Below are positions 1 through 64,000 of a stretch of DNA of 64,000 bases, piece after piece. Source of the DNA: Oleiharenicola lentus (GTDB lineage: Bacteria > Verrucomicrobiota > Verrucomicrobiia > Opitutales > Opitutaceae); assembly GCF_004118375.1 (NCBI RefSeq), contig NZ_SDHX01000001.1, positions 1,677,693 to 1,741,692 on the forward strand. Reading direction: 5' to 3'. Numbering within the stretch: the stretch's first letter is position 1; every line of letters begins with the position of its first letter. Made by a program: the position numbers and the translations under genes. The notes below the pieces were generated by a model that saw only the letters and a program-made list of their open reading frames with translations, made no database searches and was not told the DNA's origin.

Positions 1-1
1 G

Positions 2-595
2 GTGAGCGAGGGCGGCTTGGCGGTGCTCGGCACCCGCCCCAAACAGGCGCGCGACCGGCAGGCGTTCATCTTCCAGGACGCGACGCTGCTGCCGTGGCTC
101 ACGGCACAGGCCAACGCGGAGCTGCCGTTGCGGTTGCGCGGTGTCGCAGCGGCGGAACGGCACACCCGCGCGGCCGAGGCGCTCGCCCGGGTGGGGCTGG
201 AAAAGAACCGCGACTACTACCCGCGGCAGCTTTCCGGCGGCATGAAGATGCGCGTGTCCATCGCGCGGGCCATGACGCTCTCGCCGGAGCTGCTGCTGCT
301 CGACGAACCGTTCGGTGCGCTCGACGAGATGACCCGCAACCGGCTCAACGAAGAGCTGCTCCAGCTGCGCGAGCGGCAGAAATTCACGGCGCTGTTCGTG
401 ACGCACTCCGTGAGTGAGGCGGTGTTCCTGTCCAACCGCATCGTCGTGATGGCCGCGCATCCCGGTCGCATCCACGCCGAGGTGGCGGTGGATTTCCCGT
501 ATCCGCGCGACCAGGCGCTGCGGGAGCAACCGGAGTTTCAGGCCAAGGTGACGGAAGTGTCGCGCCTGCTGCACCAGGTGGAGGAGGCGCCGTGA
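2..595 (+). CDS. ABC transporter ATPase, NMT1/nitrate-taurine type (5' partial)
   Basis: ATP-hydrolysing subunit of an importer, acting on the cytoplasmic face with the permease encoded next. Visible within 197 residues are the Q-loop (FQDATLLPW, about 24-32), the ABC signature LSGGMKMR (77-84), Walker B LLLLDEPFGALDE (97-109) and the H-loop His (VTHSVSEA, about 135). The Walker A P-loop is absent, so the true N-terminus lies before base 1 and the GTG at base 2 is only the first codon in view. The family (TauB/SsuB/ThiZ-like) serves sulfonate, nitrate or pyrimidine-precursor importers; the substrate cannot be told from this sequence. Confidence 0.92.
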   Translation: MSEGGLAVLGTRPKQARDRQAFIFQDATLLPWLTAQANAELPLRLRGVAAAERHTRAAEALARVGLEKNRDYYPRQLSGGMKMRVSIARAMTLSPELLLLDEPFGALDEMTRNRLNEELLQLRERQKFTALFVTHSVSEAVFLSNRIVVMAAHPGRIHAEVAVDFPYPRDQALREQPEFQAKVTEVSRLLHQVEEAP

Positions 596-679
596 GGCAA
601 AACCTTCGAAACTGTCATTCCGAAATCACGGACCAATCCGGGGTCCGCTTCGGTGCGATTAGGAATAAACTTTGTTACC

Positions 680-761
680 GTCATCCTGAGCAGTGCGAAG
701 GATCCAAGGGCGCTAGCGCTGACGGACATCATGCTGGATCCTTCACTTCATTCAGGATGAC
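680..761. repeat. REP-like palindrome, family A
   Basis: Imperfect inverted repeat of about 82 bp between the ABC ATPase and permease genes. The left arm begins GTCATCCTGAGC..GCGAAGGATCC and the right arm is its reverse complement (GGATCCTTC..CAGGATGAC). The same architecture recurs at 8014, 26932, 30035 and 35590, each 78-84 bp long, with a half copy at 3499. It has no coding potential of its own. Confidence 0.8.
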
Positions 762-791
762 ACGCTGCGGCGGTGTCGGGGAGGAACGCCC

Positions 792-1586
792 ATGAAAAAA
801 CTCCCCACCTTGTGGCTCTGGCTCCTGCCCGTGATCAGCGGCGCTGTCTTCGTCGCCGTCTGGTATGCGGTCCGGCACTTCAGCGGCCTGCAAAGTTGGA
901 TCCTGCCCACGCCCGGCGAGATTCTTGAGGCGGCGTGGAATGAACGCGGGCGGCTCCTGCCGGCCGTGGGCAAGACTTCGGTCGGGGCGCTCGCGGGCTT
1001 CCTGCTGGCGGCGGTCTCCAGTTTCGCTATCGCGCTGCTGTTGGGCGGAGCGCGGGCCTTGCGCGCCGGGCTGTATCCGTGGCTGCTGGTGCTGCAGATG
1101 ACGCCGGTCATCGTCCTTACGCCGATCATCGTGCTCTGGGCCGGACCGGGCACGCCCGGCATCATCACCATCACTTGGCTGATCAGTTTCTTTCCCGTGG
1201 TCGTGAACACGACGCAGGGGCTGATCTCCGCCGACCTCAACCATGTGGCGCTGTTCCGCATGGCCAATGCGACCCGCTGGCAGGACCTCATCCATCTGCG
1301 CGTGCCGGGGGCGATGCCGTATTACCTCACCGGCCTGCGCATCGCCGCCACGCTTGCGCCCATTGGCGCGATCTTCGGCGAATACATGGTCGGCAACACG
1401 TCGGGCGGCTCGGGCGGGCTGGGGTATCTTGTCTATAGCTACAATTCCCAGATCAAGATCCCCGCGCTCTTCGCCACCGCGCTGACAAGCTGCCTGCTGG
1501 GATTCCTGTTCGTGGCCGCCATTTCGCTGCTCAACTGGGCCGTGCTCCACAAGTGGCACGACTCCTTCGACCGCGACGACCACTGA
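792..1586 (+). CDS. ABC transporter permease
   Basis: Inner-membrane subunit (264 aa) of the same importer as the flanking ATPase and lipoprotein. It has an N-terminal transmembrane segment followed by about five more hydrophobic stretches. The BPD_transp_1 (EAA-type) cytoplasmic loop is seen around residues 173-200 (RVPGAMPYYLTGLRIA). The ATG follows a repeat-filled 197-base gap after the ATPase gene, yet gene order and strand still suggest one transcription unit. Confidence 0.93.
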   Translation: MKKLPTLWLWLLPVISGAVFVAVWYAVRHFSGLQSWILPTPGEILEAAWNERGRLLPAVGKTSVGALAGFLLAAVSSFAIALLLGGARALRAGLYPWLLVLQMTPVIVLTPIIVLWAGPGTPGIITITWLISFFPVVVNTTQGLISADLNHVALFRMANATRWQDLIHLRVPGAMPYYLTGLRIAATLAPIGAIFGEYMVGNTSGGSGGLGYLVYSYNSQIKIPALFATALTSCLLGFLFVAAISLLNWAVLHKWHDSFDRDDH

Positions 1587-1592
1587 TGACCG

Positions 1593-1802
1593 CGGTGGGG
1601 CACCACAAAACACACGGAATACTCGAAAGGGAGTATCGCTGCATGGGTGGAGGGCCGGTCTCCGCACCGGCCGTGATCGATTCCGGTCGGTGCGGAGACC
1701 GACCCTCCCGTTTACCCATGCGAGGCCGCGCGGGAACCTGGCCCTCTGGGAATTAGCGGAAAACTTTTGTGTATTTCGTGTGTTTCGTGGTTATCTATTT
1801 GC
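1593..1802. repeat. Composite intergenic repeats (families B and C)
   Basis: The 221-base gap before the lipoprotein gene is almost wholly repeats. A central palindrome (1649-1709) reads GGAGGGCCGGTCTCCGCACC and back as GGTGCGGAGACCGACCCTCC (family B). It is flanked by A-rich CACCACAAAACACACGG (1600-1616) and its inverted partner TTTGTGTATTTCGTGTG (1768-1784; family C). Family B recurs at 3383, 3540, 13404, 15739 and 34445; family C at 21214, 21351, 21988 and 27031. Confidence 0.75.
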
Positions 1803-1807
1803 CCGAG

Positions 1808-2812
1808 ATGAAGCCTTCCATTCCACGCCTCTTGCTCGTTCTACCGGTGGTCATCTTCCTGGCCGGTTGCGGCAAGCAGGAGCCGGTCGCGCCGCTCCAC
1901 ACCGAAAACGAACTGGTGAAGATCCGGTTCCAGACCGACTGGTTTCCGCAGCCGGAGCACGGCGGCTACTACCAGGCGCTGGCCAAGGGCTACTACGCCG
2001 AGGAAGGCCTCGACGTGGAGATCCTGCCGGGCGGGCCCAACGCGCAGATGAAGCAGCTCGTCGCGCTGGGCGAGGCGGATCTCGGCATGACCAACGGCGA
2101 CGACGTGATCGTGGCCATCGCGCGCGGCCTGCCGATCCAGATGGTCGCCGCCGAGATGCAGCGCGATCCGCAGGGCATCCTCTTCCACAATTCTCACCCG
2201 CTCCGCAACCTCGAGGGCCTGCAGGGCCGCACGCTCATGGCCGGCTCGGTCTCCACCTGGCTCGATGTCGTGCGGAAGAAGCTCGGGGTGGAGTTCAACC
2301 AGATGCCGCTGGTCGGCGACCTCGCGCGGTTCATGAACGACCCGACGCTGCTCCAGCAGTGCTTCGTGACCAACGAGCCCTTCTTCGCCCGCCAGCGCGG
2401 CGCCGAGGTCGGCGCGCTGCTCATCGCCAACGACACCTACGAGCCCTACCGCGTGATTTTCGCCGGCCGGCTCTTCCTCGCCGAGAACCCGGTCGCGGTG
2501 GAGAAGTTCGTGCGCGCCAGCCTGCGCGGTTGGGTGGACTACCTGAGCGGCGACCCGACCCCCGGCAACCAGGCCATCGCCAAGCTCCGCAACGACCTCT
2601 CGCCCGAGTTCATGGCTTACAGCATCAAGGCGATGAACGACTACAAGCTGGTGCTCGGCGACCCGGCCAAGGGCGAGTTCGCCGGCCTGCTCACCGCCGC
2701 GCGCCTCCAGAAGCAGATCACCCTCCTGCAGGAGCTCGGCCTCCTCGACAAACCCGTGACCGTCGAGGACGTCGCGACCTTCGAATTTATCCCGCACTCC
2801 GCCAATCCGTGA
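1808..2812 (+). CDS. NMT1/THI5-like ABC substrate-binding lipoprotein
   Basis: Extracytoplasmic substrate-binding component of the ABC importer. The ATG at 1808 is preferred over an upstream in-frame GTG, which lies inside a repeat. From 1808 the protein opens with MKPSIPRLLLVL and a lipobox LAGC, the signal of a lipidated exported protein. The mature part has the NMT1/THI5 pattern: TDWFPQPEHGGYYQALAKGY, then GGPNAQMKQLVALGEADLG. This resembles ThiY-like pyrimidine binders, but a nitrate or sulfonate ligand is equally possible. No clear Shine-Dalgarno precedes it. Confidence 0.9.
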   Translation: MKPSIPRLLLVLPVVIFLAGCGKQEPVAPLHTENELVKIRFQTDWFPQPEHGGYYQALAKGYYAEEGLDVEILPGGPNAQMKQLVALGEADLGMTNGDDVIVAIARGLPIQMVAAEMQRDPQGILFHNSHPLRNLEGLQGRTLMAGSVSTWLDVVRKKLGVEFNQMPLVGDLARFMNDPTLLQQCFVTNEPFFARQRGAEVGALLIANDTYEPYRVIFAGRLFLAENPVAVEKFVRASLRGWVDYLSGDPTPGNQAIAKLRNDLSPEFMAYSIKAMNDYKLVLGDPAKGEFAGLLTAARLQKQITLLQELGLLDKPVTVEDVATFEFIPHSANP

Positions 2813-2900
2813 ACCACTAATCTACACTCATTCTCACTAATGACCCGAACAGTCCGGACTCACCAACATTAGTGTTTATTAGTGTCCATTAGTGGTGACT
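2813..2900. repeat. ATTAGTG-rich inverted repeat
   Basis: The gap before the RidA-like gene holds multiple copies of CATTAGTG/CACTAATG: CTCACTAATG on the left, and CATTAGTGTTTATTAGTG and CATTAGTGG on the right. They form an imperfect palindrome. It is of the same general style as the other intergenic repeats here but has a different sequence. Confidence 0.6.
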
Positions 2901-2911
2901 GTATTTTCCCC

Positions 2912-3373
2912 ATGAGCATCGAAGCCAAACTCGCCGAACTCGGCCTCACACTTCCCAATCCGCCCGCCGTCGCCGGCAGCTACGTGCCCTACGTGCGCAC
3001 GGGCAACCTCCTTTACGTCGCCGGGCAGATCAGTGCCCTCAATGGCGTGATGACCCACGTCGGCCAGGTGGGCAAGGAGCAGACCGTCGAAGCGGCCTAC
3101 GAGTCCGCCAAGGTCTGCGCGCTCAACACGCTCGCCGTCATCAAGGCCGCCACCGGCAGCCTCGACAGCATCAAGCAGATCGTGCTCGTCACCGGCTTCG
3201 TGAATGCGGTGAGCGGCTTCGCCGACAGCCCGGCCGTGATCAACGGCGCCTCGGACCTCTTTGGCAAAGTGTTAGGTGACGCCGGCAAACACGCCCGCGC
3301 CGCCGTCGCCGCCGCCGGCCTGCCCAAGGGCTCCACGGTGGAGATTCAGGTGATTGTGGAGCTGAAGGCCTGA
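2912..3373 (+). CDS. RidA/YjgF family protein
   Basis: A 153-residue member of the RidA/YER057c/UK114 family. Classical members deaminate reactive enamine/imine intermediates produced by PLP enzymes in the cytosol. The sequence shows the family fold cues LLYVAGQIS and the C-terminal GSTVEIQVIVELKA. Its length and the spacing of conserved stretches resemble the slightly longer YjgF-like subgroup 1 rather than E. coli RidA, and the Arg that binds substrate carboxylates in RidA is not obvious. The ATG at 2912 fits the family; ten upstream in-frame residues come from the ATTAGTG repeat. Confidence 0.88.
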   Translation: MSIEAKLAELGLTLPNPPAVAGSYVPYVRTGNLLYVAGQISALNGVMTHVGQVGKEQTVEAAYESAKVCALNTLAVIKAATGSLDSIKQIVLVTGFVNAVSGFADSPAVINGASDLFGKVLGDAGKHARAAVAAAGLPKGSTVEIQVIVELKA

Positions 3374-3382
3374 TCCTGTTTG

Positions 3383-3568
3383 GTGGAGGGCCCAGCTCCC
3401 GCTGGGCCGGGGCACATCGGGAGATGTGCCCTCCATGGATTCCTCCCTCACGAACCCGGAATCAGAATCACACGTTGTCGGTGCTGTTCCCGTTTCCTGT
3501 CATCCTGAACGGAGTGAAGGATCCAGCGAGTGCGATGAACGGCCGGTGCGGAGACCGGCCCTCCATTC
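3383..3568. repeat. Repeat cluster (family B palindromes and half of family A)
   Basis: Between the convergent ridA-like and argA genes. A palindrome at 3383-3435 starts GGTGGAGGGCCCAGCTCCC and ends GATGTGCCCTCCA. It is followed by a half copy of family A at 3499-3527 (GTCATCCTGAACGGAGTGAAG) and a compact family B hairpin at 3540-3566 (CGGCCGGTGCGGAGACCGGC). No ORF is supported here. The hairpins could act as bidirectional terminators, but no T-run follows them. Confidence 0.7.
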
Positions 3569-3637
3569 AACCCGGCCCGCCGAGAAGCGGGCCCGCCGTC
3601 AAGCCAGCGGCATCGCGATCGCGCCAGACAGCCCGGC

Positions 3638-4939
3638 TCACAGTCGCTTGATCATGATCTTCGAATTCCGGCCGCTTTCCTCGTAGGACTTGAGGCGGGA
3701 GGGCGGGAGGACGTCCTTGTCGGCGTCGTCGAAGCCGCAGACGGAGGTGAAGAAGCTGTAGGCCTGGGTGGAGAGGGCGAGCACGGCCTTGGCGCCGCGC
3801 TCGGCGGCCTGCAGGCAGGCGAACTCCACCATCTTCAGGCCGATGCCGCGGTTGTGGTAGAAGGGCATCACGTAGAGCGAGCCGATCTCGGCGAGGCCGG
3901 GCTTGTCGGGGTAGGTCTTGAGCGAGATGCAGGCGGTGATGTTCTCGTCGATCTCGAACACGTAGAAGTCGTCGATGGCCTTCTCGATGGACTGCTGCGA
4001 GCGCGGGAGCAGCTCCTCGCGCTTCATGCCGGAGCGGGTGAGGTTGTGGATGGCGCGCACGTCGCGCTTCGTGGCGCGGCGGATCTGCTGGTAGTCGTTG
4101 CCGTAGATGAGCGTGCCGACGCCCTCGTTGGAGAACACCTCGGCGAGCAGGCCGTCGAGCTCGCGGCCGTCGAGGAGGTGGATGCGGGGCGTGCCGGTCT
4201 CGATGGCCTTCACGGCGTGGGCGGCCTTGCTGCGCATGGGCTCGTTGATGGACTCCGGCTTCTCGTCGAGGACCTTGCGGAGCTTGTCCACGGAGATGTC
4301 GTGCTGGAGCTTGCCGTTGATCTCGAGGCCGAGACAGGGGGAGAAATAGACGATCTTCGTGGCCTGGAGGGCCTCGGCGAGCTCGGCGGCGAGGAGGTCG
4401 GAGTTGACGCGCAGGGGCTTGCCGTCGCGGTCGAAGCCGATGGGGTTGACCACGGGCACGACGCCGGAGCCGATGAGCTGCTGGATGAAGTCGCGGTCGA
4501 TGCGGTCCACGCGGCCGGTGAACTGGTGGTCCACGCCGCGGAGGATGCCGAGGGGGATGGCGCGCACGGCGTTGGTGAGGGCGGCCTTGAGGCCGTTGGC
4601 GGTCAGGCCCTCGATCACGAGGTGGGTGACGCGCGAGGAGGCGCGGATGGCGAGGTCGAGGGTGGCGGCGTCGGTCACGCCCGTGCCGACCGAGTCGGTG
4701 ATGGCGATGCTGCGGACCTTCGCGAGCTCGACGATCTGCTGGCCGATGCCGTGGACGAGCACGACCTTGATGCCGAGGGAGCGGAGCACGGCGACGTCGG
4801 TGATGACGTTCTCGAAGTTGTCGTCGGCCACGATGGAGCCGTCGAGCGCGATGACGAAAATCTGGCCCTGGAAGCGCGGGACGTATTTCAGGATACCGCG
4901 CAGGTCGGTGGGTTTGAGGGCGGAGCCGTTGCTGCTCAT
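3638..4939 (-). CDS. argA: N-acetylglutamate synthase (AAK + GNAT), ArgA-like
   Basis: Catalyses acetyl-CoA + glutamate to N-acetylglutamate, the first step of arginine synthesis. The N-terminal amino-acid-kinase domain (about residues 1-290) has VVLVHGIGQQI and NPIGFDRDGKPLRVNSDLLAAELA. A C-terminal GNAT domain follows (about 295-433; motif A in GSLYVMPFYHNRGIGLKMVE). At 433 aa it matches the two-domain ArgA length. The ATG at 4939 is chosen because the 32 residues upstream read through repeat-like sequence and lack family similarity. It stands alone and is convergent with the ridA-like gene. Confidence 0.87.
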   Translation of the reverse strand: MSSNGSALKPTDLRGILKYVPRFQGQIFVIALDGSIVADDNFENVITDVAVLRSLGIKVVLVHGIGQQIVELAKVRSIAITDSVGTGVTDAATLDLAIRASSRVTHLVIEGLTANGLKAALTNAVRAIPLGILRGVDHQFTGRVDRIDRDFIQQLIGSGVVPVVNPIGFDRDGKPLRVNSDLLAAELAEALQATKIVYFSPCLGLEINGKLQHDISVDKLRKVLDEKPESINEPMRSKAAHAVKAIETGTPRIHLLDGRELDGLLAEVFSNEGVGTLIYGNDYQQIRRATKRDVRAIHNLTRSGMKREELLPRSQQSIEKAIDDFYVFEIDENITACISLKTYPDKPGLAEIGSLYVMPFYHNRGIGLKMVEFACLQAAERGAKAVLALSTQAYSFFTSVCGFDDADKDVLPPSRLKSYEESGRNSKIMIKRL

Positions 4940-5019
4940 CTGTGGTGCAGAGTTAATCGGGCATCCGGCGTTGGTCGTCAATGGGGATTCATGCGGAGCG
5001 TGCGGGCCGCGGCGCAGGG

Positions 5020-5162
5020 AAGTAACAAGTGACAAGGATCAAGTATCAGGAAAAGCTAACGAACAGAAACCGGATGGATCTTTACAGCGAAGTGGAAGGC
5101 AATGCGGACGCATCTGATCCGGCCATCCTTCCTGAGACTTGCCACTTGATACTTGTTACTTG
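5020..5162. repeat. Inverted repeat, family E (AAGTAACAAG...)
   Basis: Left arm AAGTAACAAGTGACAAGGAT with AAGTATCAGG; right arm CCTGAGACTTGCC with ACTTGATACTTGTTACTTG is its imperfect reverse complement. Related pairs occur at 24209-24300 and 41591-41688, always between genes. Confidence 0.7.
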
Positions 5163-5182
5163 AGCGCCGGCTCCCGCCGGCG

Positions 5183-5809
5183 CTATTTGACCGTGAAACT
5201 CCACGTCGCCGCCGGGCCGCGGGCGACGATGCGCGCGCTGTAGCGGCCGGGGGGCAGGGCGGTGGTGGCGAAGGTCACGGCGTGCGTCGCGTCGTTCCAG
5301 CGGGTCATGAGCTGCTGGCCGGGGAGCTTCTCGGTCTCGGGCACGAGGACCAGTTCGTTGCCGCGCTGGTAGAGCGTCAGCTCGCCGAGCTGGAGGTGCT
5401 GGTCCGTCACGCTGGCGGTGAAATGCAGGCTGTAATCCTGTCCGTGCGCCACCTCGGCCGGGGCGGTGACCTTGTCAATGGATGCGACGAGCTTGGGGGC
5501 TTCGGCGAAATTCGGCGCGAAATCCAGGCCGAGGCCGACGGCGCCGTGCGCGATGGGGGCGGGCGCGTGGTCGAGGGCGGCTTTCTCGATGGGGCGGCGC
5601 GTGTCCAGCGGCAGCTTGTGCCAGCCGGCGGCGAGGAGGCGCGCGGTGGTGGCGCGGTCGTTGGCGTCCTGATAGGGGCGGTAGGCTTTGCCCGGCTTGC
5701 GGAAATAGAGGTTCACCACCGTGTAGCCCACGACGAAGACCACGATGGACACGACGATCCATTTCATGGGCCAGGGTTTGCGGCTGGAGTGGTGGGCGGG
5801 CATATCCAT
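5183..5809 (-). CDS. Membrane-anchored protein of unknown function
   Basis: A 208-residue protein with one N-terminal transmembrane helix (about residues 15-33, WIVVSIVVFVVGYTVVNLYF) and a soluble domain that would sit outside the cytoplasm. The end looks like a beta-sandwich: LPPGRYSARIVARGPAATWSFTVK is typical of FixH or copper-chaperone-like domains. No cysteines or clear metal ligands are visible. I do not recognise a family with confidence. It starts beside a large palindromic element and is divergent from proS. Confidence 0.8.
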   Translation of the reverse strand: MDMPAHHSSRKPWPMKWIVVSIVVFVVGYTVVNLYFRKPGKAYRPYQDANDRATTARLLAAGWHKLPLDTRRPIEKAALDHAPAPIAHGAVGLGLDFAPNFAEAPKLVASIDKVTAPAEVAHGQDYSLHFTASVTDQHLQLGELTLYQRGNELVLVPETEKLPGQQLMTRWNDATHAVTFATTALPPGRYSARIVARGPAATWSFTVK

Positions 5810-5855
5810 GTTTTATCGCCAGACTGCCGGAGAACCTCAAGCGACTTTAAGACGC

Positions 5856-6120
5856 AGGTTAATCCTTCAGACCTCCGGAGAGTTTAACCACTGATGCATC
5901 GCCTAACGGCTCTGCTACGGGGTGCGGCTACGCCTAATCGGCTCCGCCAGGAAGCTTCGGGGGTCGGCTAATCGCCGACTGATCAATATCAGATCAGAGA
6001 GATCGATTCTCCCGCGGCGATTAGCCGCGCTCCGAAGCCAATTCCGGAGCCGATTAGGCGGAGGTGACTTTAAAGCGTAGCCGTTAGGTGAAGCATCAGT
6101 GGTTAACTCCGGATTGACCT
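5856..6120. repeat. 265-bp MITE-like palindrome
   Basis: One large imperfect palindrome fills the divergent space between the membrane-protein gene and proS. Outer arms: AGGTTAATCC..CCGGAGAGTTTAACCACTG on the left, CAGTGGTTAACTCCGGATTG on the right. Inner arms: CGCCTAATCGGCTCCG against CGGAGCCGATTAGGCG, and GGCTAATCGCC against GGCGATTAGCC. It has no ORF. It could be a non-autonomous element or a large hairpin. Confidence 0.75.
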
Positions 6121-6246
6121 TCTGTTTTCCCTGCCCGCCATTCGCCTTCTAGCATTTTAAGGCAGTCTTGGTGTCAAATGAGATGCCTTCCACTCTCAGG
6201 AAATTCCGTTGCGCCGCCCCGGCGGGGATGTTCTCGTGCCCGCTTC

Positions 6247-8010
6247 ATGAAGTATTGGTCGCAGACTTATATTCCCACCCTCAAGGAAAGTCCTTCCGAC
6301 GCCGAGATCGCGTCGCACAAGCTCCTGCTCCGCGCCGGCCTCGTCCGGAAGCTCGGTGGCGGGCTCTACACCTTCCTGCCGGCCGGCCTGAAGGTCATGC
6401 AGAAGATCAGCCAGATCTGCCGCGAGGAGATGGACCGCGCCGGGGCCATCGAACTGGCCATGCCTTTCATCCACCCGTCGGAGAACTGGGTCGAGGGTCC
6501 GCGCTGGGCCGCCGCCCGCGAGATCATGTATCGCGTGGACCACGCCGGTGCCGGCAAGGGCCGCGCCAAGGAACCGGAGTTCGTCCTCGGCCCGACCCAC
6601 GAGGAGATCATCACGCCACTCGTGAAGACCGAGATCACGAGCTACCGCGACCTGCCGAAAAACTTCTACCAGATCGGCACCAAGTTTCGGAACGAGATCC
6701 GTCCGCGCTACGGCCTGATGCGTGCCCGCGAGTTCGTGATGAAGGACGCCTACAGCTTCGACACGACCGACGAGGGCGCGATCATCAGCTACGGCAAGAT
6801 GAAGGAGGCCTACACGGCGTTCTTCAACCGCTGCGGGCTCAAGACGATCCCCGTCGAGGCCGACACCGGCGTGATGGGTGGCAGCTTCTCCCACGAGTTC
6901 ATGGTCCCGGCCCCGGTCGGCGACGACGACATCGTCTATTGCGAGCAGAGCGGCTACAGCGCCAACCGCGAGAAGGCCACCAGCGGCATCGTGCCCAAGG
7001 ATCTCGCCGACGCCGCCCCCGCGGGTGCACTCGAGGAATTCGCCACGCCCGGCATCGTCACGATCGCCGCCCTGGCCGCGGCGCCCTACAACGTCGCCGC
7101 GGACCAGCAGTTCAAGACCCTCGTCTACATGGGTGACGGCAAGCCCTTCCTCGTCATCCTGCGCGGTTGCGACGATCTCGAGGAGGCCAAGCTCGGCGCG
7201 CTGGGCTTCCAGCTGTGGCGTCCGGCCACGCCCGAGGAGATCGAGCCGGTCATGGGCGCGAAGCCCGGCAGCCTCGGCACGGTCAAGGGCACGATCAAGA
7301 ACCCCGGCGCGCTCGCCGGCATCTTCGCCGACCACGCCATCCGCCTCATCGGCAACGGCACGACCGGCGCCAACAAGGACGGTTTCCACCTGCGCAACGT
7401 CAACGTCACGCGCGACCTCGAGATCACGCGGTTCGGCGACTTCCGCTCCGTGCGCGCCGGCGAGCCCTGCCCGAAGTGCGGCGCGCCCCTCAAGATCGAC
7501 CGCGCCATCGAGGTCGGTCACATCTTCAAGCTCGGCACGAAATACTCCGAGAAGTTCGGCGCCGTCTATACCGACGACCAGAAGCAGTCGCACCCGATGG
7601 TCATGGGCTGCTACGGCATCGGCATCAGCCGCACGCTTCAGGCCGTGATCGAACAGAGCAACGACGCCGACGGCATCGTCTGGCCCTGGCAGGTCGCGCC
7701 CTGGCAGGTGCTGGTCGTGAACCTCGACCCGCAGGACGCCGCCGCGAAGGATCTCTGCGCCAAGCTTGCCGCCGCCGCCGAGTCGGCCGGCGCCGAGGTG
7801 CTGATCGACGACCGCGCCGAGCGCCCGGGCGTGAAGTTCAAGGACGCCGACCTCATCGGTCTGCCGTTGCGCCTCACCGTGGGCGGCAAGGGACTCAAGG
7901 AAGGCATCTTCGAAATGAAGTGGCGTCGGGCCAAGGAAATCACCAAGGTTCCGATCGCGGATGCCGAGCGCGTTGTCGCCGAGGCCGTCCGCCAAGCCGC
8001 CCAAGCATGA
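6247..8010 (+). CDS. proS: Prolyl-tRNA synthetase
   Basis: Charges tRNA-Pro in the cytosol. The 587-aa protein is the bacterial ProRS type: class II catalytic core with FVLGPTHEEIITP (motif 2 region) and FRNEIRPRYGLMRAREF. An editing insertion between motifs 2 and 3 carries the INS/YbaK-like stretch KPFLVILRGCDDLEEAKL. Motif 3 is in MGCYGIGISRTLQAVIEQ, and an anticodon-binding domain ends the protein. The ATG at 6247 (MKYWSQTYIPT) matches the family start; 23 upstream in-frame residues do not. Confidence 0.96.
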   Translation: MKYWSQTYIPTLKESPSDAEIASHKLLLRAGLVRKLGGGLYTFLPAGLKVMQKISQICREEMDRAGAIELAMPFIHPSENWVEGPRWAAAREIMYRVDHAGAGKGRAKEPEFVLGPTHEEIITPLVKTEITSYRDLPKNFYQIGTKFRNEIRPRYGLMRAREFVMKDAYSFDTTDEGAIISYGKMKEAYTAFFNRCGLKTIPVEADTGVMGGSFSHEFMVPAPVGDDDIVYCEQSGYSANREKATSGIVPKDLADAAPAGALEEFATPGIVTIAALAAAPYNVAADQQFKTLVYMGDGKPFLVILRGCDDLEEAKLGALGFQLWRPATPEEIEPVMGAKPGSLGTVKGTIKNPGALAGIFADHAIRLIGNGTTGANKDGFHLRNVNVTRDLEITRFGDFRSVRAGEPCPKCGAPLKIDRAIEVGHIFKLGTKYSEKFGAVYTDDQKQSHPMVMGCYGIGISRTLQAVIEQSNDADGIVWPWQVAPWQVLVVNLDPQDAAAKDLCAKLAAAAESAGAEVLIDDRAERPGVKFKDADLIGLPLRLTVGGKGLKEGIFEMKWRRAKEITKVPIADAERVVAEAVRQAAQA

Positions 8011-8013
8011 GTT

Positions 8014-8091
8014 GTCATTGCGAGACGCACCGCGACGAAGCAATCCAGTCGGATGGATCGCCGCGCCCGCTGTCGCAGGCTCGCGATGACA
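8014..8091. repeat. REP-like palindrome, family A variant
   Basis: Between proS and clpS. The left arm GTCATTGCGAGACGC..CGACGAAGCAATCC and the right arm, ending CGCAGGCTCGCGATGAC, form an imperfect inverted repeat of 78 bp. The GTCATTGCGAG/GCAATCC wording differs from the GTCATCCTGAGC copies but spacing and layout are the same. Confidence 0.7.
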
Positions 8092-8096
8092 GAAGC

Positions 8097-8405
8097 ATGA
8101 TCGTCGCCGTCGAATCCACGTCCCGCCGGCTGCCGGCGCCGGTCGAGGCTCCGCAGGCGCAACTGGCCGGGATGTGGCGCGTGGTGGTGCTCAACGACCC
8201 CGTCAACCGGATGTCCTACGTCGTCATGGTCCTGCGGCGCGTCTTCGGTTTCAACGAGGAGCGCGCCCGCCGCCACATGCTGGAGGTGCACGAGAGCGGC
8301 CGCTCCATCGTGTGGGCCGGCACGCGCGAGCAGGCCGAGGCGCATGTCTTCGCGCTCCAGCAATGGCACCTCACGGCGATCATCCAGCCGGAGGAACCGT
8401 CCTGA
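8097..8405 (+). CDS. clpS: ATP-dependent Clp protease adaptor ClpS
   Basis: Adaptor that delivers N-degron substrates to ClpAP/ClpCP. The 102-aa protein has the ClpS core: WRVVVLNDPVNRMSYVVMVL (the ND..N..YVV substrate pocket) followed by FGFNEERARRHMLEVHESGR and a C-terminal helix before HLTAIIQPEEPS. The ATG at 8097 lies six bases after a palindromic repeat. The reading frame stays open far upstream only as a shadow inside proS. The next gene begins two bases downstream, suggesting co-transcription. Confidence 0.93.
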   Translation: MIVAVESTSRRLPAPVEAPQAQLAGMWRVVVLNDPVNRMSYVVMVLRRVFGFNEERARRHMLEVHESGRSIVWAGTREQAEAHVFALQQWHLTAIIQPEEPS

Positions 8406-8407
8406 GC

Positions 8408-8866
8408 ATGAAGCAGGTTGAAATCCGCCTGAACATCAGCGCGGTGGCGCCGCTGCTCGACATCATCAAGGCCGCCGCCGACGACCTGCGCGACACGCTG
8501 GCGGTGAAGGCGACCTTTCCGGAGCATGACGCCGAGTTCAACGAGACCTGGACGCAGGACCTGATGGCGGGGCAGAACAGCGACGTGCGCGAGTTGCTCG
8601 GGCTGTTTGACTCGGACTTCTTCACCGACGGCGCCATCTCGATTGATTCCGAGAACTGCGACTCGCTGCTGCGGGCCTGCTCGGCGCTGCGCATCCGCAT
8701 CCTCACGCGCTGGCTCGCCGAAGTTTCGGCCGAGATCCTGGAGGACGAGGATGCTCCCGTGGAGCTGATTCCGCAGGAGCTGCGCCTGCCGTTTGCCGCC
8801 TACACGTTTCTCGACCAAATCCAGAAGATCATCCTCGAGCACCTGAGCCCGGCGGGGACGGAGTAG
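8408..8866 (+). CDS. ClpS-linked protein of unknown function (possibly DUF2017-like)
   Basis: A 152-residue acidic, mostly helical protein encoded two bases after clpS. A gene paired with clpS in actinobacteria encodes DUF2017. The layout here (an acidic N-terminal half with an EFNETWTQDLM stretch, then a long helical part ALRIRILTRWLAEVSAEIL) is reminiscent of it, but that match is inference. No catalytic motif is visible. Position suggests a role tied to Clp proteolysis. Its stop is TAG, evidence that amber is an ordinary stop in this genome. Confidence 0.82.
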   Translation: MKQVEIRLNISAVAPLLDIIKAAADDLRDTLAVKATFPEHDAEFNETWTQDLMAGQNSDVRELLGLFDSDFFTDGAISIDSENCDSLLRACSALRIRILTRWLAEVSAEILEDEDAPVELIPQELRLPFAAYTFLDQIQKIILEHLSPAGTE

Positions 8867-8880
8867 GCGAGGGGGAGAGA

Positions 8881-9042
8881 CCTGGGGGCTGAAACCTGAG
8901 ACCTGAAATAGGTCGGTGGCGCCCGGGTCGGTGCGGCATCGCCGCGGGCGAGGTCGCCCGCGCTCCAGAAGCTCGATCGTGCAGCCACGGCGACCCGCCG
9001 TGGGGGTTGTCTCAGGTTTCAGGTCGCAAGTTTCAGGTTTCC
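8881..9042. repeat. Inverted repeat, family D (GAAACCTGAGACCTG)
   Basis: Left GAAACCTGAGACCTGAAA and right CTCAGGTTTCAGGTCGCAAG with TTTCAGGTTT are reverse complements built from the heptamer-like unit ACCTGA. They bracket a GC-rich stretch at about 8920-8990 that contains GAGGTCGCCCGCGCTCC. The same unit appears inside ispG at 23268-23298. Confidence 0.7.
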
Positions 9043-9082
9043 GGCACTTGACGGCGGAGGGGACGGGCCTACCTTCGGCCCC

Positions 9083-9263
9083 GACACCCTGCAGTGTTCG
9101 AGGTGCCTTGATACACGCTCTTTGCCTTTGTAATAATTTGGGAGCTACCGACAGCCGTGTGGATGCCAGGCCGTAAACCGGAAGGCTGAAGCGCGGCGGG
9201 CGGCGCCCACCTTTAACATAAAAAGGACATGAGCCTTTGGGCGCACGGCACAGGCGGGGTGTC
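9083..9263 (+). ncRNA. ssrS: Candidate 6S RNA
   Basis: About 181 bases with no ORF, closed by a 10-bp terminal stem: GACACCCTGC (9083-9092) pairs with GCGGGGTGTC (9254-9263), one G-U. It is followed directly by CTCTTTTT. Inside, the 5' side has an unpaired A/U-rich stretch (TTTGCCTTTGTAATAATTTG). The 3' side has a CACCTTT..AAAAAGG hairpin in the place where E. coli 6S RNA has CACCTTG..AAGG. Length and closing stem fit 6S RNA, the RNA mimic of an open promoter that binds sigma70 holoenzyme. Identification is by shape only. Confidence 0.5.
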
Positions 9264-9280
9264 ACTCTTTTTCCCACACC

Positions 9281-9637
9281 ATGAACCCCCAGTATTACTA
9301 CCTGCTTCATATCTTCTCCCTGTTTGTGCTGACGGCGCACACGTTCATGGCCTTCGCCAATCCTGATCCGGCGAACCGGAAGCAGACGATGATCATCACC
9401 GGCATTGCCACCCTGCTGGTGCTCGTGAGCGGTTTCGGCCTGCTGGCCAAGATCCATGCGAACCAGTTTTCCGCCTGGGTGATCGTGAAGCTCGTGTGCT
9501 GGCTCGGCCTGTCGGCGCTCGCCGGCATCGCCTACCGCCGTCCGCACCTGCGCGGCACGCTGGCCGCCATCGCCCTCGGCCTGATCCTCGTGGCGCTCGC
9601 CACGGTTTACATCTTCCGCTTCCCCGCCGCGGTGTGA
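9281..9637 (+). CDS. Small four-helix membrane protein (SirB-like)
   Basis: A 118-residue integral membrane protein with four predicted helices and almost no soluble part. Its size and layout resemble the SirB family, whose role is poorly known, but I see no diagnostic motif. The ATG lies 17 bases after the candidate 6S RNA. Its stop overlaps the GTG start of the polymerase gene by four bases, so the two are probably translated together. Confidence 0.82.
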   Translation: MNPQYYYLLHIFSLFVLTAHTFMAFANPDPANRKQTMIITGIATLLVLVSGFGLLAKIHANQFSAWVIVKLVCWLGLSALAGIAYRRPHLRGTLAAIALGLILVALATVYIFRFPAAV

Positions 9638-11811
9638 GCGAGAAGCCGATCTGCGGTCTGTGGATTGACGACGACGGCCGCGCCTGGGTCTGCACCGCGC
9701 AGCCCGGCGGCGGCCGGCAGGAAAGAGAGGACAGCCTCCGGCCCTTTGCCTGGCTGTCGGAGGTCGTGGCCGGCGAAGGCATCGCGGTCGAGACGCTCCG
9801 GGGCGACGGACTGTTCCGGCATCTGCTGCACGCCGACTCGCTGGAGCGGTTCAACGCCTGCCTGAAGGCCGCGCCCGACGGCACGCAGCGCGACGTGCTC
9901 AAGCCCTACGAGAGCCAATGGCTCCTGCAGCGGCGCGCGCGGTTGTATGAAAATCTGCATTTTGCGGATTTGCGTCGCTGCCAGCTCGACATCGAGACGG
10001 CCGCGGCCGAGGCGGGCGGCTTCAGCGACGCCCGCAATCCGGGCGACCGCATCCTGGCCATCGGCCTGCAATGCGGCGACCGGCGCGAACTGCTGACACT
10101 GGGCGAGGAAACCGACGCCGGCGAAAAGCGCCTGCTGCTCGCCTTCAACGAACTGCTCCGCGAGATGGACCCCGACGTGGTCGAGGGCCACAACATCCAC
10201 AAGTTCGACCTCGATTACCTGCGCCAGCGGTCGAAGCGCCACAAGGTGCCCTGCGCGTGGGGCCGCTTCGGGCTCAACGCCGAGTTTCGCAACAGCCGCA
10301 TGAAGGTGGCCGAGCGCTGGATCGATTTCCCGCGCTGCGACCTGCCCGGCCGCGCCGTCATCGACACCTACCTGCTCGTCCAACAATACGACGTCACCGC
10401 CCGCGAGATGACCGGTTACGGCCTCAAGGAGGTCGCGGTCTATTTCGGCATCACGCCGGAGTCGGGCGAGGGCCGCACCTACATTGACGGCGCGCAGATC
10501 CAGCACGCCTTCCGCGAAAACCGGGAACAGTTCCTGGCCTACCTCGCCGATGATCTGCGCGAGACCAAGGGCCTCGCCGACGTTTTGTTGCCGACCTATT
10601 TCGAGCAGGCGCGGGCGTTTCCGATCCTGCTGCAGGAGGCGGCGCTGCGCGGTTCCGGCGGCAAGGTGGACCTCCTGTTCCTCGAGGAATACTACCACGC
10701 GCGGGCGGCTTGCCCGGCGCCGTTGGGTGAGATTGAGACCTTCGAGGGCGGGTTCACCCGCAGTTTCCAGGAGGGCGTGTTCAAGCACGTCCTGCATTTC
10801 GACGTGGCCTCGCTTTACCCGAGCCTGTTGCTGGCCATCGGCCGCAACCCGAAGACCGACACGCTGGGCGTGTTCATCCCGATGCTGCGCCGGCTGCGCG
10901 AATACCGCCTGAAATACAAGCAGCTGGCCAAGACCGCCCCGACGGCCGCCGAGCGCGACGAAGCCCAGGCGCGGCAAACGGCGTTCAAGATTCTCATCAA
11001 CTCGTTCTACGGCTACCTCGGTTTCTCCGCCGCGCGCTTCGGCGACGGGGAACTCGCGGCCGAGGTGACGCGGCGCGGCCGCGAGCTGCTGCAGGCGCTG
11101 ATCGCCGAGTTCGAACGACTCGGCTGCACCATTCTCGAAGCCGACACCGACGGCATCTACCTCTCGGCAAAGGCGCACTTCGAAAAACCCGAGGAACTGC
11201 TCGCTTCGGTGGCGAAGATCATGCCGCCGGGCATCGAGCTGGAGTTCGACGGACGTTACGACGCCATGTTCTGCTACAAGGCCAAGAACTACGCTCTCGC
11301 CGCGGGCGGCGAGATCACGCTGCGCGGGTCGGCGCTGCGCTCGCGCGGCATCGAGCCCTTCCTGAAACGGCTCGGCGACCACCTCATCGCGCATGTGCTG
11401 GGCGTATCGCCCGACTCGCCGGAAGCTGAGGTGAATCGCCTTCGCCACAGTATCGCAGATCGTTCGCATCCGGTCGCCGACCTCGCGAAGTCCGAGACCC
11501 TCAGTCAAAACCCGGAAGCCTACGAACAGTGGGTGGCGGGCGGCGGAAAGCCCCGGCGCGCCGCCGCCGAAGTCGCGCTCCAGATGAACCCGCGCCCGCG
11601 CATGGGCGAGCGGGTCAGCTACTACATCGTCGCCAAGGCCAAGGGCCAGACCTCCGACTGGCAGCGCGCCCGGCCCCTCGCCAGCCATGATCCGGCCAAG
11701 GCCCCTTACGATCCTGTCTATTACCTGGAAAAAATCGACGACTGGCTCGAACGGTATGGACGTTTCATCGGGATTAAGCCACACAGCGACCAGCAGGAAA
11801 TGCTCCTCTGA
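9634..11811 (+). CDS. B-family DNA polymerase
   Basis: 725-aa family B polymerase with proofreading exonuclease. Exonuclease motifs: ExoI in CQLDIETAAAEAGG, ExoII in VVEGHNIHKFDLDYL, ExoIII in FLAYLADDLRET. Polymerase motifs: A (DVASLYPSLLLAIGRNP), B (KILINSFYGYLGF) and C (EADTDGIYL). All catalytic aspartates are present, so it looks active. It is shorter than E. coli Pol II. The GTG at 9634 overlaps the upstream stop and gives a start near the conserved region; longer in-frame extension only shadows the previous gene. Bacterial B-type polymerases are usually linked to repair or lesion bypass; no repair genes are adjacent. Confidence 0.9.
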   Translation: MSEKPICGLWIDDDGRAWVCTAQPGGGRQEREDSLRPFAWLSEVVAGEGIAVETLRGDGLFRHLLHADSLERFNACLKAAPDGTQRDVLKPYESQWLLQRRARLYENLHFADLRRCQLDIETAAAEAGGFSDARNPGDRILAIGLQCGDRRELLTLGEETDAGEKRLLLAFNELLREMDPDVVEGHNIHKFDLDYLRQRSKRHKVPCAWGRFGLNAEFRNSRMKVAERWIDFPRCDLPGRAVIDTYLLVQQYDVTAREMTGYGLKEVAVYFGITPESGEGRTYIDGAQIQHAFRENREQFLAYLADDLRETKGLADVLLPTYFEQARAFPILLQEAALRGSGGKVDLLFLEEYYHARAACPAPLGEIETFEGGFTRSFQEGVFKHVLHFDVASLYPSLLLAIGRNPKTDTLGVFIPMLRRLREYRLKYKQLAKTAPTAAERDEAQARQTAFKILINSFYGYLGFSAARFGDGELAAEVTRRGRELLQALIAEFERLGCTILEADTDGIYLSAKAHFEKPEELLASVAKIMPPGIELEFDGRYDAMFCYKAKNYALAAGGEITLRGSALRSRGIEPFLKRLGDHLIAHVLGVSPDSPEAEVNRLRHSIADRSHPVADLAKSETLSQNPEAYEQWVAGGGKPRRAAAEVALQMNPRPRMGERVSYYIVAKAKGQTSDWQRARPLASHDPAKAPYDPVYYLEKIDDWLERYGRFIGIKPHSDQQEMLL

Positions 11812-11813
11812 CC

Positions 11814-13292
11814 ATGCGCACGCGTATCTGTTTCTATCTCCTACTGCTGCTTCCTCTGCTGGTTTACTGGCAGACCCTGTCGCATGAGTATGGCATCCGG
11901 GAGGATTACCAATTCCTGCGCATCGCCCGCGAAGAGCAGGGCGAACTGGTCAAGGTGACCGCTTCCCACGGGCGTCCGCTTTACGGTGCGCTGCTGGAGA
12001 CCAGCTATGCGCTGGCCGGTCAGGTGGAGAACCTCATGTGGATGCGGTTGCTGAGTGTGGGGCTGCTGGTGGTTCTGGCCATCGTGCTTTGGCGTCAGCT
12101 TTATCACTCGAACTGGGGCGAAGTGGAGTCCGCCGCCCTCAGCCTCGGCATCGTCTTCCTGCCTTCGTCGCAATTTGTGGTCGGCGCGGCGGCCTGCTGG
12201 CCGCAGGTGCTCACGCTGGTCCTCGCGCTGGCGGGTTTCTCCGCCGTCGAGACCGAGATCGAGCGGGGCGGCCTCAAGCGCGTGGTGGCCCTCCTCGGCG
12301 GCTGCATGATCTACGCCGCCGCCTCCCTGATCTACCAGTCCAACGTGCTCTTCGCGCTGGTGCCGATCACGGCCATCTTCCTCGTCCGCAGCGGTCGCGA
12401 GCCGCTCAACGACCTCAAGTGGGGTGGGACCCATCTCGCCGTGATGCTCACCGGCATGCTGCTCGGCTGGCTGCTCGTGCAGGGGCTCTTCAGCAACGGC
12501 GTGTTCGAGCAGTCCGGGCGGATGGCGCTTGAGACCAACCCGTTCACCAAGCTGCTCTGGTTCGTGCTGCACCCGCTGCCCAACTCGCTGGCGCTTTACG
12601 CGATCGCCGACGATCATTTCAGCGGGGTGATATTCTATGCGCTGCTGGCGCTCGGCATGATCGCGCTGTTCTACTTTGCCTTCCGCCGCGTGCAGGCCTC
12701 GGGCAACGCGGTGGCGCTGCGCAAGTGGAAGATCGTGCTCTTCGCGCTGCCTTTCCTCGCCTCGGCCATCAGTCTTGTCGCGGCGGAGCGCTCCGCGGGC
12801 TATCGCACGCTCTTTGCCCTGGCCGGCTTGGTGCTCATGCTCGGCTTCTTCGCCGTCCGCACCCTGCTGGAGGGGCGCAAGGTCAAGACCCACCTGCTTT
12901 ACAGCGGTTACGCGGGGGTGTTTGCGCTGGTGGGCTTCGTGGCCGAACGCCAGCCCTACCTGCTGGTGGCCGAGCCCCAGGGCCACGAGTGGAGCCTCAT
13001 GCGCGGCGCCGTCCTCCGTGCTGGCTTCAACAAGGTGGTCCGCGCCTATGTCATCACCCCGACCGCCGACCAGCGCTCGACCACCCGGATTTATCGCGAC
13101 GAGTTTGGCGTCGTGACCAGCGCTTCCGAGCGCGCGGCGCAGGAGATGTTCAAGGCCGCGGTGCGGGCCCGTTTTCCGGACAAGCTGCCGCGTGGTTCCG
13201 CCTACACCGTCGAGGCGGGCCCCGCCGAGCCGGCCGCCGGCACCTACGATCTCGTCGTGGACATGCGCAAGCTCGCCGAGCTGCGCCAGTGA
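11814..13292 (+). CDS. Polytopic membrane protein of unknown function
   Basis: A 492-residue protein with roughly ten hydrophobic helices and a soluble C-terminal domain of about 115 residues. The first helix is followed by YGIREDYQFLR, an acidic loop seen in some membrane glycosyltransferases, but no assigned family motif is clear. The ATG comes two bases after the polymerase stop, so it is the last gene of that operon. Confidence 0.82.
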   Translation: MRTRICFYLLLLLPLLVYWQTLSHEYGIREDYQFLRIAREEQGELVKVTASHGRPLYGALLETSYALAGQVENLMWMRLLSVGLLVVLAIVLWRQLYHSNWGEVESAALSLGIVFLPSSQFVVGAAACWPQVLTLVLALAGFSAVETEIERGGLKRVVALLGGCMIYAAASLIYQSNVLFALVPITAIFLVRSGREPLNDLKWGGTHLAVMLTGMLLGWLLVQGLFSNGVFEQSGRMALETNPFTKLLWFVLHPLPNSLALYAIADDHFSGVIFYALLALGMIALFYFAFRRVQASGNAVALRKWKIVLFALPFLASAISLVAAERSAGYRTLFALAGLVLMLGFFAVRTLLEGRKVKTHLLYSGYAGVFALVGFVAERQPYLLVAEPQGHEWSLMRGAVLRAGFNKVVRAYVITPTADQRSTTRIYRDEFGVVTSASERAAQEMFKAAVRARFPDKLPRGSAYTVEAGPAEPAAGTYDLVVDMRKLAELRQ

Positions 13293-13316
13293 GCCTGGCG
13301 TGACCGGCCCCGGGGC

Positions 13317-13463
13317 AACAAGCCCGGCACAGCTGGAGCTGTGCCCTCCAAATGGGGTGACGATCAGTCCTGCGAGGCCTCCCCGCAGGGCCAAAAAAAA
13401 CCGGCCCGAGGGCGGGCCGGCTCCAGTGGTCCGGAACGGCGGGTGCGGAGACCCGCCCTCCAT
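13317..13463. repeat. Family B repeats around a minus-strand terminator
   Basis: Between two convergent genes. It contains CCCGGCACAGCTGGAGCTGTG (13323-13343) followed by CCCTCC, and a family B hairpin (about 13430-13462: GGCGGGTGCGGAGACCCGCC then CTCCATG). Together with the terminator at 13393 these occupy the whole gap. Confidence 0.65.
13393..13420 (-). terminator. Rho-independent terminator of the molybdenum hydroxylase operon
   Basis: On the minus strand the sequence reads CCGGCCCG, loop CCCT, CGGGCCGG and then eight T. This perfect 8-bp stem with U-tract lies 46 bases after the stop of the large-subunit gene. Confidence 0.85.
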
Positions 13464-13465
13464 GT

Positions 13466-15718
13466 TCAGCTCCAGCTCAGGTCGCTCTTGAGGATCGGCC
13501 AGGTGCGGATGCGCTTGCCGCAGGCGGCGAAGATCGCGTTGCAGACCGCGGGCATCACGACCGGGTAGGGCGGTTCGCCCAGGCCGGTGGGCGGGTTGGC
13601 GCTCTGGATGAAGTGGACCGTGACCTTCGGCGCGGCGTTGATGCGCAGCAACGGGAAGTCGTGGAAGTTGCTCTGCACGGCGCGGCCTTCGTCGAACGTC
13701 ATTTCCTGCAGCCAGATCGCGCCGAGTCCGTCCATGACGGAGCCCTCCATCTGGTTCTCGGCGCCGCTCAGGTTGATGATCGGGCCGACGTCGGCGACGG
13801 TGGTGAACTCCTTCACCGTCAGCGTGCCATCCTGGGCCACCGCGACGTGCGCGACCATCGCGACGTAGCCGGAGTGGGAGAAATGAAACGCGACGCCGCG
13901 GCCTTCGCCCTTGGGCAGCGGTTGGCCCCAGCCGGATTTCCCGGCGGCGAGACGGACCACAGCCTTCATGCGGCCGGTGTCGTAGGGCGCGCCCCGCTGC
14001 CCGGTGCTCGGCGGCACGACCCGGTCGTCGCCCAGCAGTTCGAGCCGGAACTCGACCGGATCGCGGCCGGCGGCATGAGCCAGTTCGTCTATGAAACTCT
14101 GGAACACCCAGGCCAGTGCGTTGCTGCGCGGGGCGCGCATCGGGCCGCTCGGGATCATCGTGGAGAGGATGGTCTGATCGAGGTGGAAGTTCGGCACGAA
14201 GCGCGCGGGCAGTTCGTCGGGGCTCAGGTCCGCGCCGGAGGCGGGTCGCTCGGTGTTCTTGAACCCGTAGGTCACGAAATGATTCTGCCAGGCGCTGAGC
14301 TTGCCCGCGGCGTCCACCGCGCCCTTGAGGAAGTGGAACCCGCCGGGGCGGTGGTAGCAGTCGTGGCGCATGTCGTCCTCGCGGGTCCACGTGAGTTTCA
14401 CGGGCTTGCCGCCCGTGCGCAGCGCGATGGCTGCGGCCTCCGCCATGTAGTCGTTGGCGAGGCGCCGGCCAAAGCCGCCGCCGCCGCGCACGAAGTTGAG
14501 CTTCAGCTTCTCCTTCGGGATCTTGAAGGTGTTGGCGACGAGATCCTGGCCGGAGCCGGGCGTCTGCGACGTGGTCCAGAATTCGATGCCGTCGTCCTTG
14601 GCCCACGCGGTGCAGCCCTGCGGCTCGAGCGTGGCGTGGTTGAGGTAGGGGTAGGTGTATTCGGCCTCGACGACCTTGGCGGCGGAGGCAAGCGCAGCGG
14701 CAACGTCGCCGTCGGTGCGCACGTTCTTGCCGCCGGCCCTGGCCGCTGCGGCCGCCTTGGCGGCAAAGGCTTCGCTCGAGTGGCCCGCGCCCGCGCTCTC
14801 GTCCCACTCGACGTTGAGCTGTTTCTTGGCGGAAAACGCCGCCCAGGTGGAGGTGGCGACAATGGCCACGCCGGGCTTGAGGCCGTTGGGGTTGTCGGTG
14901 CCTTCGAGCACGAAACAGTCGAGCACGCCGGGGAGCTTCTTGATGCGCTCAACATTGGCGGAGATGACCTTGCCGCCAAAGACGGGGCACTTTTCGTAGG
15001 CGGCGTAGACCAGGCCGGGGAGCACTTGGTCGATGCCGAAGAGCGGCCGGCCGGTGACAATGGCGGGATTGTCCACGCCGCCGACGCGCGAGCCCATGAC
15101 GCGGAACTCGCCTTCCTTCTTCAGGCGCACGGTTTTCTCGTCGGGGATGGGCAGGGTGGCGGCCTTGGTGGCGAGCTGGCCGTAGGTGGCGCTGCGGCCG
15201 GTGGCGGAGTGGATGACGCGGCCCTTCTCGGTCGTGAGCTGGTCGGCGGGCACGCCCCAGGTCTGGGCCGCCACCTCGATGAGCATCACGCGCGCGGTGG
15301 CGCCGGCCACGCGGAGGCGCTGGTAATTGTCCGGCGTGGAGCGGCTGCCGCCGGCGAACTGGGCGCCGACGTCGCCGCGCAGACCGGCCTGTTCCACGAC
15401 GATGGTGTTGAAGTCCACGTCGAGCTCCTCGGCCACGATCATGGGCAGGTGGGTCTTCACGCCCTGGCCGGTCTCGGGGTTTTTCGCGAGGATGGTGATG
15501 ATGTTCTCCGGCGTGATGCGGATGAAGGGATTCGGCGTGAACTGCTTCGCGGTGTCGTCGAGCAGGTTGGCCGCGGCCTGGGCAAAGGTCTGGCCCGGCA
15601 GCAGGAAGCCGATGGCGAAGCCGCCGCCGGTGAGGGCGGAAATGCGCAGGAATTCGCGACGGGGGAGGGCCTTAGGGGAGGGTGAAGGTGAAAGTGAGGG
15701 TGAGTCGGAGGGTTTCAT
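13466..15718 (-). CDS. Molybdenum hydroxylase large subunit, IorB-like (Tat-exported)
   Basis: 750-aa aldehyde-oxidase/xanthine-dehydrogenase-type subunit of the isoquinoline 1-oxidoreductase beta family, which binds molybdopterin cytosine dinucleotide and hydroxylates aromatic N-heterocycles or aldehydes. A twin-arginine signal ([19 protein letters not shown], from residue 20) predicts folded export to the periplasm. Typical stretches: [36 protein letters not shown] and [21 protein letters not shown] near the end, where the catalytic Glu lies. The N-terminus has a Ser-Pro run from a GAGGGTGAAGGTGAAAG tandem repeat. The start overlaps the small-subunit stop by four bases. Confidence 0.92.
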
Positions 15719-16254
15719 GACACGGCCTCCGTGCTTTCGTGGAGGGTCGGTCTCCGCACCGACCGCGGCCCGTCGGGAGACGGGCCCTCCAGGGAAACCT
15801 TCTTTGTCGCCGCATCCTTGATCGCGGCGCGGATGCGGACGTAGGTGCCGCAGCGGCAGAGGTTGCCGGCCATCGCGGCGTCGATGTCGGCATCGGTGGG
15901 CGAGGGGGTCTGCTTGAGGAGAGCGGCGGCGGTCATGATCTGGCCGGCCTGGCAGTAGCCGCACTGCGGGACGTCGTGGTCGCACCAGGCTTTTTGCAGC
16001 GGGTGCGCGCCGGCGGGGTCGAGGCCCTCGATGGTGGTGACGGGCGTGTTGCCGACGGCGGAGACGGGCGTCTGGCAGGAGCGCACCGGCACGCCGTTGA
16101 GGTGGACGGTGCAGGCGCCGCAGAGGCCCATGCCGCAGCCATATTTGGTGCCGACGAGGCCGAGGTTGTCGCGGAGCGCCCAGAGGAGCGGGGTGTCGGC
16201 AGCCACGGTGACCGTGTGCGCCTGCCCGTTAACTTTCAGAGTGTAGGAGGGCAT
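15715..16254 (-). CDS. Molybdenum hydroxylase 2Fe-2S subunit, IorA-like
   Basis: 179-aa electron-transfer subunit carrying two [2Fe-2S] clusters. The plant-type ferredoxin cluster uses C40, C45, C48 and C60 ([15 protein letters not shown]). The second uses C98, C101, C133 and C135 ([13 protein letters not shown]). It pairs with the Tat-exported large subunit translated from the overlapping next gene; it has no signal itself and would ride with it. Residues from about 154 to the end are encoded by a family B palindrome (15739-15793), so the last 25 or so residues ([20 protein letters not shown]..) are not part of the family. Confidence 0.93.
15739..15793. repeat. Family B palindrome inside coding sequence
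   Basis: GTGGAGGGTCGGTCTCCGCA, then CCGACCGCGGCCCGTCGG, then GAGACGGGCCCTCCAGGG. This is the same element as the intergenic copies at 1649 and 3540, here in frame at the 3' end of the Fe-S subunit gene. Confidence 0.75.
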
Positions 16255-16407
16255 GGAAAGCTGGCAGTGAGCCTGTCCACTCACCCTCCCGCGTCAAATG
16301 CCGAGATGGTATATTGGTTGAGCAGATTCGGGGCGGAATGATCCGCGAGTAAACTTGGCAGTAAATGGGTCTGCCCGCGCCGGACTTTGCCATAAATGCG
16401 ATGAGTA

Positions 16408-16483
16408 AGGTAGGGCCTGACCTCTGGGCAGGCCGGGGGCTTTCGCGAATGTTGCCGGGCCGCTCGGAGATCGGCCCCTACCT
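16408..16483. repeat. GTAGGGCC inverted repeat
   Basis: The 265-base gap between two minus-strand genes holds one imperfect palindrome: AAGGTAGGGCCTGACC on the left and GATCGGCCCCTACCT on the right. The rest of the gap (16255-16407), which should contain the promoter of the Fe-S subunit gene, shows no clear feature. Confidence 0.55.
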
Positions 16484-16519
16484 AAAGACAAGCGTTTCCT
16501 CGTGGGGTAATCGCAGGCT

Positions 16520-17518
16520 TTACGGCAGATTGGTGGCGTGTGCGTTCAGGACCGCTTCCAGTTTCTGCAGAATTTCCGGCGAGGCCACGGGCGCGCCGCC
16601 GAGCACCAGCAGACTGAAGTTGTCGGCCAGGATCTCTTCCGGGTGGATGATGTAGCGCGTGTTGCGGCCCACTTGTTCAAAGAAGCCGGACACTTCATTC
16701 AGCCCGACGTGCCGGGCTTCCCCGCCGGCGCGGAGCGGGGTGACGGCGGACGAGCCCGGGGTGCGCTCGACCAGCAGAAAGCGGAACTGGAGGTAGTTGA
16801 AGAATTCGCCGCCCTTGGCCTCGTCGTAGGTCTCGGCTCCGGCGAAGAGGATCGGGATCACCCAGTGCGGTTCGCCGGCCACCTGCACGCGGAGGCAGTG
16901 GTCGTTGCGCGGGGCATCCGGGTTGGTGATCTTGCGGGCCTGCAGTTCGGCCGGGAAGGCCACCTCGTCGCAGGCCTCGAAGCCGATCGCCCGGTAGAGC
17001 GCCTCGCGCAGGGCGGGGTTGGTCCGGGAAAGGATGTGAAACAGCTCGTGGCAGATCAGCTTCTCCAGGCCGGCCTGGGGCTGGGCGAGGTCGTCGGTGG
17101 GGAAGATGATGGCATGGGCGCGGGTGTAGGCGGCCTGGCCCTCCTCGTCGCCCGTGGTGCGGATCAGCAGGATGTCCTTGGGCAGCGGCAGGGCGCGCGC
17201 CGCCAGCTTTGCCTGCACGGCGTCCAGGGCGGCGGACATTTTCTCCCGCTCCGCGTTGCTCCACGGCAGCACCTTGCCCGTGACGAACTGGAGGAACTCC
17301 TTCTCGCTGACGGCCCGGCTGGTCTTCAACCGCGCCGCCCGGTCGAAGGGACTGAGGCGCTGGACGAAATCATCGCTGGTGCCCAGGACGTCAGCGGCCT
17401 GTTCCACCGAGGCGAAGTGCACCGTGGTGCCGGCGCCGAGCTTGATCTCGGCCCGGGCGGCGACGACCGCGAGCAAAAGCAGAGCACAGATCCAAGCATG
17501 ACAGGAAGCGGTTTTCAT
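16520..17518 (-). CDS. Secreted HExxH-motif protein (putative metalloprotease)
   Basis: 332-aa protein with a signal peptide (residues 1-23, cleavage near ARA). A zinc-protease motif HELFH is at residues 157-161, followed by a downstream acidic stretch GFEACDEVAF. This fits a gluzincin-like peptidase, but I do not recognise the family; the motif alone does not prove activity. The ATG at 17518 starts the signal peptide; 14 upstream in-frame residues have no signal character. The gene is the last normal-GC gene before the low-GC cassette array. Confidence 0.83.
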   Translation of the reverse strand: MKTASCHAWICALLLLAVVAARAEIKLGAGTTVHFASVEQAADVLGTSDDFVQRLSPFDRAARLKTSRAVSEKEFLQFVTGKVLPWSNAEREKMSAALDAVQAKLAARALPLPKDILLIRTTGDEEGQAAYTRAHAIIFPTDDLAQPQAGLEKLICHELFHILSRTNPALREALYRAIGFEACDEVAFPAELQARKITNPDAPRNDHCLRVQVAGEPHWVIPILFAGAETYDEAKGGEFFNYLQFRFLLVERTPGSSAVTPLRAGGEARHVGLNEVSGFFEQVGRNTRYIIHPEEILADNFSLLVLGGAPVASPEILQKLEAVLNAHATNLP

Positions 17519-17629
17519 GGGGAGCGCGCAAGAAGTCAGGCCGGCCTCGGGATTTGGCAATGGTCAACTGGCGAGATCAATTTCCGCCGCGTGAACCCAT
17601 TTCAGAACCGTAGTGCCTGGATCGGCTCT

Positions 17630-17974
17630 TCAGAAGCCTATCTTTATAAAGCCGGTCCATGCCAAGATGGCAAAGGTGCTCAAGGCGATGCCGAAGACAA
17701 AATTCATGGGCAGATGAAACCAATAGAACCCGCGACCGCTATTCTCGACCGTCACTGGGCTGCCTCTCGCCCACATCCTCTTATGCTGAACCCCGCATGA
17801 AGCGTTCGCGAAAAAGAAACCAGCCATCGCAGCGCAGAAAATGCCTGTCAGAACCTTCTTCAGCCCGATCAGCGGTTGAGATGAGAGAACGGAGATGAGC
17901 AGCAGGCTCAGCATGAGTCCAAATGCGCCGCCGATCAGGGAGTATCGGAGGCGTGTGAAAGCATCGTGGCTCAT
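17630..17974 (-). CDS. Small membrane protein, probable cassette gene
   Basis: 114-aa protein with about three hydrophobic helices (residues 12-30, 38-55 and 90-112). No family recognised. Three bases after its stop the minus strand reads GCCGATC, matching the R'' core expected for the last cassette of the array. No attC lies between this gene and the next one upstream, so the two may share one cassette. Confidence 0.65.
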   Translation of the reverse strand: MSHDAFTRLRYSLIGGAFGLMLSLLLISVLSSQPLIGLKKVLTGIFCAAMAGFFFANASCGVQHKRMWARGSPVTVENSGRGFYWFHLPMNFVFGIALSTFAILAWTGFIKIGF

Positions 17975-18070
17975 CTGCTGATCATTTAGGATGAGACACG
18001 CACGGAAGAGCGAGCTCTGAACCTGAAATTAGGGGAGGAGTGGAGCGGGGCTGGGTCATGCGAATGATGG

Positions 18071-18610
18071 TCACTTCCCGCGCGTTGTCTCTGGCAACTT
18101 GGGCTCTTCTTTGGTACAGATCAGCTGTGCGCTCGGACTCGAGAGGAGTGATGAAAGTTCCATCCACGCGCCGCGCTCCGCCACTGAGAGGCGTGGGGCA
18201 AAGTTCCTGACGATGTGCTGGCTGAAATCATAGCCGACAGGCTTTAGTGCCGAATAGGTCTGCAGAATAGGCCAGGGCTTCGTGATCGTGGTGTGGCGCT
18301 CGCGCCTGGAGGTAATGTGCATCATGTCCTTCCCGAATCTCATTCGATCATCGGCTGCTAAGCTGATGTCGCGGCGTGGAAACCCATAGTCGCTGGCGTA
18401 AACGTCGTCCTGAGTAGGATCTTTCCGCTCACGCTCAAAGAAGTGAATCAGGTTCCTGGCGTGAACAAAGAATGACAGAAAGATGGCTTCTTTAAGCATC
18501 GGCGCATCCTCGCGCCACGCAGGAATGATCAGGCAATGCGTGATCTCGTAGCGCACGTGGTGGAGCATCGCGACTTTGAGTTCGTCCTCCATATCTGCTG
18601 TCAACGTCAT
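18071..18610 (-). CDS. Hypothetical protein in cassette array
   Basis: 179-aa soluble protein with no recognised domain. A mid-region LSFFVHARNLIHFFERE..DDVYASDY looks like a helical family seen in other small hypothetical proteins. The ATG at 18610 overlaps the stop of the upstream 24-codon ORF (TGATG), suggesting coupled translation; an alternative start is the ATG at 18592. It is lower in GC than chromosomal neighbours and, on position, part of the fifth cassette. Confidence 0.7.
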   Translation of the reverse strand: MTLTADMEDELKVAMLHHVRYEITHCLIIPAWREDAPMLKEAIFLSFFVHARNLIHFFERERKDPTQDDVYASDYGFPRRDISLAADDRMRFGKDMMHITSRRERHTTITKPWPILQTYSALKPVGYDFSQHIVRNFAPRLSVAERGAWMELSSLLSSPSAQLICTKEEPKLPETTRGK

Positions 18611-18684
18611 CAGTCAGACACGAAGGGGCGCAGCCCCGGAGTTTTCTGTGATGATCTACCGAATAGCTTGCTGAAGATGCTCAT
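18610..18684 (-). CDS. Short ORF (24 aa) at the head of cassette 5
   Basis: Begins nine bases after the core site GATCGGC of attC-1 and encodes MSIFSKLFGRSSQKTPGLRP plus four residues. The N-terminus looks like the start of a longer protein that has been cut short. A GGGGCTGCGCCCC hairpin lies within it. Its stop overlaps the next start (TGATG), so it could also serve as a coupled leader. Confidence 0.4.
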   Translation of the reverse strand: MSIFSKLFGRSSQKTPGLRPFVSD

Positions 18685-18692
18685 GGTATTTT

Positions 18693-18766
18693 GCCGATCG
18701 TTTCAAGTGAGCCGCGAGTCACAGCGCGAGCGCTGTGGCTCGTTGGCTCGAATGGCAGAGATCGGC
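18693..18766 (-). other. attC-1 recombination site
   Basis: 74 bp. On the minus strand R'' is GCCGATC (directly after a TAA stop) and R' is GATCGGC. The inner arms GAGCCAACGAG and CTCGCGGCTC pair except for one extra A, the extrahelical base typical of attC. The hairpin tip is CACAGCGCTCGCGCTGTG. Confidence 0.82.
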
Positions 18767-18767
18767 C

Positions 18768-19229
18768 TTAAAGCACTGCGGTAGATTTGCCATAGTGAGC
18801 TTTGAGGTTTTGATCTGCGAACGGCCTAACGGCAGCGAGAAGCTTCTTCGCGAAGCTCTCGACGTCTTTGATGTCAGGGTAAGGGGCCTTCAAACCAACC
18901 TCGGTATACTGCAGATCTTTGCTCCTATAATGAAATCCAAGGCTGGCAATCAGTTCAGAGTCGTCCGCGGATATCTTCAGGAACTCGTCGATCCCTTCCT
19001 GGCTAGCTTTTGTGAGCGCTAGGGCGAGATCATGGGATATGTCACGAAGCCTCTTCTTGGAATAACCCTTTCCCCGGAGGAATGACTTTAGCGAAAGCTC
19101 AATAGACTGTCCAAAGAGGAAGTATACCGGGAGCGAGTGCTGTTTCTTTGCGGCAGCCAGCACTACACCGGCATCGAGAAAAGCTGATGCTGATGTCGCT
19201 ATACGTGCTGATGAGAGGCGGTCCATCAT
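18768..19229 (-). CDS. HEPN-like cassette protein
   Basis: About 153 aa. The stretch LFGQSIELSLKSFLRGKGYS followed by ISHDLALALTKASQEG has the look of a HEPN four-helix domain, a fold common in nucleotide-binding proteins and in toxins of defence modules; this is a pattern-based guess. The ATG at 19229, two bases after core GATCGGC of attC-2, is favoured because codons further upstream lie inside the attC site. The TAA stop abuts attC-1. Confidence 0.78.
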   Translation of the reverse strand: MMDRLSSARIATSASAFLDAGVVLAAAKKQHSLPVYFLFGQSIELSLKSFLRGKGYSKKRLRDISHDLALALTKASQEGIDEFLKISADDSELIASLGFHYRSKDLQYTEVGLKAPYPDIKDVESFAKKLLAAVRPFADQNLKAHYGKSTAVL

Positions 19230-19230
19230 T

Positions 19231-19297
19231 GCCGATCGATCAAGATGAGCCATGGCCGGGCGCTAGCCCGGCCATTGGCTCGGGCGGCTGGTTCGGC
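19231..19297 (-). other. attC-2 recombination site
   Basis: 67 bp. On the minus strand R'' is GCCGAAC and R' is GATCGGC. Inner arms GAGCCAATGGCCGGGC and GCCCGGCCATGGCTC pair with one extra A. The upstream cassette gene reads into it and stops at 19240. Confidence 0.87.
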
Positions 19298-19698
19298 CCT
19301 CTTAATTCTTCGAGAGGCGGCAAAGCCTTCTCCAACTCGAAACAGAGATTCATCAACGGGTGAGCTTCGGGAATCTCGGAATGATAATCATACTGCCGCA
19401 ATGCGGCCAGACCGACGCGATACTGGGGAATGGCCCTGAGGTCGCCCGCCTCAACTCCCCGACGGACTCCGGGGAGAAAGACGAACTGCAACCAAGCTGG
19501 ATAGGAGATGCCGGAATAGATCTGCTTCGGATCGAGGGGTGGGCATTCGCCAACGGTCCAATATCCGATCCGCTTCATCTCGGCTTCGATTAGGTCGATC
19601 ACGTCGAGGACCTTCTTGTAGTGCGCTGCCACCACTTCTTTTTTCTTTGAATCGAAGTCAGCAACGGGTGGGAACTTCTTTTGGAAGAGCGAGAACAT
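19240..19698 (-). CDS. YqcC/DUF446-like cassette protein with attC-encoded tail
   Basis: About 152 aa. The body resembles the YqcC (DUF446) family: a helical start ending IGYW, then YPAWLQFVFLPGVRRGVE and a closing LCFELEKALPPLEEL, with the family's WLQ..F.P signature. Function is unknown. The ATG at 19698 is 13 bases after core GTTCGGC of attC-3; the ORF stays open further upstream only by reading attC. The last ~18 residues (PNQPPEPMAGLAPGHGSS) are encoded by attC-2. Confidence 0.8.
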   Translation of the reverse strand: MFSLFQKKFPPVADFDSKKKEVVAAHYKKVLDVIDLIEAEMKRIGYWTVGECPPLDPKQIYSGISYPAWLQFVFLPGVRRGVEAGDLRAIPQYRVGLAALRQYDYHSEIPEAHPLMNLCFELEKALPPLEELRGPNQPPEPMAGLAPGHGSS

Positions 19699-19711
19699 CG
19701 ATGTCTTTTCC

Positions 19712-19781
19712 GCCGAACGTTTCAGCTCAGACATGATCGGGAGCCTCGCTCCCGATCATTGTTTGTGGCGGTTGGTTGGGC
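19712..19781 (-). other. attC-3 recombination site
   Basis: 70 bp. On the minus strand R'' is GCCCAAC and R' is GTTCGGC. Inner arms ACAATGATCGGGAG and CTCCCGATCATGT pair with one extra A. R'' fits the general consensus RYYYAAC; R' departs from GTTRRRY at one base. Confidence 0.87.
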
Positions 19782-20113
19782 GCTTTCTTTTGTGCCCCGG
19801 CTTTTAGCAAATCGATCTTCTGGTCGAGCGTCAGATGGTCGTAACGCTTGTCCCTTGCAGCCTCGGTTTCCTCGCGTCGCTTCATTTCTTTCTTTCCGGA
19901 CGAGTGTAGCAATTCGGCGAAAAACCAGAGGACGGAAGCGGCCGCCAGATATGGCCAAAAAGGGATTGCGAAAAGCCAACCCTCGGGCGTCCTGAGCCAA
20001 GACATCCAAATCCTATCGTGATCCTTCGAATCGAGATGCGCCTTCTTGAAGGCGACGCGAAAGCCGAAAAATGTCAGCACGCCAGTAAGAAGATATGCGG
20101 TCAGCAATAGCAT
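19727..20113 (-). CDS. Two-helix membrane cassette protein
   Basis: 128 aa. Helix 1 is at the N-terminus (LLLTAYLLTGVLTFFGF), helix 2 near residues 48-66 (AIPFWPYLAAASVLWFF). A charged cytoplasmic-type tail with KKEMKRREETEAARDKR follows. No family recognised. The ATG at 20113 lies nine bases after core GTTGGGC of attC-4 and is preferred over a TTG inside the core. The final ~17 residues (PNQPPQTMIGSEAPDHV) are read from attC-3. Confidence 0.75.
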   Translation of the reverse strand: MLLLTAYLLTGVLTFFGFRVAFKKAHLDSKDHDRIWMSWLRTPEGWLFAIPFWPYLAAASVLWFFAELLHSSGKKEMKRREETEAARDKRYDHLTLDQKIDLLKAGAQKKAPNQPPQTMIGSEAPDHV

Positions 20114-20122
20114 CGGTTCTTT

Positions 20123-20196
20123 GCCCAACGTCTCAGATGAGCCATGCGGGCCGGCGCGGAGCGCTGGTCCGCATTGGCTCTGGCTGATGGTTAGCC
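20123..20196 (-). other. attC-4 recombination site
   Basis: 74 bp, the best match to consensus: R'' GGCTAAC and R' GTTGGGC on the minus strand. Inner arms GAGCCAATGCGG and CCGCATGGCTC pair with one extra A. The TAA stop of the upstream gene is part of R''. Confidence 0.9.
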
Positions 20197-20571
20197 CTTC
20201 TTTTCATGAGTGAGTAAAAGGTCGAATGCTTGGTCGAGAGTCTCGCCCGCAGCCACCGATAGAAGATCTTCTGTTTGGCCGCTAGGCAACACGCCACCGA
20301 CGATGAAGTCTCGGCCAAACTCGGCCGAGAGACTCTGGAAAAACAAGAGGAGGTCCTTCTTCTCTGTGTCCGACAGCGTCTCAAACTCGAAATTCACTCC
20401 CAAATCCCAATCGGGCCAATCGGCCGATTCTTCCTTTCTTTCTTCGCGCTGATCCACAACGCGCACTCGACCGCCATAGGGGGCGATGAACGCTTCAATG
20501 CGAGCCCGCAATACCGCCGCGATATCATCGAGATCGGAACCGTCGGCGTAGATGTAGAACGTCTCGATCAC
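20191..20571 (-). CDS. Hypothetical cassette protein (first cassette)
   Basis: 126-aa acidic soluble protein starting with GTG at 20571, a few bases after core GTTAGCC (20585-20579). No family recognised; it opens with a beta strand (ETFYIYADG) and ends TLDQAFDLLLTHEKKG. Its TAA stop is inside R'' of attC-4, a usual layout for cassettes. Confidence 0.75.
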   Translation of the reverse strand: MIETFYIYADGSDLDDIAAVLRARIEAFIAPYGGRVRVVDQREERKEESADWPDWDLGVNFEFETLSDTEKKDLLLFFQSLSAEFGRDFIVGGVLPSGQTEDLLSVAAGETLDQAFDLLLTHEKKG

Positions 20572-20605
20572 TTTCGGTGGCTAACAGTGTTATTCGGCTT
20601 CAGTG

Positions 20606-20747
20606 AAAAGCGTAAGTTGCCGGGGTTTCATGTGGGGATGATTGCGACCTAAGTCCCTTGGCCTCAAGACTCGGTTTCTGAACTTACGCTTTCCGCGCTG
20701 ATCTGAATCTCGGGCAAAAGCGTAAGTTTGGCGACGGGACTCCCTGG
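20606..20747. repeat. AAAGCGTAAGTT repeats upstream of the array
   Basis: Three copies of AAGCGTAAGTT: plus orientation at about 20609 and 20716, minus at about 20690 (AACTTACGCTT). Two of them form an imperfect palindrome with outer arms GACTCGGTTTCTGAACTTAC and AAGTTTGGCGACGGGACTCC. It occupies the gap where an integron attI or cassette promoter would be expected; neither is recognisable. Confidence 0.55.
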
Positions 20748-21191
20748 TCAGCGTCCGACCAAAATCACCGCATACACCTCGCCCTTGTTGCCGGTGGCGG
20801 GGCCGCCAAGGACGGCGGGGACGCCGGGGCGGAGGACGAGGCCGGTGTTCATCAGCGTCCGGCCACCGGCGGTCCAACGGACCTTCACGTGGACGGATTT
20901 GCCGTCGCTCTGCTCGGTCTCGAGGGCGAGCTGGTGGCCGTCGCCGACGTTGAGGCTGCCGCTGGCGGGAACTTCGAGGCTGGTGCGGTCGGAGCCGACG
21001 TGGCGGAAGGTCTCGAAGCGGAGGATGCGGCGGAGCGTGGCCTCGTAGGGCGCGAGGCGGCGGTCGGTCGAGCCTGCCTCGTTGGAGGCGGTGATGAGGA
21101 TGCCCTCGATCGTGGCGCGCTCAGCCCGGGCGGTGCCGAGGAGGACGGTGCAAGCGGCGAGCAGCAGGGCGAGGCGGAGGATGGTTTTCAT
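20748..21191 (-). CDS. Secreted protein of unknown function
   Basis: 147 aa with a clear signal peptide (MKTILRLALLLAACTVLLGT, cleavage near ARA). The small mature domain contains FRHVGSDRTSLEVP and PGVPAVLGGPATGNKGEVYA; its beta-rich pattern is like secretin-associated or DUF4115-type modules, unassigned. The ATG at 21191 is chosen because the open frame upstream runs through a family C repeat. It lies downstream of an ECF sigma gene on the same strand with a 200-base repeat-filled gap, so a functional link is possible but unproved. Confidence 0.8.
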   Translation of the reverse strand: MKTILRLALLLAACTVLLGTARAERATIEGILITASNEAGSTDRRLAPYEATLRRILRFETFRHVGSDRTSLEVPASGSLNVGDGHQLALETEQSDGKSVHVKVRWTAGGRTLMNTGLVLRPGVPAVLGGPATGNKGEVYAVILVGR

Positions 21192-21213
21192 GGGGAGGGC
21201 TGCTGAGGAGATG

Positions 21214-21385
21214 TTAACCACGAAACACAAGAAATACACGAAAAGAGTTTGGAAGGAGGTAGCAGGGGAAGTCGTTCGGACCACGCTTTCATCCCGCGTT
21301 CGCGGGACTCAAGCGCGGCTACTTGATTGGGGCACAGGACAGACAGGTCATTTCGTGTGTTTGGTGTGTTTCGTGGTGACCAAGT
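21214..21385. repeat. Family C repeat pair
   Basis: TTAACCACGAAACACAAGAA with ATACACGAAAAG on the left and TCGTGTGTTTGGTGTGTTTC with GTGGTG on the right form an inverted pair around about 100 bases of unremarkable sequence. A partial third copy (CCACGGAATACACAGAGAAC) is at 21991-22010. Confidence 0.65.
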
Positions 21386-21391
21386 TCGCGG

Positions 21392-21979
21392 TTATTCGTG
21401 ATTGGCGGGCGGACCGAGTTTCTCGGCGAGGAGTTTGCGGGCGTGGAAGAGGCGGGACATGACGGTGCCGGTGGGGACGCCGGTGGCGGTGGCGATTTCC
21501 TCGTAGCTGAGGCCCTCCAGTTCACGCAGGGCGAGGACGACGCGCTGCTTCGGTGGCAGGGCGGCGATGGCGGCGCGGACGCGCTCCACGGTCTCGTTGC
21601 CCTCGTGGAGTGAGCGGGCGTCGTCGGTCGTGGCGGGCTCGGGGACCTCGACGGCGTTGTCGTCGCCCGTGTTGAAGGGCAGGAAGCGGTCGAACCAGCG
21701 GCGGCGCTTGCGGAGGTGGTCCAGGGCCTTGCGGGTGACGATCGGGTGCAGCCAGGTGGTGAAACGGGCGTCGCCGCGGAAGGTGCCGAGGTTCTTCCAA
21801 ACGGTGAGCCAGACTTCCTGGGCGATGTCGCGGGCATCGGCCTCGCGGTGGACGATGGCGTAGGCGAGCCGGAAGGTGCGCTCGTGGTAGGTGCGCATGA
21901 TGACGCCGAAGGCGGCCTGGTCGCCCCCTTGCGCGCGGTGCAGGAGGTCGGGATCAAGTTCTGGAGTCGGGTCGCTCAA
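21392..21979 (-). CDS. ECF-type RNA polymerase sigma factor
   Basis: 195 aa. Region 2 is seen in RTFRLAYAIVHREADARDIAQEV (residues about 35-57), with WKNLGTFRGDARFTTWL next. Region 4 is seen in LPPKQRVVLALRELEGLSYE followed by EIATATGVPTGTVMSRLFHA, a standard -35 reading helix-turn-helix. No anti-sigma gene is adjacent; the downstream gene encodes a secreted protein instead. Confidence 0.92.
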   Translation of the reverse strand: MSDPTPELDPDLLHRAQGGDQAAFGVIMRTYHERTFRLAYAIVHREADARDIAQEVWLTVWKNLGTFRGDARFTTWLHPIVTRKALDHLRKRRRWFDRFLPFNTGDDNAVEVPEPATTDDARSLHEGNETVERVRAAIAALPPKQRVVLALRELEGLSYEEIATATGVPTGTVMSRLFHARKLLAEKLGPPANHE

Positions 21980-22150
21980 GCGGGATTAGCCACGGAATAC
22001 ACAGAGAACACGGAAGCCAAGACAGGGTTGGATGAGGTCACCAGCAAAGACACGATTCCCACGAAAAGGATGCAGCCAAGATGAGGTGGCTGCCCAATGG
22101 CGCGCAGGGGGGCAATACTCGGTCCTAACCCAGGGCGTCCGCCCGGTTTG

Positions 22151-24196
22151 TCAGGCATTCGCCAGCTGGTGCGGCTCGGGATCCACCCACTTGCCGTGCT
22201 CGCGGATGAGGGCGATGAGGCGGGCGTCGGCCTCGGCCTGGGGGATGTTGTATTGGACGCAATTCTTACCGACGTAGAGGTTGATCTTGCCCGGGGCGCC
22301 GCCGACGTAGCCGAAATCGGCGTCGGCCATCTCGCCCGGGCCGTTCACGATGCAACCCATGATGGCGATCTTCACCCCCTTGAGGTGGCCGGTCTGCGCC
22401 CGGATGCGCTGCGTGGTCGTCTGCAGGTCGAAAAGCGTGCGGCCGCAGCTCGGGCAGGCGACGAACTCCGTCTTGGAGATGCGCGCGCCGGCGCCCTGGA
22501 GCACGTTGTAGGTGAGCTTGGTCGCGCGGGCCACGTCGGTCTCGGTCTCGATGCTGACGAGGTCACCCACGCCGTCGCAGAGCAGGCTGCCGGTGAGGAA
22601 ACTGGCCTCGAGGAGCTTGGACAGGAAGCTGTTGTCGCCGCGCACGGCGGTGGCTGCGGTGTTGCGGATCCAGAGGGGGGCGCGGGAGCCGGCGGTTTTT
22701 AGGGCCTCGACCAGCTGGCGGTAGTCGCCGATGGCGTGACCAGCGGCGGCGGAAGAACTGAGCGTAAAGACGAGGCCGGCGTCGCCGGACGCGCGCAGCA
22801 GCGGTTCGAAAGCAGGCAAATCAACCGGAGCAATCTCGGCGGCGAGGAACTGGCCGTGGCGACGCACGAGATCGGTGAAGGCGGCGAAAGCCTCGGTGTC
22901 GGTGGCAGCGAATTTCCGCACGAGCATCATGCGTCCCTTCACCAGGGCCAGCAGCGGCTGGAGCACCTCGGGGGAGAGGCTGGGGGCGATTTCCAAGGCG
23001 AGGAAATCCACCGGTAGCGCGGTCTTGGCCGCGGTTTCGCAGAGCGTGGCAAGATCACCGGGCGTGGCGACGGGCACGAGCAGGCCCTCGGCGGGCGTGT
23101 CCTTGAGTTTGGGCGCGGCGAGCGCCTGCGCGGCTTCGGGCAGCTGGTCCAACGATGCAACGCGCACGATGACCCGTGGCGGCTGCTCGGGGCCGACCAG
23201 GCAGCGCTCGGAGAGCTTCAGCACCGCCGGCTCGCGGCGGGTGAAGTGATAGGGATCTATCGAGTCCGAAACCTGAGACCTGAAACCTGAAACCTGAGGA
23301 TCTGATTCCCGCCACAGGCTCATCGCCTTGGCCGCGATTGCCTGCGCCACGGGGATTTCGTAAACCGAATCCTCGGTGAGCGACACGCGGATGGTGTCGC
23401 CGAGGCCGTCGAGCAGCAGTGAACCGATGCCAATGGCGCTCTTGATGCGGCCGTCCTCGCCGTCGCCGGCCTCGGTCACGCCGAGGTGGAGCGGGTAGTG
23501 CATGTCCTCCTGCGCCATGCGCGAAACGAGCAGGCGGTAGGCCTGGATCATGACCTTCGGGTTGCTCGACTTCATCGAGAGGATGATGTCGTGGTAGGAG
23601 TGCGACCGGGCGATGCGCAGAAACTCGAGGGCGCTCTCGACCATGCCGAGCGGCGTGTCGCCGTAGCGGTTCATGATGCGGTCGGACAACGAGCCGTGAT
23701 TGGTGCCGATGCGCATGGCCCGGCCCAGCTCCTTGGCACGTTTCACGAGGGGCGAGAAGGCGTCGTGGATGCGCTGCAGTTCCTCGTCGTAGTCGGCGTC
23801 GGTGTATTCCTTGACCGCGAACTTCTTCTTGTCGGCGTAATTGCCGGGGTTGACGCGGATCTTCTCGACGTGCTCGACGGCCTCCATGGCGGCGGAGGGC
23901 AGGAAATGGATGTCGGCCACGAGCGGGATGTGGCCGAAGCCCGCGGCACTGAACTGCGCGCGGATGTCCTTGAGGCATTTCGCGGCCTGCACGTTGGGCG
24001 CGGTGATGCGGACGATCTCGCAGCCGACCTCGGCGAGGGCGATGGACTGTTTCACCGTGGCGGCGACGTCCTGCGTGTCGCTGGTCGTCATGGACTGGAC
24101 GCGGACCGGGTGGTCGGCGCCGACGCCCACGCCGCCGACCTTCACCTCGACGGTGCGGCGGCGGACGGTCTGAAAACGGGAGGAGCAGTAGGACAT
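22151..24196 (-). CDS. ispG: 4-hydroxy-3-methylbut-2-en-1-yl diphosphate synthase, long form
   Basis: MEP-pathway enzyme converting MEcPP to HMBPP with a [4Fe-4S] cluster. At 681 aa it is the long (plant/Chlamydia-like) form with an extra domain between the TIM barrel (start to about 295) and the Fe-S reductase domain. Cluster ligands are in FVACPSCGRTLFDL and GCIVNGPGEMADADFG. Around residues 301-313 the insert contains PQVSGFRSQVSDS, encoded by the family D repeat at 23268-23298. It is on the same strand as rseP and dxr, separated from rseP by a family E repeat. Confidence 0.95.
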   Translation of the reverse strand: MSYCSSRFQTVRRRTVEVKVGGVGVGADHPVRVQSMTTSDTQDVAATVKQSIALAEVGCEIVRITAPNVQAAKCLKDIRAQFSAAGFGHIPLVADIHFLPSAAMEAVEHVEKIRVNPGNYADKKKFAVKEYTDADYDEELQRIHDAFSPLVKRAKELGRAMRIGTNHGSLSDRIMNRYGDTPLGMVESALEFLRIARSHSYHDIILSMKSSNPKVMIQAYRLLVSRMAQEDMHYPLHLGVTEAGDGEDGRIKSAIGIGSLLLDGLGDTIRVSLTEDSVYEIPVAQAIAAKAMSLWRESDPQVSGFRSQVSDSIDPYHFTRREPAVLKLSERCLVGPEQPPRVIVRVASLDQLPEAAQALAAPKLKDTPAEGLLVPVATPGDLATLCETAAKTALPVDFLALEIAPSLSPEVLQPLLALVKGRMMLVRKFAATDTEAFAAFTDLVRRHGQFLAAEIAPVDLPAFEPLLRASGDAGLVFTLSSSAAAGHAIGDYRQLVEALKTAGSRAPLWIRNTAATAVRGDNSFLSKLLEASFLTGSLLCDGVGDLVSIETETDVARATKLTYNVLQGAGARISKTEFVACPSCGRTLFDLQTTTQRIRAQTGHLKGVKIAIMGCIVNGPGEMADADFGYVGGAPGKINLYVGKNCVQYNIPQAEADARLIALIREHGKWVDPEPHQLANA
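23268..23298. repeat. Family D tandem repeat within ispG
   Basis: GAAACCTGAGACCTGAAACC followed by TGAAACCTGAG, in frame on the minus strand as QVSGFRSQVS. The intergenic copy at 8891-9042 has the same unit, and there too one frame would read VSGFRSQVSGF. Confidence 0.75.
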
Positions 24197-24208
24197 GGGA
24201 GAGGTGAG

Positions 24209-24300
24209 AAGTTACAAGTAGCAGGTAACAAGGATCAAGATTCGGAACGGCCAGTTTCCGCCCACTCTTGATACATTGGTGACTTGATCCTTGTTACTTG
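24209..24300. repeat. Inverted repeat, family E
   Basis: AAGTTACAAGTAGCAGGTAA with CAAGGATCAAGA on the left and CTTGATACATTGGTGACTTG with ATCCTTGTTACTTG on the right, filling the rseP-ispG gap. The last bases overlap the rseP stop region. Confidence 0.7.
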
Positions 24301-25712
24301 CCGGCCGGCACCGGCTCCACCGGTTTGGCGGGGGCGCTCTTGGCGGGCGGGGCCTCGCTGCGGCCCTGGATGGCGCGGCGGATGTCGTTGTAGCTCACGT
24401 AAACGATCAGGCCGATGAGCAGGACGAAGCAGGCGGCGACAGCGTTTTGCATCCAGACCGGGTTGAGGGGTTTGCCGCGGAGCTTGGCCAGCGTGGCGAA
24501 GACGACGTGGCCGCCGTCGAGCACGGGGATGGGCAGCAGGTTGAAGATCGCCAGCGAGACATTGATCGCGATCAGGAAGGCGAGGGCGGGGATGATGCCG
24601 ATGGTCGCGACCTGCTGGAGGTTGTCCACGATGCCGACGATGCCGCTCATGTGCCGCACGCCGATGTCGGACTGGCGGTTGAGCAGGCTGGAGAGCGTCT
24701 GGTAAACCTGGGTGAGGGCGTCGCCAATCTGCGCGAAGGGCGTCGGGTGCATGAGCACCGTCTCGATGCGCCAAGTGACGCCGATCAGGAAGAGGGTCTG
24801 GCCTTCAATCGTCTGAAGGCGCGGCTGGAGCGAGGCAGTCAGCTCTTTGCCGTCGCGTTGGATGAGCAGGGTGCTCGGTTCGTTGGACTTTTTCTGGAAG
24901 TGTTCGCGCAACTCGTCGCGACGGGCCAGCGGTTTGCCGTCCACGGCGATGATGCGGTCGCCGGCGCGGAGGCCGGCGAGCGCGGCCGGGGAGTCGGCGT
25001 TCACCTTGTCGATGACGAGGTCGGAGCGCGGCGCGAGGCCGACGGTGCGCAGGCCCTCGGTGCCGGTCAGCTCGGGATAAACCTGTTTGGTGAGCGTGGC
25101 GCCGGCGCGCTCGAGGGTTATTTCCATGACGCGGCGTCCGTCCGGGGCGATCTGGGAGCCGAGGATGATGGCCGTGATGAGGTCCTGAAAATTCGCGACC
25201 GGCTTGCCGTCGACCGAGCGGATGATGTCGCCCGGCTGGAGCCCGGCGGCGAAGGCCGGGCCGGGGACGGTCTTGCCGTCGGTCGTCACGACTTCCTTGG
25301 CCACCTCTCCGATCTCGGTGCGGTTGAACTCAGCGGGCACGTTCACGCCGACGGCCCAGACGATACAGCCGAGGGCGAGGGCGAAGAGGATGTTCGCGGC
25401 CGGGCCGGCGACCGCGACGATGACCTTGGAGAGGTAGCTCGCAGGCGGCAGGTTCTTGGCGGCCTCGGGCACGTCGCCCTCGAAATCGCCGAGGTCCGAG
25501 AGCTGCGGCACCATCACGTAGGCGCCGATAGGCAGCCAGCAGATGCAGTATTCCACGCCGCGCCACTTCCAGCTGACGATGGGCTTGCCGATGCCGAAGA
25601 TCGAGAAACGCGGCACGACCATCCCGCGCCAGCGGGCCGCGAGGAAGTGCCCCAGCTCATGGATGAAGATCGAGAGGGTGACGAGACCGATGGCGAGGAG
25701 CAGTTGCAGCAT
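24294..25712 (-). CDS. rseP: RIP metalloprotease RseP (site-2 protease)
   Basis: Intramembrane zinc protease, 472 aa. The HELGH active site is at residues 18-22 in the first helix. Two PDZ modules follow (about 185-265, with PDAR-like GLQPGDIIRSVDGKP; and about 270-350, with AGLRAGDRIIAVDGKP). The second membrane motif NLLPIPVLDGGHVV completes the active site. The family cleaves anti-sigma factors and remnant signal peptides. The gene lies five bases after dxr, the classical dxr-rseP pairing. The C-terminus is a short Pro/Ala-rich tail. Confidence 0.95.
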   Translation of the reverse strand: MLQLLLAIGLVTLSIFIHELGHFLAARWRGMVVPRFSIFGIGKPIVSWKWRGVEYCICWLPIGAYVMVPQLSDLGDFEGDVPEAAKNLPPASYLSKVIVAVAGPAANILFALALGCIVWAVGVNVPAEFNRTEIGEVAKEVVTTDGKTVPGPAFAAGLQPGDIIRSVDGKPVANFQDLITAIILGSQIAPDGRRVMEITLERAGATLTKQVYPELTGTEGLRTVGLAPRSDLVIDKVNADSPAALAGLRAGDRIIAVDGKPLARRDELREHFQKKSNEPSTLLIQRDGKELTASLQPRLQTIEGQTLFLIGVTWRIETVLMHPTPFAQIGDALTQVYQTLSSLLNRQSDIGVRHMSGIVGIVDNLQQVATIGIIPALAFLIAINVSLAIFNLLPIPVLDGGHVVFATLAKLRGKPLNPVWMQNAVAACFVLLIGLIVYVSYNDIRRAIQGRSEAPPAKSAPAKPVEPVPAGK

Positions 25713-25717
25713 GGGGA

Positions 25718-26917
25718 TCAGGCGACCGTCGGGAGGTGCGCGGTGGCGGACGCACGAGCTTGCTGGTCCACGGCAATGACCTCGGCGAGGGACTTTGGTT
25801 CAACGGTCGGCATGCGGGACAGAGTATGCTCCGTCACGCGGGGAATCGCAAGAAAGGGGATGCGCCCGGCGAGGAAGGCCGCCACGGCGACCTCGTTGGC
25901 GGCGTTGAAGACCGCCGGGGCGGTGCCGCCGGCGCGCATGGCCTCGCGGGCCAGGCGCAGGCAGGGGTAGCGGGTCTCGTCGGCCGGCCGGAAATCGAGC
26001 GAGAACACCTTCTCCAGCGGCAGGGCGCTGTCCGTGCCCGCGGGCGCGCGGTCGGGCCAGAGCAGGGCGTGCTGGATGGGGAAAGTCATCGAGGGCGGGC
26101 ACATCTGCGCCAGCATCGAGCCGTCGGTGAACTCGACGAGACAGTGGACGATGCTCTGCGCGTGGAGCACGGCCTGGCACTGCTCGGCGCGGAGGCCGAA
26201 CAGCCACTGTGCCTCGATGAGTTCGAGGCCTTTGTTGGCCAGGGTGGCGGAGTCCACGGTGATCTTGGGGCCCATGGCCCAGTTGGGGTGCTTGAGGGCG
26301 TCGGCGACCGTGGCGGTGGCGAGTTTCTCCAGCGGCCAGTCGCGGAAGGCGCCGCCTGAGGCGGTGAGCACGAGCCGGCGGACGTCGCTGGAACGGTGGC
26401 CTTCCAGGCACTGGAAAACGGCGTTGTGTTCGCTGTCCACGGGGAGCAGGCGCACGCCGTTGGCCTGGGCGGCGGACATCACGAACTTGCCGGCCATCAC
26501 GAGGATTTCCTTGGAGGCGAGGGCGATGGTTTTCTTCGCGGCGATGGCGGCGAGCGCGGGCTGCAGGCCGGCGGTGCCGACGACGGCAATGAGCACGGTA
26601 TCGGCCTCGGGCAGGGCGGCGAGGGCGCTGAGGCCTTCGATCCCTCCATGAAATTGGGTGCCGGGTGGAAAGGAGGGATCGCTGCGGGCGGCTTTGAGCG
26701 CATCCGCGTCGTGCAAACCAACATGGCGCACGCCAAACTGTCTGGCGATTTCGGCGAGACGCGCGTGATTGCGTTGGGCGGCAATGCCCACGAGCTCCAG
26801 CCGGTCGCGGTGCGCGGCGATGACGCGGAGCGTGCTCTCGCCGATGGAGCCGGTGGCGCCGAGGAGGACGATGCGTTTTTTAGCCACGGGTTTCACGGCT
26901 GTGCCCGGTTGAGACAT
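25718..26917 (-). CDS. dxr: 1-deoxy-D-xylulose-5-phosphate reductoisomerase
   Basis: Second MEP-pathway enzyme (DXP to MEP, NADPH-dependent), 399 aa. The NADPH loop GATGSIGESTL is at residues 20-30. Metal/substrate motifs are LLPVDSEHNAVFQCLEG and LTASGGAFRDWPLEKL; a NKGLELIEAQWLF stretch also fits. It is co-oriented with rseP (5-bp gap) and, across a repeat-filled gap, with cdsA and uppS. A 12-residue N-terminal extension precedes the conserved start. Confidence 0.96.
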   Translation of the reverse strand: MSQPGTAVKPVAKKRIVLLGATGSIGESTLRVIAAHRDRLELVGIAAQRNHARLAEIARQFGVRHVGLHDADALKAARSDPSFPPGTQFHGGIEGLSALAALPEADTVLIAVVGTAGLQPALAAIAAKKTIALASKEILVMAGKFVMSAAQANGVRLLPVDSEHNAVFQCLEGHRSSDVRRLVLTASGGAFRDWPLEKLATATVADALKHPNWAMGPKITVDSATLANKGLELIEAQWLFGLRAEQCQAVLHAQSIVHCLVEFTDGSMLAQMCPPSMTFPIQHALLWPDRAPAGTDSALPLEKVFSLDFRPADETRYPCLRLAREAMRAGGTAPAVFNAANEVAVAAFLAGRIPFLAIPRVTEHTLSRMPTVEPKSLAEVIAVDQQARASATAHLPTVA

Positions 26918-26931
26918 GTCATTCGTTTCGT

Positions 26932-27015
26932 GTCATTCTCAGCGCTGCGAAGAATCCAGCAGGCACCGGATACTATGTCCGTAGTCGCTGGATCCTTCGC
27001 TGCGCTCAGGATGAC
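26932..27015. repeat. REP-like palindrome, family A
   Basis: 84 bp between cdsA and dxr: GTCATTCTCAGCGCTGCGAA with GAATCCAG on the left, CTGGATCCTTCGCTGCGCTC with AGGATGAC on the right. It is followed by a family C fragment at 27031-27064 (TTTATCCGTGTGCATCCGTG). Confidence 0.8.
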
Positions 27016-27078
27016 AGGCAGGGAGGACTGAGCGTCTTTATCCGTGTGCATCCGTGTAGTCCGTGGCGCCAGTCCGGT

Positions 27079-27921
27079 TCACTCCAGAAACAGGAACATG
27101 AAATACGCCACCGGCGCCGTCAGGATGAGGCTGTCGGTCAGGTCGAAGGCGCCGCCGATGCCGGGGATGAGCACGCCGGTGTCCTTGATGTCGGCGCGGC
27201 GTTTCAGGGCGGACTCGATGAGATCGGAGACAATCGTGATCAGGGCGATCGGCAGCGCCATCAGCGCGGCGACGAGCGGGGTGAGGGTGGGCGAGAGGTG
27301 TTCCGAGGCAAACCACGCGATGCCCGCGCCGATGCCCGCGGAGATGAGCACGCCACCGACGGCGCCTTCCCAGGTTTTTTTGGGGCTGATGTGGGGCGCC
27401 ATCTTGTGTTTGCCGACGGCGAGGCCGGTGAGCAGCGCGCCGACGTCGCAGAACTTGGAAACCGCCACCGTCCACACGCAGAGGATGAGGTTGTCGCCCT
27501 CGTAGCCGGAGCGCATGAGGATCGCCACGAGGTAGTGCAGCATGAACGACACAAACAACAGGCCCATCATGGTGGCGGCGATGGCCTCGATGCGGCTGGT
27601 GGCGTCGCGCTCGCCGAGCACGCGCACGCAGCAGACGACCAACGCCAGCACGAGAAAGCCCGCGGGCAGGCTGGCGATCACGTCCGGCTCCTCGCTGAAG
27701 TAGGCCAGCACGTAGGGCGCGGGGACGATCAGCAGGTTGAACACCTGGCCCATGACGCGGAACGGCCGGCTGCCGAGCTTGGTCGTCATCGTGTAGAACT
27801 CGTGCAGCGTGAGCGCGGAGAGCACGGTGACGAGCGCGACGCCCGCGTGGGCGCCGAAGAACCACAGGCTGCCGATCAGGATGGTCCAGAGGACGAGGGT
27901 GCTGAAGATGCGTTTGGCCAC
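27079..27921 (-). CDS. cdsA: Phosphatidate cytidylyltransferase
   Basis: Makes CDP-diacylglycerol from phosphatidate and CTP in the inner membrane. 280 aa with about eight hydrophobic helices and the C-terminal CdsA signature region (SDLIESALKRRADIKDTG, then LIPGIGGAFDLTDS). The start is 14 bases after the uppS stop, so the two are co-transcribed. The family order uppS-cdsA-dxr-rseP is widely conserved in bacteria. Confidence 0.94.
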   Translation of the reverse strand: MAKRIFSTLVLWTILIGSLWFFGAHAGVALVTVLSALTLHEFYTMTTKLGSRPFRVMGQVFNLLIVPAPYVLAYFSEEPDVIASLPAGFLVLALVVCCVRVLGERDATSRIEAIAATMMGLLFVSFMLHYLVAILMRSGYEGDNLILCVWTVAVSKFCDVGALLTGLAVGKHKMAPHISPKKTWEGAVGGVLISAGIGAGIAWFASEHLSPTLTPLVAALMALPIALITIVSDLIESALKRRADIKDTGVLIPGIGGAFDLTDSLILTAPVAYFMFLFLE

Positions 27922-27935
27922 GGGAAGGGGGTAAA

Positions 27936-28685
27936 TTACTGGGGACCGGTGCGAAGCTGTTCGGTGGTGAGGCCGTAGCGGCGCTCGCGGCGGTTGAACT
28001 CGACCACCGCGGCCTCAAGGTCGGCCTTGCCGAAGTCCGGCCAGGCGATGGGCGTGAAGATCATCTCCGCGTAGGCCAGCTGCAGCATGAGAAAATTGCT
28101 GATGCGCTGCTCGCCCGAGGTGCGGATGAGCAGGTCGGGTTCGGGAATGTCCGCGACGCCGGTGTAGAGGTAGCGGCTGAACGACTCCCACGAGGATTCA
28201 CCGGACTTTTCGCGTCCGGCTTGCACGGCGGCGGCGTAGTCGCGCGCGGCGTCGGCGACCTCGGTGCGGGAACCGTAGTTGAGCGCCAGCACGAGGGTCC
28301 ACTCGGTGAAGTCCTTGGTGGCCTCCTTCACGCGGTTGAGTTCACGCTGGACGTTTTCGGGCAGTTCATGCGTGCGGCCGATGGTGAGCAGGCGCACGCG
28401 GTTCTTGATGAGGTTGTTAAGCTCGCGCTTCAGGAAGTAGTCGAGCAGGCCCATGAGACCGGAGACCTCCTCCGGCGGGCGTTTCCAGTTTTCGACGGAA
28501 AAGGCGTAAAGGGTGATGTAGCGGATGCCGATTTCGCGGGCGGCGTCCACCACGGTGCGGACGGTCTCGACCCCCCGGCGGTGACCTTCCAACCGGGGCA
28601 ACCCACGCTGCTTCGCCCACCGGCCGTTGCCATCCATGATGATGGCGACGTGCTGCGGAATCTGGCCGGGCGAGGGTGACGACAT
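27936..28685 (-). CDS. uppS: Undecaprenyl diphosphate synthase
   Basis: Cis-prenyltransferase that makes the C55 carrier for cell-wall and LPS sugars. The 249-aa protein shows IIMDGNGRWAKQRGLPRLEG (catalytic Asp in MDGNGRWA), YAFSVENWKRP and the C-terminal DLLIRTSGEQRISNFLMLQL. It is first in the uppS-cdsA run and divergent from the pterin dehydratase gene, so the 68-base gap between them should hold both promoters. Confidence 0.96.
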   Translation of the reverse strand: MSSPSPGQIPQHVAIIMDGNGRWAKQRGLPRLEGHRRGVETVRTVVDAAREIGIRYITLYAFSVENWKRPPEEVSGLMGLLDYFLKRELNNLIKNRVRLLTIGRTHELPENVQRELNRVKEATKDFTEWTLVLALNYGSRTEVADAARDYAAAVQAGREKSGESSWESFSRYLYTGVADIPEPDLLIRTSGEQRISNFLMLQLAYAEMIFTPIAWPDFGKADLEAAVVEFNRRERRYGLTTEQLRTGPQ

Positions 28686-28753
28686 GAGAGGCCGCGATTT
28701 AGGAAGCCGGAGGCAAGTTTGACAAGGTGCGATTGAGGGCGCTCTATCCGCTC

Positions 28754-29041
28754 ATGGCCAAGCCGCTCAGCCCCGAAGAGATCTCATTCGCGCTGACCGC
28801 GCTGCCCGGCTGGCGGTTTGAAAACGATGCACTGGCGAAGGACTTTAAGTTTGGTTCCTTCCGCGCGGCGATGGCCTTCATGGTTCGGGTCGGTTTCGAG
28901 GCCGAGGCGGCCGACCATCATCCGGAGTGGACCAACGTCTATAACCGCGTGGCGATCCGCCTGAAAACGCATTCGGCCGGCGGCAAGGTCACGGGCAAGG
29001 ACGTGGAGCTGGCGAAAGCGATCGAGAAGGTGGCGGGCTAG
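28754..29041 (+). CDS. 4a-hydroxytetrahydrobiopterin dehydratase (PCD/DCoH)
   Basis: 95-aa pterin-4a-carbinolamine dehydratase. The active-site signature is EAADHHPEWTNVYNRVAIRL, and KTHSAGGKVTGKDVELAKAI fits the family's closing helix. The ATG at 28754 (MAKPLSPEEI) is preferred; nine upstream residues are not conserved. The function may be pterin recycling or molybdopterin-related, as no hydroxylase is adjacent. The stop is TAG. Confidence 0.92.
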   Translation: MAKPLSPEEISFALTALPGWRFENDALAKDFKFGSFRAAMAFMVRVGFEAEAADHHPEWTNVYNRVAIRLKTHSAGGKVTGKDVELAKAIEKVAG

Positions 29042-29045
29042 GCGC

Positions 29046-29119
29046 CGGTGGAACGCGTTGATCCCGACGCGTTTTTCCCGGCACAAGGCAAGCGCGTTGA
29101 GGAGCAACGCGCTCCACCT
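29046..29119. repeat. GTGGAACGCGTTG inverted repeat
   Basis: GGTGGAACGCGTTGATCCC on the left and GAGGAGCAACGCGCTCCACC on the right, with inner copies of ACGCG. It occupies the whole convergent gap between the pterin dehydratase and nucleoside phosphorylase genes. The hairpin could terminate both transcripts, although the only T-run (TTTTT) is in the loop. Confidence 0.65.
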
Positions 29120-29951
29120 ACAGCACCTTCACCGCGGCCAGCACCAGTTTCTCGAACGCGGCGGCGCCTTTGCCGGCGTTTTCGAGGGTGTGGGCGTGGG
29201 TGAGGCTTTCGGCGGAGAGGCCGGCGCCCATGTTGGTGATGCAGGAAACGCCGGCAACTTTCATGCCGCAGTGCCGGGCGAGCAGGCACTCGGGCACGCT
29301 CGACATGCCCACGGCGTCGCCGCCCCAACCCTGCGCCATGCGAATCTCCGCGGGCGTTTCGAAGGACGGACCGCGGAAGGCGACATAGACGCCCTCGTGC
29401 AGGGTGATGGCGTTGTCCTTGGCGACGTGCTTGAGCTTCGCGCGATGGCCCGGGTCCCAGGCGTCGGTCACCGAGAAGAAGCGCGGGCCGAAGGCGTCGT
29501 CGTTGGGTCCGACGAGCGGGTTGAGGCCGAGGAAATTGATGTGGTCGGTGATGAGCATCAGCTCGCTGACGCCGATGTGGGCGCGCAGGCTGCCGGCAGC
29601 GTTGGAGAGAAAGAGCGTCTCGACGCCGACGGCGCGCACCGCGCGGATCATGGTCTTCAGCGGGTAGGCGTCGTGGGTTTCGTAGAAATGCTTGCGGCCG
29701 CTGAGCACGATGACGGGCACGCCGCTGAGGGTGCCGAGGATGAGCTGGCCAACATGGCCGGCGACCGTGAGCTCGGGGAAGCCGGGCAGGTCGCGGTAGG
29801 GGAGGATCACCGGGCGCTCGACCAGCCGCGCCAGCCCGCCGAGGCCGGAACCGAGGATGAGGGCGAGCTTCGGGCGCAACCCGCCCAGCGCGGCGGTGAT
29901 CTTGGCGGCGGAGAGGCGAACGTTTTCGGCGTGGGTCTGGGCGTCGGGCAT
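29118..29951 (-). CDS. Purine nucleoside phosphorylase (trimeric PNP type)
   Basis: Phosphorolysis of purine nucleosides in salvage. 277 aa from the ATG at 29951 (MPDAQTHAEN); an ATG at 30014 would add 21 residues with no family support. Motifs: phosphate-binding LILGSGLGGLARLV, SGRKHFYE, LSNAAGSLRAHIG, and base-binding GVYVAFRGPSFETPAEIRM. The ending MGAGLSAESLTHAHTL is typical. It is divergent from the exported PLD gene, with a family A palindrome between them. Confidence 0.93.
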   Translation of the reverse strand: MPDAQTHAENVRLSAAKITAALGGLRPKLALILGSGLGGLARLVERPVILPYRDLPGFPELTVAGHVGQLILGTLSGVPVIVLSGRKHFYETHDAYPLKTMIRAVRAVGVETLFLSNAAGSLRAHIGVSELMLITDHINFLGLNPLVGPNDDAFGPRFFSVTDAWDPGHRAKLKHVAKDNAITLHEGVYVAFRGPSFETPAEIRMAQGWGGDAVGMSSVPECLLARHCGMKVAGVSCITNMGAGLSAESLTHAHTLENAGKGAAAFEKLVLAAVKVL

Positions 29952-30034
29952 GACGCGGAGCTTGGCGGAAAGTGCGGGCCACACAAGCCCGGGGGAGGCG
30001 GCATTCTCTGCCATGCCAGCGATACCACTTGCCT

Positions 30035-30116
30035 GTCATTCTGAGCGCAGCGAAGAATCCAGCGTGATGCCCGCCCGCGTGCGTAAATCTGGATTCTTCG
30101 CTGCGCTCAGAATGAC
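30035..30116. repeat. REP-like palindrome, family A, overlapping a coding start
   Basis: 82 bp: GTCATTCTGAGCGCAGCGAA with GAATCCAG on the left, CTGGATTCTTCGCTGCGCTC with AGAATGAC on the right, the most symmetrical copy in the window. Its right half lies inside the reading frame of the following PLD gene. Confidence 0.85.
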
Positions 30117-31824
30117 AGCTGCGGTGCTTGCGCTGTTTACCGGGCAGCGTCTCGCGGCCGCCGACCTGCAAGTTCCCTTGGGAGAATCGCCGCTCGGGCC
30201 GGTGGTCACTGCCGCCTTGGCCGAGGCGGCGAAGCGTGGCACCACCCACCACAACCGCGTGGCCCTGGTGGAGGGCGGCTACGATGCGCTGCTCCTGCGC
30301 GTGCATCTCATCCGCCATGCGCAGAAGTCCATCGCGGTGCAGACCTTCATCTGGAGCGACGACGAGTGCGGCCGGCTCATCACCTACGAGCTCATCGAGG
30401 CGGCGAAGCGCGGCGTGAAGGTGCGTCTCATCGCCGACCACCTGTTCTCCGACCAGGACCCGGACACGGTGGCTTTCCTGGCGACGGCCCACCCCAACTT
30501 CGCGGTGCGGCACTACCGGCCGGCCGCCTCGCGCATCAAACCCACGCGACTGCAGCTGCTGCTCGCCGGGCTGAAGTCGTTCCACGCCGTGAACCAGCGC
30601 ATGCACAACAAAATCATGCTCTTTGACGAGACGGTGCTCGTGACGGGCGGGCGCAACATCGAGAACAGCTATTTCGACCACGCCACCGGTCTCAACTACC
30701 GCGACCGCGACGTGCTGGCCATCGGTCCCGTGGCGCGGGCGGCGGCGGAATCGTTCGACGATTACTGGGGCTACCGGCATGTCGTGCCGAGCGGCGAGCT
30801 GCGCGACGTGGCGGAAGTGATCGCGCGCGGCGACTACCGGCGGTACCCGCGGCGCGAGGACTGGGATTTCGGCGGGCTGTTCGACGAACTCGACCGCGAG
30901 GCCAACGACCCCGCGCTGATCACCGCGCGGTTCGGCGCGAGCCTGCGACCCGTCGAGCGGGCGGTCTTCATCGCCGACCTGCCGGGCAAGGGGAAAGGCT
31001 TCTTCTCGACCAACGCCCGCATCACGCGCGAACTCCGCGGCATACTGGAGCAGGCGCGCCAGCGCATCACCATCCAGACGCCCTATCTCGTGCTGAGCGG
31101 TCCGGCGCAGAGCCTCATCGAGGAATTGCACGAGAAAAACCCGGGCCTGGTGATCCGGCTTTCGACCAACAGCTTTGCCTCCACCGACAACCTGCCGGCC
31201 TACTCGGCCAATTACCGTCTGCGCGGCGACTACATTGAGAAGCTTGGCCTCGAAGTGCACGAGTTCAAGCCGCAGCCGGCGGCGCGGGCGCGGCTGTTTC
31301 CCGGTTACGACCGCATGGCCGCCCGGGCGCGGCAGCTGGGCGGTCCCGCGGCCCCTGCGCCGTTTCTCTCGCTCCATGCCAAGTCGCTCGTCGTGGACGA
31401 TCGCGTGGCCTTCGTCGGCTCCTACAACCTCGATCCCCGCTCGGAGAACCTGAACTGCGAGGCGGGTTTGCTTGTGGAGGATGCCGCCTTCGCCCAGGCC
31501 CTGCGCGCCGAGATCGACCGCGATCTGCGGCCGGAAAACAGCTGGGTCATCGCGCGGCGTCGCCTGCCGCTCGGCCTGGAGACGGTCAACGGACTCATCG
31601 ACGGCGTGATGTCGCTCAGCCCGGTGGACCTGTGGCCGATCCAGAACACGTCCAGCTTCGAGCTGAAGCCCGGGATGGAGGAAGTGCCGCCCGGCCATCC
31701 GCGCTTCTACGAGCACCACCGCGACGTCGGCTCGTTCCCCGGCGCCGACGGCGCGCTGTCGAACAAGGAAATCCTCACCCGCCTCTACAAGGCCATCGGC
31801 ACGCCGCTGACGCCGGTGCTGTAA
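30067..31824 (+). CDS. Exported phospholipase D / cardiolipin-synthase-like protein
   Basis: PLD-superfamily phosphatidyltransferase or hydrolase with two HKD motifs: RMHNKIMLFDETVLVTGGRN and SLHAKSLVVDDRVAFVGSYN. An HKD pair is needed for one active site. From the ATG at 30067 (585 aa) the N-terminus is MPARVRKSGFFAALRMTAAV and then LALFTGQRLAAA, a good signal peptide with basic n-region, but it is encoded by the right half of a family A palindrome. The alternative ATG at 30112 gives a signal peptide without basic residues. The protein is probably periplasmic. The next gene also encodes an exported protein. Confidence 0.9.
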   Translation: MPARVRKSGFFAALRMTAAVLALFTGQRLAAADLQVPLGESPLGPVVTAALAEAAKRGTTHHNRVALVEGGYDALLLRVHLIRHAQKSIAVQTFIWSDDECGRLITYELIEAAKRGVKVRLIADHLFSDQDPDTVAFLATAHPNFAVRHYRPAASRIKPTRLQLLLAGLKSFHAVNQRMHNKIMLFDETVLVTGGRNIENSYFDHATGLNYRDRDVLAIGPVARAAAESFDDYWGYRHVVPSGELRDVAEVIARGDYRRYPRREDWDFGGLFDELDREANDPALITARFGASLRPVERAVFIADLPGKGKGFFSTNARITRELRGILEQARQRITIQTPYLVLSGPAQSLIEELHEKNPGLVIRLSTNSFASTDNLPAYSANYRLRGDYIEKLGLEVHEFKPQPAARARLFPGYDRMAARARQLGGPAAPAPFLSLHAKSLVVDDRVAFVGSYNLDPRSENLNCEAGLLVEDAAFAQALRAEIDRDLRPENSWVIARRRLPLGLETVNGLIDGVMSLSPVDLWPIQNTSSFELKPGMEEVPPGHPRFYEHHRDVGSFPGADGALSNKEILTRLYKAIGTPLTPVL

Positions 31825-31869
31825 ATTCCGGCGCCCCGCGCATGGCACCGTTCGTGCTCGGGTACCGGC

Positions 31870-32763
31870 ATGAAACTTCTCCCGTTTGCCTTGCTGCTCG
31901 GCAGCGCGTTGCTGGCCGGTGCGGCCGATCTGCCGAAAGCCCGGATCGCCGTCGTCGGCGGCACCTACCTCAATGACATCCTGATGGACTCGGGCTGGCT
32001 CAAGTCTCAGTTCACCGTCGAGACCAAGGTCGGGCGCTCCCCCGTGATCCATTACGGCGAGGTGGACGGCGTGCCCTTCTACTACGTGGACGGCCACGGC
32101 GGCGGCAAGTGGCTCGAAACGTGGGCGGCGCTCTATGACCTGGGCGTCAAGGAGGCGATTGGCGGAGCCACGGCCGGCGGCATCAATCTCGCGATGAAGA
32201 CGCGCGACTTTGTCGTTCCGCACGACCTGATCGATTTCAACACGGACCGGCCGAAGATGATTCCGCCCGGCACGCTCAAGGATGAGGGTTTCGTGCTGGC
32301 GCGCCTGACGCCGGCGGTGGATCCGCTCATCCACCGGATCCTCGTTGAGGAGTCGCGGGCGGTGCTGCGGCCCGACCGGAGCTTTGACGACATCAACATT
32401 CACGAAAAGGCCGTCGTCGTGCAGGCGGCGGGCGGCCGCTTTGAGACCGCGGCGGAGATCGCCTATTTCAAGCAGATCGGCGGCGATGTGGTCACGATGA
32501 ACGTCGGCACCGAGATTTCCTACGCCCGGCAGGCGGGCATCAATTACGCCTGTCTCGTCATCGTCTCCAACCCGGCGGAAGGCATCGCGCCGTGGGGCTG
32601 GGATTCGCTCACGGGCGTCTATCAGAAGCTCAATCCCGCCGCGCTGGCCATCGTGCGCCGCGCCTTGCCCCGCCTCGCGAAGCTGCCGGTCGAAGGCCGC
32701 GTGGGCGACGCCCTGCGCGTGCATCCGGAGATGACCGCCAAACCGCAGAAGCCAGGCGACTGA
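31870..32763 (+). CDS. Exported nucleoside-phosphorylase-fold protein (MTAP-like)
   Basis: 297 aa with a cleavable signal peptide (MKLLPFALLLGSALLAGA). The mature part has the PNP/UDP phosphorylase superfamily pattern of MTA phosphorylases: IGGATAGGINLAMKTRDFVV, HEKAVVVQAAGGRFETAAEI, and VTMNVGTEISYARQAGINYA. Superfamily members are normally cytosolic, so an exported one is odd; it may be a periplasmic nucleosidase or phosphorylase, or a non-enzymatic nucleoside binder. It follows the PLD gene by 45 bases on the same strand. Confidence 0.86.
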   Translation: MKLLPFALLLGSALLAGAADLPKARIAVVGGTYLNDILMDSGWLKSQFTVETKVGRSPVIHYGEVDGVPFYYVDGHGGGKWLETWAALYDLGVKEAIGGATAGGINLAMKTRDFVVPHDLIDFNTDRPKMIPPGTLKDEGFVLARLTPAVDPLIHRILVEESRAVLRPDRSFDDINIHEKAVVVQAAGGRFETAAEIAYFKQIGGDVVTMNVGTEISYARQAGINYACLVIVSNPAEGIAPWGWDSLTGVYQKLNPAALAIVRRALPRLAKLPVEGRVGDALRVHPEMTAKPQKPGD

Positions 32764-32768
32764 CCCCG

Positions 32769-34388
32769 CTACTCCGCAGGCTTGCTGTCCTGCGCGCTCA
32801 GCAAGGATTCCTCGTGGTCCAGCAGGTGCTGCAGCGGCCGGTGCGTCTCGTCGGTGATGACGTTGCGCCTCCACAGGTCGTCGAGGGCCGTGCGCTCAGC
32901 CCGGAGGGCGGACAGACGATGGTGGCGGGCGGATGTCCGGCGGCGTTGGGCGCTGGCCTGGGTCTCGCCAAAGGTGGTCAGCTCCGCCATCCGGTGCTCG
33001 TATTCGCTGATGATCTCGCGGAGGCTGGCCATCTCCTCGGGCTGGTGCGCGGCATGCGCGGCGGCGCGCAACTGTTTCAGGCCGGCTTCCACCGCGGTGA
33101 TACGCGCGCTCCGGTCCTCGTTCACCTGCGTGTCGTCGGGCCGCACCCGCAAACGGCAGATGAGCGCTTCCAGCGTCGTGCCTTGGAGCAGCAGGGTGAC
33201 GACGATCACACCGGCCGAAAGGAAGATCACGAGGTCGCGCCCGGGAAACGGCGAGCCGTCGGCCAAGACCTCGGGAATCGAGAGGGCGGCGGCGAGGGTG
33301 ATGGTGCCGCGCATGCCGGCCCAGCCGGCCACGACGAGCCAAGTCAGAGGCGGGCGTGGTTCGTTCCGCAGGGCCCGGCGGAAAATCAGGAACGGCGCGT
33401 AGCCGCCCGGGCACATCCAGACGAGGCGGGTGAGGATGGCGGTGCCGGAGATGGCCGCGGTGAACAACGCGAGCTGGCCCGGCGAGTAGGTGGCGCTGAT
33501 GGACTGCAGGATCGACGGCAGCTGCAGACCGAGCAGCACAAAGGCCAGGCCGTTGAGCCAGAACAGGACGGTGCTCCAGACGTTCCACGTCGTCTGGCGG
33601 GTGAGCGGGTCCATGCGCAGGGGATCGCGCCAGCCGGCGTAGAGGCCGGCGGCCACGACCGCGAGGATGCTGGAGAGGTCCAGGGCTGTCGCCGCGAGGT
33701 AGGCGGCGTAGGGCGTGAGCAGCGAGATGGTGGTCTCGAGCAGGGCATCGGCGCCGTGGATGCGCAGCAGCAGGTCGCGGAGTTTGCCGACCAGCCAGCT
33801 GACCGCGAGGCCGAGGGCCAGGCCGCCGACGGCCAGCACGAGAAAGTCCATCGTTGCGGTGCGCAGGGAAAAGGAACCCACGGCCACGGCCCCGAGCGCG
33901 AACTTGAAGGCTACGAGGCCCGTCGCGTCGTTCATCAGGCTTTCGCCGTTGAGGACGGCGGTGAGCCGGGGTGGAACTTTCAGCCGTTGCGTGATCGCGC
34001 CGACGGCGACGGCATCGGTGGGCGAGACCACGGCGCCGAGCGCGAAGGCCATGGCGAGGGGCAGACCGGGCACGAGCCAGTGTGCGACCCATCCGACCGC
34101 CAGCGTGGTGAATACGACCAATCCCGTGGCCAGGGTGAAGATGGGCCGCTTGGCCGCCCAGAAATCCCGCAGCGGCATCAGCCACCCGTCGGAAAAAAGC
34201 AACGGCGGCACGAAGCAGAGGAAGAAGAAGCCGGGATCGAGTTCGATCCGCGGAAAGGGCGTCCAGAAGTCAACGAGACCGGCCCCCACCACGTAGGTGA
34301 TCGGCAGCGGCCAGGGCAGGTGGCGGCCGAGGACGCTCAATGCGGCGAGCAGGAGAAGCAGCAGCAGGGCGTTTTCAAATCCGGTCAC
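32769..34388 (-). CDS. Na+/H+ antiporter, CPA1/NhaP type
   Basis: 539-aa cation:proton antiporter with about 12 helices and a C-terminal soluble region of ~130 residues with heptad-like helices (EYEHRMAELTTFGETQASAQ). The ion-binding region of CPA1 is seen in ALGAVVSPTDAVAVGAI and VLNGESLMNDATGLVAFKF (the ND pair). The GTG at 34388 starts right at the first helix. A longer in-frame start at 34490 runs through a repeat and adds no conserved sequence. It is convergent with the exported phosphorylase gene. Confidence 0.92.
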   Translation of the reverse strand: MTGFENALLLLLLLAALSVLGRHLPWPLPITYVVGAGLVDFWTPFPRIELDPGFFFLCFVPPLLFSDGWLMPLRDFWAAKRPIFTLATGLVVFTTLAVGWVAHWLVPGLPLAMAFALGAVVSPTDAVAVGAITQRLKVPPRLTAVLNGESLMNDATGLVAFKFALGAVAVGSFSLRTATMDFLVLAVGGLALGLAVSWLVGKLRDLLLRIHGADALLETTISLLTPYAAYLAATALDLSSILAVVAAGLYAGWRDPLRMDPLTRQTTWNVWSTVLFWLNGLAFVLLGLQLPSILQSISATYSPGQLALFTAAISGTAILTRLVWMCPGGYAPFLIFRRALRNEPRPPLTWLVVAGWAGMRGTITLAAALSIPEVLADGSPFPGRDLVIFLSAGVIVVTLLLQGTTLEALICRLRVRPDDTQVNEDRSARITAVEAGLKQLRAAAHAAHQPEEMASLREIISEYEHRMAELTTFGETQASAQRRRTSARHHRLSALRAERTALDDLWRRNVITDETHRPLQHLLDHEESLLSAQDSKPAE

Positions 34389-34444
34389 GCGCGCGAAGCT
34401 GGCCGGCTTTGCGGCCAAGGGGAAGCGCGGAGTGGGCGTGTTGT

Positions 34445-34504
34445 TGTAGCGGCGGTCTATGCTCGCCGTCGCCCGGGACACGGCGGTCACAGACCGCCGC
34501 TACA
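34445..34504. repeat. TGTAGCGGCGGTCT inverted repeat
   Basis: TGTAGCGGCGGTCTATG on the left and CGGTCACAGACCGCCGCTAC on the right flank a GCTCGCCGTCGCCCGGGAC loop, in the divergent promoter space between the antiporter and moxR genes. It resembles family B in size and layout but has a different core. Confidence 0.65.
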
Positions 34505-34569
34505 GGGGACGGTCAAGGCGCTGCCGCAATTCCGTTTGCGCGGGACGGGTCCGCAAGTAGCGTGCCCGC

Positions 34570-35541
<972 letters not shown>

Positions 35542-35589
35542 CGGGGAAAGGGCCAAACGCCAAAGAATCCCTGGCAAACCCTCACCACC

Positions 35590-35669
35590 GTCATCCTGAA
35601 CGAAGTGAAGGATCCCGGAAATCAGCGAAACGGAAAGAAGCCTGGATTCTTCGCTCTGCTCAGAATGAC
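35590..35669. repeat. REP-like palindrome, family A
   Basis: 80 bp in the moxR-DUF58 gap: GTCATCCTGAACGAAGTGAA with GGATCC on the left, TGGATTCTTCGCTCTGCTCA with GAATGAC on the right. It ends 11 bases before the DUF58 start. Confidence 0.8.
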
Positions 35670-35680
35670 ACGCTGATGAC

Positions 35681-36949
35681 ATGATGAACTCGACTGCGAG
35701 TATCAACCCGCCGACGAGCGCTGACTGGCACGGCCCCGGCGCGACGGGTGGCCCGCGCCGGGCGCTGACGTGGCACCGGGTGTTGTGGACCCTCGTGTTC
35801 CCGAAGAAGCGGCATCGCATCGCGCTGACGGTGCCCGGGCTTTTCCTGATGGCCCTGGCCATGGGCATCGGCACCGCGGCCTACAACACCGCCAGCAACA
35901 TTCTCTTCATCACGCTCTCACTGCTGCTCGCCTGCCTCCTGTTGAGCGGCCTGCTCTCGTGGTTCAACTTCATGGACCTGAGCTGGCGGCTGCGTCCGCA
36001 GGGACCCTGGCGGGCCGGGCACGAGACGATCGTGACGGTTGAGGTGCGCAACACCAAGCGCTGGCTGCCCACCTACAGCCTCTGGTTCGAACTCGCCACG
36101 CAACCCCGCCGCATCCCCGAACCGGAGCCGGCCGGGCGGGAACTGAAGATGAGCGAGATCCTGGCGGCGGCGGAAAAGCACATCACGCGCGGGCGCGTCC
36201 ACCTGCGCGAGCGCATCGAGGCGGGCGGGGAGGCGGTGCTGGAGTGGGTGGTCAAGCCCGCCCGGCGCGGCGAGGCGGTGGTGGAACTGGCCTCGGTCGG
36301 ATCGCTTTTCCCCTTTGGATTTCTGCGCAAAAACCTCGGCACCGAGGCGGCCCAGCCGGTGCTGGTCTGGCCGGCGCAGGTGGAATACGAGTGGAGCGGC
36401 AGCACGGCCGCGCAGACCGGCACCCAGGGGCAGCGCACCGCCCGCGCGGGCCCGGGCGACGACCTGCTGGCGTTGCGCAAATACCAGCTGGGCGACTCAC
36501 ACCGGCTCATCCACTGGAAGGCGAGCGCGCGGCTCGGGCAGATGATGGTGCGGCAGTTTGCCGCGGAGAGCCACGACGGCTTTGTGCTGAGCGTGGATGC
36601 CTCGGCCGACCTCTGGCCACGGCCGGAGCAGTTCGAACTGCTGTGCAGCCTGGCCGGCACCCTGGCGGAGGATTTGTTCGCCGCCGGCCGGCTGAAAGCC
36701 GTGGGTCTCGCCGGCGCGCCCTGGCACGAGACGCGCCGGCTGCGCGACGTCGAGGCCTGGCTCGACGATCTGGCCCGGCTGGAGTTCGGCGCCCGGGGAG
36801 GCGGTGGGCCCGCCCTCCGTGGAAAGGACACGTTGCGGGGTGGGGGCAACCCGCCGCCAAACAACACCCACAACCTCATCACCTTCGCGCCCGATGGCGC
36901 GCGCGGGGTGGCTGCCTTCATCAATGGCCGCAAAACCGCGTCAGCTTAA
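35681..36949 (+). CDS. DUF58 domain protein
   Basis: 422 aa. Two hydrophobic helices near residues 50-95 anchor it in the membrane. A soluble domain carries the DUF58 core GDDLLALRKYQLGDSHRLIH with WKASARLGQMMVRQF, then a VWA-like end (VLSVDASADLW). In the MoxR-DUF58-TgpA arrangement it is thought to be a membrane partner of MoxR. The start is one of two adjacent ATGs (MM). The end overlaps the TgpA gene by 26 bases. Confidence 0.92.
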   Translation: MMNSTASINPPTSADWHGPGATGGPRRALTWHRVLWTLVFPKKRHRIALTVPGLFLMALAMGIGTAAYNTASNILFITLSLLLACLLLSGLLSWFNFMDLSWRLRPQGPWRAGHETIVTVEVRNTKRWLPTYSLWFELATQPRRIPEPEPAGRELKMSEILAAAEKHITRGRVHLRERIEAGGEAVLEWVVKPARRGEAVVELASVGSLFPFGFLRKNLGTEAAQPVLVWPAQVEYEWSGSTAAQTGTQGQRTARAGPGDDLLALRKYQLGDSHRLIHWKASARLGQMMVRQFAAESHDGFVLSVDASADLWPRPEQFELLCSLAGTLAEDLFAAGRLKAVGLAGAPWHETRRLRDVEAWLDDLARLEFGARGGGGPALRGKDTLRGGGNPPPNNTHNLITFAPDGARGVAAFINGRKTASA

Positions 36950-39158
36950 CCTGGACGAACTCCTGCGCCTGAAGTGGCTCCTCGGCGGAGTCACGGCCCT
37001 GGTGTCGGTGTGGACGGTGTTCTTCCTCGACATCGAGGCGCTGGGGCTCGTCGCGGTCGTGAGTGCGGCGATCGCGGCGGTGCTGGTCCGTCCCGGTTGG
37101 CCGGCGAGGATCCCGGCGCTGGCGTGGCGGCTGGCGGTGCCGGCGATCATCGTCAGCTTCGTGGTGGACCTGTATTTCAGCCCCGACACGCTGCCGGCGC
37201 TCATCCGGCTGGGCATCCTGCTGGTGCTCTACCGGGCGGTGGCGCACCGGCGCAAGCGCGAGGACCTCCAGCTCCTCGTGCTGGGCCTGTTTCTCATCAT
37301 CGTCGCGGGCGTGCTCACGGTGGCCGTGGAATTCGCGTTCCTGCTGCTGGTGTTCACCGCCTGCGCGCTCGGCTTCCTTTTTGTGATCAACCTGGTGGAC
37401 GCCTCCGGCACCGGCGCGGTGCGCACGGCGGAGGCGGAAACGGCGTGGACGCGCCTCGGGACGCGGCGCTTTTTCGGCCGGTTGCGGGAGGTGGCGGACT
37501 GGCGGATGCTGGCCTTTGCCTCGGCGCTGTTCATCGCGGTGGTGGCGATGTCGGGGCTGATCTTCCTCGTTATCCCGCGCTTCGAGCTGGCGAGCGGATT
37601 TTTCCTCGACCGCTACATCACGCGCAAGACCCGCTCGGGTTTCACCGACACGGTGCGGTTCGGTGACGTGACCGAGCTGGTGAAGGACGACAGCATCGCG
37701 ATGCGCGTGGACCTGACGGACGCGAGCAGCATCCGCGAGGAGCCCTACTGGCGGCTGGTGGTGCTGGATGAATACACGCCCGAGGGCTTCAAGGTTTCGC
37801 CCGGGCTCAAGAACGAGCTGCTGAACAGCGAGCGCATGGTGCAAAACCTGACGGGCCGCGGGTTCGGCCGGCGCGTGAACGAGGTGGGCGGGATCTGGAC
37901 GGTTTACCTGGAGCCCGGAGTCAGCCGCTACCTGCCGCTGCCCGGCAGCTTCGGGTTCCTGCGCCTGCGCGACTTCACGCCGCTGCAGCAAAACGCGGCG
38001 CATCGCATCGTCGCCCTCCGCACGGAGCCGATGAAGATGACGGCGTTCCAGCTCGAGCGGGTGGAACTGGGCGACCAGGTGAACGACGCGCAGCTGCCGA
38101 CCCTGCTCCGGCATACGGAACGGACCGAGGGCCAGGCGGGGCGGACGAGAGCCGACCCGCATTTGCTGCTCCGCGGTCCGGAAGGCGCGCAGAACGAGGC
38201 CGTGCTGCGGCGGATTGTGGGAGAAATCACCGGCGGGGCCGAACTCCCGGCCGCGGAGTTCGCCCGGCGGGCGACCGCCTGGCTGCGGGCGCGGCACGCC
38301 TATTCGTTGTCGGTGCGCATCCCGCCCGGGTCCGGCGACGACATTGTGCGCTGGATGGATTCCAACGAGCCCGGGTTCTGCGAGTATTTCGCCGCGGGCA
38401 TCACCGTGCTGGCCCGCGCGGCCGGGCATCCCGCGCGCGTGGTGGCCGGTTTCCAAGGCGGAGCGCTCAACGCGTTTGAGAACTATTACATGGTGAAGAA
38501 CTCCAACGCCCATGCCTGGGCGGAGATTCACGACGGACACAATTTCTGGCTGCGGGTGGACGCCACACCCGGGGGCGGGGCCGCGGCGGCGTTGCAGGCG
38601 CAGGTCGGGGCGCAGGAGGCGCTCGACGGCAGCTGGTCGGCCCGCATGGACAGCCTGCGCGTGCTCTGGTATCGGCGGATCGTCAACTTCGACTCGCGCC
38701 AGCAGGTGCAGATGATCGAGCAGGTGAAGAACCTCACGACCGGATCGGGCGTGGCGCTGCGCGCGTGGGTCGATGAGCTGGCGCGCACCGTGAAGGCCTG
38801 GCTGGCGCGGCCGTGGGATTTGGGCCGGCTGGCGCGACTCGGCCTGCTGCTGCTGGCGGTTGCGGCGCTCAGCTGGTTCGCGGCGCGCTTTTCGCTCTGG
38901 GCCTGGCGCCGCTGGCGGCACCGCGGCGATGGGGCCGGCTACGATCCGGTGCGGCGCACTGCGGGACGCTGGTTGGGCCGGCTGCGCCAGCCAACGGAGG
39001 CCGGAGACCGGAGGCCGGAGACCGGGGAAGTGGTGCGCGAACTGCAGCGGCTGCGTTACGGCCGCCGCGAGACCTGGCCGGAGCCGCGGGAGGTGTTCAA
39101 GCGGGCGCGGGCGGTGCGGCGGACGGCGCGGCGCGGACTCCGTTCCGCGCCGCGATGA
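36924..39158 (+). CDS. TgpA-type transglutaminase-like membrane protein
   Basis: 744 aa. About six N-terminal helices (DUF3488-like) are followed by a periplasmic transglutaminase core with Cys in NEPGFCEYFAAGITVLARAA, His in NSNAHAWAEIHDG and Asp in WLRVDATPGG. One further helix and a cytoplasmic DUF4129-like tail (LQRLRYGRRETWP) end it. TgpA proteins are membrane-bound and linked to the cell envelope. The ATG at 36924 suits a start just before the first helix. Two repeat traces are coded near the end: a GGAGACCGGAGGCCGGAGAC run at 39001-39020 and, at the last codons, the 23-bp hairpin of the adjacent RAYT element. Confidence 0.92.
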   Translation: MAAKPRQLNLDELLRLKWLLGGVTALVSVWTVFFLDIEALGLVAVVSAAIAAVLVRPGWPARIPALAWRLAVPAIIVSFVVDLYFSPDTLPALIRLGILLVLYRAVAHRRKREDLQLLVLGLFLIIVAGVLTVAVEFAFLLLVFTACALGFLFVINLVDASGTGAVRTAEAETAWTRLGTRRFFGRLREVADWRMLAFASALFIAVVAMSGLIFLVIPRFELASGFFLDRYITRKTRSGFTDTVRFGDVTELVKDDSIAMRVDLTDASSIREEPYWRLVVLDEYTPEGFKVSPGLKNELLNSERMVQNLTGRGFGRRVNEVGGIWTVYLEPGVSRYLPLPGSFGFLRLRDFTPLQQNAAHRIVALRTEPMKMTAFQLERVELGDQVNDAQLPTLLRHTERTEGQAGRTRADPHLLLRGPEGAQNEAVLRRIVGEITGGAELPAAEFARRATAWLRARHAYSLSVRIPPGSGDDIVRWMDSNEPGFCEYFAAGITVLARAAGHPARVVAGFQGGALNAFENYYMVKNSNAHAWAEIHDGHNFWLRVDATPGGGAAAALQAQVGAQEALDGSWSARMDSLRVLWYRRIVNFDSRQQVQMIEQVKNLTTGSGVALRAWVDELARTVKAWLARPWDLGRLARLGLLLLAVAALSWFAARFSLWAWRRWRHRGDGAGYDPVRRTAGRWLGRLRQPTEAGDRRPETGEVVRELQRLRYGRRETWPEPREVFKRARAVRRTARRGLRSAPR

Positions 39159-39629
39159 CATCATGGCTCCCAAATCAAGGGCCATAGCGCAGGATCGGAA
39201 ACAAGACCTGCCCGGACGGGATTGAGCCGAATATAGTCTGCCTTTTCGCGGTGGCTTTCATGATTTCGCAACCGATGGTCGAAGTAGTCCCGCTGCCACT
39301 TGAGCTTGTGCTGTTTCGCGAGGTAGTGCTTCCAAGAACGGACCACTTGCTCGATGGACTCGACTTTCGGGAATGAAATCAGCGCATGAACGTGGTCGGG
39401 CATGATCAGCATCAAATGCACATGCCATCGTGCTTGCTGGTGATAAAAGGCGGTGGCTTCGAAAATGGCTTTGGCGGCCACAGGGTGACAGAATTGATTC
39501 TCACCCCGCTGAAGCGCGCAGATTGTAATGAAGAAGATCGGGCAGCCCTCCACCCAGCCCGGAACTGCGTGAGGAAGAAATTTGCGCTTGGGAAGACTCA
39601 TCGCAACGGCGCGGAACGGAGTCCGCGCC
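39130..39629 (-). mobile_element. RAYT element bracketed by 23-bp inverted hairpins
   Basis: The transposase gene lies between two perfect 23-bp inverted copies (39130-39152 and 39607-39629). Each is a hairpin by itself: GGCGCGGA, short loop, TTCCGCGCC. This is the arrangement of REP-associated tyrosine transposases with their REP hairpins. The left copy lies inside the last codons of the TgpA gene; the right copy is just upstream of the transposase start. Confidence 0.78.
39161..39601 (-). CDS. REP-associated tyrosine transposase (Y1/IS200-like)
   Basis: 146-aa single-strand HUH transposase. The HUH motif is in MLIMPDHVHALISFP, the likely nucleophile tyrosine in EKADYIRLNPVRAGLV. RAYTs cut and move REP hairpins and are often single-copy and domesticated. 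The ATG at 39601 (MSLPKRKFLPH) is favoured; upstream in-frame codons read through the hairpin. It lies tail to tail with the TgpA gene, with only 2 bases between. Confidence 0.9.
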   Translation of the reverse strand: MSLPKRKFLPHAVPGWVEGCPIFFITICALQRGENQFCHPVAAKAIFEATAFYHQQARWHVHLMLIMPDHVHALISFPKVESIEQVVRSWKHYLAKQHKLKWQRDYFDHRLRNHESHREKADYIRLNPVRAGLVSDPALWPLIWEP

Positions 39630-39639
39630 CCACCTTTTC

Positions 39640-41577
39640 TCACCGCATGCTCAGGTTGACCGGCTGGCCGGCGGAGCGGTCCTGTTTTTCCTTCCACGCC
39701 CGGAGAATGGCGGCGACGACGGGGCCGGCATTGCTGCCGCCACCAAAGTTGGCGTCCTCCTCACCTTCCAGCACCACGACGACAGCGATGCGGGGGTTGT
39801 CCACGGGGGCGAAGGCGACGACCCAGGCCATTTCCTTGCGACCGAGCTGTGCAGTGCCGGTCTTGGCTGCGCCGCGCAGGCCTTCCACCTTCGAGAGCCT
39901 GCCACTGCCAATAAGGTAGCACTGCTCCATGCCCTCGAGCACGGCGTTGTAGTCGGAGGGCGGCAGGCCGATGGACGTGGTCCGCTGGACCGGCCGCTTG
40001 GGATCGTGGATGATGGTGGGCTTCGTCTCAGTCTCGCCGCGGGCGAATGACGCCACCATGCAGGCGGCCTGGAGGGGCGTGATCAGGGTGTCGCCCTGAC
40101 CGATGGCGATGTTGGCGGTGTCGCCGTCGCGCCAGATGCCGTCGGCGAGGCGGAAGCGCTGCCAGTTGGCCTTGCGCCAGTCGGGGTCGGCGACGCGGGG
40201 ATTGAGAAACTCATGGGGCAGCTCGATGCCGGTCGGGTGGTTGAAGCCGAAACGCCGGGCCTCGGCGGAGATGAGGTTGGGGCCGATCTCGACGCCGTAT
40301 TTGTAGAAAAACACGTTGCAGGAGTCGCGCAGCGCGCCGCGCACATCGCGTTCGCCATGGCCGTTGCGGTTGTGGCAGGGGAAGTTGCGGTTGCCGACGC
40401 GGTAGAAGCCGGGGCAGGTGAACTTGGTGGTGGCGGCTTCGATCGCTCCGGCGCGCAGGGCGGCCAGGGCGGTGATGATCTTGAAGGTGGAGCCGGGCGG
40501 ATACTGGCCCTGCGTGACGCGGTTGAGCCAGACGCCGGACTTGGCGACATCGGCCTCGGGCTCAAGATTGGGCACGCGCAGCAGCGGGTCGTAGTCCGGC
40601 TTGGAAACCAGCGTGAGCACCTCGCCGGTGCGGATGTCGAGGGCGACGGCGGCGCCGATGCGGTCGCGGCCCTCGCCGTCCTTCATGGCGGCCTCGGTCG
40701 CCAGCTGCAGGTCGAGGTCGATGCTGGTGGTGATGTTGCGGCCTTGGACGGGCATGCGCTTGTCCACGGTGCCCTCCGCGCCGGGCACCTTGTAGCCGGC
40801 AGGGTCCACGAGGTAGATGGCGCCGCCGGCTTCGCCCTGCAGCAGGTCGTCGAACACGAGTTCCAGGCCGTCGCGGCCGAAGGCGCCCTTCATCTTGAAC
40901 TGGCGGAGATCGTCGCCGGGAAAATCCTCCACCTCGGGGTTGGTGTTGACGCCGATGTAGCCGAGCGCGTGGGCGGCGAGGGAGCCGTGCGGGTAGTGCC
41001 GGGTGCTGGAGGTATAGACCTGCAGCGGGGAGTTGACGGGCAGGCGCTCGATGAGGCGGGCGTATTCCTCGGGCGCGAGCTCGTCGAGCAGCACGTAGGG
41101 CAGCAGGAGCGAGTGGTTGAAGTGGTTGTTGAGGCTGGCGGAGCGGACCTTTTCGTCGCGCTTGAGGATGAGGTTTACCTGATCGAGGTAACGCTGGGCG
41201 ACACTGACCCGCGCGAGGCGCAGGCGCTGGTCGTAGTTGAGCCGGTCTTCGGCGGGCAGCGCGGCGTAGTTGCGGGTGATGATGCGCAGTTCGGCGCTGA
41301 GTTCGGCGCGCAGCTCGGCCAGGTCGAGGGTGACGGAGAAGCGCGGGCGGTTGCCCACGAGCACGCGGCCCTCGCGGTCGTAGATGTTCCCGCGCGGGCC
41401 CGGGGCCACCACGCGCCGGAGGCTCTGGATGCGCTCGCGCTCGGCGTATTTGCCGCTGTTCAGCAGCTGGCGGTAGATGAGTCCGCCGGTGAGCACGGCC
41501 GCCATGAGGATGATCCCGCCGTAGAAAACCAGCAGGCGCGGGTTGCGGTGGGTGCGACGTTCGATGAGCTTGCTCAC
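39640..41577 (-). CDS. mrdA: Penicillin-binding protein 2 (rod-shape transpeptidase)
   Basis: Class B PBP for lateral wall synthesis. 645 aa with an N-terminal anchor (residues 17-38), a pedestal/dimer domain (PRGNIYDREGRVLVGN) and a transpeptidase domain. Active-site motifs: SxxK in YPPGSTFKIITAL, SxN in RDSCNVFFYK, KTG in GAAKTGTAQLG. It follows mreB-mreC-mreD on the same strand, the usual rod cluster. No rodA follows; instead the RAYT element and then TgpA adjoin it. Confidence 0.95.
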   Translation of the reverse strand: MSKLIERRTHRNPRLLVFYGGIILMAAVLTGGLIYRQLLNSGKYAERERIQSLRRVVAPGPRGNIYDREGRVLVGNRPRFSVTLDLAELRAELSAELRIITRNYAALPAEDRLNYDQRLRLARVSVAQRYLDQVNLILKRDEKVRSASLNNHFNHSLLLPYVLLDELAPEEYARLIERLPVNSPLQVYTSSTRHYPHGSLAAHALGYIGVNTNPEVEDFPGDDLRQFKMKGAFGRDGLELVFDDLLQGEAGGAIYLVDPAGYKVPGAEGTVDKRMPVQGRNITTSIDLDLQLATEAAMKDGEGRDRIGAAVALDIRTGEVLTLVSKPDYDPLLRVPNLEPEADVAKSGVWLNRVTQGQYPPGSTFKIITALAALRAGAIEAATTKFTCPGFYRVGNRNFPCHNRNGHGERDVRGALRDSCNVFFYKYGVEIGPNLISAEARRFGFNHPTGIELPHEFLNPRVADPDWRKANWQRFRLADGIWRDGDTANIAIGQGDTLITPLQAACMVASFARGETETKPTIIHDPKRPVQRTTSIGLPPSDYNAVLEGMEQCYLIGSGRLSKVEGLRGAAKTGTAQLGRKEMAWVVAFAPVDNPRIAVVVVLEGEEDANFGGGSNAGPVVAAILRAWKEKQDRSAGQPVNLSMR

Positions 41578-41590
41578 GCGGGGCTAAGGC

Positions 41591-41688
41591 AAAGTAACAA
41601 GGGTGAAGTAACAAGAGCCAAGATGGGGCGAGGCCGGGTTCATGCGGGTTGATTCCTGATACTTGGAAACCTGACGCTTGATTCTTCC
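41591..41688. repeat. Inverted repeat, family E variant
   Basis: AAAGTAACAAGGGTGAAGTA with ACAAGAGCCAAG on the left, GATTCCTGATACTTGG and CTGACGCTTGATTCTTCC on the right. It fills the mreD-mrdA gap and interrupts an otherwise compact operon. Confidence 0.6.
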
Positions 41689-41693
41689 GGTCC

Positions 41694-42227
41694 CTACCGC
41701 GCCACGGGTCTGCCGGTTTCGGGGTGGATTTCGGCCAGTTCCATGGTGCGGTCCTGCAGCGCGATGAACCAGGGGCCCACGATCACCACGGCCAGCTGGG
41801 AGAACAGCAGGTCGGCAAAAATGCGCAGCCAGGCGGCCGAGGGCCGCGGCCCGGCACCCACGAGCAGGAACGACAGCGCGATCACCAGAAACAGGTTGGC
41901 CAGCAGGGCAACCACGAGGGCGAAGATCGTGCCCTCGCGCGGAAACCGGTGCCGGCCGTAAAGCACGACGCCGTGCACGAGGGAGAAAAGAAAGAGGCTG
42001 GTCCCGAAGGGCACGGGCTCGAGCGAGTCCACCAGCAGCGCCGTCAGGACCGTGGCCGTGAAACCGTTGCCGGCATCGAGCCGCAGCGCGCCGTAGGCCA
42101 CGAGCAAACCGCCGAGGTAAACGTGCATGCCGAGACCGGCCACATGGTGGTTGAACAGCCCCGTGAGCCACCAGAGCAGGAGGTTGGCGAGCGTGACAAT
42201 CAGCCAGCGGGGATCGTAGCGGCGCAT
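41694..42227 (-). CDS. mreD: Rod shape-determining protein MreD
   Basis: 177-aa integral membrane protein with about five helices, right size for MreD. The middle motif GNGFTATVLTALLVDSLEPV followed by PFGTSLFLFSLVH resembles the family's conserved G..Gl..D. segment. Part of the MreBCD elongasome. Position between mreC and mrdA gives most of the confidence. Confidence 0.88.
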   Translation of the reverse strand: MRRYDPRWLIVTLANLLLWWLTGLFNHHVAGLGMHVYLGGLLVAYGALRLDAGNGFTATVLTALLVDSLEPVPFGTSLFLFSLVHGVVLYGRHRFPREGTIFALVVALLANLFLVIALSFLLVGAGPRPSAAWLRIFADLLFSQLAVVIVGPWFIALQDRTMELAEIHPETGRPVAR

Positions 42228-42276
42228 GGTCAGGGACGGAGCACGGAACGCGGAGTGCCGGGTGCGGCGGGGCGCA

Positions 42277-43107
42277 TCACTCGTCGGGGTTGAGGGGGAT
42301 GAGCACGGTCACCTCGGTGAGCGTGCCGAGGCGTTGGTCGAGCCGCACCTCGCCGTTGCGAAACAGGCCGTCGGGGCTGAGTTCGAGTGAGGTGATCTCG
42401 CCGATGGTGAGGCCGGGCGGAAACACACCCATGCCGGAGGTCACCAGGCGCTTCGGGGCGGAGGCCGTGGCCGCGATGTCGAGCGGCACGAAGTCCACGG
42501 TGCCGCGCGGCGCGCTGAAAGAGCTGTTGAGTCCGCCCTGGTAACTCACCGGCCGCGTGTCGCCCTCGACCGTGGCCGCGAGCCGGAGGGTCGGGCTCGT
42601 GACGAGATCCACCACGGCGGTGTAGCGGTGCACCTCGGTGATGCGGCCGACGACGCCGCCGGCGAAGACGACCGGCGCGCCCACGGTGAGGTTGTAGTTT
42701 TCGCCCTTGCGGATGATCAGCCGCTGCCACCACGCGGAGAAGTCGCGCCGGGCCACGCGGGCGGGCTCGAGCCGGAACGCCGGCATCGGCGGCAGGTTGA
42801 GCAGGTTCTCCAGGCGCAGGATCTCGGCCTGGAGCTGCGCATTCTGCGAGGTGGCGTATTCGTATTGGGCGACGAGGCCGGCGACCTCGCGTCCGGCCTT
42901 GAGCAGTTCCTCCTTGGAACGGGTCTTGTTGGACCAGAAATCCTGCAGATCGCGCACGAAGGAGTCGGCCACGACCAGCGGCGCCTGGATCTCGAAGAAC
43001 GTGGCGCGCGAGAAAACCTTGGCGCCGAGCGGCAGGAAGATCCACGCGAGCAGGATCACGCCAAGCGTGACGAACGGGCGGGCGTGGTCGAAGCGTTTGG
43101 GGAACAC
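42277..43107 (-). CDS. mreC: Rod shape-determining protein MreC
   Basis: 276 aa. One N-terminal helix (FVTLGVILLAWIFLPLGAKV), a coiled coil (about 85-105, with QLQAEILRLENLL) and the periplasmic double beta-barrel with APVVFAGGVVGRITEVHRYT and the end LGTLTEVTVLIPLNPDE. MreC links the cytoplasmic MreB filaments to PBP2. It lies 43 bases after mreB. Confidence 0.93.
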   Translation of the reverse strand: MFPKRFDHARPFVTLGVILLAWIFLPLGAKVFSRATFFEIQAPLVVADSFVRDLQDFWSNKTRSKEELLKAGREVAGLVAQYEYATSQNAQLQAEILRLENLLNLPPMPAFRLEPARVARRDFSAWWQRLIIRKGENYNLTVGAPVVFAGGVVGRITEVHRYTAVVDLVTSPTLRLAATVEGDTRPVSYQGGLNSSFSAPRGTVDFVPLDIAATASAPKRLVTSGMGVFPPGLTIGEITSLELSPDGLFRNGEVRLDQRLGTLTEVTVLIPLNPDE

Positions 43108-43150
43108 GGCGCGGGCGGCGGACTGGCCGTCGGGTGGAGCCGGGTCCCGC

Positions 43151-44176
43151 TCAGAGGTCCGCGGCGATCCGGCGGTAGTCCTCGATGTTGTTGATGAAGA
43201 CGCCGGTGCCGTTGGCGACGGCGGAGAGCGGGTCGTCGGAGACGGTGACCGCGAGGCCGGTCTTCTCCGAGAGGAGTTTGTCCACGCCGCGGATGAGGGA
43301 GCCGCCGCCGGCCATCACGAAGCCGCGGTCCACAAGGTCGGCGGAGAGTTCGGGCGGGCAGCGCTCCAGCGTGATGCGCACGGCCTCGACGATGGCGCCG
43401 ATGGTGTCGGCCATGGCCTCGCGGATTTCCTGGGAGGTGATGTGGATGGTCTTGGGCAGACCGGCGACGGAGTCGCGACCCTTGACCTCCATCGAGAGCT
43501 CCTGGTCGAGCGGGTAGGCGGAGCCGATGGTCATCTTGATCTCTTCCGCCGTGCGCTCACCGATGAGGAGGTTGTAGGCCCGCTTCATGTAGTTGATGAT
43601 TGCGAGATCAATCTCATCGCCGGCGACGCGGATGGACTTGGAGAACACGATGCCGTTGAGCGAAATGATGGCGATCTCGGTGGTGCCGCCGCCGATGTCC
43701 ACGATCATGTTGGCGGCGGGCTCATCCACGGGGAGGCCGACGCCGAGCGCGGCGGCGAACGGCTCGGGAATGGTGTGCACTTCGCGGGCGCCGGCATGGG
43801 TGGCGGATTCCATCACGGCGCGCTTCTCGACCTCGGTGATGCCGGAGGGGATGGCGATGCAGACGCTGGGCTGGGGGAAGGTTTTTCCGCCGTTGGCCTT
43901 GCGGATGAAGTAGCGCAGCATGGCCTCGGTGATGTCGAAGTCGGCGATCACGCCGTCCTTCATCGGGCGGATGGCGGTGATGCTGCCCGGGGTGCGGCCG
44001 AGCATGACCTTGGCCTCGTCACCGACCGCGCGGACGCGGCGCGAATTGGTATAGACCGCCACCACGCTCGGTTCGCGGAGCACGATGCCCTTGTCCTTCA
44101 CATAGACGAGGGTGTTGGCGGTGCCCAGATCGATGCCGATGTCGTTGGAAAAAAGTCCCAGAAGTTGGTTGAACAT
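43151..44176 (-). CDS. mreB: Rod shape-determining protein MreB
   Basis: Actin-like filament protein guiding lateral wall synthesis. 341 aa from the ATG at 44176 (MFNQLLGLFSNDIGIDLGTA). Phosphate loops and hinge: DIGIDLGTANTLVYVK, NMIVDIGGGTTEIAIISLNG, and adenosine motif FVMAGGGSLIRGVDKLL. The nine extra in-frame residues of a longer start are not conserved. First gene of the mreB-mreC-mreD-mrdA cluster. Confidence 0.97.
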   Translation of the reverse strand: MFNQLLGLFSNDIGIDLGTANTLVYVKDKGIVLREPSVVAVYTNSRRVRAVGDEAKVMLGRTPGSITAIRPMKDGVIADFDITEAMLRYFIRKANGGKTFPQPSVCIAIPSGITEVEKRAVMESATHAGAREVHTIPEPFAAALGVGLPVDEPAANMIVDIGGGTTEIAIISLNGIVFSKSIRVAGDEIDLAIINYMKRAYNLLIGERTAEEIKMTIGSAYPLDQELSMEVKGRDSVAGLPKTIHITSQEIREAMADTIGAIVEAVRITLERCPPELSADLVDRGFVMAGGGSLIRGVDKLLSEKTGLAVTVSDDPLSAVANGTGVFINNIEDYRRIAADL

Positions 44177-44265
44177 GTGGCGGTGACGGGGTTTCCGAAT
44201 CAAAGCGCCCTCGAAGAGAAATTGTCAAAAGCAAACTCCTTGAGCCGACGATGTTTCTGAACGTT

Positions 44266-44733
44266 TCAGTCAGCAAACCACGCTTCGTCGTTGCCGCGGG
44301 CGTTTTCGAAGCGGCGGTTGCCCGCAAAGGGGCGACCGGTGGCGATGTCGCGGAGATCGATGGTGAGCGCGTGGGTTGAACCGTTCGGTTCAATGACGAC
44401 GGTGCCGCGCCAGCCCTTGGCCGCCGCCTGGCCGAGCTTTTTCTCGGCGGCGCCGCGGCCTCGCCAGGAATGGGCGGGGCCTTCGACGGTCCAGGTCAGC
44501 GGGCGGGTGGGGTCGGGCTGGCAGATGAAGGACGCCGAGGCGCCGCCGACGTTCCCGCTGCTGTCCACCAGGTTGATGCCGCGTCGGGCGATCGTGTGCC
44601 AGTTCAGGGTCCATTCGCCGGTGGGGCTCCGGGAGAGGGTGACTTGATCCTCGAAGCGGGTGCATCCGGCGAAGCCTCCGGCCAGCAGCCCAAGCAGCAC
44701 GCAGCGGGTCAGGACGCCCCAAAGACTTCGCAT
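44266..44733 (-). CDS. Putative lipoprotein of unknown function
   Basis: 155 aa with a lipoprotein signal: hydrophobic CVLLGLLAGGFAGC where the final Cys would be lipidated. The mature part is small and beta-rich with WTLNWHTIARRGINLVDSSG and no known motif. It lies upstream of mreB on the same strand (89-base gap), so it could be co-transcribed with the rod genes. Confidence 0.8.
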   Translation of the reverse strand: MRSLWGVLTRCVLLGLLAGGFAGCTRFEDQVTLSRSPTGEWTLNWHTIARRGINLVDSSGNVGGASASFICQPDPTRPLTWTVEGPAHSWRGRGAAEKKLGQAAAKGWRGTVVIEPNGSTHALTIDLRDIATGRPFAGNRRFENARGNDEAWFAD

Positions 44734-44795
44734 GAGGGCAGGCTAGGGCAGTGCGGCTTGGATGTCAGCACGCGATTCCGTTCAACTCGGATTAC

Positions 44796-45677
44796 TCAGG
44801 CAGCCAAACCGGCGGCGAGGGCGAGGCCGCTCTTGGCGCGGTTGAGGATGTAGAGGTGGTAGCCGGGGGCGCCGCGGGCGAGGAGTTCGCGGATCTGGCC
44901 CAGGGCCCATTCGATGCCGAGGGCTTCGACGACCTCGGGATGGTCACCGGCGGCTTCGAGGCGTTTGATGAGCTTGGCGGGCAGGGAGGCGCCACACATC
45001 TCGGTGAAGCGCTTGATCTACTTGAGCGAGAGCACGGGCATGATGCCGGGCACGATGGGCACGTGAATGCCGCGCGCGCGGCACTGATCGACGAAGCGGT
45101 AATAGACGGCGTTGTCGAAAAAGAGCTGCGTGGTGATGAAGTCCGCGCCGGCGTCGATCTTGCGCTTCAGGTTGTCGAGATCGACGTCCAGCGACGGGGC
45201 CTCGGGGTGCTTCTCCGGGTAGCCGCCGACGCCGAGGCAGAAGTCCGGATGCCGTGCCTTGAGCAGGGCGACGAGTTCGCTGGCGTAGCGCAGGCCGTCG
45301 GCCGTGGGCTTGAAGGCCGTGTCGCCCTTCGGCGGATCGCCGCGGAGGGTCATGATGTTGCGGTAGCCGGCGGTATGGAGCTGGTCGGCGACGTCATTCA
45401 GTTCGAAGCGCGAATGGCCCACGCAGGTGAGGTGGGGCATGACGGTGAAGCCAATTTCCTCGCGCAACAGTCGGCTGACCTGCGCCGTGCGTTCCCGGGT
45501 GCTGCCGCCCGCGCCGTAGGTGACCGACACGAAGTCCGGTGCGATGCGCTTCAGCGTCAGCGCGGTCTGGCGGAGGGCTTCGACCCCGGCGTCATCCTTG
45601 GGCGGGAAAAACTCCAGCGAACGCAACGGATGCGGCTTGAGCGAGAACAGCGAGGAGATGGCAGAGTCGGGAGGCAT
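44796..45677 (-). pseudogene. metF: 5,10-methylenetetrahydrofolate reductase with in-frame amber codon
   Basis: MetF reduces CH2-THF to methyl-THF for methionine synthesis. The frame begins SLFSLKPHPLRSLEFFPPKD and shows VSVTYGAGGSTRERT, NIMTLRGDPPKGD and ADFITTQLFFDN. After residue 219 (VPIVPGIMPVLSLK) comes TAG at 45020-45018. The same frame then continues IKRFTEMCGASLPAKLIKRL and ends about 73 residues later at a normal size (292 sense codons). Many MTHFRs have Gln at this site, so CAG to TAG is the simplest explanation. No other lesion is visible. It could be a recent null, an error in the sequence, or read-through. Confidence 0.87.
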
Positions 45678-45682
45678 TAATA

Positions 45683-45706
45683 ATCAACATATCGGCATTT
45701 GTTGAT
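45683..45706. promoter_or_regulatory. Inverted repeat operator candidate upstream of metF
   Basis: ATCAACA, ten bases, TGTTGAT: perfect 7-bp arms, six bases upstream of the metF start, in an AT-rich pocket (45673-45757) unlike the GC-rich surroundings. Position suits repression. Some ArsR-type regulators of methionine genes use ATCAA/TTGAT-type palindromes, but assignment to one is inference. Confidence 0.5.
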
Positions 45707-45758
45707 GTATGTAAAGCCCCCAATTGGTCTATTAGTCCTATCTCTTTGACAAAGTGGC

Positions 45759-46874
45759 TTATGCCAGCGTCGCCTCCCGGGCTTTTTCAGTCTTCAGCCG
45801 GAGCTGGCCGCAGGCCGCGTCGATGGCATGACCCTTCTCGCGGCGGAGAGTCACCGAGACCCCGGCATCGTCGAGCACGCGGGCAAAGCGCTCCTGCCGG
45901 GTGAGGCTGGGGCGCTTCCAGGGCAGACCTTCGACGGTGTTGTAGGGGATGAGGTTCACGTGGGCGTGCAGGTCGAGGGCGATGTCGCGGAGTTTTTCGG
46001 CCTGGTCGAGCGAGTCGTTGATCTCCTCGATGAGGATGAACTCGAGCGTGACCATGCGGCCTTGCTTCTCGGAAAATTCCTTCACGGCCGGCAGCAACTC
46101 GGCGAGCGGCCACTTCTTGTTCACCGGCATGATCTGCTCGCGGACCGGATCGGTGGCACCGTGGAGCGAGATGGCGAGGCGGATGCCCAGCGGCTCCTCG
46201 GCGAGCTGGCGGATTCGCGGCACGAGGCCGGAGGTGGAGAGCGTGATGCGGCGGGCGCCGAAGCCGAGGCCCCACTCGGCGTTGAGGATGGTGAGCGCGC
46301 GCATGATGGCGTCGTAGTTGTGCAACGGCTCGCCCATGCCCATGACGACGAGGTTGTCGAAGGACACCAGCTCGGCGCGGGCGCGCGGCGTGCGGCTGTC
46401 CTCCTGCCGGCAGACCTGGATGAGCTGGTGGACGATCTCGCCGGCGCTGAGGTTGCGCTTGAGGCCTTCGAGGCCCGAGGCGCAAAACTTGCAGCCCATG
46501 GCGCAGCCGACCTGCGTGGAGATGCAGATGGTTTTGCGCGATTTGTCCTGACCGACGCCGAGCTGCGGCGCGCGGATGATGACGGTTTCGATCAGGGATT
46601 TATCGCCGAGTTCGAGCAGGAGCTTGTCGGTGACATCCTCGGACTGCTTGGTGAGCACAAACGACGTGGGCTGCAGCTCGAAGGTGTCGGCCAGCCAGGT
46701 GCGGAAAGGGCGGGGGAGGTTGGTCATCTCATCCCATGTGTTCACTCGCTTCTTGTAGAGCCACTCGAGGAGCTGGCGGGCGCGAAACGCCGGGTGGCCG
46801 TGCTCCTTCAGGAGTGCGGAGAGCGAGTCGAGGGTCTCGCCGTGGATGGAGGGCTTGGCGGGCGTGAAGGCCAT
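45759..46874 (-). CDS. rlmN: 23S rRNA (adenine2503-C2)-methyltransferase RlmN
   Basis: Radical SAM methyltransferase for 23S rRNA A2503 and tRNA A37. 371 aa with the cluster motif CAMGCKFCASGLEGLKRN, VVMGMGEPLHNYDAI and the ending DAACGQL containing the methyl-carrying Cys. An N-terminal accessory domain (FRARQLLEWLYKKRVNTWDE) is typical. The ATG at 46874 is used; a longer frame to 47111 has no similarity. Divergent from the LptF/G-like gene. Confidence 0.95.
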   Translation of the reverse strand: MAFTPAKPSIHGETLDSLSALLKEHGHPAFRARQLLEWLYKKRVNTWDEMTNLPRPFRTWLADTFELQPTSFVLTKQSEDVTDKLLLELGDKSLIETVIIRAPQLGVGQDKSRKTICISTQVGCAMGCKFCASGLEGLKRNLSAGEIVHQLIQVCRQEDSRTPRARAELVSFDNLVVMGMGEPLHNYDAIMRALTILNAEWGLGFGARRITLSTSGLVPRIRQLAEEPLGIRLAISLHGATDPVREQIMPVNKKWPLAELLPAVKEFSEKQGRMVTLEFILIEEINDSLDQAEKLRDIALDLHAHVNLIPYNTVEGLPWKRPSLTRQERFARVLDDAGVSVTLRREKGHAIDAACGQLRLKTEKAREATLA

Positions 46875-46965
46875 GCGGTCGGGTGCGGTGCGAAAAAGAA
46901 TGGGCCGAAAAGTCGGCGTTGCGGTCGGACTCTCAACTCTCAACCATCGCCTTTCAACCCAACAG

Positions 46966-48105
46966 ATGAATCTTCTCCACCGGCATATCTTCGCGAGCGT
47001 GTTCCTCACGTGCGCGGCTTCGGTGGCGCTGTTCGGGTTTGTGCTGATGATCGGCAACGCGATGAAGGACCTGCTGGGGCCGATGCTGGCCGGGCAGCTG
47101 GAGGTTGACACTTTTGTGCGGCTGGTGGGCCTGCTGGTGCCGTTCGTGATCTACTACGCGCTGCCGATGGGGATGCTGACGGGCATCCTGCTCGTGCTCG
47201 GGCGCATGTCGTCGGACCGGGAGATCACGGCGATGCGCGCTTCGGGTCTGAGTGTGGCCTGGCTGTCGGCGCCGATCCTGTTTCTCGCGCTGCTCGGCGT
47301 GGTGGCGGCGCTGTTCATCAATTTTCATTTCATGCCGGTCGCGCGGATGGCCTACAAACGCGAGTTCGCCGAGGCCGTGCGCCAGAATCCGCTGAGCTTT
47401 ATCGTGGAGCGGACCTTCATCCGGGATTTTCCCGGCGTGGTGCTCTATGTGGGCGAAAAGGACGGCAACGAGCTGAAGGACTTCTGGCTGTGGGAGCTGG
47501 ATGACCAGAAACGGGTGCGGCGCTTTGCGCGCGCCGACACGGGCCGCCTCGATTACGACGAGGCCGGCAACAAGCTCGTGCTGACGCTCGAGCAGGCGCA
47601 GGCCGAGGCCCGCGATGACAAGGATCCGGAGAACTTCAGGATGGTGCATGGCTCGGCGGCCTGGGAGCGCGCGACCTTCGACCTGCCCCTGAGCCAACTT
47701 ACCGGGGAGCGTTCCATGAAGCGCAAGTTGAAGGATCTGACCTTCCCCCAGTTGATGGCGGAATGGGCCCGTTTCCAGACACCTGCACCGGATCTGGCCA
47801 AGGACGAGCAGGACAAACAGCTCATGCGGGTGCAGATCACGATCCACGAAAAGTTTGCGACCGCCTTTTCGGTCCTGTCCTTTGCCCTCGTGGCTATCCC
47901 GCTTGGCATCAAGGTGTCGCGCAAGGAAACCTCCGCCAACCTCGGCCTCGGCCTGTTGCTGGCGCTCGGCTACTACTTCGCCACCGTGATGGCCGGGCTG
48001 CTCGACAACAGTCCGGCATGGCGGCCCGACCTCCTGATTTGGCTGCCCAATATCGCCTTTCAAGGCATGGGGCTCTGGCTTTTTTACAAAGTTGATCGCG
48101 CTTGA
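46966..48105 (+). CDS. LptF/LptG-family LPS export permease
   Basis: 379-aa YjgP/YjgQ-type permease, half of the inner-membrane LptB2FG complex that extracts LPS. Three N-terminal helices, with the signature LVPFVIYYALPMGMLTGILL and GRMSSDREITAMRASGLS, are followed by a periplasmic beta-jellyroll (about 120-260) and three C-terminal helices ending WLPNIAFQGMGLWLFYKV. Which of LptF or LptG it is cannot be decided; its partner is not in the window. The ATG at 46966 starts the conserved N-terminus. Confidence 0.92.
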   Translation: MNLLHRHIFASVFLTCAASVALFGFVLMIGNAMKDLLGPMLAGQLEVDTFVRLVGLLVPFVIYYALPMGMLTGILLVLGRMSSDREITAMRASGLSVAWLSAPILFLALLGVVAALFINFHFMPVARMAYKREFAEAVRQNPLSFIVERTFIRDFPGVVLYVGEKDGNELKDFWLWELDDQKRVRRFARADTGRLDYDEAGNKLVLTLEQAQAEARDDKDPENFRMVHGSAAWERATFDLPLSQLTGERSMKRKLKDLTFPQLMAEWARFQTPAPDLAKDEQDKQLMRVQITIHEKFATAFSVLSFALVAIPLGIKVSRKETSANLGLGLLLALGYYFATVMAGLLDNSPAWRPDLLIWLPNIAFQGMGLWLFYKVDRA

Positions 48106-48179
48106 AGGCCCGCGTTTCCCCGTAACTGCCACCGTCTTGCCGCCGTCTTCTGCCATGTGTTCCGACCCAGTCACATCTC

Positions 48180-48767
48180 ATGGTTGAAGAAGCGTTCGAT
48201 TTCGCCGGTTGCCTCGAACGGGTGCGCGCGCGCGACCAAGGCGCGGCCCGGCAGCTGGTCGCTGAACTCTACCCGCAGGTCATCCGCATCGTGCGGTCGC
48301 ACCTGCCGCGGCGCGTTGCCGAGGAAGACCTGGCCCAGGACATCTTTTTGAAAATGTTCACCCGCCTCGACCAGTATCAGGGCAGTGTGCCTTTCCCCCA
48401 CTGGGTGTCACGCATCGCGGTCACCACCTGCATCGACCAGTTGCGCGCGCAGAAGCGCCGGCCGGAATTCCGCTGGGCCGACCTGCCGGAGGAGCAGGCC
48501 GAGGTGCTGGACAATGTGATGACCGACAGTCGCGACACGGCCCCCGGCGACGCCCTGGCGGCCCGTGAACTGGTCAACCGTCTGCTCGGTCAGCTCAAGC
48601 CGGAGGACCAGACGGTCATCCGGCTGCTCGATCTCGAGCAGAAGACCCTCGCCGAGATCAGCGCCCTGACCGGCTGGAACCAGACGCTCATCAAGGTGCG
48701 CGCCTTTCGTGCACGTCGGAAATTGCAAAAACTCTTTCAGGAGCTCAAAAAGGAGGAAAGGTCATGA
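48180..48767 (+). CDS. ECF-type RNA polymerase sigma factor
   Basis: 195 aa. Region 2: RRVAEEDLAQDIFLKMFTRL with FPHWVSRIAVTTCIDQLRAQ. Region 4: LKPEDQTVIRLLDLEQKTLA followed by EISALTGWNQTLIKVRAFRA, where the usual GxxxxTVxSR is replaced by GWNQTLIKVR. The stop overlaps the next start by four bases. The downstream pair (small membrane protein and Spy-like protein) forms an envelope-stress-type operon. Confidence 0.92.
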   Translation: MVEEAFDFAGCLERVRARDQGAARQLVAELYPQVIRIVRSHLPRRVAEEDLAQDIFLKMFTRLDQYQGSVPFPHWVSRIAVTTCIDQLRAQKRRPEFRWADLPEEQAEVLDNVMTDSRDTAPGDALAARELVNRLLGQLKPEDQTVIRLLDLEQKTLAEISALTGWNQTLIKVRAFRARRKLQKLFQELKKEERS

Positions 48768-49057
48768 ACCGATTCGACCAAGACTGGCAAAAACTCGCGG
48801 CGCTCGCCCGGCAGGCTCCGCCTGCCGCCGACGAGCCGACGCTGCCGCCCGGCTTCGCCACGCGCGTGGCCGCGCTCGCCGCCACCACGCCGCCCGCGCC
48901 CTGGGGCGGGTTGGAGCGTTTCGCCCTGCGTGGCTTTGTCGCCGCCACCGCCTGCTGCGCCGCGGCCGTCGCCTACAGCTATTTCGGCCATTCCACGGAC
49001 ATCACGGATGAGAGCGATCTCGACGACTCGCTGACGGAATTTGTCGCCCTCTCGTGA
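48764..49057 (+). CDS. Small membrane protein in ECF operon (possible anti-sigma)
   Basis: 97 aa, with a soluble N-terminal half and one helix (FALRGFVAATACCAAAVAYS). Start and stop both overlap neighbours by four bases, so the three genes are translationally coupled. Position after an ECF sigma gene is that of an anti-sigma factor, but there is no ZAS zinc motif, so this is inference. Confidence 0.8.
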   Translation: MNRFDQDWQKLAALARQAPPAADEPTLPPGFATRVAALAATTPPAPWGGLERFALRGFVAATACCAAAVAYSYFGHSTDITDESDLDDSLTEFVALS

Positions 49058-49518
49058 TGAACAAACCCTGGAAACTCATTCTGCTGCTGACCGGCATCTT
49101 CCTGGCCGGCGGCGTGGCCGGTTCGTTCCTCACGGTGCGCTTCGGCCGCAACTGGATCAATCAGCGCGTGGCCACGGAGAAGTGGGCGCCCGAGCACCTT
49201 CGCAAGCTTTCCGAACGCCTCGAGCTGACGCCCGCGCAGGTGGAAAAGCTCAAGCCGATCGTGCATCGCAACATGGAGGAAATCGGCCGGCTGCGCAGTG
49301 ATTCCATGAAGGAAACCCGCGCGGTTTTCGAGCGCATGGAACGGGAGATCGCCGCTTTGCTCACGCCTGAGCAAAAAAACAAGTTCGACGAACTCAACCG
49401 CCAGAAGCGCGAACGCCTGCGGAAGCTGATGGACAAGCGCTCCGGCGAAGAGTCCCGCGACGGTGCGCGTCCGCCTCCGCCCCCGCCGGGCGGGGCACCG
49501 CGCGAACCCGGCACCTGA
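49054..49518 (+). CDS. Spy/CpxP-like periplasmic protein
   Basis: 154 aa. One N-terminal helix (LILLLTGIFLAGGVAGSFLT) is followed by long helices with LTPAQVEKLKPIV and LTPEQKNKFDELNRQKRERL, the paired LTxxQ motifs of the Spy/CpxP/heavy-metal-resistance group. A Pro-rich tail (PPPPPPGGAPREPGT) ends it. These proteins sense or buffer envelope stress; here it likely feeds the ECF sigma factor encoded first in the operon. Confidence 0.85.
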   Translation: MMNKPWKLILLLTGIFLAGGVAGSFLTVRFGRNWINQRVATEKWAPEHLRKLSERLELTPAQVEKLKPIVHRNMEEIGRLRSDSMKETRAVFERMEREIAALLTPEQKNKFDELNRQKRERLRKLMDKRSGEESRDGARPPPPPPGGAPREPGT

Positions 49519-49570
49519 GCCCGTTTTTATTTTGGTTGCAGGGGGAGGGGTGCGGCCTACGGTCCGCCTT

Positions 49571-49666
49571 GGCCAGGCGCCATGCATGGGCAGGCGCGTG
49601 AACCCCGCCAGGGCCGGAAGGCAGCAACGGTGACGACGTTCTCCCAGTGCCGTGGAGTGCCTGGCC
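49571..49666 (+). ncRNA. ffs: Signal recognition particle RNA, small bacterial type (4.5S)
   Basis: Contains the near-universal SRP core GTGAACCCCGCCAGGGCCGG followed by AAGGCAGCAACGGTGACGAC, which binds Ffh. Ends pair as GGCCAGGC (49571) with GCCTGGCC (49666), closing a 96-base hairpin without an Alu domain. It lies immediately upstream of dnaX, the same neighbourhood as in many bacteria. Confidence 0.95.
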
Positions 49667-49668
49667 AC

Positions 49669-49697
49669 TTTCTTTTTTCGCGACGCGAAAAAAGAAA
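49669..49697. terminator. 29-base near-perfect palindrome after ffs
   Basis: TTTCTTTTTTCGCG, single A, CGCGAAAAAAGAAA: 14-bp arms, two bases after the SRP RNA end. The T-run at the start could help stop ffs transcription, but the layout (T-run before stem) is not a classical terminator. The element continues into a G/C-rich stretch before dnaX. Confidence 0.5.
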
Positions 49698-49802
49698 CCG
49701 CGCCGAAGCTCCGCCGCGCCGAGCAAGGGAGGGTGGTCCGGGAAATTCCGAACATCGGGCTCGCCTTTCTGTTTTTCTGACCTCTGATTTCCGACCTCTG
49801 GC

Positions 49803-50948
49803 ATGTCCGGCTCCTATCAAGTCATCGCCCGCAAGTGGCGCCCGCAGACCTTCGACGACGTCGTCGGGCAGGACCATGTGGTCCGGACGCTGAAGAACGC
49901 CATCGCGCGCAACCGCATCGCCCATGCCTACCTGTTCGTGGGCCCGCGCGGCACCGGCAAGACCAGCACGGCGCGCATTTTCGCCAAGGCGCTCAACACC
50001 ACCGGTGGTCCCAAGGCCGACTTTGACCCCGCTGACCCGATCGCGCAGTCCATCGCCGAGGGCCGCTGCCTCGATGTGATCGAGTTCGACGCGGCCTCGA
50101 ACACGCAGGTGGACAAGATCCGCGAGTTCATCATCGACACCGTCGCCTACGCGCCGGCGCAGGGGAAGTTCAAGGTCTACATCATCGACGAGGTGCACAT
50201 GCTCTCGGCGGGCTCGTTCAACGCCCTGCTCAAGACGCTCGAGGAGCCGCCGGCGCACGTGAAGTTCATCTTCGCCACGACCGACCCGCAAAAGATGCCC
50301 GCCACGGTCATCTCGCGTTGCCAGCGCTTCGACCTGAAGCCGATCCCGACCGAGCTGATCGTGCAGCGTCTGAAGAAGATCGGCGCCGCCGAGAAGATCA
50401 AGGCGAGCGACGCCGCCCTGGCCAGCATCGCCCGCATGGCCGACGGCGGCATGCGCGACGCGCAGTCCATTTTCGACCAGATGATCTCGTTCTGCGGCGC
50501 CGAGATCGGCGAGGCCGACGTGCTTGATGTCTATGGCCTCGTGTCGGCCGCCAAGATTGCCGAACTCGCCGCCGCGCTTGCGGCCGGTGACCACAAGAAG
50601 ATCGTCGCCATCGTGGACGACTGCGACGAAAACGGCCGCGATCTTTACCGGTTGCTCGTGGATCTGCAGGCGCACATTCGCGGCTCGCTGCTCGATTCCA
50701 TTGCCAAGGGCGGCACCAGCGCCTCGCTGGGCTCGCCGATGACCACCGAGCAGCTCACCCGGCTCCTCGACGGCCTGCGCGAAGGCGAGAGCGGGGTGAA
50801 GCACGGCCTGTCGGAGAAAATCAATTTCGAGGTGGCGCTGCTCAAGGCCGTCGAGGCCAGCCGCTCCCGTGCGATCGACAGCCTCATCAAGGAAATCGCG
50901 ACGCTCGCCGAGAGCGCACCGGCCGACGGCTCAAAAAAAAACGACTGA
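49803..50948 (+). CDS. dnaX: DNA polymerase III clamp-loader subunit DnaX, zero-frame (gamma) product
   Basis: 381-aa AAA+ ATPase of the clamp loader. Walker [20 protein letters not shown] (residues about 41-59), Walker [21 protein letters not shown], sensor [20 protein letters not shown], then domain III helices. The zinc-finger cysteines usual in DnaX are missing; that loop is replaced by [20 protein letters not shown]. The frame stops just after a run of nine A (GSKKND). A tau-specific tail is open in the -1 frame, so this is the gamma-like short form. Confidence 0.94.
50933..50941 (+). other. A9 slippery site in dnaX
   Basis: TCAAAAAAAAACGACTGA: nine A's directly before the zero-frame stop. 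A -1 slip on A AAA AAA, or one extra A in the transcript, enters the 111-codon tail. A short stem CTGGC..GCCAG (50951-50970) lies about nine bases downstream and could stimulate the shift. Thermus dnaX uses a comparable A9 run. Confidence 0.8.
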
Positions 50949-51274
50949 CGCTGGCAACTGACGCCGCCAGCCAGGAGCCAGGAGCAAGGAGCAGGGAGCA
51001 AGAGGACGAGGCGCCGACCAGCGCGGTCGTTGCGGACGCCCCAACCGGACCTTCGTCAGAGGAGGAAGCGGCGTTTCTCGCGCAGGAACGCGAGATGGGG
51101 ATTGTTACGCCGGCCCTGATGCACACCGAATCACCGCCCGAAGACAAGGGCAGCCTGCCGCCGTTGGAGGACTTGGTGAAACGAATCCCGATGCCGACGC
51201 GCGACCTGATGGAGGAACTCTTCCGCGCGAAGTTCGTGACGGTGAAACGGGTCCCGCAGTCGGCGCTCAAGTAG
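50942..51274 (+). CDS. dnaX: DnaX tau-specific tail (-1 frame)
   Basis: Open from the A9 run to TAG at 51272-51274. It encodes a low-complexity linker, coded in part by GCCAGGAGCCAGGAGCAAGG repeats, followed by a conserved-looking end: [20 protein letters not shown] then [19 protein letters not shown]. Fused to the zero-frame part it gives a protein of about 490 aa. In other bacteria the tau tail binds the polymerase core and DnaB. There is no independent start or promoter here. Confidence 0.78.
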
Positions 51275-51638
51275 CCGGCCCGACCGGCCAGGTGTCGCCC
51301 ACCGGCGGGAGCCCGTGGTGCGGACGGAGGTAGAGGTAGGCTTGGGCGGAGGGGGCGTGGGGATTGGGCAGAAGCAGCACGTCCACGCGTTCGTAGAGGC
51401 CTTCGTCGAGTCCCTCGAGGCGGTCGAGTTCGGCGAGGCAGGCATCATCGACGGACCAGAGTTCGCCGGTTACGCCGCTGGTGTCGCCCGGGGCCCGCAC
51501 CATGCCCGGATAGTCGCCAAGCGAGTAGAGGGTGAAGCCCGGCTCGGTGCGCACCGCGCCGAGGTATTTCTGACCCTCGAGAAACAGGTGGTTCGATCCG
51601 CCCCGCTTCAGCGTGCCGTAGACGAAGACCGTGGTCAT
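51267..51638 (-). CDS. Gamma-glutamylcyclotransferase-like (GGCT/AIG2) protein
   Basis: 123 aa with the family opening VFVYGTLKRGGSNHLFL (YGTL motif), YPGMVRAPGDTSGVTGELWS and the catalytic Glu region in LDRLEGLDEGLYERVDV. Members form 5-oxoproline or act on gamma-glutamylamines. It overlaps the end of the dnaX tau tail by eight bases tail to tail. The start overlaps the PP2C stop (ATGA), so it is coupled to that gene. Confidence 0.9.
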   Translation of the reverse strand: MTTVFVYGTLKRGGSNHLFLEGQKYLGAVRTEPGFTLYSLGDYPGMVRAPGDTSGVTGELWSVDDACLAELDRLEGLDEGLYERVDVLLLPNPHAPSAQAYLYLRPHHGLPPVGDTWPVGPAT

Positions 51639-52831
51639 GGCGCGAGGGCCTCAACGACAAGCGCGGTGATATTGTCCCGGCCGCTGGCTTCCAGGGCGGC
51701 GCTGATCAGCCGCTGGGCGACCGGTTCCGTGCCGGGGCTCCGCACAATCTCTTCCAGGTGACGGTCCCAGAGTCCCTCCGTCAGGCCGTCGGAGCAGATG
51801 AGAAAACGGTCGCCGGGCGCGCAGGGCAGGGCGGAGAGTTGGGGATCGATGAACTGGTGGCCGGCGCCGAGGGACTGGTTGAGGACGTTTTTGCGCGGAT
51901 GGGTGCGGGCCTCGCGTTCGGTGATCTGGTTGGTGCGCCGCAGCCACCCGACGTAACTGTGGTCCTGGGTCAGCTGCACGATGCCGCCGGCGGCCGGCAG
52001 GTGGTAGATGCGCGTGTCGCCGATATGGCCGAAGTAGGCCCAGCCGGGCGTGAACCAACAGAGGCTGAGCGTGGTGCCCATGCCGCGGCACTCCTCGTAG
52101 GACTGGCCGAGCTTCATGAGGTCGTAGTGGATCGCCTTGAAAAGTTCGGCGAGCGTGAGATCGAATTTGCTGGCCGGTCCCGGCGCGGCGGGACGATAGC
52201 CGCGGGGCATGAGCTTGGTGATGCGGTCCACGGTGAAGCGGCTGGCGAACTCGCCGGAGTTCGCGCCGCCCATGCCGTCGCTCACGGCGAACACGAAGTC
52301 CGTCTTCGCCCAGGAGGCTTCGCCCGTCTTGCCCAGGTAGTGGACTTCGTGGCCGTCGAAACGCAGCGCGAGGAAGGTGTCCTCATTGTTCGGGCGCACC
52401 TTGCCGCGGTGGGTGAGGCCAGACCAGCGCAGGTCGGGCGGAGGCGGGGTGGCGATCTCGTCGAGCAGCGCGGCGAACTCGAAATCGATGATGCAAAACC
52501 GCCCGTCGTTTTTCCGATAGGTGACGTTGCGAATTTCGGGGTCGTCGTGGCGGACGCCGAAGCCCTCGAGCTCCGTGAAGAGTTCCTTCAGGCGGGTGGG
52601 GTTAATCTGGTCCACGCGTGAGCCGCAGTTGCTGGTCACGATGCTCAGCGTGGCTTCGTCGGATCCCAGGAGGCGGGGCACGAAGTCGCAGCCTCTGGTT
52701 TCAAGATAGCGGAGGACCCGCACTTCGTTGGCAAAACGGGCATAAGCCTGATGGCCGCGAAATGTTTTGTGGACCTGACCGTCGTATCCGATGCGGACGA
52801 GGGCCCGTTGGGTGTCCTTAACCTCTTGCAT
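51635..52831 (-). CDS. Kinase-like domain fused to PP2C protein phosphatase
   Basis: 398 aa. Residues ~1-125 look like a compact protein-kinase fold: VHKTF (possible VAIK lysine), FANEVRVLRYLE (helix C Glu), VRHDDPEIRNV (HxD catalytic loop) and FCIIDFEFA (DFG-like). Residues ~135-398 are a PP2C phosphatase with NNEDTF, VSDGMGGANSGEFASRF, GMGTTLSLCW, GHIGDTRIYHL, CSDGLTEGL and RDNITALVV, all metal-binding Asp present. It may set and erase the same phosphorylation. Coupled to the GGCT gene downstream. Confidence 0.9.
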   Translation of the reverse strand: MQEVKDTQRALVRIGYDGQVHKTFRGHQAYARFANEVRVLRYLETRGCDFVPRLLGSDEATLSIVTSNCGSRVDQINPTRLKELFTELEGFGVRHDDPEIRNVTYRKNDGRFCIIDFEFAALLDEIATPPPPDLRWSGLTHRGKVRPNNEDTFLALRFDGHEVHYLGKTGEASWAKTDFVFAVSDGMGGANSGEFASRFTVDRITKLMPRGYRPAAPGPASKFDLTLAELFKAIHYDLMKLGQSYEECRGMGTTLSLCWFTPGWAYFGHIGDTRIYHLPAAGGIVQLTQDHSYVGWLRRTNQITEREARTHPRKNVLNQSLGAGHQFIDPQLSALPCAPGDRFLICSDGLTEGLWDRHLEEIVRSPGTEPVAQRLISAALEASGRDNITALVVEALAP

Positions 52832-52931
52832 GATGATGTTGGGCTAGGATTTAGCCCGTTATCCGCCGAAGCAAGGGGCGATTGGCCGCCAGACGCCGGG
52901 TGCATGGCATAAGCCAAATTGCACTTTCCAC

Positions 52932-52947
52932 TGGCATGTTAGATGCT
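52932..52947 (+). promoter_or_regulatory. Putative sigma54 (-24/-12) promoter of glnII
   Basis: CTGGCATGTTAGATGCTTTT: GG and GC of TGGCA..TGCT separated by ten bases, the required spacing. It lies about 90 bases before the glutamine synthetase start. Nitrogen control by RpoN is common for glnA/glnII. The match departs from consensus at three positions, so it is a candidate only. Confidence 0.5.
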
Positions 52948-53037
52948 TTTTCTTCGGCGTATCGCGTGACTCCCCCCGGCGCCCGCTGGGTCTTTGCGCC
53001 TTACGTCCAAAACCTCACAAACAAACTCATCCGATCC

Positions 53038-54069
53038 ATGGCCAAATACAAACTGGAATACATCTGGCTCGACGGCTACACGCCCCTGGCAAGCCTGCGC
53101 AGCAAGACCCAAATCAAGGAATACGCCAGCTTCCCGACGCTCGCCGAACTGCCCAACTGGGGCTTTGACGGCAGCTCCACGCAGCAGGCCGAGGGCAAGA
53201 GCTCGGACATCGTGCTCAAGCCGGTCGCCGTTTTCCCGGACAGCACCCGCAAGAACGGCGTGCTCGTGATGTGCGAATGCTACCAGCACACCGGCGTGGC
53301 CAGCCCGTCCAATTCCCGCGCCACCATCCCGGATGATCCGGACACCTGGTTCGGCTTCGAGCAGGAATATTTCATGTACAAGGACGGCCGTCCGCTCGGC
53401 TTCCCGGAGGGTGGCTATCCCGCCCCGCAGGGTCCCTATTACACCGGCGTCGGTTACAAGAACGTCGGCTGCGTCGCCCGCGAGATCGTCGAGAAGCACA
53501 TCGACATCTGCTTGGACGCCGGCATCAACCTCGAGGGCATCAACGCCGAGGTCGCCAAGGGCCAGTGGGAATTCCAGATCTTCGGCAAGGGCTCCAAGAG
53601 CGCCGCCGACCAGATGTGGGTCGCCCGCTACATCCTGACCCGCCTCTGCGAAGGCTACGGCATCGACATCGAGTGGCGCTGCAAGCCCATCCTCGCTCCC
53701 TTCAACCAGCCGCTCGACTGGAACGGCTCCGGCATGCACGCCAACTTCTCGACCAAGTATATGCGCGAAGTCGGCGGCAAGGAATACTTCGAGAAGCTCA
53801 TGGAAGCCTTCAACAAATACCGCGACGAGCACATCGCCGTCTATGGCCCGGAGAACCACCTCCGCCTCACCGGCCTGCACGAGACGCAGTCGATCGACAA
53901 GTTCAGCTACGGTGTCGCCGACCGCGGCGCCTCAATCCGCGTTCCGCACAGCTTCGTCAACAACGGCTACAAGGGCTACCTCGAGGATCGTCGTCCGAAC
54001 TCGGCCGCCGACCCGTATCTCGTGGCCGGTCGTATCCTCAAGACCGTTCAGACGGTCCCGACCAAGTAA
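53038..54069 (+). CDS. glnII: Glutamine synthetase type II (eukaryote-like)
   Basis: 343-aa GSII, forming glutamine from glutamate, ammonia and ATP. Motifs: LPNWGFDGSSTQQAEGKSSD, the catalytic FGFEQEYFMYKDGRPLGFP, ATP-loop NGSGMHANFST, and RGASIRVPHSFVNNGYKGYL with EDRRPNSAADPY. This is the eukaryotic/rhizobial type, shorter than bacterial GSI (~470 aa) and lacking its adenylylation Tyr loop. The ATG at 53038 starts MAKYKLEYIWLDG; the upstream frame is not conserved. It has its own terminator, so it is monocistronic. Confidence 0.95.
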   Translation: MAKYKLEYIWLDGYTPLASLRSKTQIKEYASFPTLAELPNWGFDGSSTQQAEGKSSDIVLKPVAVFPDSTRKNGVLVMCECYQHTGVASPSNSRATIPDDPDTWFGFEQEYFMYKDGRPLGFPEGGYPAPQGPYYTGVGYKNVGCVAREIVEKHIDICLDAGINLEGINAEVAKGQWEFQIFGKGSKSAADQMWVARYILTRLCEGYGIDIEWRCKPILAPFNQPLDWNGSGMHANFSTKYMREVGGKEYFEKLMEAFNKYRDEHIAVYGPENHLRLTGLHETQSIDKFSYGVADRGASIRVPHSFVNNGYKGYLEDRRPNSAADPYLVAGRILKTVQTVPTK

Positions 54070-54100
54070 TCGCCGCGCGATCACCGCATCGCTCGTCTTT

Positions 54101-54132
54101 GCCGCCCGGCTTCATCGCCGGGCGGCTTTTTT
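54101..54132 (+). terminator. Terminator of glnII
   Basis: GCCGCCCGGC, loop TTCATC, GCCGGGCGGC, then six T: a perfect 10-bp stem with U-tract, 31 bases after the stop. Confidence 0.93.
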
Positions 54133-54169
54133 GTGGCCCTGTGCGCGCGGACCGGCTTCATAGCGCGCG

Positions 54170-56065
54170 ATGAGTTCATCCGACCGCAATTCCCGGCATC
54201 AGCCACGGTGGCTGGCGGCCGGTGAGTGGCTCCTGGTGATCGGGCTCGCGCTCACCCTGGCTTGGACCACGTTGTGTCTGGGCGGCTACCTGGCCGACAC
54301 GATGGTGATCACCTCGGGTGCGGTGTTGGCCTTGGGGACATGGGGTGCGGTGCTGTGGGCGGCAGGCCGGCGGGAGCTGCACCTCGCGGTGCTGCTGCCC
54401 GTGCCCTTCCTGATCTACGCGCTGGGCAGTGTGCTGTGGCTGGCGCCCGCCAAGTGGCTGGCCTGGCGCGAGTGGCTGCTCTGGTTCCAGATGTGGCTGG
54501 TTTTCGCGCTCACGCTGCATTTCGGACGCAGCCGGGCCCAGACCTGGACGCTGGTGGGCACCTTTGGGCTTTTGGGTCTGGCTGGCACGGGGATGGCAGC
54601 GTGGCAGCGCTTCGTGGACCCATCGTGGATGATGCTGGGACGCGAGCAGGCGGACCAGTTCGTGGGCCGCTCGGCGGGCATGTTCGGGATTCCCAACAGC
54701 CTCGCCGGGCTGCTGGAGCTGATGGTGCCCGTCTGCCTCGTGCTGCTGTTTTCCCGGGCGGTGCGTCCGGCGGGGAAGATCGCGTGCGGCTGGCTCGCGG
54801 CGCTGTTCATCTTCGCGGTTGTGTTGACGGGCAGCCGCGGCGGCTGGATCGGGCTGGGCCTGGCGTTGCTCGTGTGGCCGCTGCTGACCGGGCGCGACTG
54901 GCGGAAAAAAATCCTCGGGACGGTTGCGGTGCTGGCCTGTGCGGCAGCCGGCCTGTGGGCGCTCTACCAGGGCAGCGATTACGCGCGGGCGCGCATCGAT
55001 CCGTTCTTGGAGGGCAAGTTTGAGTCCAGCCGCCCGATCATCTGGAAGGCGGGCTGGCAGATGTGGCGCGATGATCCCTGGCTCGGGCGCGGCGCCGCCG
55101 CCTACAACGTGCTCTTCGACCAATACCGGCCGCGCGGGTTTCTCAACGAACCTGATTGGACGCACAACGACCACCTCAACACACTCATCGATTATGGCGT
55201 CGCCGGGTTTGTCCTGTGGGTTGCTCTCGGGCTGGCCTTGGCCTGGGTGGGGTGGGGAGCGGTGTGCCGGGCCCGGCGGGAGACGGTTACCACCGACAAT
55301 CTCTTCGCCCTGGCGAAGTGGAAACTCGGTCTGCTGCTCGGTCTGCTGGCCTATGTGATTCACCTTGGGGTGGATTTTCACACGAAGATCCCGGCGCTGG
55401 CCTTCGCGGCTGCGATCGTCGCGGCGGTCTTGGTGCGGGATGAGCCGACGTGGTGGCGGCCGGTGCGTCCCTGGGTGGCCCGGTTGTCCGGCAGCGCGCT
55501 GGTCCTCGGGGTGGCATGGATCGCCGCAAGTGTGGCGGCTCCCCTTTACCGGGCCGAGGGCATCCGGGAAGCGGCCCGGCGGCAGATTGAGCGTCATGCC
55601 CGCACCGGCGAAGGCGACATCGGGGAAATAGCCACCGCGGCCAGGAGTGCACTCCGGCGGGCGGTTCGGGTGGATCCGGAAAACGGGCAAGCTTGGGCGG
55701 ACCTGAGTTACGCCACCGTGCAGAGCTGGCCGGCCGGCAAAACCGACCTCGTGACCCTGGGCCGCTTCGCCGAGCTGGCGGCTGACGAGGCACTGCGGCG
55801 CTGTGCCGTGGATGCCGAGTTTTGGGTGAGGCGGGCCGTGGCGTTGGACATTCAGCGCGGTCGCTCCGAGACCGAGTCGTGTTACCGGCGCGCTCTGGAA
55901 CTGGCCCCGCACTCCGCCTCCTGGTGGTATCACTATGCCTATCACTTGCAGGCTTTTCCCCAGCGCCGCACCGAGGCGCGGGTGGCCTTGGAAACCTGTT
56001 TAGCTCTTGACCCCTCCCACGGCCCGGCGAACATCCTGCGCCAGCAGTTAAACGCCCGCCGCTAA
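54170..56065 (+). CDS. O-antigen ligase-like membrane protein with TPR tail
   Basis: 631 aa. About ten helices span residues 20-440. The Wzy_C ligase core is seen in VLTGSRGGWIGLGLALLVWP, and the periplasmic loop motif in DPWLGRGAAAYNVLFDQYRP followed by THNDHLNTLIDYG, with the H.d.l..lve.G pattern. The C-terminal ~150 residues contain TPR-like helices (ALELAPHSASWWYHYAYHLQ). The family joins glycans or ligates O-antigen in the periplasm. The FecR gene follows 19 bases later. Confidence 0.88.
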   Translation: MSSSDRNSRHQPRWLAAGEWLLVIGLALTLAWTTLCLGGYLADTMVITSGAVLALGTWGAVLWAAGRRELHLAVLLPVPFLIYALGSVLWLAPAKWLAWREWLLWFQMWLVFALTLHFGRSRAQTWTLVGTFGLLGLAGTGMAAWQRFVDPSWMMLGREQADQFVGRSAGMFGIPNSLAGLLELMVPVCLVLLFSRAVRPAGKIACGWLAALFIFAVVLTGSRGGWIGLGLALLVWPLLTGRDWRKKILGTVAVLACAAAGLWALYQGSDYARARIDPFLEGKFESSRPIIWKAGWQMWRDDPWLGRGAAAYNVLFDQYRPRGFLNEPDWTHNDHLNTLIDYGVAGFVLWVALGLALAWVGWGAVCRARRETVTTDNLFALAKWKLGLLLGLLAYVIHLGVDFHTKIPALAFAAAIVAAVLVRDEPTWWRPVRPWVARLSGSALVLGVAWIAASVAAPLYRAEGIREAARRQIERHARTGEGDIGEIATAARSALRRAVRVDPENGQAWADLSYATVQSWPAGKTDLVTLGRFAELAADEALRRCAVDAEFWVRRAVALDIQRGRSETESCYRRALELAPHSASWWYHYAYHLQAFPQRRTEARVALETCLALDPSHGPANILRQQLNARR

Positions 56066-56084
56066 CCGCCACCAGCCGAGGTTT

Positions 56085-56927
56085 ATGAAAATTTCCACCC
56101 TGCTTCGCTTTCTTTCCTGCGCCTTCGTGGCGACCGCCTTGTCGGTAAACGTCTTCGGCCAAACCGAACTCGGCAGAATCAAGGCCGCCCGCGTGCAGGG
56201 CGAAGTGAAAAAGCTCAATGCCTCCGCGGAATCGCCCCTCAAGGACGGAGACGACGTCGTGCAAACCGACACCATCGTGACCGGCAAGGGTGCCAGCGTG
56301 GTCTTGGTGTTTGCCAACGGTTCTTCGGTTCGCCTCGGTTCCGAGTCCCGTCTCAGCATTGATCAATTCCTGATGGATCCGCTTGATGCGCCCATCACCA
56401 ATCCTGGCGCGCTCAAGGAGGAGCCGAGCAAGTCCAAGACCACGTTGAATCTCACTTACGGAGAAATGGTCGGTGACGTGAAGAAGCTGAACAGCTCGTC
56501 GAGTTACTCCATCAAGACCCCGGTCGGCGCGGCCGGTATCCGCGGCACCATCTATCGTATCGTTTACCGCCCCAGCTCGGACGGTAAGGCTTTCTTCCAG
56601 ATTCAGACTGCCGAAGGTCTGGTCGTGATGGAAGGCGTGACCAACACCGAGGTGCCCGTTGCCGAAGGCAAGGAAGTGATCGTCGAAATCGACACCGAAA
56701 AGCCGGAAGAGGCCAAGGTCCAGACCAAGGATATTTCCCCGGCCGACGCCGCCGTCATCACGTCCGCTTCGCAGGAGCTCGTGCAGACGCTGCAGAACGC
56801 CACCATCGATCCCACGCCTCCAACTCCTCCGCCGGCGGAAAACAAGGAGGAGACGCCGCCGCCGCCGCCACCGCCGCCACCCGTGCAGGACTCGCCTGAT
56901 CTCACTCCTGGTTCCGGCAAAGCCTGA
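56085..56927 (+). CDS. FecR-domain secreted protein
   Basis: 280 aa with a signal peptide (to about residue 25, SVNVFGQ). The FecR domain shows GDDVVQTDTIVTGKGASVVL, FANGSSVRLGSESRLSIDQF and VGAAGIRGTIYRIVYRP, the VKTPvgvagvRGT-like core. The tail is acidic and Pro-rich, ending with nine consecutive Pro and PGSGKA. Free-standing FecR proteins often precede CHASE2-cyclase genes as here, where the next gene encodes one. A terminator lies between them. Confidence 0.9.
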   Translation: MKISTLLRFLSCAFVATALSVNVFGQTELGRIKAARVQGEVKKLNASAESPLKDGDDVVQTDTIVTGKGASVVLVFANGSSVRLGSESRLSIDQFLMDPLDAPITNPGALKEEPSKSKTTLNLTYGEMVGDVKKLNSSSSYSIKTPVGAAGIRGTIYRIVYRPSSDGKAFFQIQTAEGLVVMEGVTNTEVPVAEGKEVIVEIDTEKPEEAKVQTKDISPADAAVITSASQELVQTLQNATIDPTPPTPPPAENKEETPPPPPPPPPVQDSPDLTPGSGKA

Positions 56928-56939
56928 AACCAACTTTCC

Positions 56940-56968
56940 CACCCGGCCTTGGCGCCGGGTGTTTTGTT
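56940..56968 (+). terminator. Terminator after the FecR gene
   Basis: CACCCGGC, loop CTTGGC, GCCGGGTG, then TTTTGTTT, 13 bases after the stop. It suggests the downstream cyclase has its own promoter or depends on read-through. Confidence 0.9.
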
Positions 56969-57011
56969 TACGCGCTTTTGAATCTGCTTTAACTCATCGA
57001 GCGCGCACCTA

Positions 57012-59282
57012 GTGTCCGCAGCCGTGGCGCAGCCGAAGAAAAGAAAACTCGATTGGCGGATCCTGTTGCTGCTGCCCGTGCCAATCCTCTGGGGCTGGCT
57101 GGCGCAGGAAGGCCATCTGCAGAAAGCGGAAAATTTGCTGCTGGATCAGCGCTACCGGATCCGCGGCAACCTCGCGGCCCCGGTGAAGGTCTATTACGTG
57201 GATGTGGACACCCGTGGCATTCAGCGAATCGGTGAGCGGCCGTGGGACCGGGCCCGGTTTGCAGAAGCCGCCCAGCTGCTGATCGAAAAGGGCGGGGCCA
57301 AGTCTGTCGCCTTTGATTTCGTGTTTTCCGAACTGGCGCATTCCGAATTGGTGAATCGAGAAAAGGCGGTGGCGGGCAATACCGCGCTGGCGAAGATTTC
57401 ACGCCGCTATCCGCAGATCGTGTTTGCGGCGCAATATACCGGCGGGGAGGCCCGCACCCAACATGGCACGCGCAAGTTCCCGCTGCTGCGGCTCGGTTTC
57501 ACCAATCGCGAAAAGAACGACATTCCGGAGCTCCCGGCGTACCCCATTGTCAGTCCGCTGCGATCAGGCACGCTCGGGTTGATCGACATTGATTACGATT
57601 TCCAGGACGATCAGGTGCCCCGTTGGGCGCCTCTCTTTGCCGAGGCGGCATTGACTGATTTCTGGCACATGGGCCTGCAGTTGGCGTGTATTGAACTGGG
57701 TGTGCCCCCCGGGTCGCTGCGGCGAGCCGGGGCGCATATCGAAATCTTCAATCCGGAGAGTGGAGAGGTGTTGCGTCGCATTCCGGTGACCGATCAGCAA
57801 TTGCTGGAGATCAACTGGTTTTCCGACTGGGACGATCAGAACTACAACCCGCGCAGCAGCATTGCGGATGTCTTGATTGCGGGGGAGTGGTTGAACTCCG
57901 AAAATCCTGACGAACGCAAGCAGGCCGAGGAGTTTTTCCCGCGCTTCGCCGGGGCGACCGTCTTGATCGGGCCGGTCGATCCCCTCCTGCAGGATTTGGC
58001 GCCGACGCCGTTCGACGGTGATCCCGTACCCAAGGTTGGCGGCCACGGCAACCTGATCAAAACGATCATCAGCGAGCAATACCTGCAACGGACGCCCCCC
58101 TGGGTGATGTGGGCGGGAGTGTTGGGTCTGTCCATCGTGGTCACCAGCCTCGCAGTGTCAGGTGGCGCCCGCAGTCTTCTGGCCAAGCTGATCGCGTTGT
58201 TGGTGATCGCGGCCTACGCCATCATTGGCATCCATCAGTTCTCGGAAAACCATTTGATCCTGCCCATGGCGGCCCCGCTCGGGGCGGCATTCAGCACCGG
58301 CTTCATTGCCATTCTCTGGCAGCTGCTGCAGGAGGAAAAGCAAAAGGGCCGCATCAAAAACATGTTCGGCACCTACCTCGCGCCGGAACTGGTCAACCGC
58401 ATGGTTGAGTCCAAGGAAGACCCGCAGCTCGGCGGCCACGAGGAGATCATCACGGCCTATTTTTCGGACATCCAGTCGTTCTCCACCTTCTCGGAGCTCA
58501 TGCCCGCTTCCCAGTTGGTCGATCTGATGAACGAGTATCTCACGGCCTGCACCGACATCGTGCAGGAGGAACGCGGCACGCTCGACAAATACATCGGCGA
58601 CGCCGTCGTGGCCATCTACGGCGCGCCGCTGCCGGTGCCCGATCACGCGTTCCGCGCCTGCACCGCCACCATCCGCGTGCAGAAGGCCATCGAGGAGCTG
58701 CGCCAGAAGTGGCGCAGCGAGGGCAACAAGTGGCCGCCGATCGTCCACTACCTGCGCGCGCGGCTCGGTCTCAACACCGGCTCGGCCATCGTGGGCAACA
58801 TGGGCAGCCGTTCGCGCTTCAGCTACACCATGATGGGTGACAACGTGAACCTCGCCGCCCGCATGGAATCCGGCGCCAAGTCGCTCGGCGTTTACACCAT
58901 GATCACCGAGGCCACCAAACTGGAGGCGGAGAAGCACGGTGGCGACAAGATCGTTTTCCGCTTCCTCGACAAGATCGTGGTGAAAGGCCGCACCCTGCCG
59001 GTGCCGGTCTACGAGGTGATGGGTTTTCGCGCCGACCTGCCCCAGACGGCCGCGGACTGCCTGGGACTCCACGCCCAGGCGATCGAGCGCTATCTGGCGC
59101 AGGATTGGGACGGAGCGATTCAGGTCTTCACCAAGAGCGCGGCCCTGGAGCCCTACCAGCCGAGCAAGGCCCATTTCATCGAGAGCAACCCGTCACTCAT
59201 CATGATCGAGCGCTGCCACAAGATGAAGGAACACCCTCCGGCGCCCAACTGGGACGGAGTTTTCACCATGAAGGAGAAGTAA
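57012..59282 (+). CDS. CHASE2-domain adenylate/guanylate cyclase
   Basis: 756 aa. A first helix (ILLLLPVPILWGWLAQ) is followed by an extracytoplasmic CHASE2 sensor (about 35-360; VDVDTRGIQRIGERPWDRAR) and three helices. A class III cyclase domain (about 480-660) follows, with metal Asp in AYFSDIQSFSTF and KYIGDAVVAIYGAP; the Lys there is the residue that selects adenine in adenylate cyclases. NVNLAARMESG has the Asn/Arg pair. A TPR-like C-terminal tail ends it. Starts with GTG. Its likely signal is tied to the secreted FecR protein upstream. Confidence 0.92.
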   Translation: MSAAVAQPKKRKLDWRILLLLPVPILWGWLAQEGHLQKAENLLLDQRYRIRGNLAAPVKVYYVDVDTRGIQRIGERPWDRARFAEAAQLLIEKGGAKSVAFDFVFSELAHSELVNREKAVAGNTALAKISRRYPQIVFAAQYTGGEARTQHGTRKFPLLRLGFTNREKNDIPELPAYPIVSPLRSGTLGLIDIDYDFQDDQVPRWAPLFAEAALTDFWHMGLQLACIELGVPPGSLRRAGAHIEIFNPESGEVLRRIPVTDQQLLEINWFSDWDDQNYNPRSSIADVLIAGEWLNSENPDERKQAEEFFPRFAGATVLIGPVDPLLQDLAPTPFDGDPVPKVGGHGNLIKTIISEQYLQRTPPWVMWAGVLGLSIVVTSLAVSGGARSLLAKLIALLVIAAYAIIGIHQFSENHLILPMAAPLGAAFSTGFIAILWQLLQEEKQKGRIKNMFGTYLAPELVNRMVESKEDPQLGGHEEIITAYFSDIQSFSTFSELMPASQLVDLMNEYLTACTDIVQEERGTLDKYIGDAVVAIYGAPLPVPDHAFRACTATIRVQKAIEELRQKWRSEGNKWPPIVHYLRARLGLNTGSAIVGNMGSRSRFSYTMMGDNVNLAARMESGAKSLGVYTMITEATKLEAEKHGGDKIVFRFLDKIVVKGRTLPVPVYEVMGFRADLPQTAADCLGLHAQAIERYLAQDWDGAIQVFTKSAALEPYQPSKAHFIESNPSLIMIERCHKMKEHPPAPNWDGVFTMKEK

Positions 59283-59323
59283 GCCAAGCCAGTTCCGGTC
59301 TGATCACCGGGAGGCTCGCAGCA

Positions 59324-60418
59324 TCAGGCTGTCACCGTGTCGAGCGAGCAGCTTTCCACCGGAGTTTCGCAGTTGGGCCGGGCAATCACTCCGGCATAGG
59401 GCTCGTCGGCAAACGGCCTGGCCGGTTCGGTCAGCAAGTGACGGTCGCAAACGGCAAACAGCTCCGCCTCGGTCATGGCGCGGCGCATGTCGAAGAGGAA
59501 TTTTCCCTCGGGATCCACTCCCTGGCCGACAAAGTTCAGGTATTTCTTCATCTTGGCGACGTGGGCGGCCTCGGGAATTTCGGGCGTCCGGGTCTCGCGA
59601 TAAAGCCGGTCCACATATTCGCGGACGTCGGCGAGCGCGGGGGCAAAAACCGGCGTGCCGGCGAAGCGCTCCCGGCACTGGCGGAAAACCCATGGGTTTC
59701 GGATGGCGTGGCGGCCGATCATGATGCCGGCGGCCCCGGTCTGGTCCACGACCTCGGCGGCCTTGGGGGCGGAGGTGACATTGCCGTTGGCCAGCACGGG
59801 GCAGCGGACGGTGCGCGCGGCGGTGGCGATGAAGTCGTAATGCACGTCGCTCCGGTAGCCTTCCTTCACCGTGCGGCCGTGGACGCTCAGCAGATCCACG
59901 CCGTGCTTGTTGATGAGATCGAGGATGGGGCGATAATTGTCGGTGGAATCGAAGCCGATGCGCATCTTGACCGTGAAGCGGCCGGGCACGGCGTCGCGGA
60001 GGGCGCCGATGAGTTCGTCAATCTTGGCCGGGTCGCGGAGCAGGCCGCCGCCGACGTTCTTCTTGTAGATCTTCGGGGCGGGGCAGCCCATGTTGAGGTC
60101 GATGCCCGCGACCGGGAGCTTCAGCAGTTCCTTCACCGTGCGAACCATGTGGGGGATTTCCTCGCCGATGAGCTGGGCGAAGACCGGGCGGCCGGTCTGG
60201 TTCTCGACGATCGAACGGACGATGTGCTTCTCGGGTCGCGATTGCGCGTGGACGCGGAAGAACTCGGTGAAGTAGTAATCCGGCGCGCCGTAGTGCGCCA
60301 TCACCCGCATGAAGGGCAGGTCGGTGACATCCTGCATGGGGGCGAGCGCGGTGAGCGGCTGGCCGGGCCGGATGGGCGGGGGGAGGGTGCGGGCGGACGC
60401 CGAAGTGTCGTGGATCAT
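59324..60418 (-). CDS. tRNA-dihydrouridine synthase
   Basis: 364-aa FMN flavoenzyme reducing uridines in tRNA D-loops. Features: substrate strand PLTALAPMQDVTDLPFMRVM, the Dus signature GIDLNMGCPAPKIYKKNVGG with the catalytic Cys, VKMRIGFDSTDN, SVHGRTVKEGYRSD, and FMN-binding VLANGNVTS with GIMIGRHAIRNPWVF. The subfamily (DusA/B/C) is not certain. Preceded by the bifunctional-nuclease gene on the same strand, with a family B fragment (60459-60482) between. Confidence 0.93.
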   Translation of the reverse strand: MIHDTSASARTLPPPIRPGQPLTALAPMQDVTDLPFMRVMAHYGAPDYYFTEFFRVHAQSRPEKHIVRSIVENQTGRPVFAQLIGEEIPHMVRTVKELLKLPVAGIDLNMGCPAPKIYKKNVGGGLLRDPAKIDELIGALRDAVPGRFTVKMRIGFDSTDNYRPILDLINKHGVDLLSVHGRTVKEGYRSDVHYDFIATAARTVRCPVLANGNVTSAPKAAEVVDQTGAAGIMIGRHAIRNPWVFRQCRERFAGTPVFAPALADVREYVDRLYRETRTPEIPEAAHVAKMKKYLNFVGQGVDPEGKFLFDMRRAMTEAELFAVCDRHLLTEPARPFADEPYAGVIARPNCETPVESCSLDTVTA

Positions 60419-60478
60419 GCGGTGCGGGTGGGCACTCCCTCCAGCAGGAAGGCAAGGAAGGCCGGTCGGAGACCGGAC

Positions 60479-60949
60479 CTACTCGTCGGGCTCGTCCTTG
60501 TTTTCCTCTTTTTGCTGCTTGAGCACGCGCTCGAGGATTTCGCTCATGTCCTCGACGACTTCAAAGACCTTGCTGGCGACAAAAATCGGGCGCTTCTGCT
60601 GTAGAGCAAGGACGATCGAGTCGCTGGGGCGGGCGTCGAGCTCGAGAAACTTGCGACCCAGCTCATTCTGCATGTGCAGGATGATCCGGGCGAAGTAGGT
60701 GCCCTCGTTGACGTCGTTGATGACGATGCGCTCCAGACTGATCTCGAAGCCCATCAGCAGGTGGCCGATCAGGTCATGGGTGAGCGGGCGTTCTTTCTTC
60801 ACCCCGTTGATCGTCATGGAGATCGCGCTGCCGACGCTCGGGTCCACGTAGATGACGAAGGTCTTGTCATCGTTGCCCAGAAAAACAGCACAGCCGTTGG
60901 CTGTGGGCATCAGGCCTTTGATGGAGACTTCGACGATATCGGCGGGCAT
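60479..60949 (-). CDS. Bifunctional nuclease family protein (DUF151)
   Basis: 156 aa matching the BFN/DUF151 family (RNase and DNase reported for homologues). Visible: NGCAVFLGNDDKTFVIYVDP, RPLTHDLIGHLLMGFEISLE and ELDARPSDSIVLALQQKRPI, the SRPSDALALA-like core. A helical acidic tail (QQKEENKDEPDE) ends it. The ATG at 60949 is used rather than an in-frame TTG two codons before it. Confidence 0.9.
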   Translation of the reverse strand: MPADIVEVSIKGLMPTANGCAVFLGNDDKTFVIYVDPSVGSAISMTINGVKKERPLTHDLIGHLLMGFEISLERIVINDVNEGTYFARIILHMQNELGRKFLELDARPSDSIVLALQQKRPIFVASKVFEVVEDMSEILERVLKQQKEENKDEPDE

Positions 60950-61045
60950 GGACAAAAGGTGCGGGTGTAGGCGGAAAAGTGCAAGTGCGTGGGCGACGGG
61001 GCCATCGCGGCGGTTTGTGTCCGCCGCTAAAATGCGGGAGGCGGC

Positions 61046-61885
61046 TCAGAAGCCGTGGAGGGCGATGCCCCAGTCCTTGGCTTGTTTCAGCACGGCCGGC
61101 TTCTCGAGGATGATAACCTTGCCGGCTTCCAGGGCGGCGGCGGTGATGCCGGCTTCCTTCATGGTGGCGAGGGTGCGGAGGCCGAAGACGGGCACGTCAA
61201 AGCGGAAGTCCTGGCGAGTCTTCACGGTTTTAACGAAGAGCGTCTCATCGGTCTTGAAGGTGCCGGCGCGCCGGAGCATGTCGTCGGTGCCCTCGAAGGC
61301 CTCGACGGCGAGCACGGTGCCCTTGCGCACGACGCAGCCCTGTCCGATGTCGAGGCGTGCGATTTCGCGGGCGATGTGGATGCCGTGTTCGAGATATTCG
61401 GGGTCGGTCGGAAGCTTGGGCCCGGCCATGTTGCCGGGGGTGGCCATCTGGTCGTCGATGAAGGCTCGGGCGTCGAGGAGCTTAACGCCCAGTTTCTCGA
61501 TCTCAGTGGCGATGGCGCCGAAGATGGTTTCGGCGTTGCGCCGCTTCAGGGAGAAGAGAATGGCGGCGGCCTTGAGGTCGGGTGTGAGGCCGTGGAAGAG
61601 TTTCTTGGGCTTCACCTGGCCAGCCATGAGCGCGTAGCCGGCGCCGAAGTTTTTCAACGCATCGAGCATCTTGCCGATCTGGCCGACGTTGAGCGTGACG
61701 CGCTCGCCGGCGGGAAAGGAGTTGATCAGCGGCAGCTCGGTTTCGTCGTCCATCGCGATCAGCCGCAACGGCACGCCGGAGGCACGGATGGCGGCGGCAG
61801 TGATGACCGGATAATGGCCGCGGCCAGCGATCAGGACGACGGGACGCTTGGGGTCGAAATCTGAGGGCAGGAAGGCGGAAGGCAT
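61046..61885 (-). CDS. lpxI: UDP-2,3-diacylglucosamine diphosphatase LpxI
   Basis: 279-aa LpxI (DUF1009), the LpxH alternative that makes lipid X in lipid A synthesis. N-terminal domain: VVLIAGRGHYPVITAAAIRA and MAGQVKPKKLFHGLTPDLKA. C-terminal catalytic domain: QGCVVRKGTVLAVEAFEGTD (the family's key Asp region), TRQDFRFDVPVFGLRTLATM with PVFGL. It shows that the cell makes LPS, agreeing with the LptF/G gene. Preceded by a DNA repeat at 61886-61921. Confidence 0.94.
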   Translation of the reverse strand: MPSAFLPSDFDPKRPVVLIAGRGHYPVITAAAIRASGVPLRLIAMDDETELPLINSFPAGERVTLNVGQIGKMLDALKNFGAGYALMAGQVKPKKLFHGLTPDLKAAAILFSLKRRNAETIFGAIATEIEKLGVKLLDARAFIDDQMATPGNMAGPKLPTDPEYLEHGIHIAREIARLDIGQGCVVRKGTVLAVEAFEGTDDMLRRAGTFKTDETLFVKTVKTRQDFRFDVPVFGLRTLATMKEAGITAAALEAGKVIILEKPAVLKQAKDWGIALHGF

Positions 61886-61921
61886 CTAAGGACCAGAGAC
61901 TAGGGACCAGAGACCAAGGGA
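61886..61921. repeat. GGACCAGAGACTAGGGACC tandem repeat
   Basis: AAGGACCAGAGACTAGGGAC then CAGAGACCAAGGGACG: three copies of a GACCAGAGAC-like unit just upstream of lpxI. A partial inverted copy (CCCTGGTCTCTTCCC) lies at 62018-62032 before the next gene, forming another bracketed gap. Confidence 0.6.
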
Positions 61922-62033
61922 CGACAATCTCGGAGTGCGGTGGGTGCGAGTGGCTGGACAACAGCGAACCGGTCCAATGCCGCCGACGCACCACGGCCAG
62001 GCTCGGCGGACTTTAGGCCCTGGTCTCTTCCCG

Positions 62034-63992
62034 TCAGGACTGCGAGCCGTAGTATTTCTTGTAGCTGCGGTAGTAGCGGTAGTTCGAGTAATACTCGATC
62101 CGCCGGGGTGAAAGTCCGTTGAGGACGACCCCGAGCAGCTCGTTTTTGCTTTCCCTGAGCTGCTTGATGTAGAGCCGGATGTGTTTCCGGTAGGCCCGGT
62201 TGAAGCGGCAGACGTAGATGACCTCGTCGGTGCGCTCCGAGATGAGCAGCGAGTCGGTGACCGCGCCCATCGGCGGCGAGTCCACGACGATCAGGTCGAA
62301 GTGCTGCTTCATCGCCTCGATAAATTGGCCGAAAATGGGGTTCTCGAGGAATTCCGTGGGGCTCTTGGAGCGGCCGCCGGAGCGCAGCAGGAAGAGATTT
62401 TCCTCGGCCTTGGTCAGGCCAAGCGAAGCGTCGGTGAAGGGATCCTCGGGGATCTTGGCGCCGGCCTCGAACCAGGCCAGCAGGCCAGCCTCGTTGGGCA
62501 GCTGGAAGTGGCGGTGCAGCATCGGGCGGCGCATGTCGCAGTCGATGATCAGCACGCGCTTGCCGTGGCGGGCGAACGAGGCCGCGAGATTGCAGCTGAT
62601 CATCGTCTTGCCCTCGCCGGGGATCGTGCTGGTGACGAGGATGGACTTCGGGAAATCGAGCTTCGACTGGATCTTCACCGCGCTGTATACACTCAGGAAG
62701 GCCTCCGAGCCGGGCGAGGCCTTGTTGCTGTTGACGAGCGAGTGCTTCTCCGTGTCGGGCACATCGCCGAGTTCGGGGATGATGCCGAGCAGGTGGGCGC
62801 CGATGAAGCCCTCGATGTCCCACGCGCTCTTCACCCGGTCATCCACGAAGCTGAGGCCGACGGCCACGCCGACGAACACCAGCAGGCCGAGGCCGAGCGA
62901 GGTTTTGATGATGTTGCGGAGGTTCGGGGTGTAGGGGGCGCCGGCGGGCAAGGCCTGGTCGAGCGGCTTGACCGGGATGTTCTCCAGATTCTTGGAGGTG
63001 GTGGCCTGGGCGAGGCGGTCGAGGATCTGGAGATAATTGTTCTTCGCGACGGCGGCCTGGTTTTCGAGGCTCTTGAACTCCACGGAGAGTTCGCCGAGCC
63101 GCAGCTGCTCTTTCTCCGCCTCCTTGTACTCCCGGACGTAGGAGGCCTCCGTCTGCTTCAGGGTTTCGTGCTGCGCCCGCAGCGCGGCAATGGCCTGTGC
63201 GATGTCCGTCTTGATCTGGGCGGTGAGCACGTCGATCGAGTTGGCGACGTTGATCATCTTGGGGTGCCGCTCGAGGTAGCGTTCGCTGAGGATGGACTGC
63301 TGGTTCTGCAGGTCGGTCAGCTGGGTCTTGAGGGCGGCGACGTTGCCGTAGGCCGAGATGTAATCGATATCGAGCAGGTTGCCGCCGGCCTGCTGCATGC
63401 GCTCGATCTGGGCGAGGCGGTTCTCGATGGCGATACGGGCATTGCGGGCATCGGTGAGGCTGGTGTTATACCCGCGCAGCCGGTCGCTGATGATGTTGAT
63501 GCTGTTGTCGAGGGAGACGAGGTTGTGCTTGCGGCGATAGTCCTGCAGCCGCCCCTCCGCGGTTTCCGAGTCCTTGCGCAGCTCATCGGCGCGGCTGCGG
63601 AGGAAATTGACGGCGTCCTCGTTCTTGCCGCCGGCGTTTTCGAAGAGGTAGCGCATGAACTGCTCGACGTAGCGGTTGGCGAGCAGCGCGGCGCCCTGGG
63701 GGTCGCGGTTGGTGACGGAGATGTGGATCAGGAAGCTGTTGCGGATGGACTGGGGCGACATGCTGCCCAGGAGCTGGCCGACCGGCGGGGGATTCTCGCC
63801 GGGGGCGAGTTCACCCAGGTAGGGGCGCTGGAGAATGCGGACCTCCTCGGCGGTCAGCGACTGGGCCACCATCTGCCGCAGCTTGCCGCTGGTGAGGATC
63901 TGCAGGTAGGTGTTGAGATCGACGTCGTGGCGGATGGAGGTGTCCACGACCTGCTCGTTGAGCACGACACGCTCGGGGCGTTCGAACTGCAT
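62034..63992 (-). CDS. Polysaccharide co-polymerase / BY-kinase (Wzc-like), 5' partial
   Basis: 652 residues in view; the frame is still open at the window edge and the N-terminal helix of Wzc-like proteins is missing, so the gene starts beyond 64000. A periplasmic coiled coil (about 120-320) is followed by a helix (TSLGLGLLVFVGVAVGLSFV) and the BY-kinase domain: Walker A TSTIPGEGKTMISCNLA, A' VLIIDCDMRRP, B DLIVVDSPPMGAVTDS. The C-terminus is Tyr-rich (RIEYYSNYRYYRSYKKYYGS), the usual autophosphorylation cluster. It controls exopolysaccharide chain length and export. Confidence 0.92.
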   Translation of the reverse strand: MQFERPERVVLNEQVVDTSIRHDVDLNTYLQILTSGKLRQMVAQSLTAEEVRILQRPYLGELAPGENPPPVGQLLGSMSPQSIRNSFLIHISVTNRDPQGAALLANRYVEQFMRYLFENAGGKNEDAVNFLRSRADELRKDSETAEGRLQDYRRKHNLVSLDNSINIISDRLRGYNTSLTDARNARIAIENRLAQIERMQQAGGNLLDIDYISAYGNVAALKTQLTDLQNQQSILSERYLERHPKMINVANSIDVLTAQIKTDIAQAIAALRAQHETLKQTEASYVREYKEAEKEQLRLGELSVEFKSLENQAAVAKNNYLQILDRLAQATTSKNLENIPVKPLDQALPAGAPYTPNLRNIIKTSLGLGLLVFVGVAVGLSFVDDRVKSAWDIEGFIGAHLLGIIPELGDVPDTEKHSLVNSNKASPGSEAFLSVYSAVKIQSKLDFPKSILVTSTIPGEGKTMISCNLAASFARHGKRVLIIDCDMRRPMLHRHFQLPNEAGLLAWFEAGAKIPEDPFTDASLGLTKAEENLFLLRSGGRSKSPTEFLENPIFGQFIEAMKQHFDLIVVDSPPMGAVTDSLLISERTDEVIYVCRFNRAYRKHIRLYIKQLRESKNELLGVVLNGLSPRRIEYYSNYRYYRSYKKYYGSQS

Positions 63993-64000
63993 CGTGGCCG

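Follow-up and report, generated by a model that had tools for sequence, protein, structure and literature searches.

The dnaX gene of Oleiharenicola lentus, within the 64,000-nucleotide stretch of DNA that we analysed (the window), closes its zero frame just past a run of nine A's, and a conserved, selected tail lies open in the -1 frame behind the run. From comparison across the order we consider it probable (about 0.77) that RNA polymerase slips on this run and that one gene yields both a gamma-like and a tau-like DnaX. Such slippage would produce mRNAs with extra or missing A's. Transcripts in the template frame would stop two codons past the run and encode a short, gamma-like DnaX of 381 residues, and those with one additional A (or two fewer) would enter the -1 frame and encode a tau-like DnaX of about 490 residues, the tail of which carries a conserved C-terminal segment that would tie the clamp loader to polymerase and helicase. 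The tau-only part of known DnaX proteins binds both of these partners. We infer the placing of the slip in transcription, its efficiency, and the making and use of both proteins from the evidence set out below.

The head of the zero frame matches TIGR02397 dnaX_nterm in NCBIfam (E 2.7e-121) as well as DNA_pol3_gamma3 and DNAX_ATPase_lid in Pfam, and the gene's DNA occurs as a single copy in the genome. Flanked by a C on either side, the run is read in the zero frame as TCA AAA AAA AAC GAC TGA. The -1 frame starts from the first A of the run as AAA AAA AAA and stays open for 113 codons (KKK... to ...RVPQSALK). An A9 followed by a tau tail in the -1 frame, and a zero frame of 381 codons ending just behind the run, is what the original prediction had described from the letters, correctly in both respects; its count of 111 open codons falls two short of ours. 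The coordinates are collected in the table.

Features of the dnaX locus in the window, in order of position
Feature	Position	Strand	Support
Bacterial small SRP RNA (RF00169, 64.8 bits), just upstream of dnaX	49571-49669	+	Rfam
dnaX zero frame, gamma-like product, 381 aa (ATG 49803, TGA 50946-50948)	49803-50948	+	NCBIfam, Pfam
A9 run, putative slippage site, TC[A9]CGACTGA	50933-50941	+	run of at least nine A's in 177 of 208 order loci
tau tail, -1 frame (stop TAG 51272-51274)	50942-51274	+	open frame, dN/dS 0.30
TGA closing the +1 frame after 8 codons	50959-50961	+	frame reading
Conserved C-terminal segment of the tau tail	51155-51271	+	order-wide tail profile

The -1 tail of the window is under purifying selection. 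Across 23 loci from two genera, the window included, dN/dS is 0.30 for the tail in this frame and 0.17 for its C-terminal part, and the two other frames of the same region give 1.08 and 2.17. Searched alone against Pfam and NCBIfam, the tail matched no family in either. The run itself stands out against its genome: the 4.71 Mb contain two A9/T9 sites, this one and an intergenic one, and the lysine codons of the dnaX core are AAG in 22 cases and AAA in 1, with AAA AAA at the run, so the presence of an A9 in dnaX is more than chance. A9 is not rare in every genome of the order, as 17 others gave 3 to 41 hits each, with overlapping hits and both strands counted. The second site of the window's genome (L232 1501-1509; G000:C2:69756-69764) lies 21 bases upstream of an ORF that, judged by eye, presumably resembles NusA.

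For comparison we assembled 212 dnaX loci of the order by a tblastn-based search, comprising those from 185 of 253 matching genomes of the order, 24 more, and 3 from named assemblies (L033-L035). Loci were chosen by listed coordinates and family spread, irrespective of frame, and 149 of the 212 carry genus labels. L001 (the same gene as L002) and L032 (the same core as L017) were left out before counting, and the exclusion of loci cut by contig ends (L124, L200, L237, L238) left 208 that could be scored. By inference the order is Opitutales and the family of the window, referred to here as f1, is Opitutaceae; L032, from an assembly named Opitutaceae, has a DnaX core identical to that of L017, which belongs to the window's genus.

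A run of at least nine A's is present in 177 of the 208 scoreable loci and in 21 of the 26 families sampled. It is 9 to 13 A's long and lies 7 to 79 nt past projected residue 368. The frame in which the tail follows is not constant: among the 177 run-bearing loci it is -1 in 111, zero in 38 and +1 in 28. (L251 was reassigned by hand from -1 to zero because the conserved segment sits in its zero frame.) An iterated profile of the tail recognised 174 of the 177 in the proposed frame and none of 354 wrong-frame readings, most of the right-frame hits being members of its own training set. A profile built from 59 f1 tails alone found 48 of the 118 other tails and none of 236 wrong-frame readings (E<1e-3); outside its training set it recovered 22 of 52 tails in -1, 20 of 38 in the zero frame and 6 of 28 in +1. 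Because the tails are recognised in their proposed frames and never in the wrong ones, we regard the tails in all three frames as one homologous part of the protein.

On a DnaX-core tree, which was built by a quick method and does not recover the outgroup as one clade, the tail frame switches at least 18 times, or at least 14 times if L003, L135, L142 and L163 are set aside, and shuffled frame labels give a mean of 60 switches and a minimum of 53. Frames are mixed within seven of the genera with labelled loci, and in six of the seven the gain or loss of a single A fits the switch, as judged from flanks that were compared by eye and that are loosely alike in L212. A9 becoming A10 moves the tail from -1 to zero in L003 and from zero to +1 in L142, L212 and L214; A10 becoming A11 moves it from +1 to -1 in L163; and A10G becoming A12 moves it from -1 to zero in L135. 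L003 above all, and the other lone cases in fragmented assemblies, could be errors.

Family f1 comprises 62 loci, of which 59 come from genomes and 3 from assemblies carrying the name Opitutaceae or Opitutae; a contig end cuts one of the 62. Each of the 61 that can be scored has the run, at a length of 9 to 12 A's, and the tail behind it is in -1 in 59 and in frame in 2. This supports the proposal that gamma is the zero-frame and tau the shifted product, the reverse of E. coli. Of the 21 loci in the window's genus, 18 have TC[A9]C, 2 have GT[A9]C or CT[A9]C, and 1 has TC[A10]C, namely L003, in which the tail is in frame and the assembly consists of 700 contigs. G[A10]G, soon followed by a stop, is found in many other genera.

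The two frames that do not lead into the tail are closed quickly. Both end within 8 codons of the run in 147 of the 177 loci (83%), compared with 6.6% of 3835 positions taken as control within these genes. This contrast is to be read with the provisos that the loci are related by descent, so that percentages are not independent counts, and that the tail frame was called as whichever stayed open longest, a rule biased towards short non-tail frames in a way that the control shares only partly. An earlier subset of 144 run-bearing loci gave 85% against 6%, and in 18 of 21 families the longer non-tail frame has a median of at most 10 codons. Quick closure of both frames is expected if mRNAs with differing numbers of A's enter all three. 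If ribosomes slipped by -1 on a heptamer, the tail would be expected in -1 only, no more than seven bases would be needed, and nothing would constrain the third frame. Tails in all three frames, a run kept at nine A's or more and the closing of both non-tail frames together therefore fit transcriptional slippage better than -1 frameshifting. Mixed shift directions for one function also indicate transcriptional realignment by the criterion given in PMC3711429 (Antonov et al. 2013). The original prediction had named programmed frameshifting and transcript slippage side by side; comparison favours the second, short of proof, and leaves the ribosomal route the less favoured of the two.

That the tail is reached by programmed -1 ribosomal frameshifting on A AAA AAA or A AAA AAC, with the products reversed relative to E. 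coli, is the strongest of the alternatives and in our judgement an unlikely one. An in-phase slip heptamer is present in 100 of the 111 loci with a -1 tail (A AAA AAG in 56, A AAA AAC in 44, the window among the latter), and ribosomes may for this reason add to the shift there. Yet 28 tails lie in +1, which cannot be reached from such a heptamer, and a run of at least nine A's, longer than a heptamer needs, is retained in 139 of the 140 out-of-frame tails found. Nor are the usual stimulators apparent at the window, where folding gives no clear structure past the run (z +1.38) and no SD-like 4-mer is seen nearby by eye. A comparison of 45 of the 111 loci in the -1 class and of all loci in the zero (38) and +1 (28) classes revealed no enrichment of hairpins downstream of the run by folding in any class (mean z -0.57 for -1, -0.20 for zero and -0.50 for +1, control -0.10). 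Upstream of the run, SD-like 4-mers are only slightly in excess in the -1 class, at 22% against 15% in the control. These 4-mers are commoner than in the control in the zero class (58% versus 16%) and the +1 class (32% versus 14%), where they may stem from shared ancestry or represent a stimulator. An Rfam scan of 49300-51500 and of 12 loci, with E up to 5, returned the SRP RNA and matches below the cut-offs, and no frameshift element.

The genome encodes a tRNA-Lys(CUU); according to PMC5009743, a separate AAG-reading tRNA has been suggested to disfavour ribosomal slippage where it occurs. A search with one loop pattern, which matched 8 places with no tRNA among them, did not locate tRNA-Lys(UUU), and we assume that it is present since AAA must be read.

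The run is absent from 31 of the 208 loci, so that some lineages can dispense with the system. In these the tail profile matches in the zero frame in 24 (many of them weakly, with E up to 0.39), in no frame in 6 and in -1 in 1. In-frame tails without nine A's are clear in L180, L186 and L191 and occur in most of families f7 and f25, and in f27 with weak matches; eight more distant loci (L036-L039, L041-L044) have them as well. In-frame tails in relatives without an A-run had been named in advance as what would count against the reading, and they do occur in the order and beyond, but not among the 61 loci that could be scored in the window's own family. The run is missing from the small genomes of f7, f25, f27 and f28 (26 loci), and f26, also with small genomes, has A9 in 7 of 7. 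In three small genomes of f28, dnaX (L281, L284, L285) stops close to where gamma would end, lacks the run and matches the tail profile in no frame, and is possibly gamma-only.

The single run-less locus with a -1 tail, L162 (G196, C2:91200-93700), is also the one exception among the out-of-frame tails and speaks for the ribosomal route. It has A AAA AAC with GGGAG 10 nt upstream and, 7 nt downstream, a hairpin GCCGGAA..TTCCGGC of -14.9 kcal/mol, a stability reached by 30 of 6050 windows of equal length that were drawn from the cores of some of the loci. This predicted element is like an E. coli-type ribosomal frameshift cassette, and it comes from one genome, 80% complete, the sole sampled member of its genus. 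It resembles a published candidate from another phylum: PMC5009743 has tau made apparently by ribosomal frameshifting in a few bacteria, among them Chlorobium phaeobacteroides, whose candidate makes tau as the shifted product, as in the window, and has E. coli-like signals, as in L162. That candidate was put forward there as ribosomal frameshifting, from unpublished work, and the window differs from it in showing no such signals.

The proposed transcriptional slippage has its closest relatives elsewhere. In dnaX slippage of the Thermus type, mRNAs of varying A number give the two products at about 1:1. In Thermus thermophilus itself an A9 leads to mRNAs of varying A number, with stops in both other frames (PMC1088944, PMC5009743). 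The window shares the A9, the quick stops in the other frames and, as proposed, gamma and tau from one gene, but its template frame encodes gamma, whereas Thermus has tau in the template frame, as 38 of the run-bearing relatives do. Among 76 dnaX loci of other bacteria (two of them cut by contig ends), 9 have at least nine A's at or after projected residue 368, in every case A9 or A10, with an in-frame tail and with the two remaining frames closed within 11 codons. These Thermus-like slippage candidates are L040, L045, L046, L051, L053, L054, L066, L069 and L092, and they suggest that such arrangements may be common. With E. coli the window shares the production, here a proposed one, of gamma and tau from one gene at a slip site of lysine codons; unlike there, where the shift leads to gamma and is aided by an SD-like element and a hairpin, the shift here would lead to tau, and neither stimulator is evident. 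The E. coli heptamer is A AAA AAG, and the window has A AAA AAA and A AAA AAC instead. The place of gamma was long disputed even in E. coli, according to PMC5009743.

The window's dnaX belongs to an already described class of two-ORF genes in which tau is made by recoding. In PMC3711429, 17 such dnaX genes from 12 genera have a -1 shift, and for the 9 with A10 transcriptional realignment was inferred. The window has the features of that type, with a gamma stop right after the slip site, poly-A at the transition and a tail selected in the shifted -1 frame, so that tau needs recoding. All 17 of those genes are -1, unlike the present order with its additional zero and +1 tails, and genes of this order may be among the A10 set. 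PMC3711429 was the sole match for dnaX slippage together with Verrucomicrobiota in the open-licence literature searched, the accessible parts of which held no report of a roaming tail frame beside a retained run or of dnaX recoding in this order.

Four further explanations were weighed. Under replication slippage or phase variation, cells with A9, A10 or A11 in their DNA would make gamma or tau accordingly. Related species do differ in run length in ways that alter the frame, and L003 has A10 against the A9 of other sampled loci of its genus; but 20 of the 21 sampled loci there have A9, and DnaX is required in every cell, which makes this reading very improbable. We think as little of the idea that the tail is a separate protein begun within its own frame by coupled re-initiation. 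Although an ATG, GTG or TTG precedes the last 45 codons in 133 of the 139 run-bearing out-of-frame tails (ATG in 70), no ATG is found there in 69 of the 139, and re-initiation leaves the retention of the run unexplained, including that in the 38 loci with the tail in frame. Homopolymers are error-prone, and L003 itself could be an error of sequencing or assembly, but as the source of the offset such error is refuted for the family, in which 59 of the 61 loci share it, the single-contig genomes G003 and G013 included. A broken gene that has lost tau and keeps the tail as a relic, for which the seemingly gamma-only dnaX of f28 offers a parallel, is ruled out by a tail dN/dS of 0.17-0.30 in its own frame and by one profile that spans the order.

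The tail is short, consisting of a variable linker, strongly divergent between relatives, and a conserved segment some 40 residues long. When hhalign was used to compare its C-terminus with in-frame tails from eight outgroup loci, of which seven are labelled Verrucomicrobiota and one Proteobacteria, the result was a probability of 1.7% and an E of 0.029, a likeness to the C-termini of those tails that is suggestive and not significant. The linker is also a place where repeats are found. In L003, L011, L013 and L018 it contains the repeat GTAGCGGCGGTCTATGACCGCC with the frame unbroken, translated as ..AAVYDRR.. in L011, L013 and L018, and GTAGCGGCGGTCTATGACCGCC occurs 6 to 89 times, on both strands, in five genomes of the window's genus. 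The window's own linker holds at 50970-51009 a string of near repeats, GGAGCCAGGAGCAAGGAGCAGGGAGC. At the other end of the gene, the SRP RNA also adjoins dnaX in L025 and, cut off and below the gathering score, in L147.

Gene callers that make no provision for such recoding would enter dnaX here as a short protein. One order has retained the run across no fewer than 14 to 18 frame switches, and its persistence across them and in the 38 loci with an in-frame tail is evidence from comparison that it matters for both products to be made. Comparison alone also helps to tell transcriptional from ribosomal recoding, and natural variants (A9, A10 and A11 in related species, and the run-less L162) make the choice of mechanism directly testable. 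We lean, by a narrow balance, towards the view that slippage made the frame past the run selectively near-neutral. The tail could then lie in any frame, with replication slippage switching it repeatedly and RNA polymerase slippage restoring both proteins, and since in L162 the run has seemingly been replaced by a ribosomal cassette, the two mechanisms could substitute for one another within the order.
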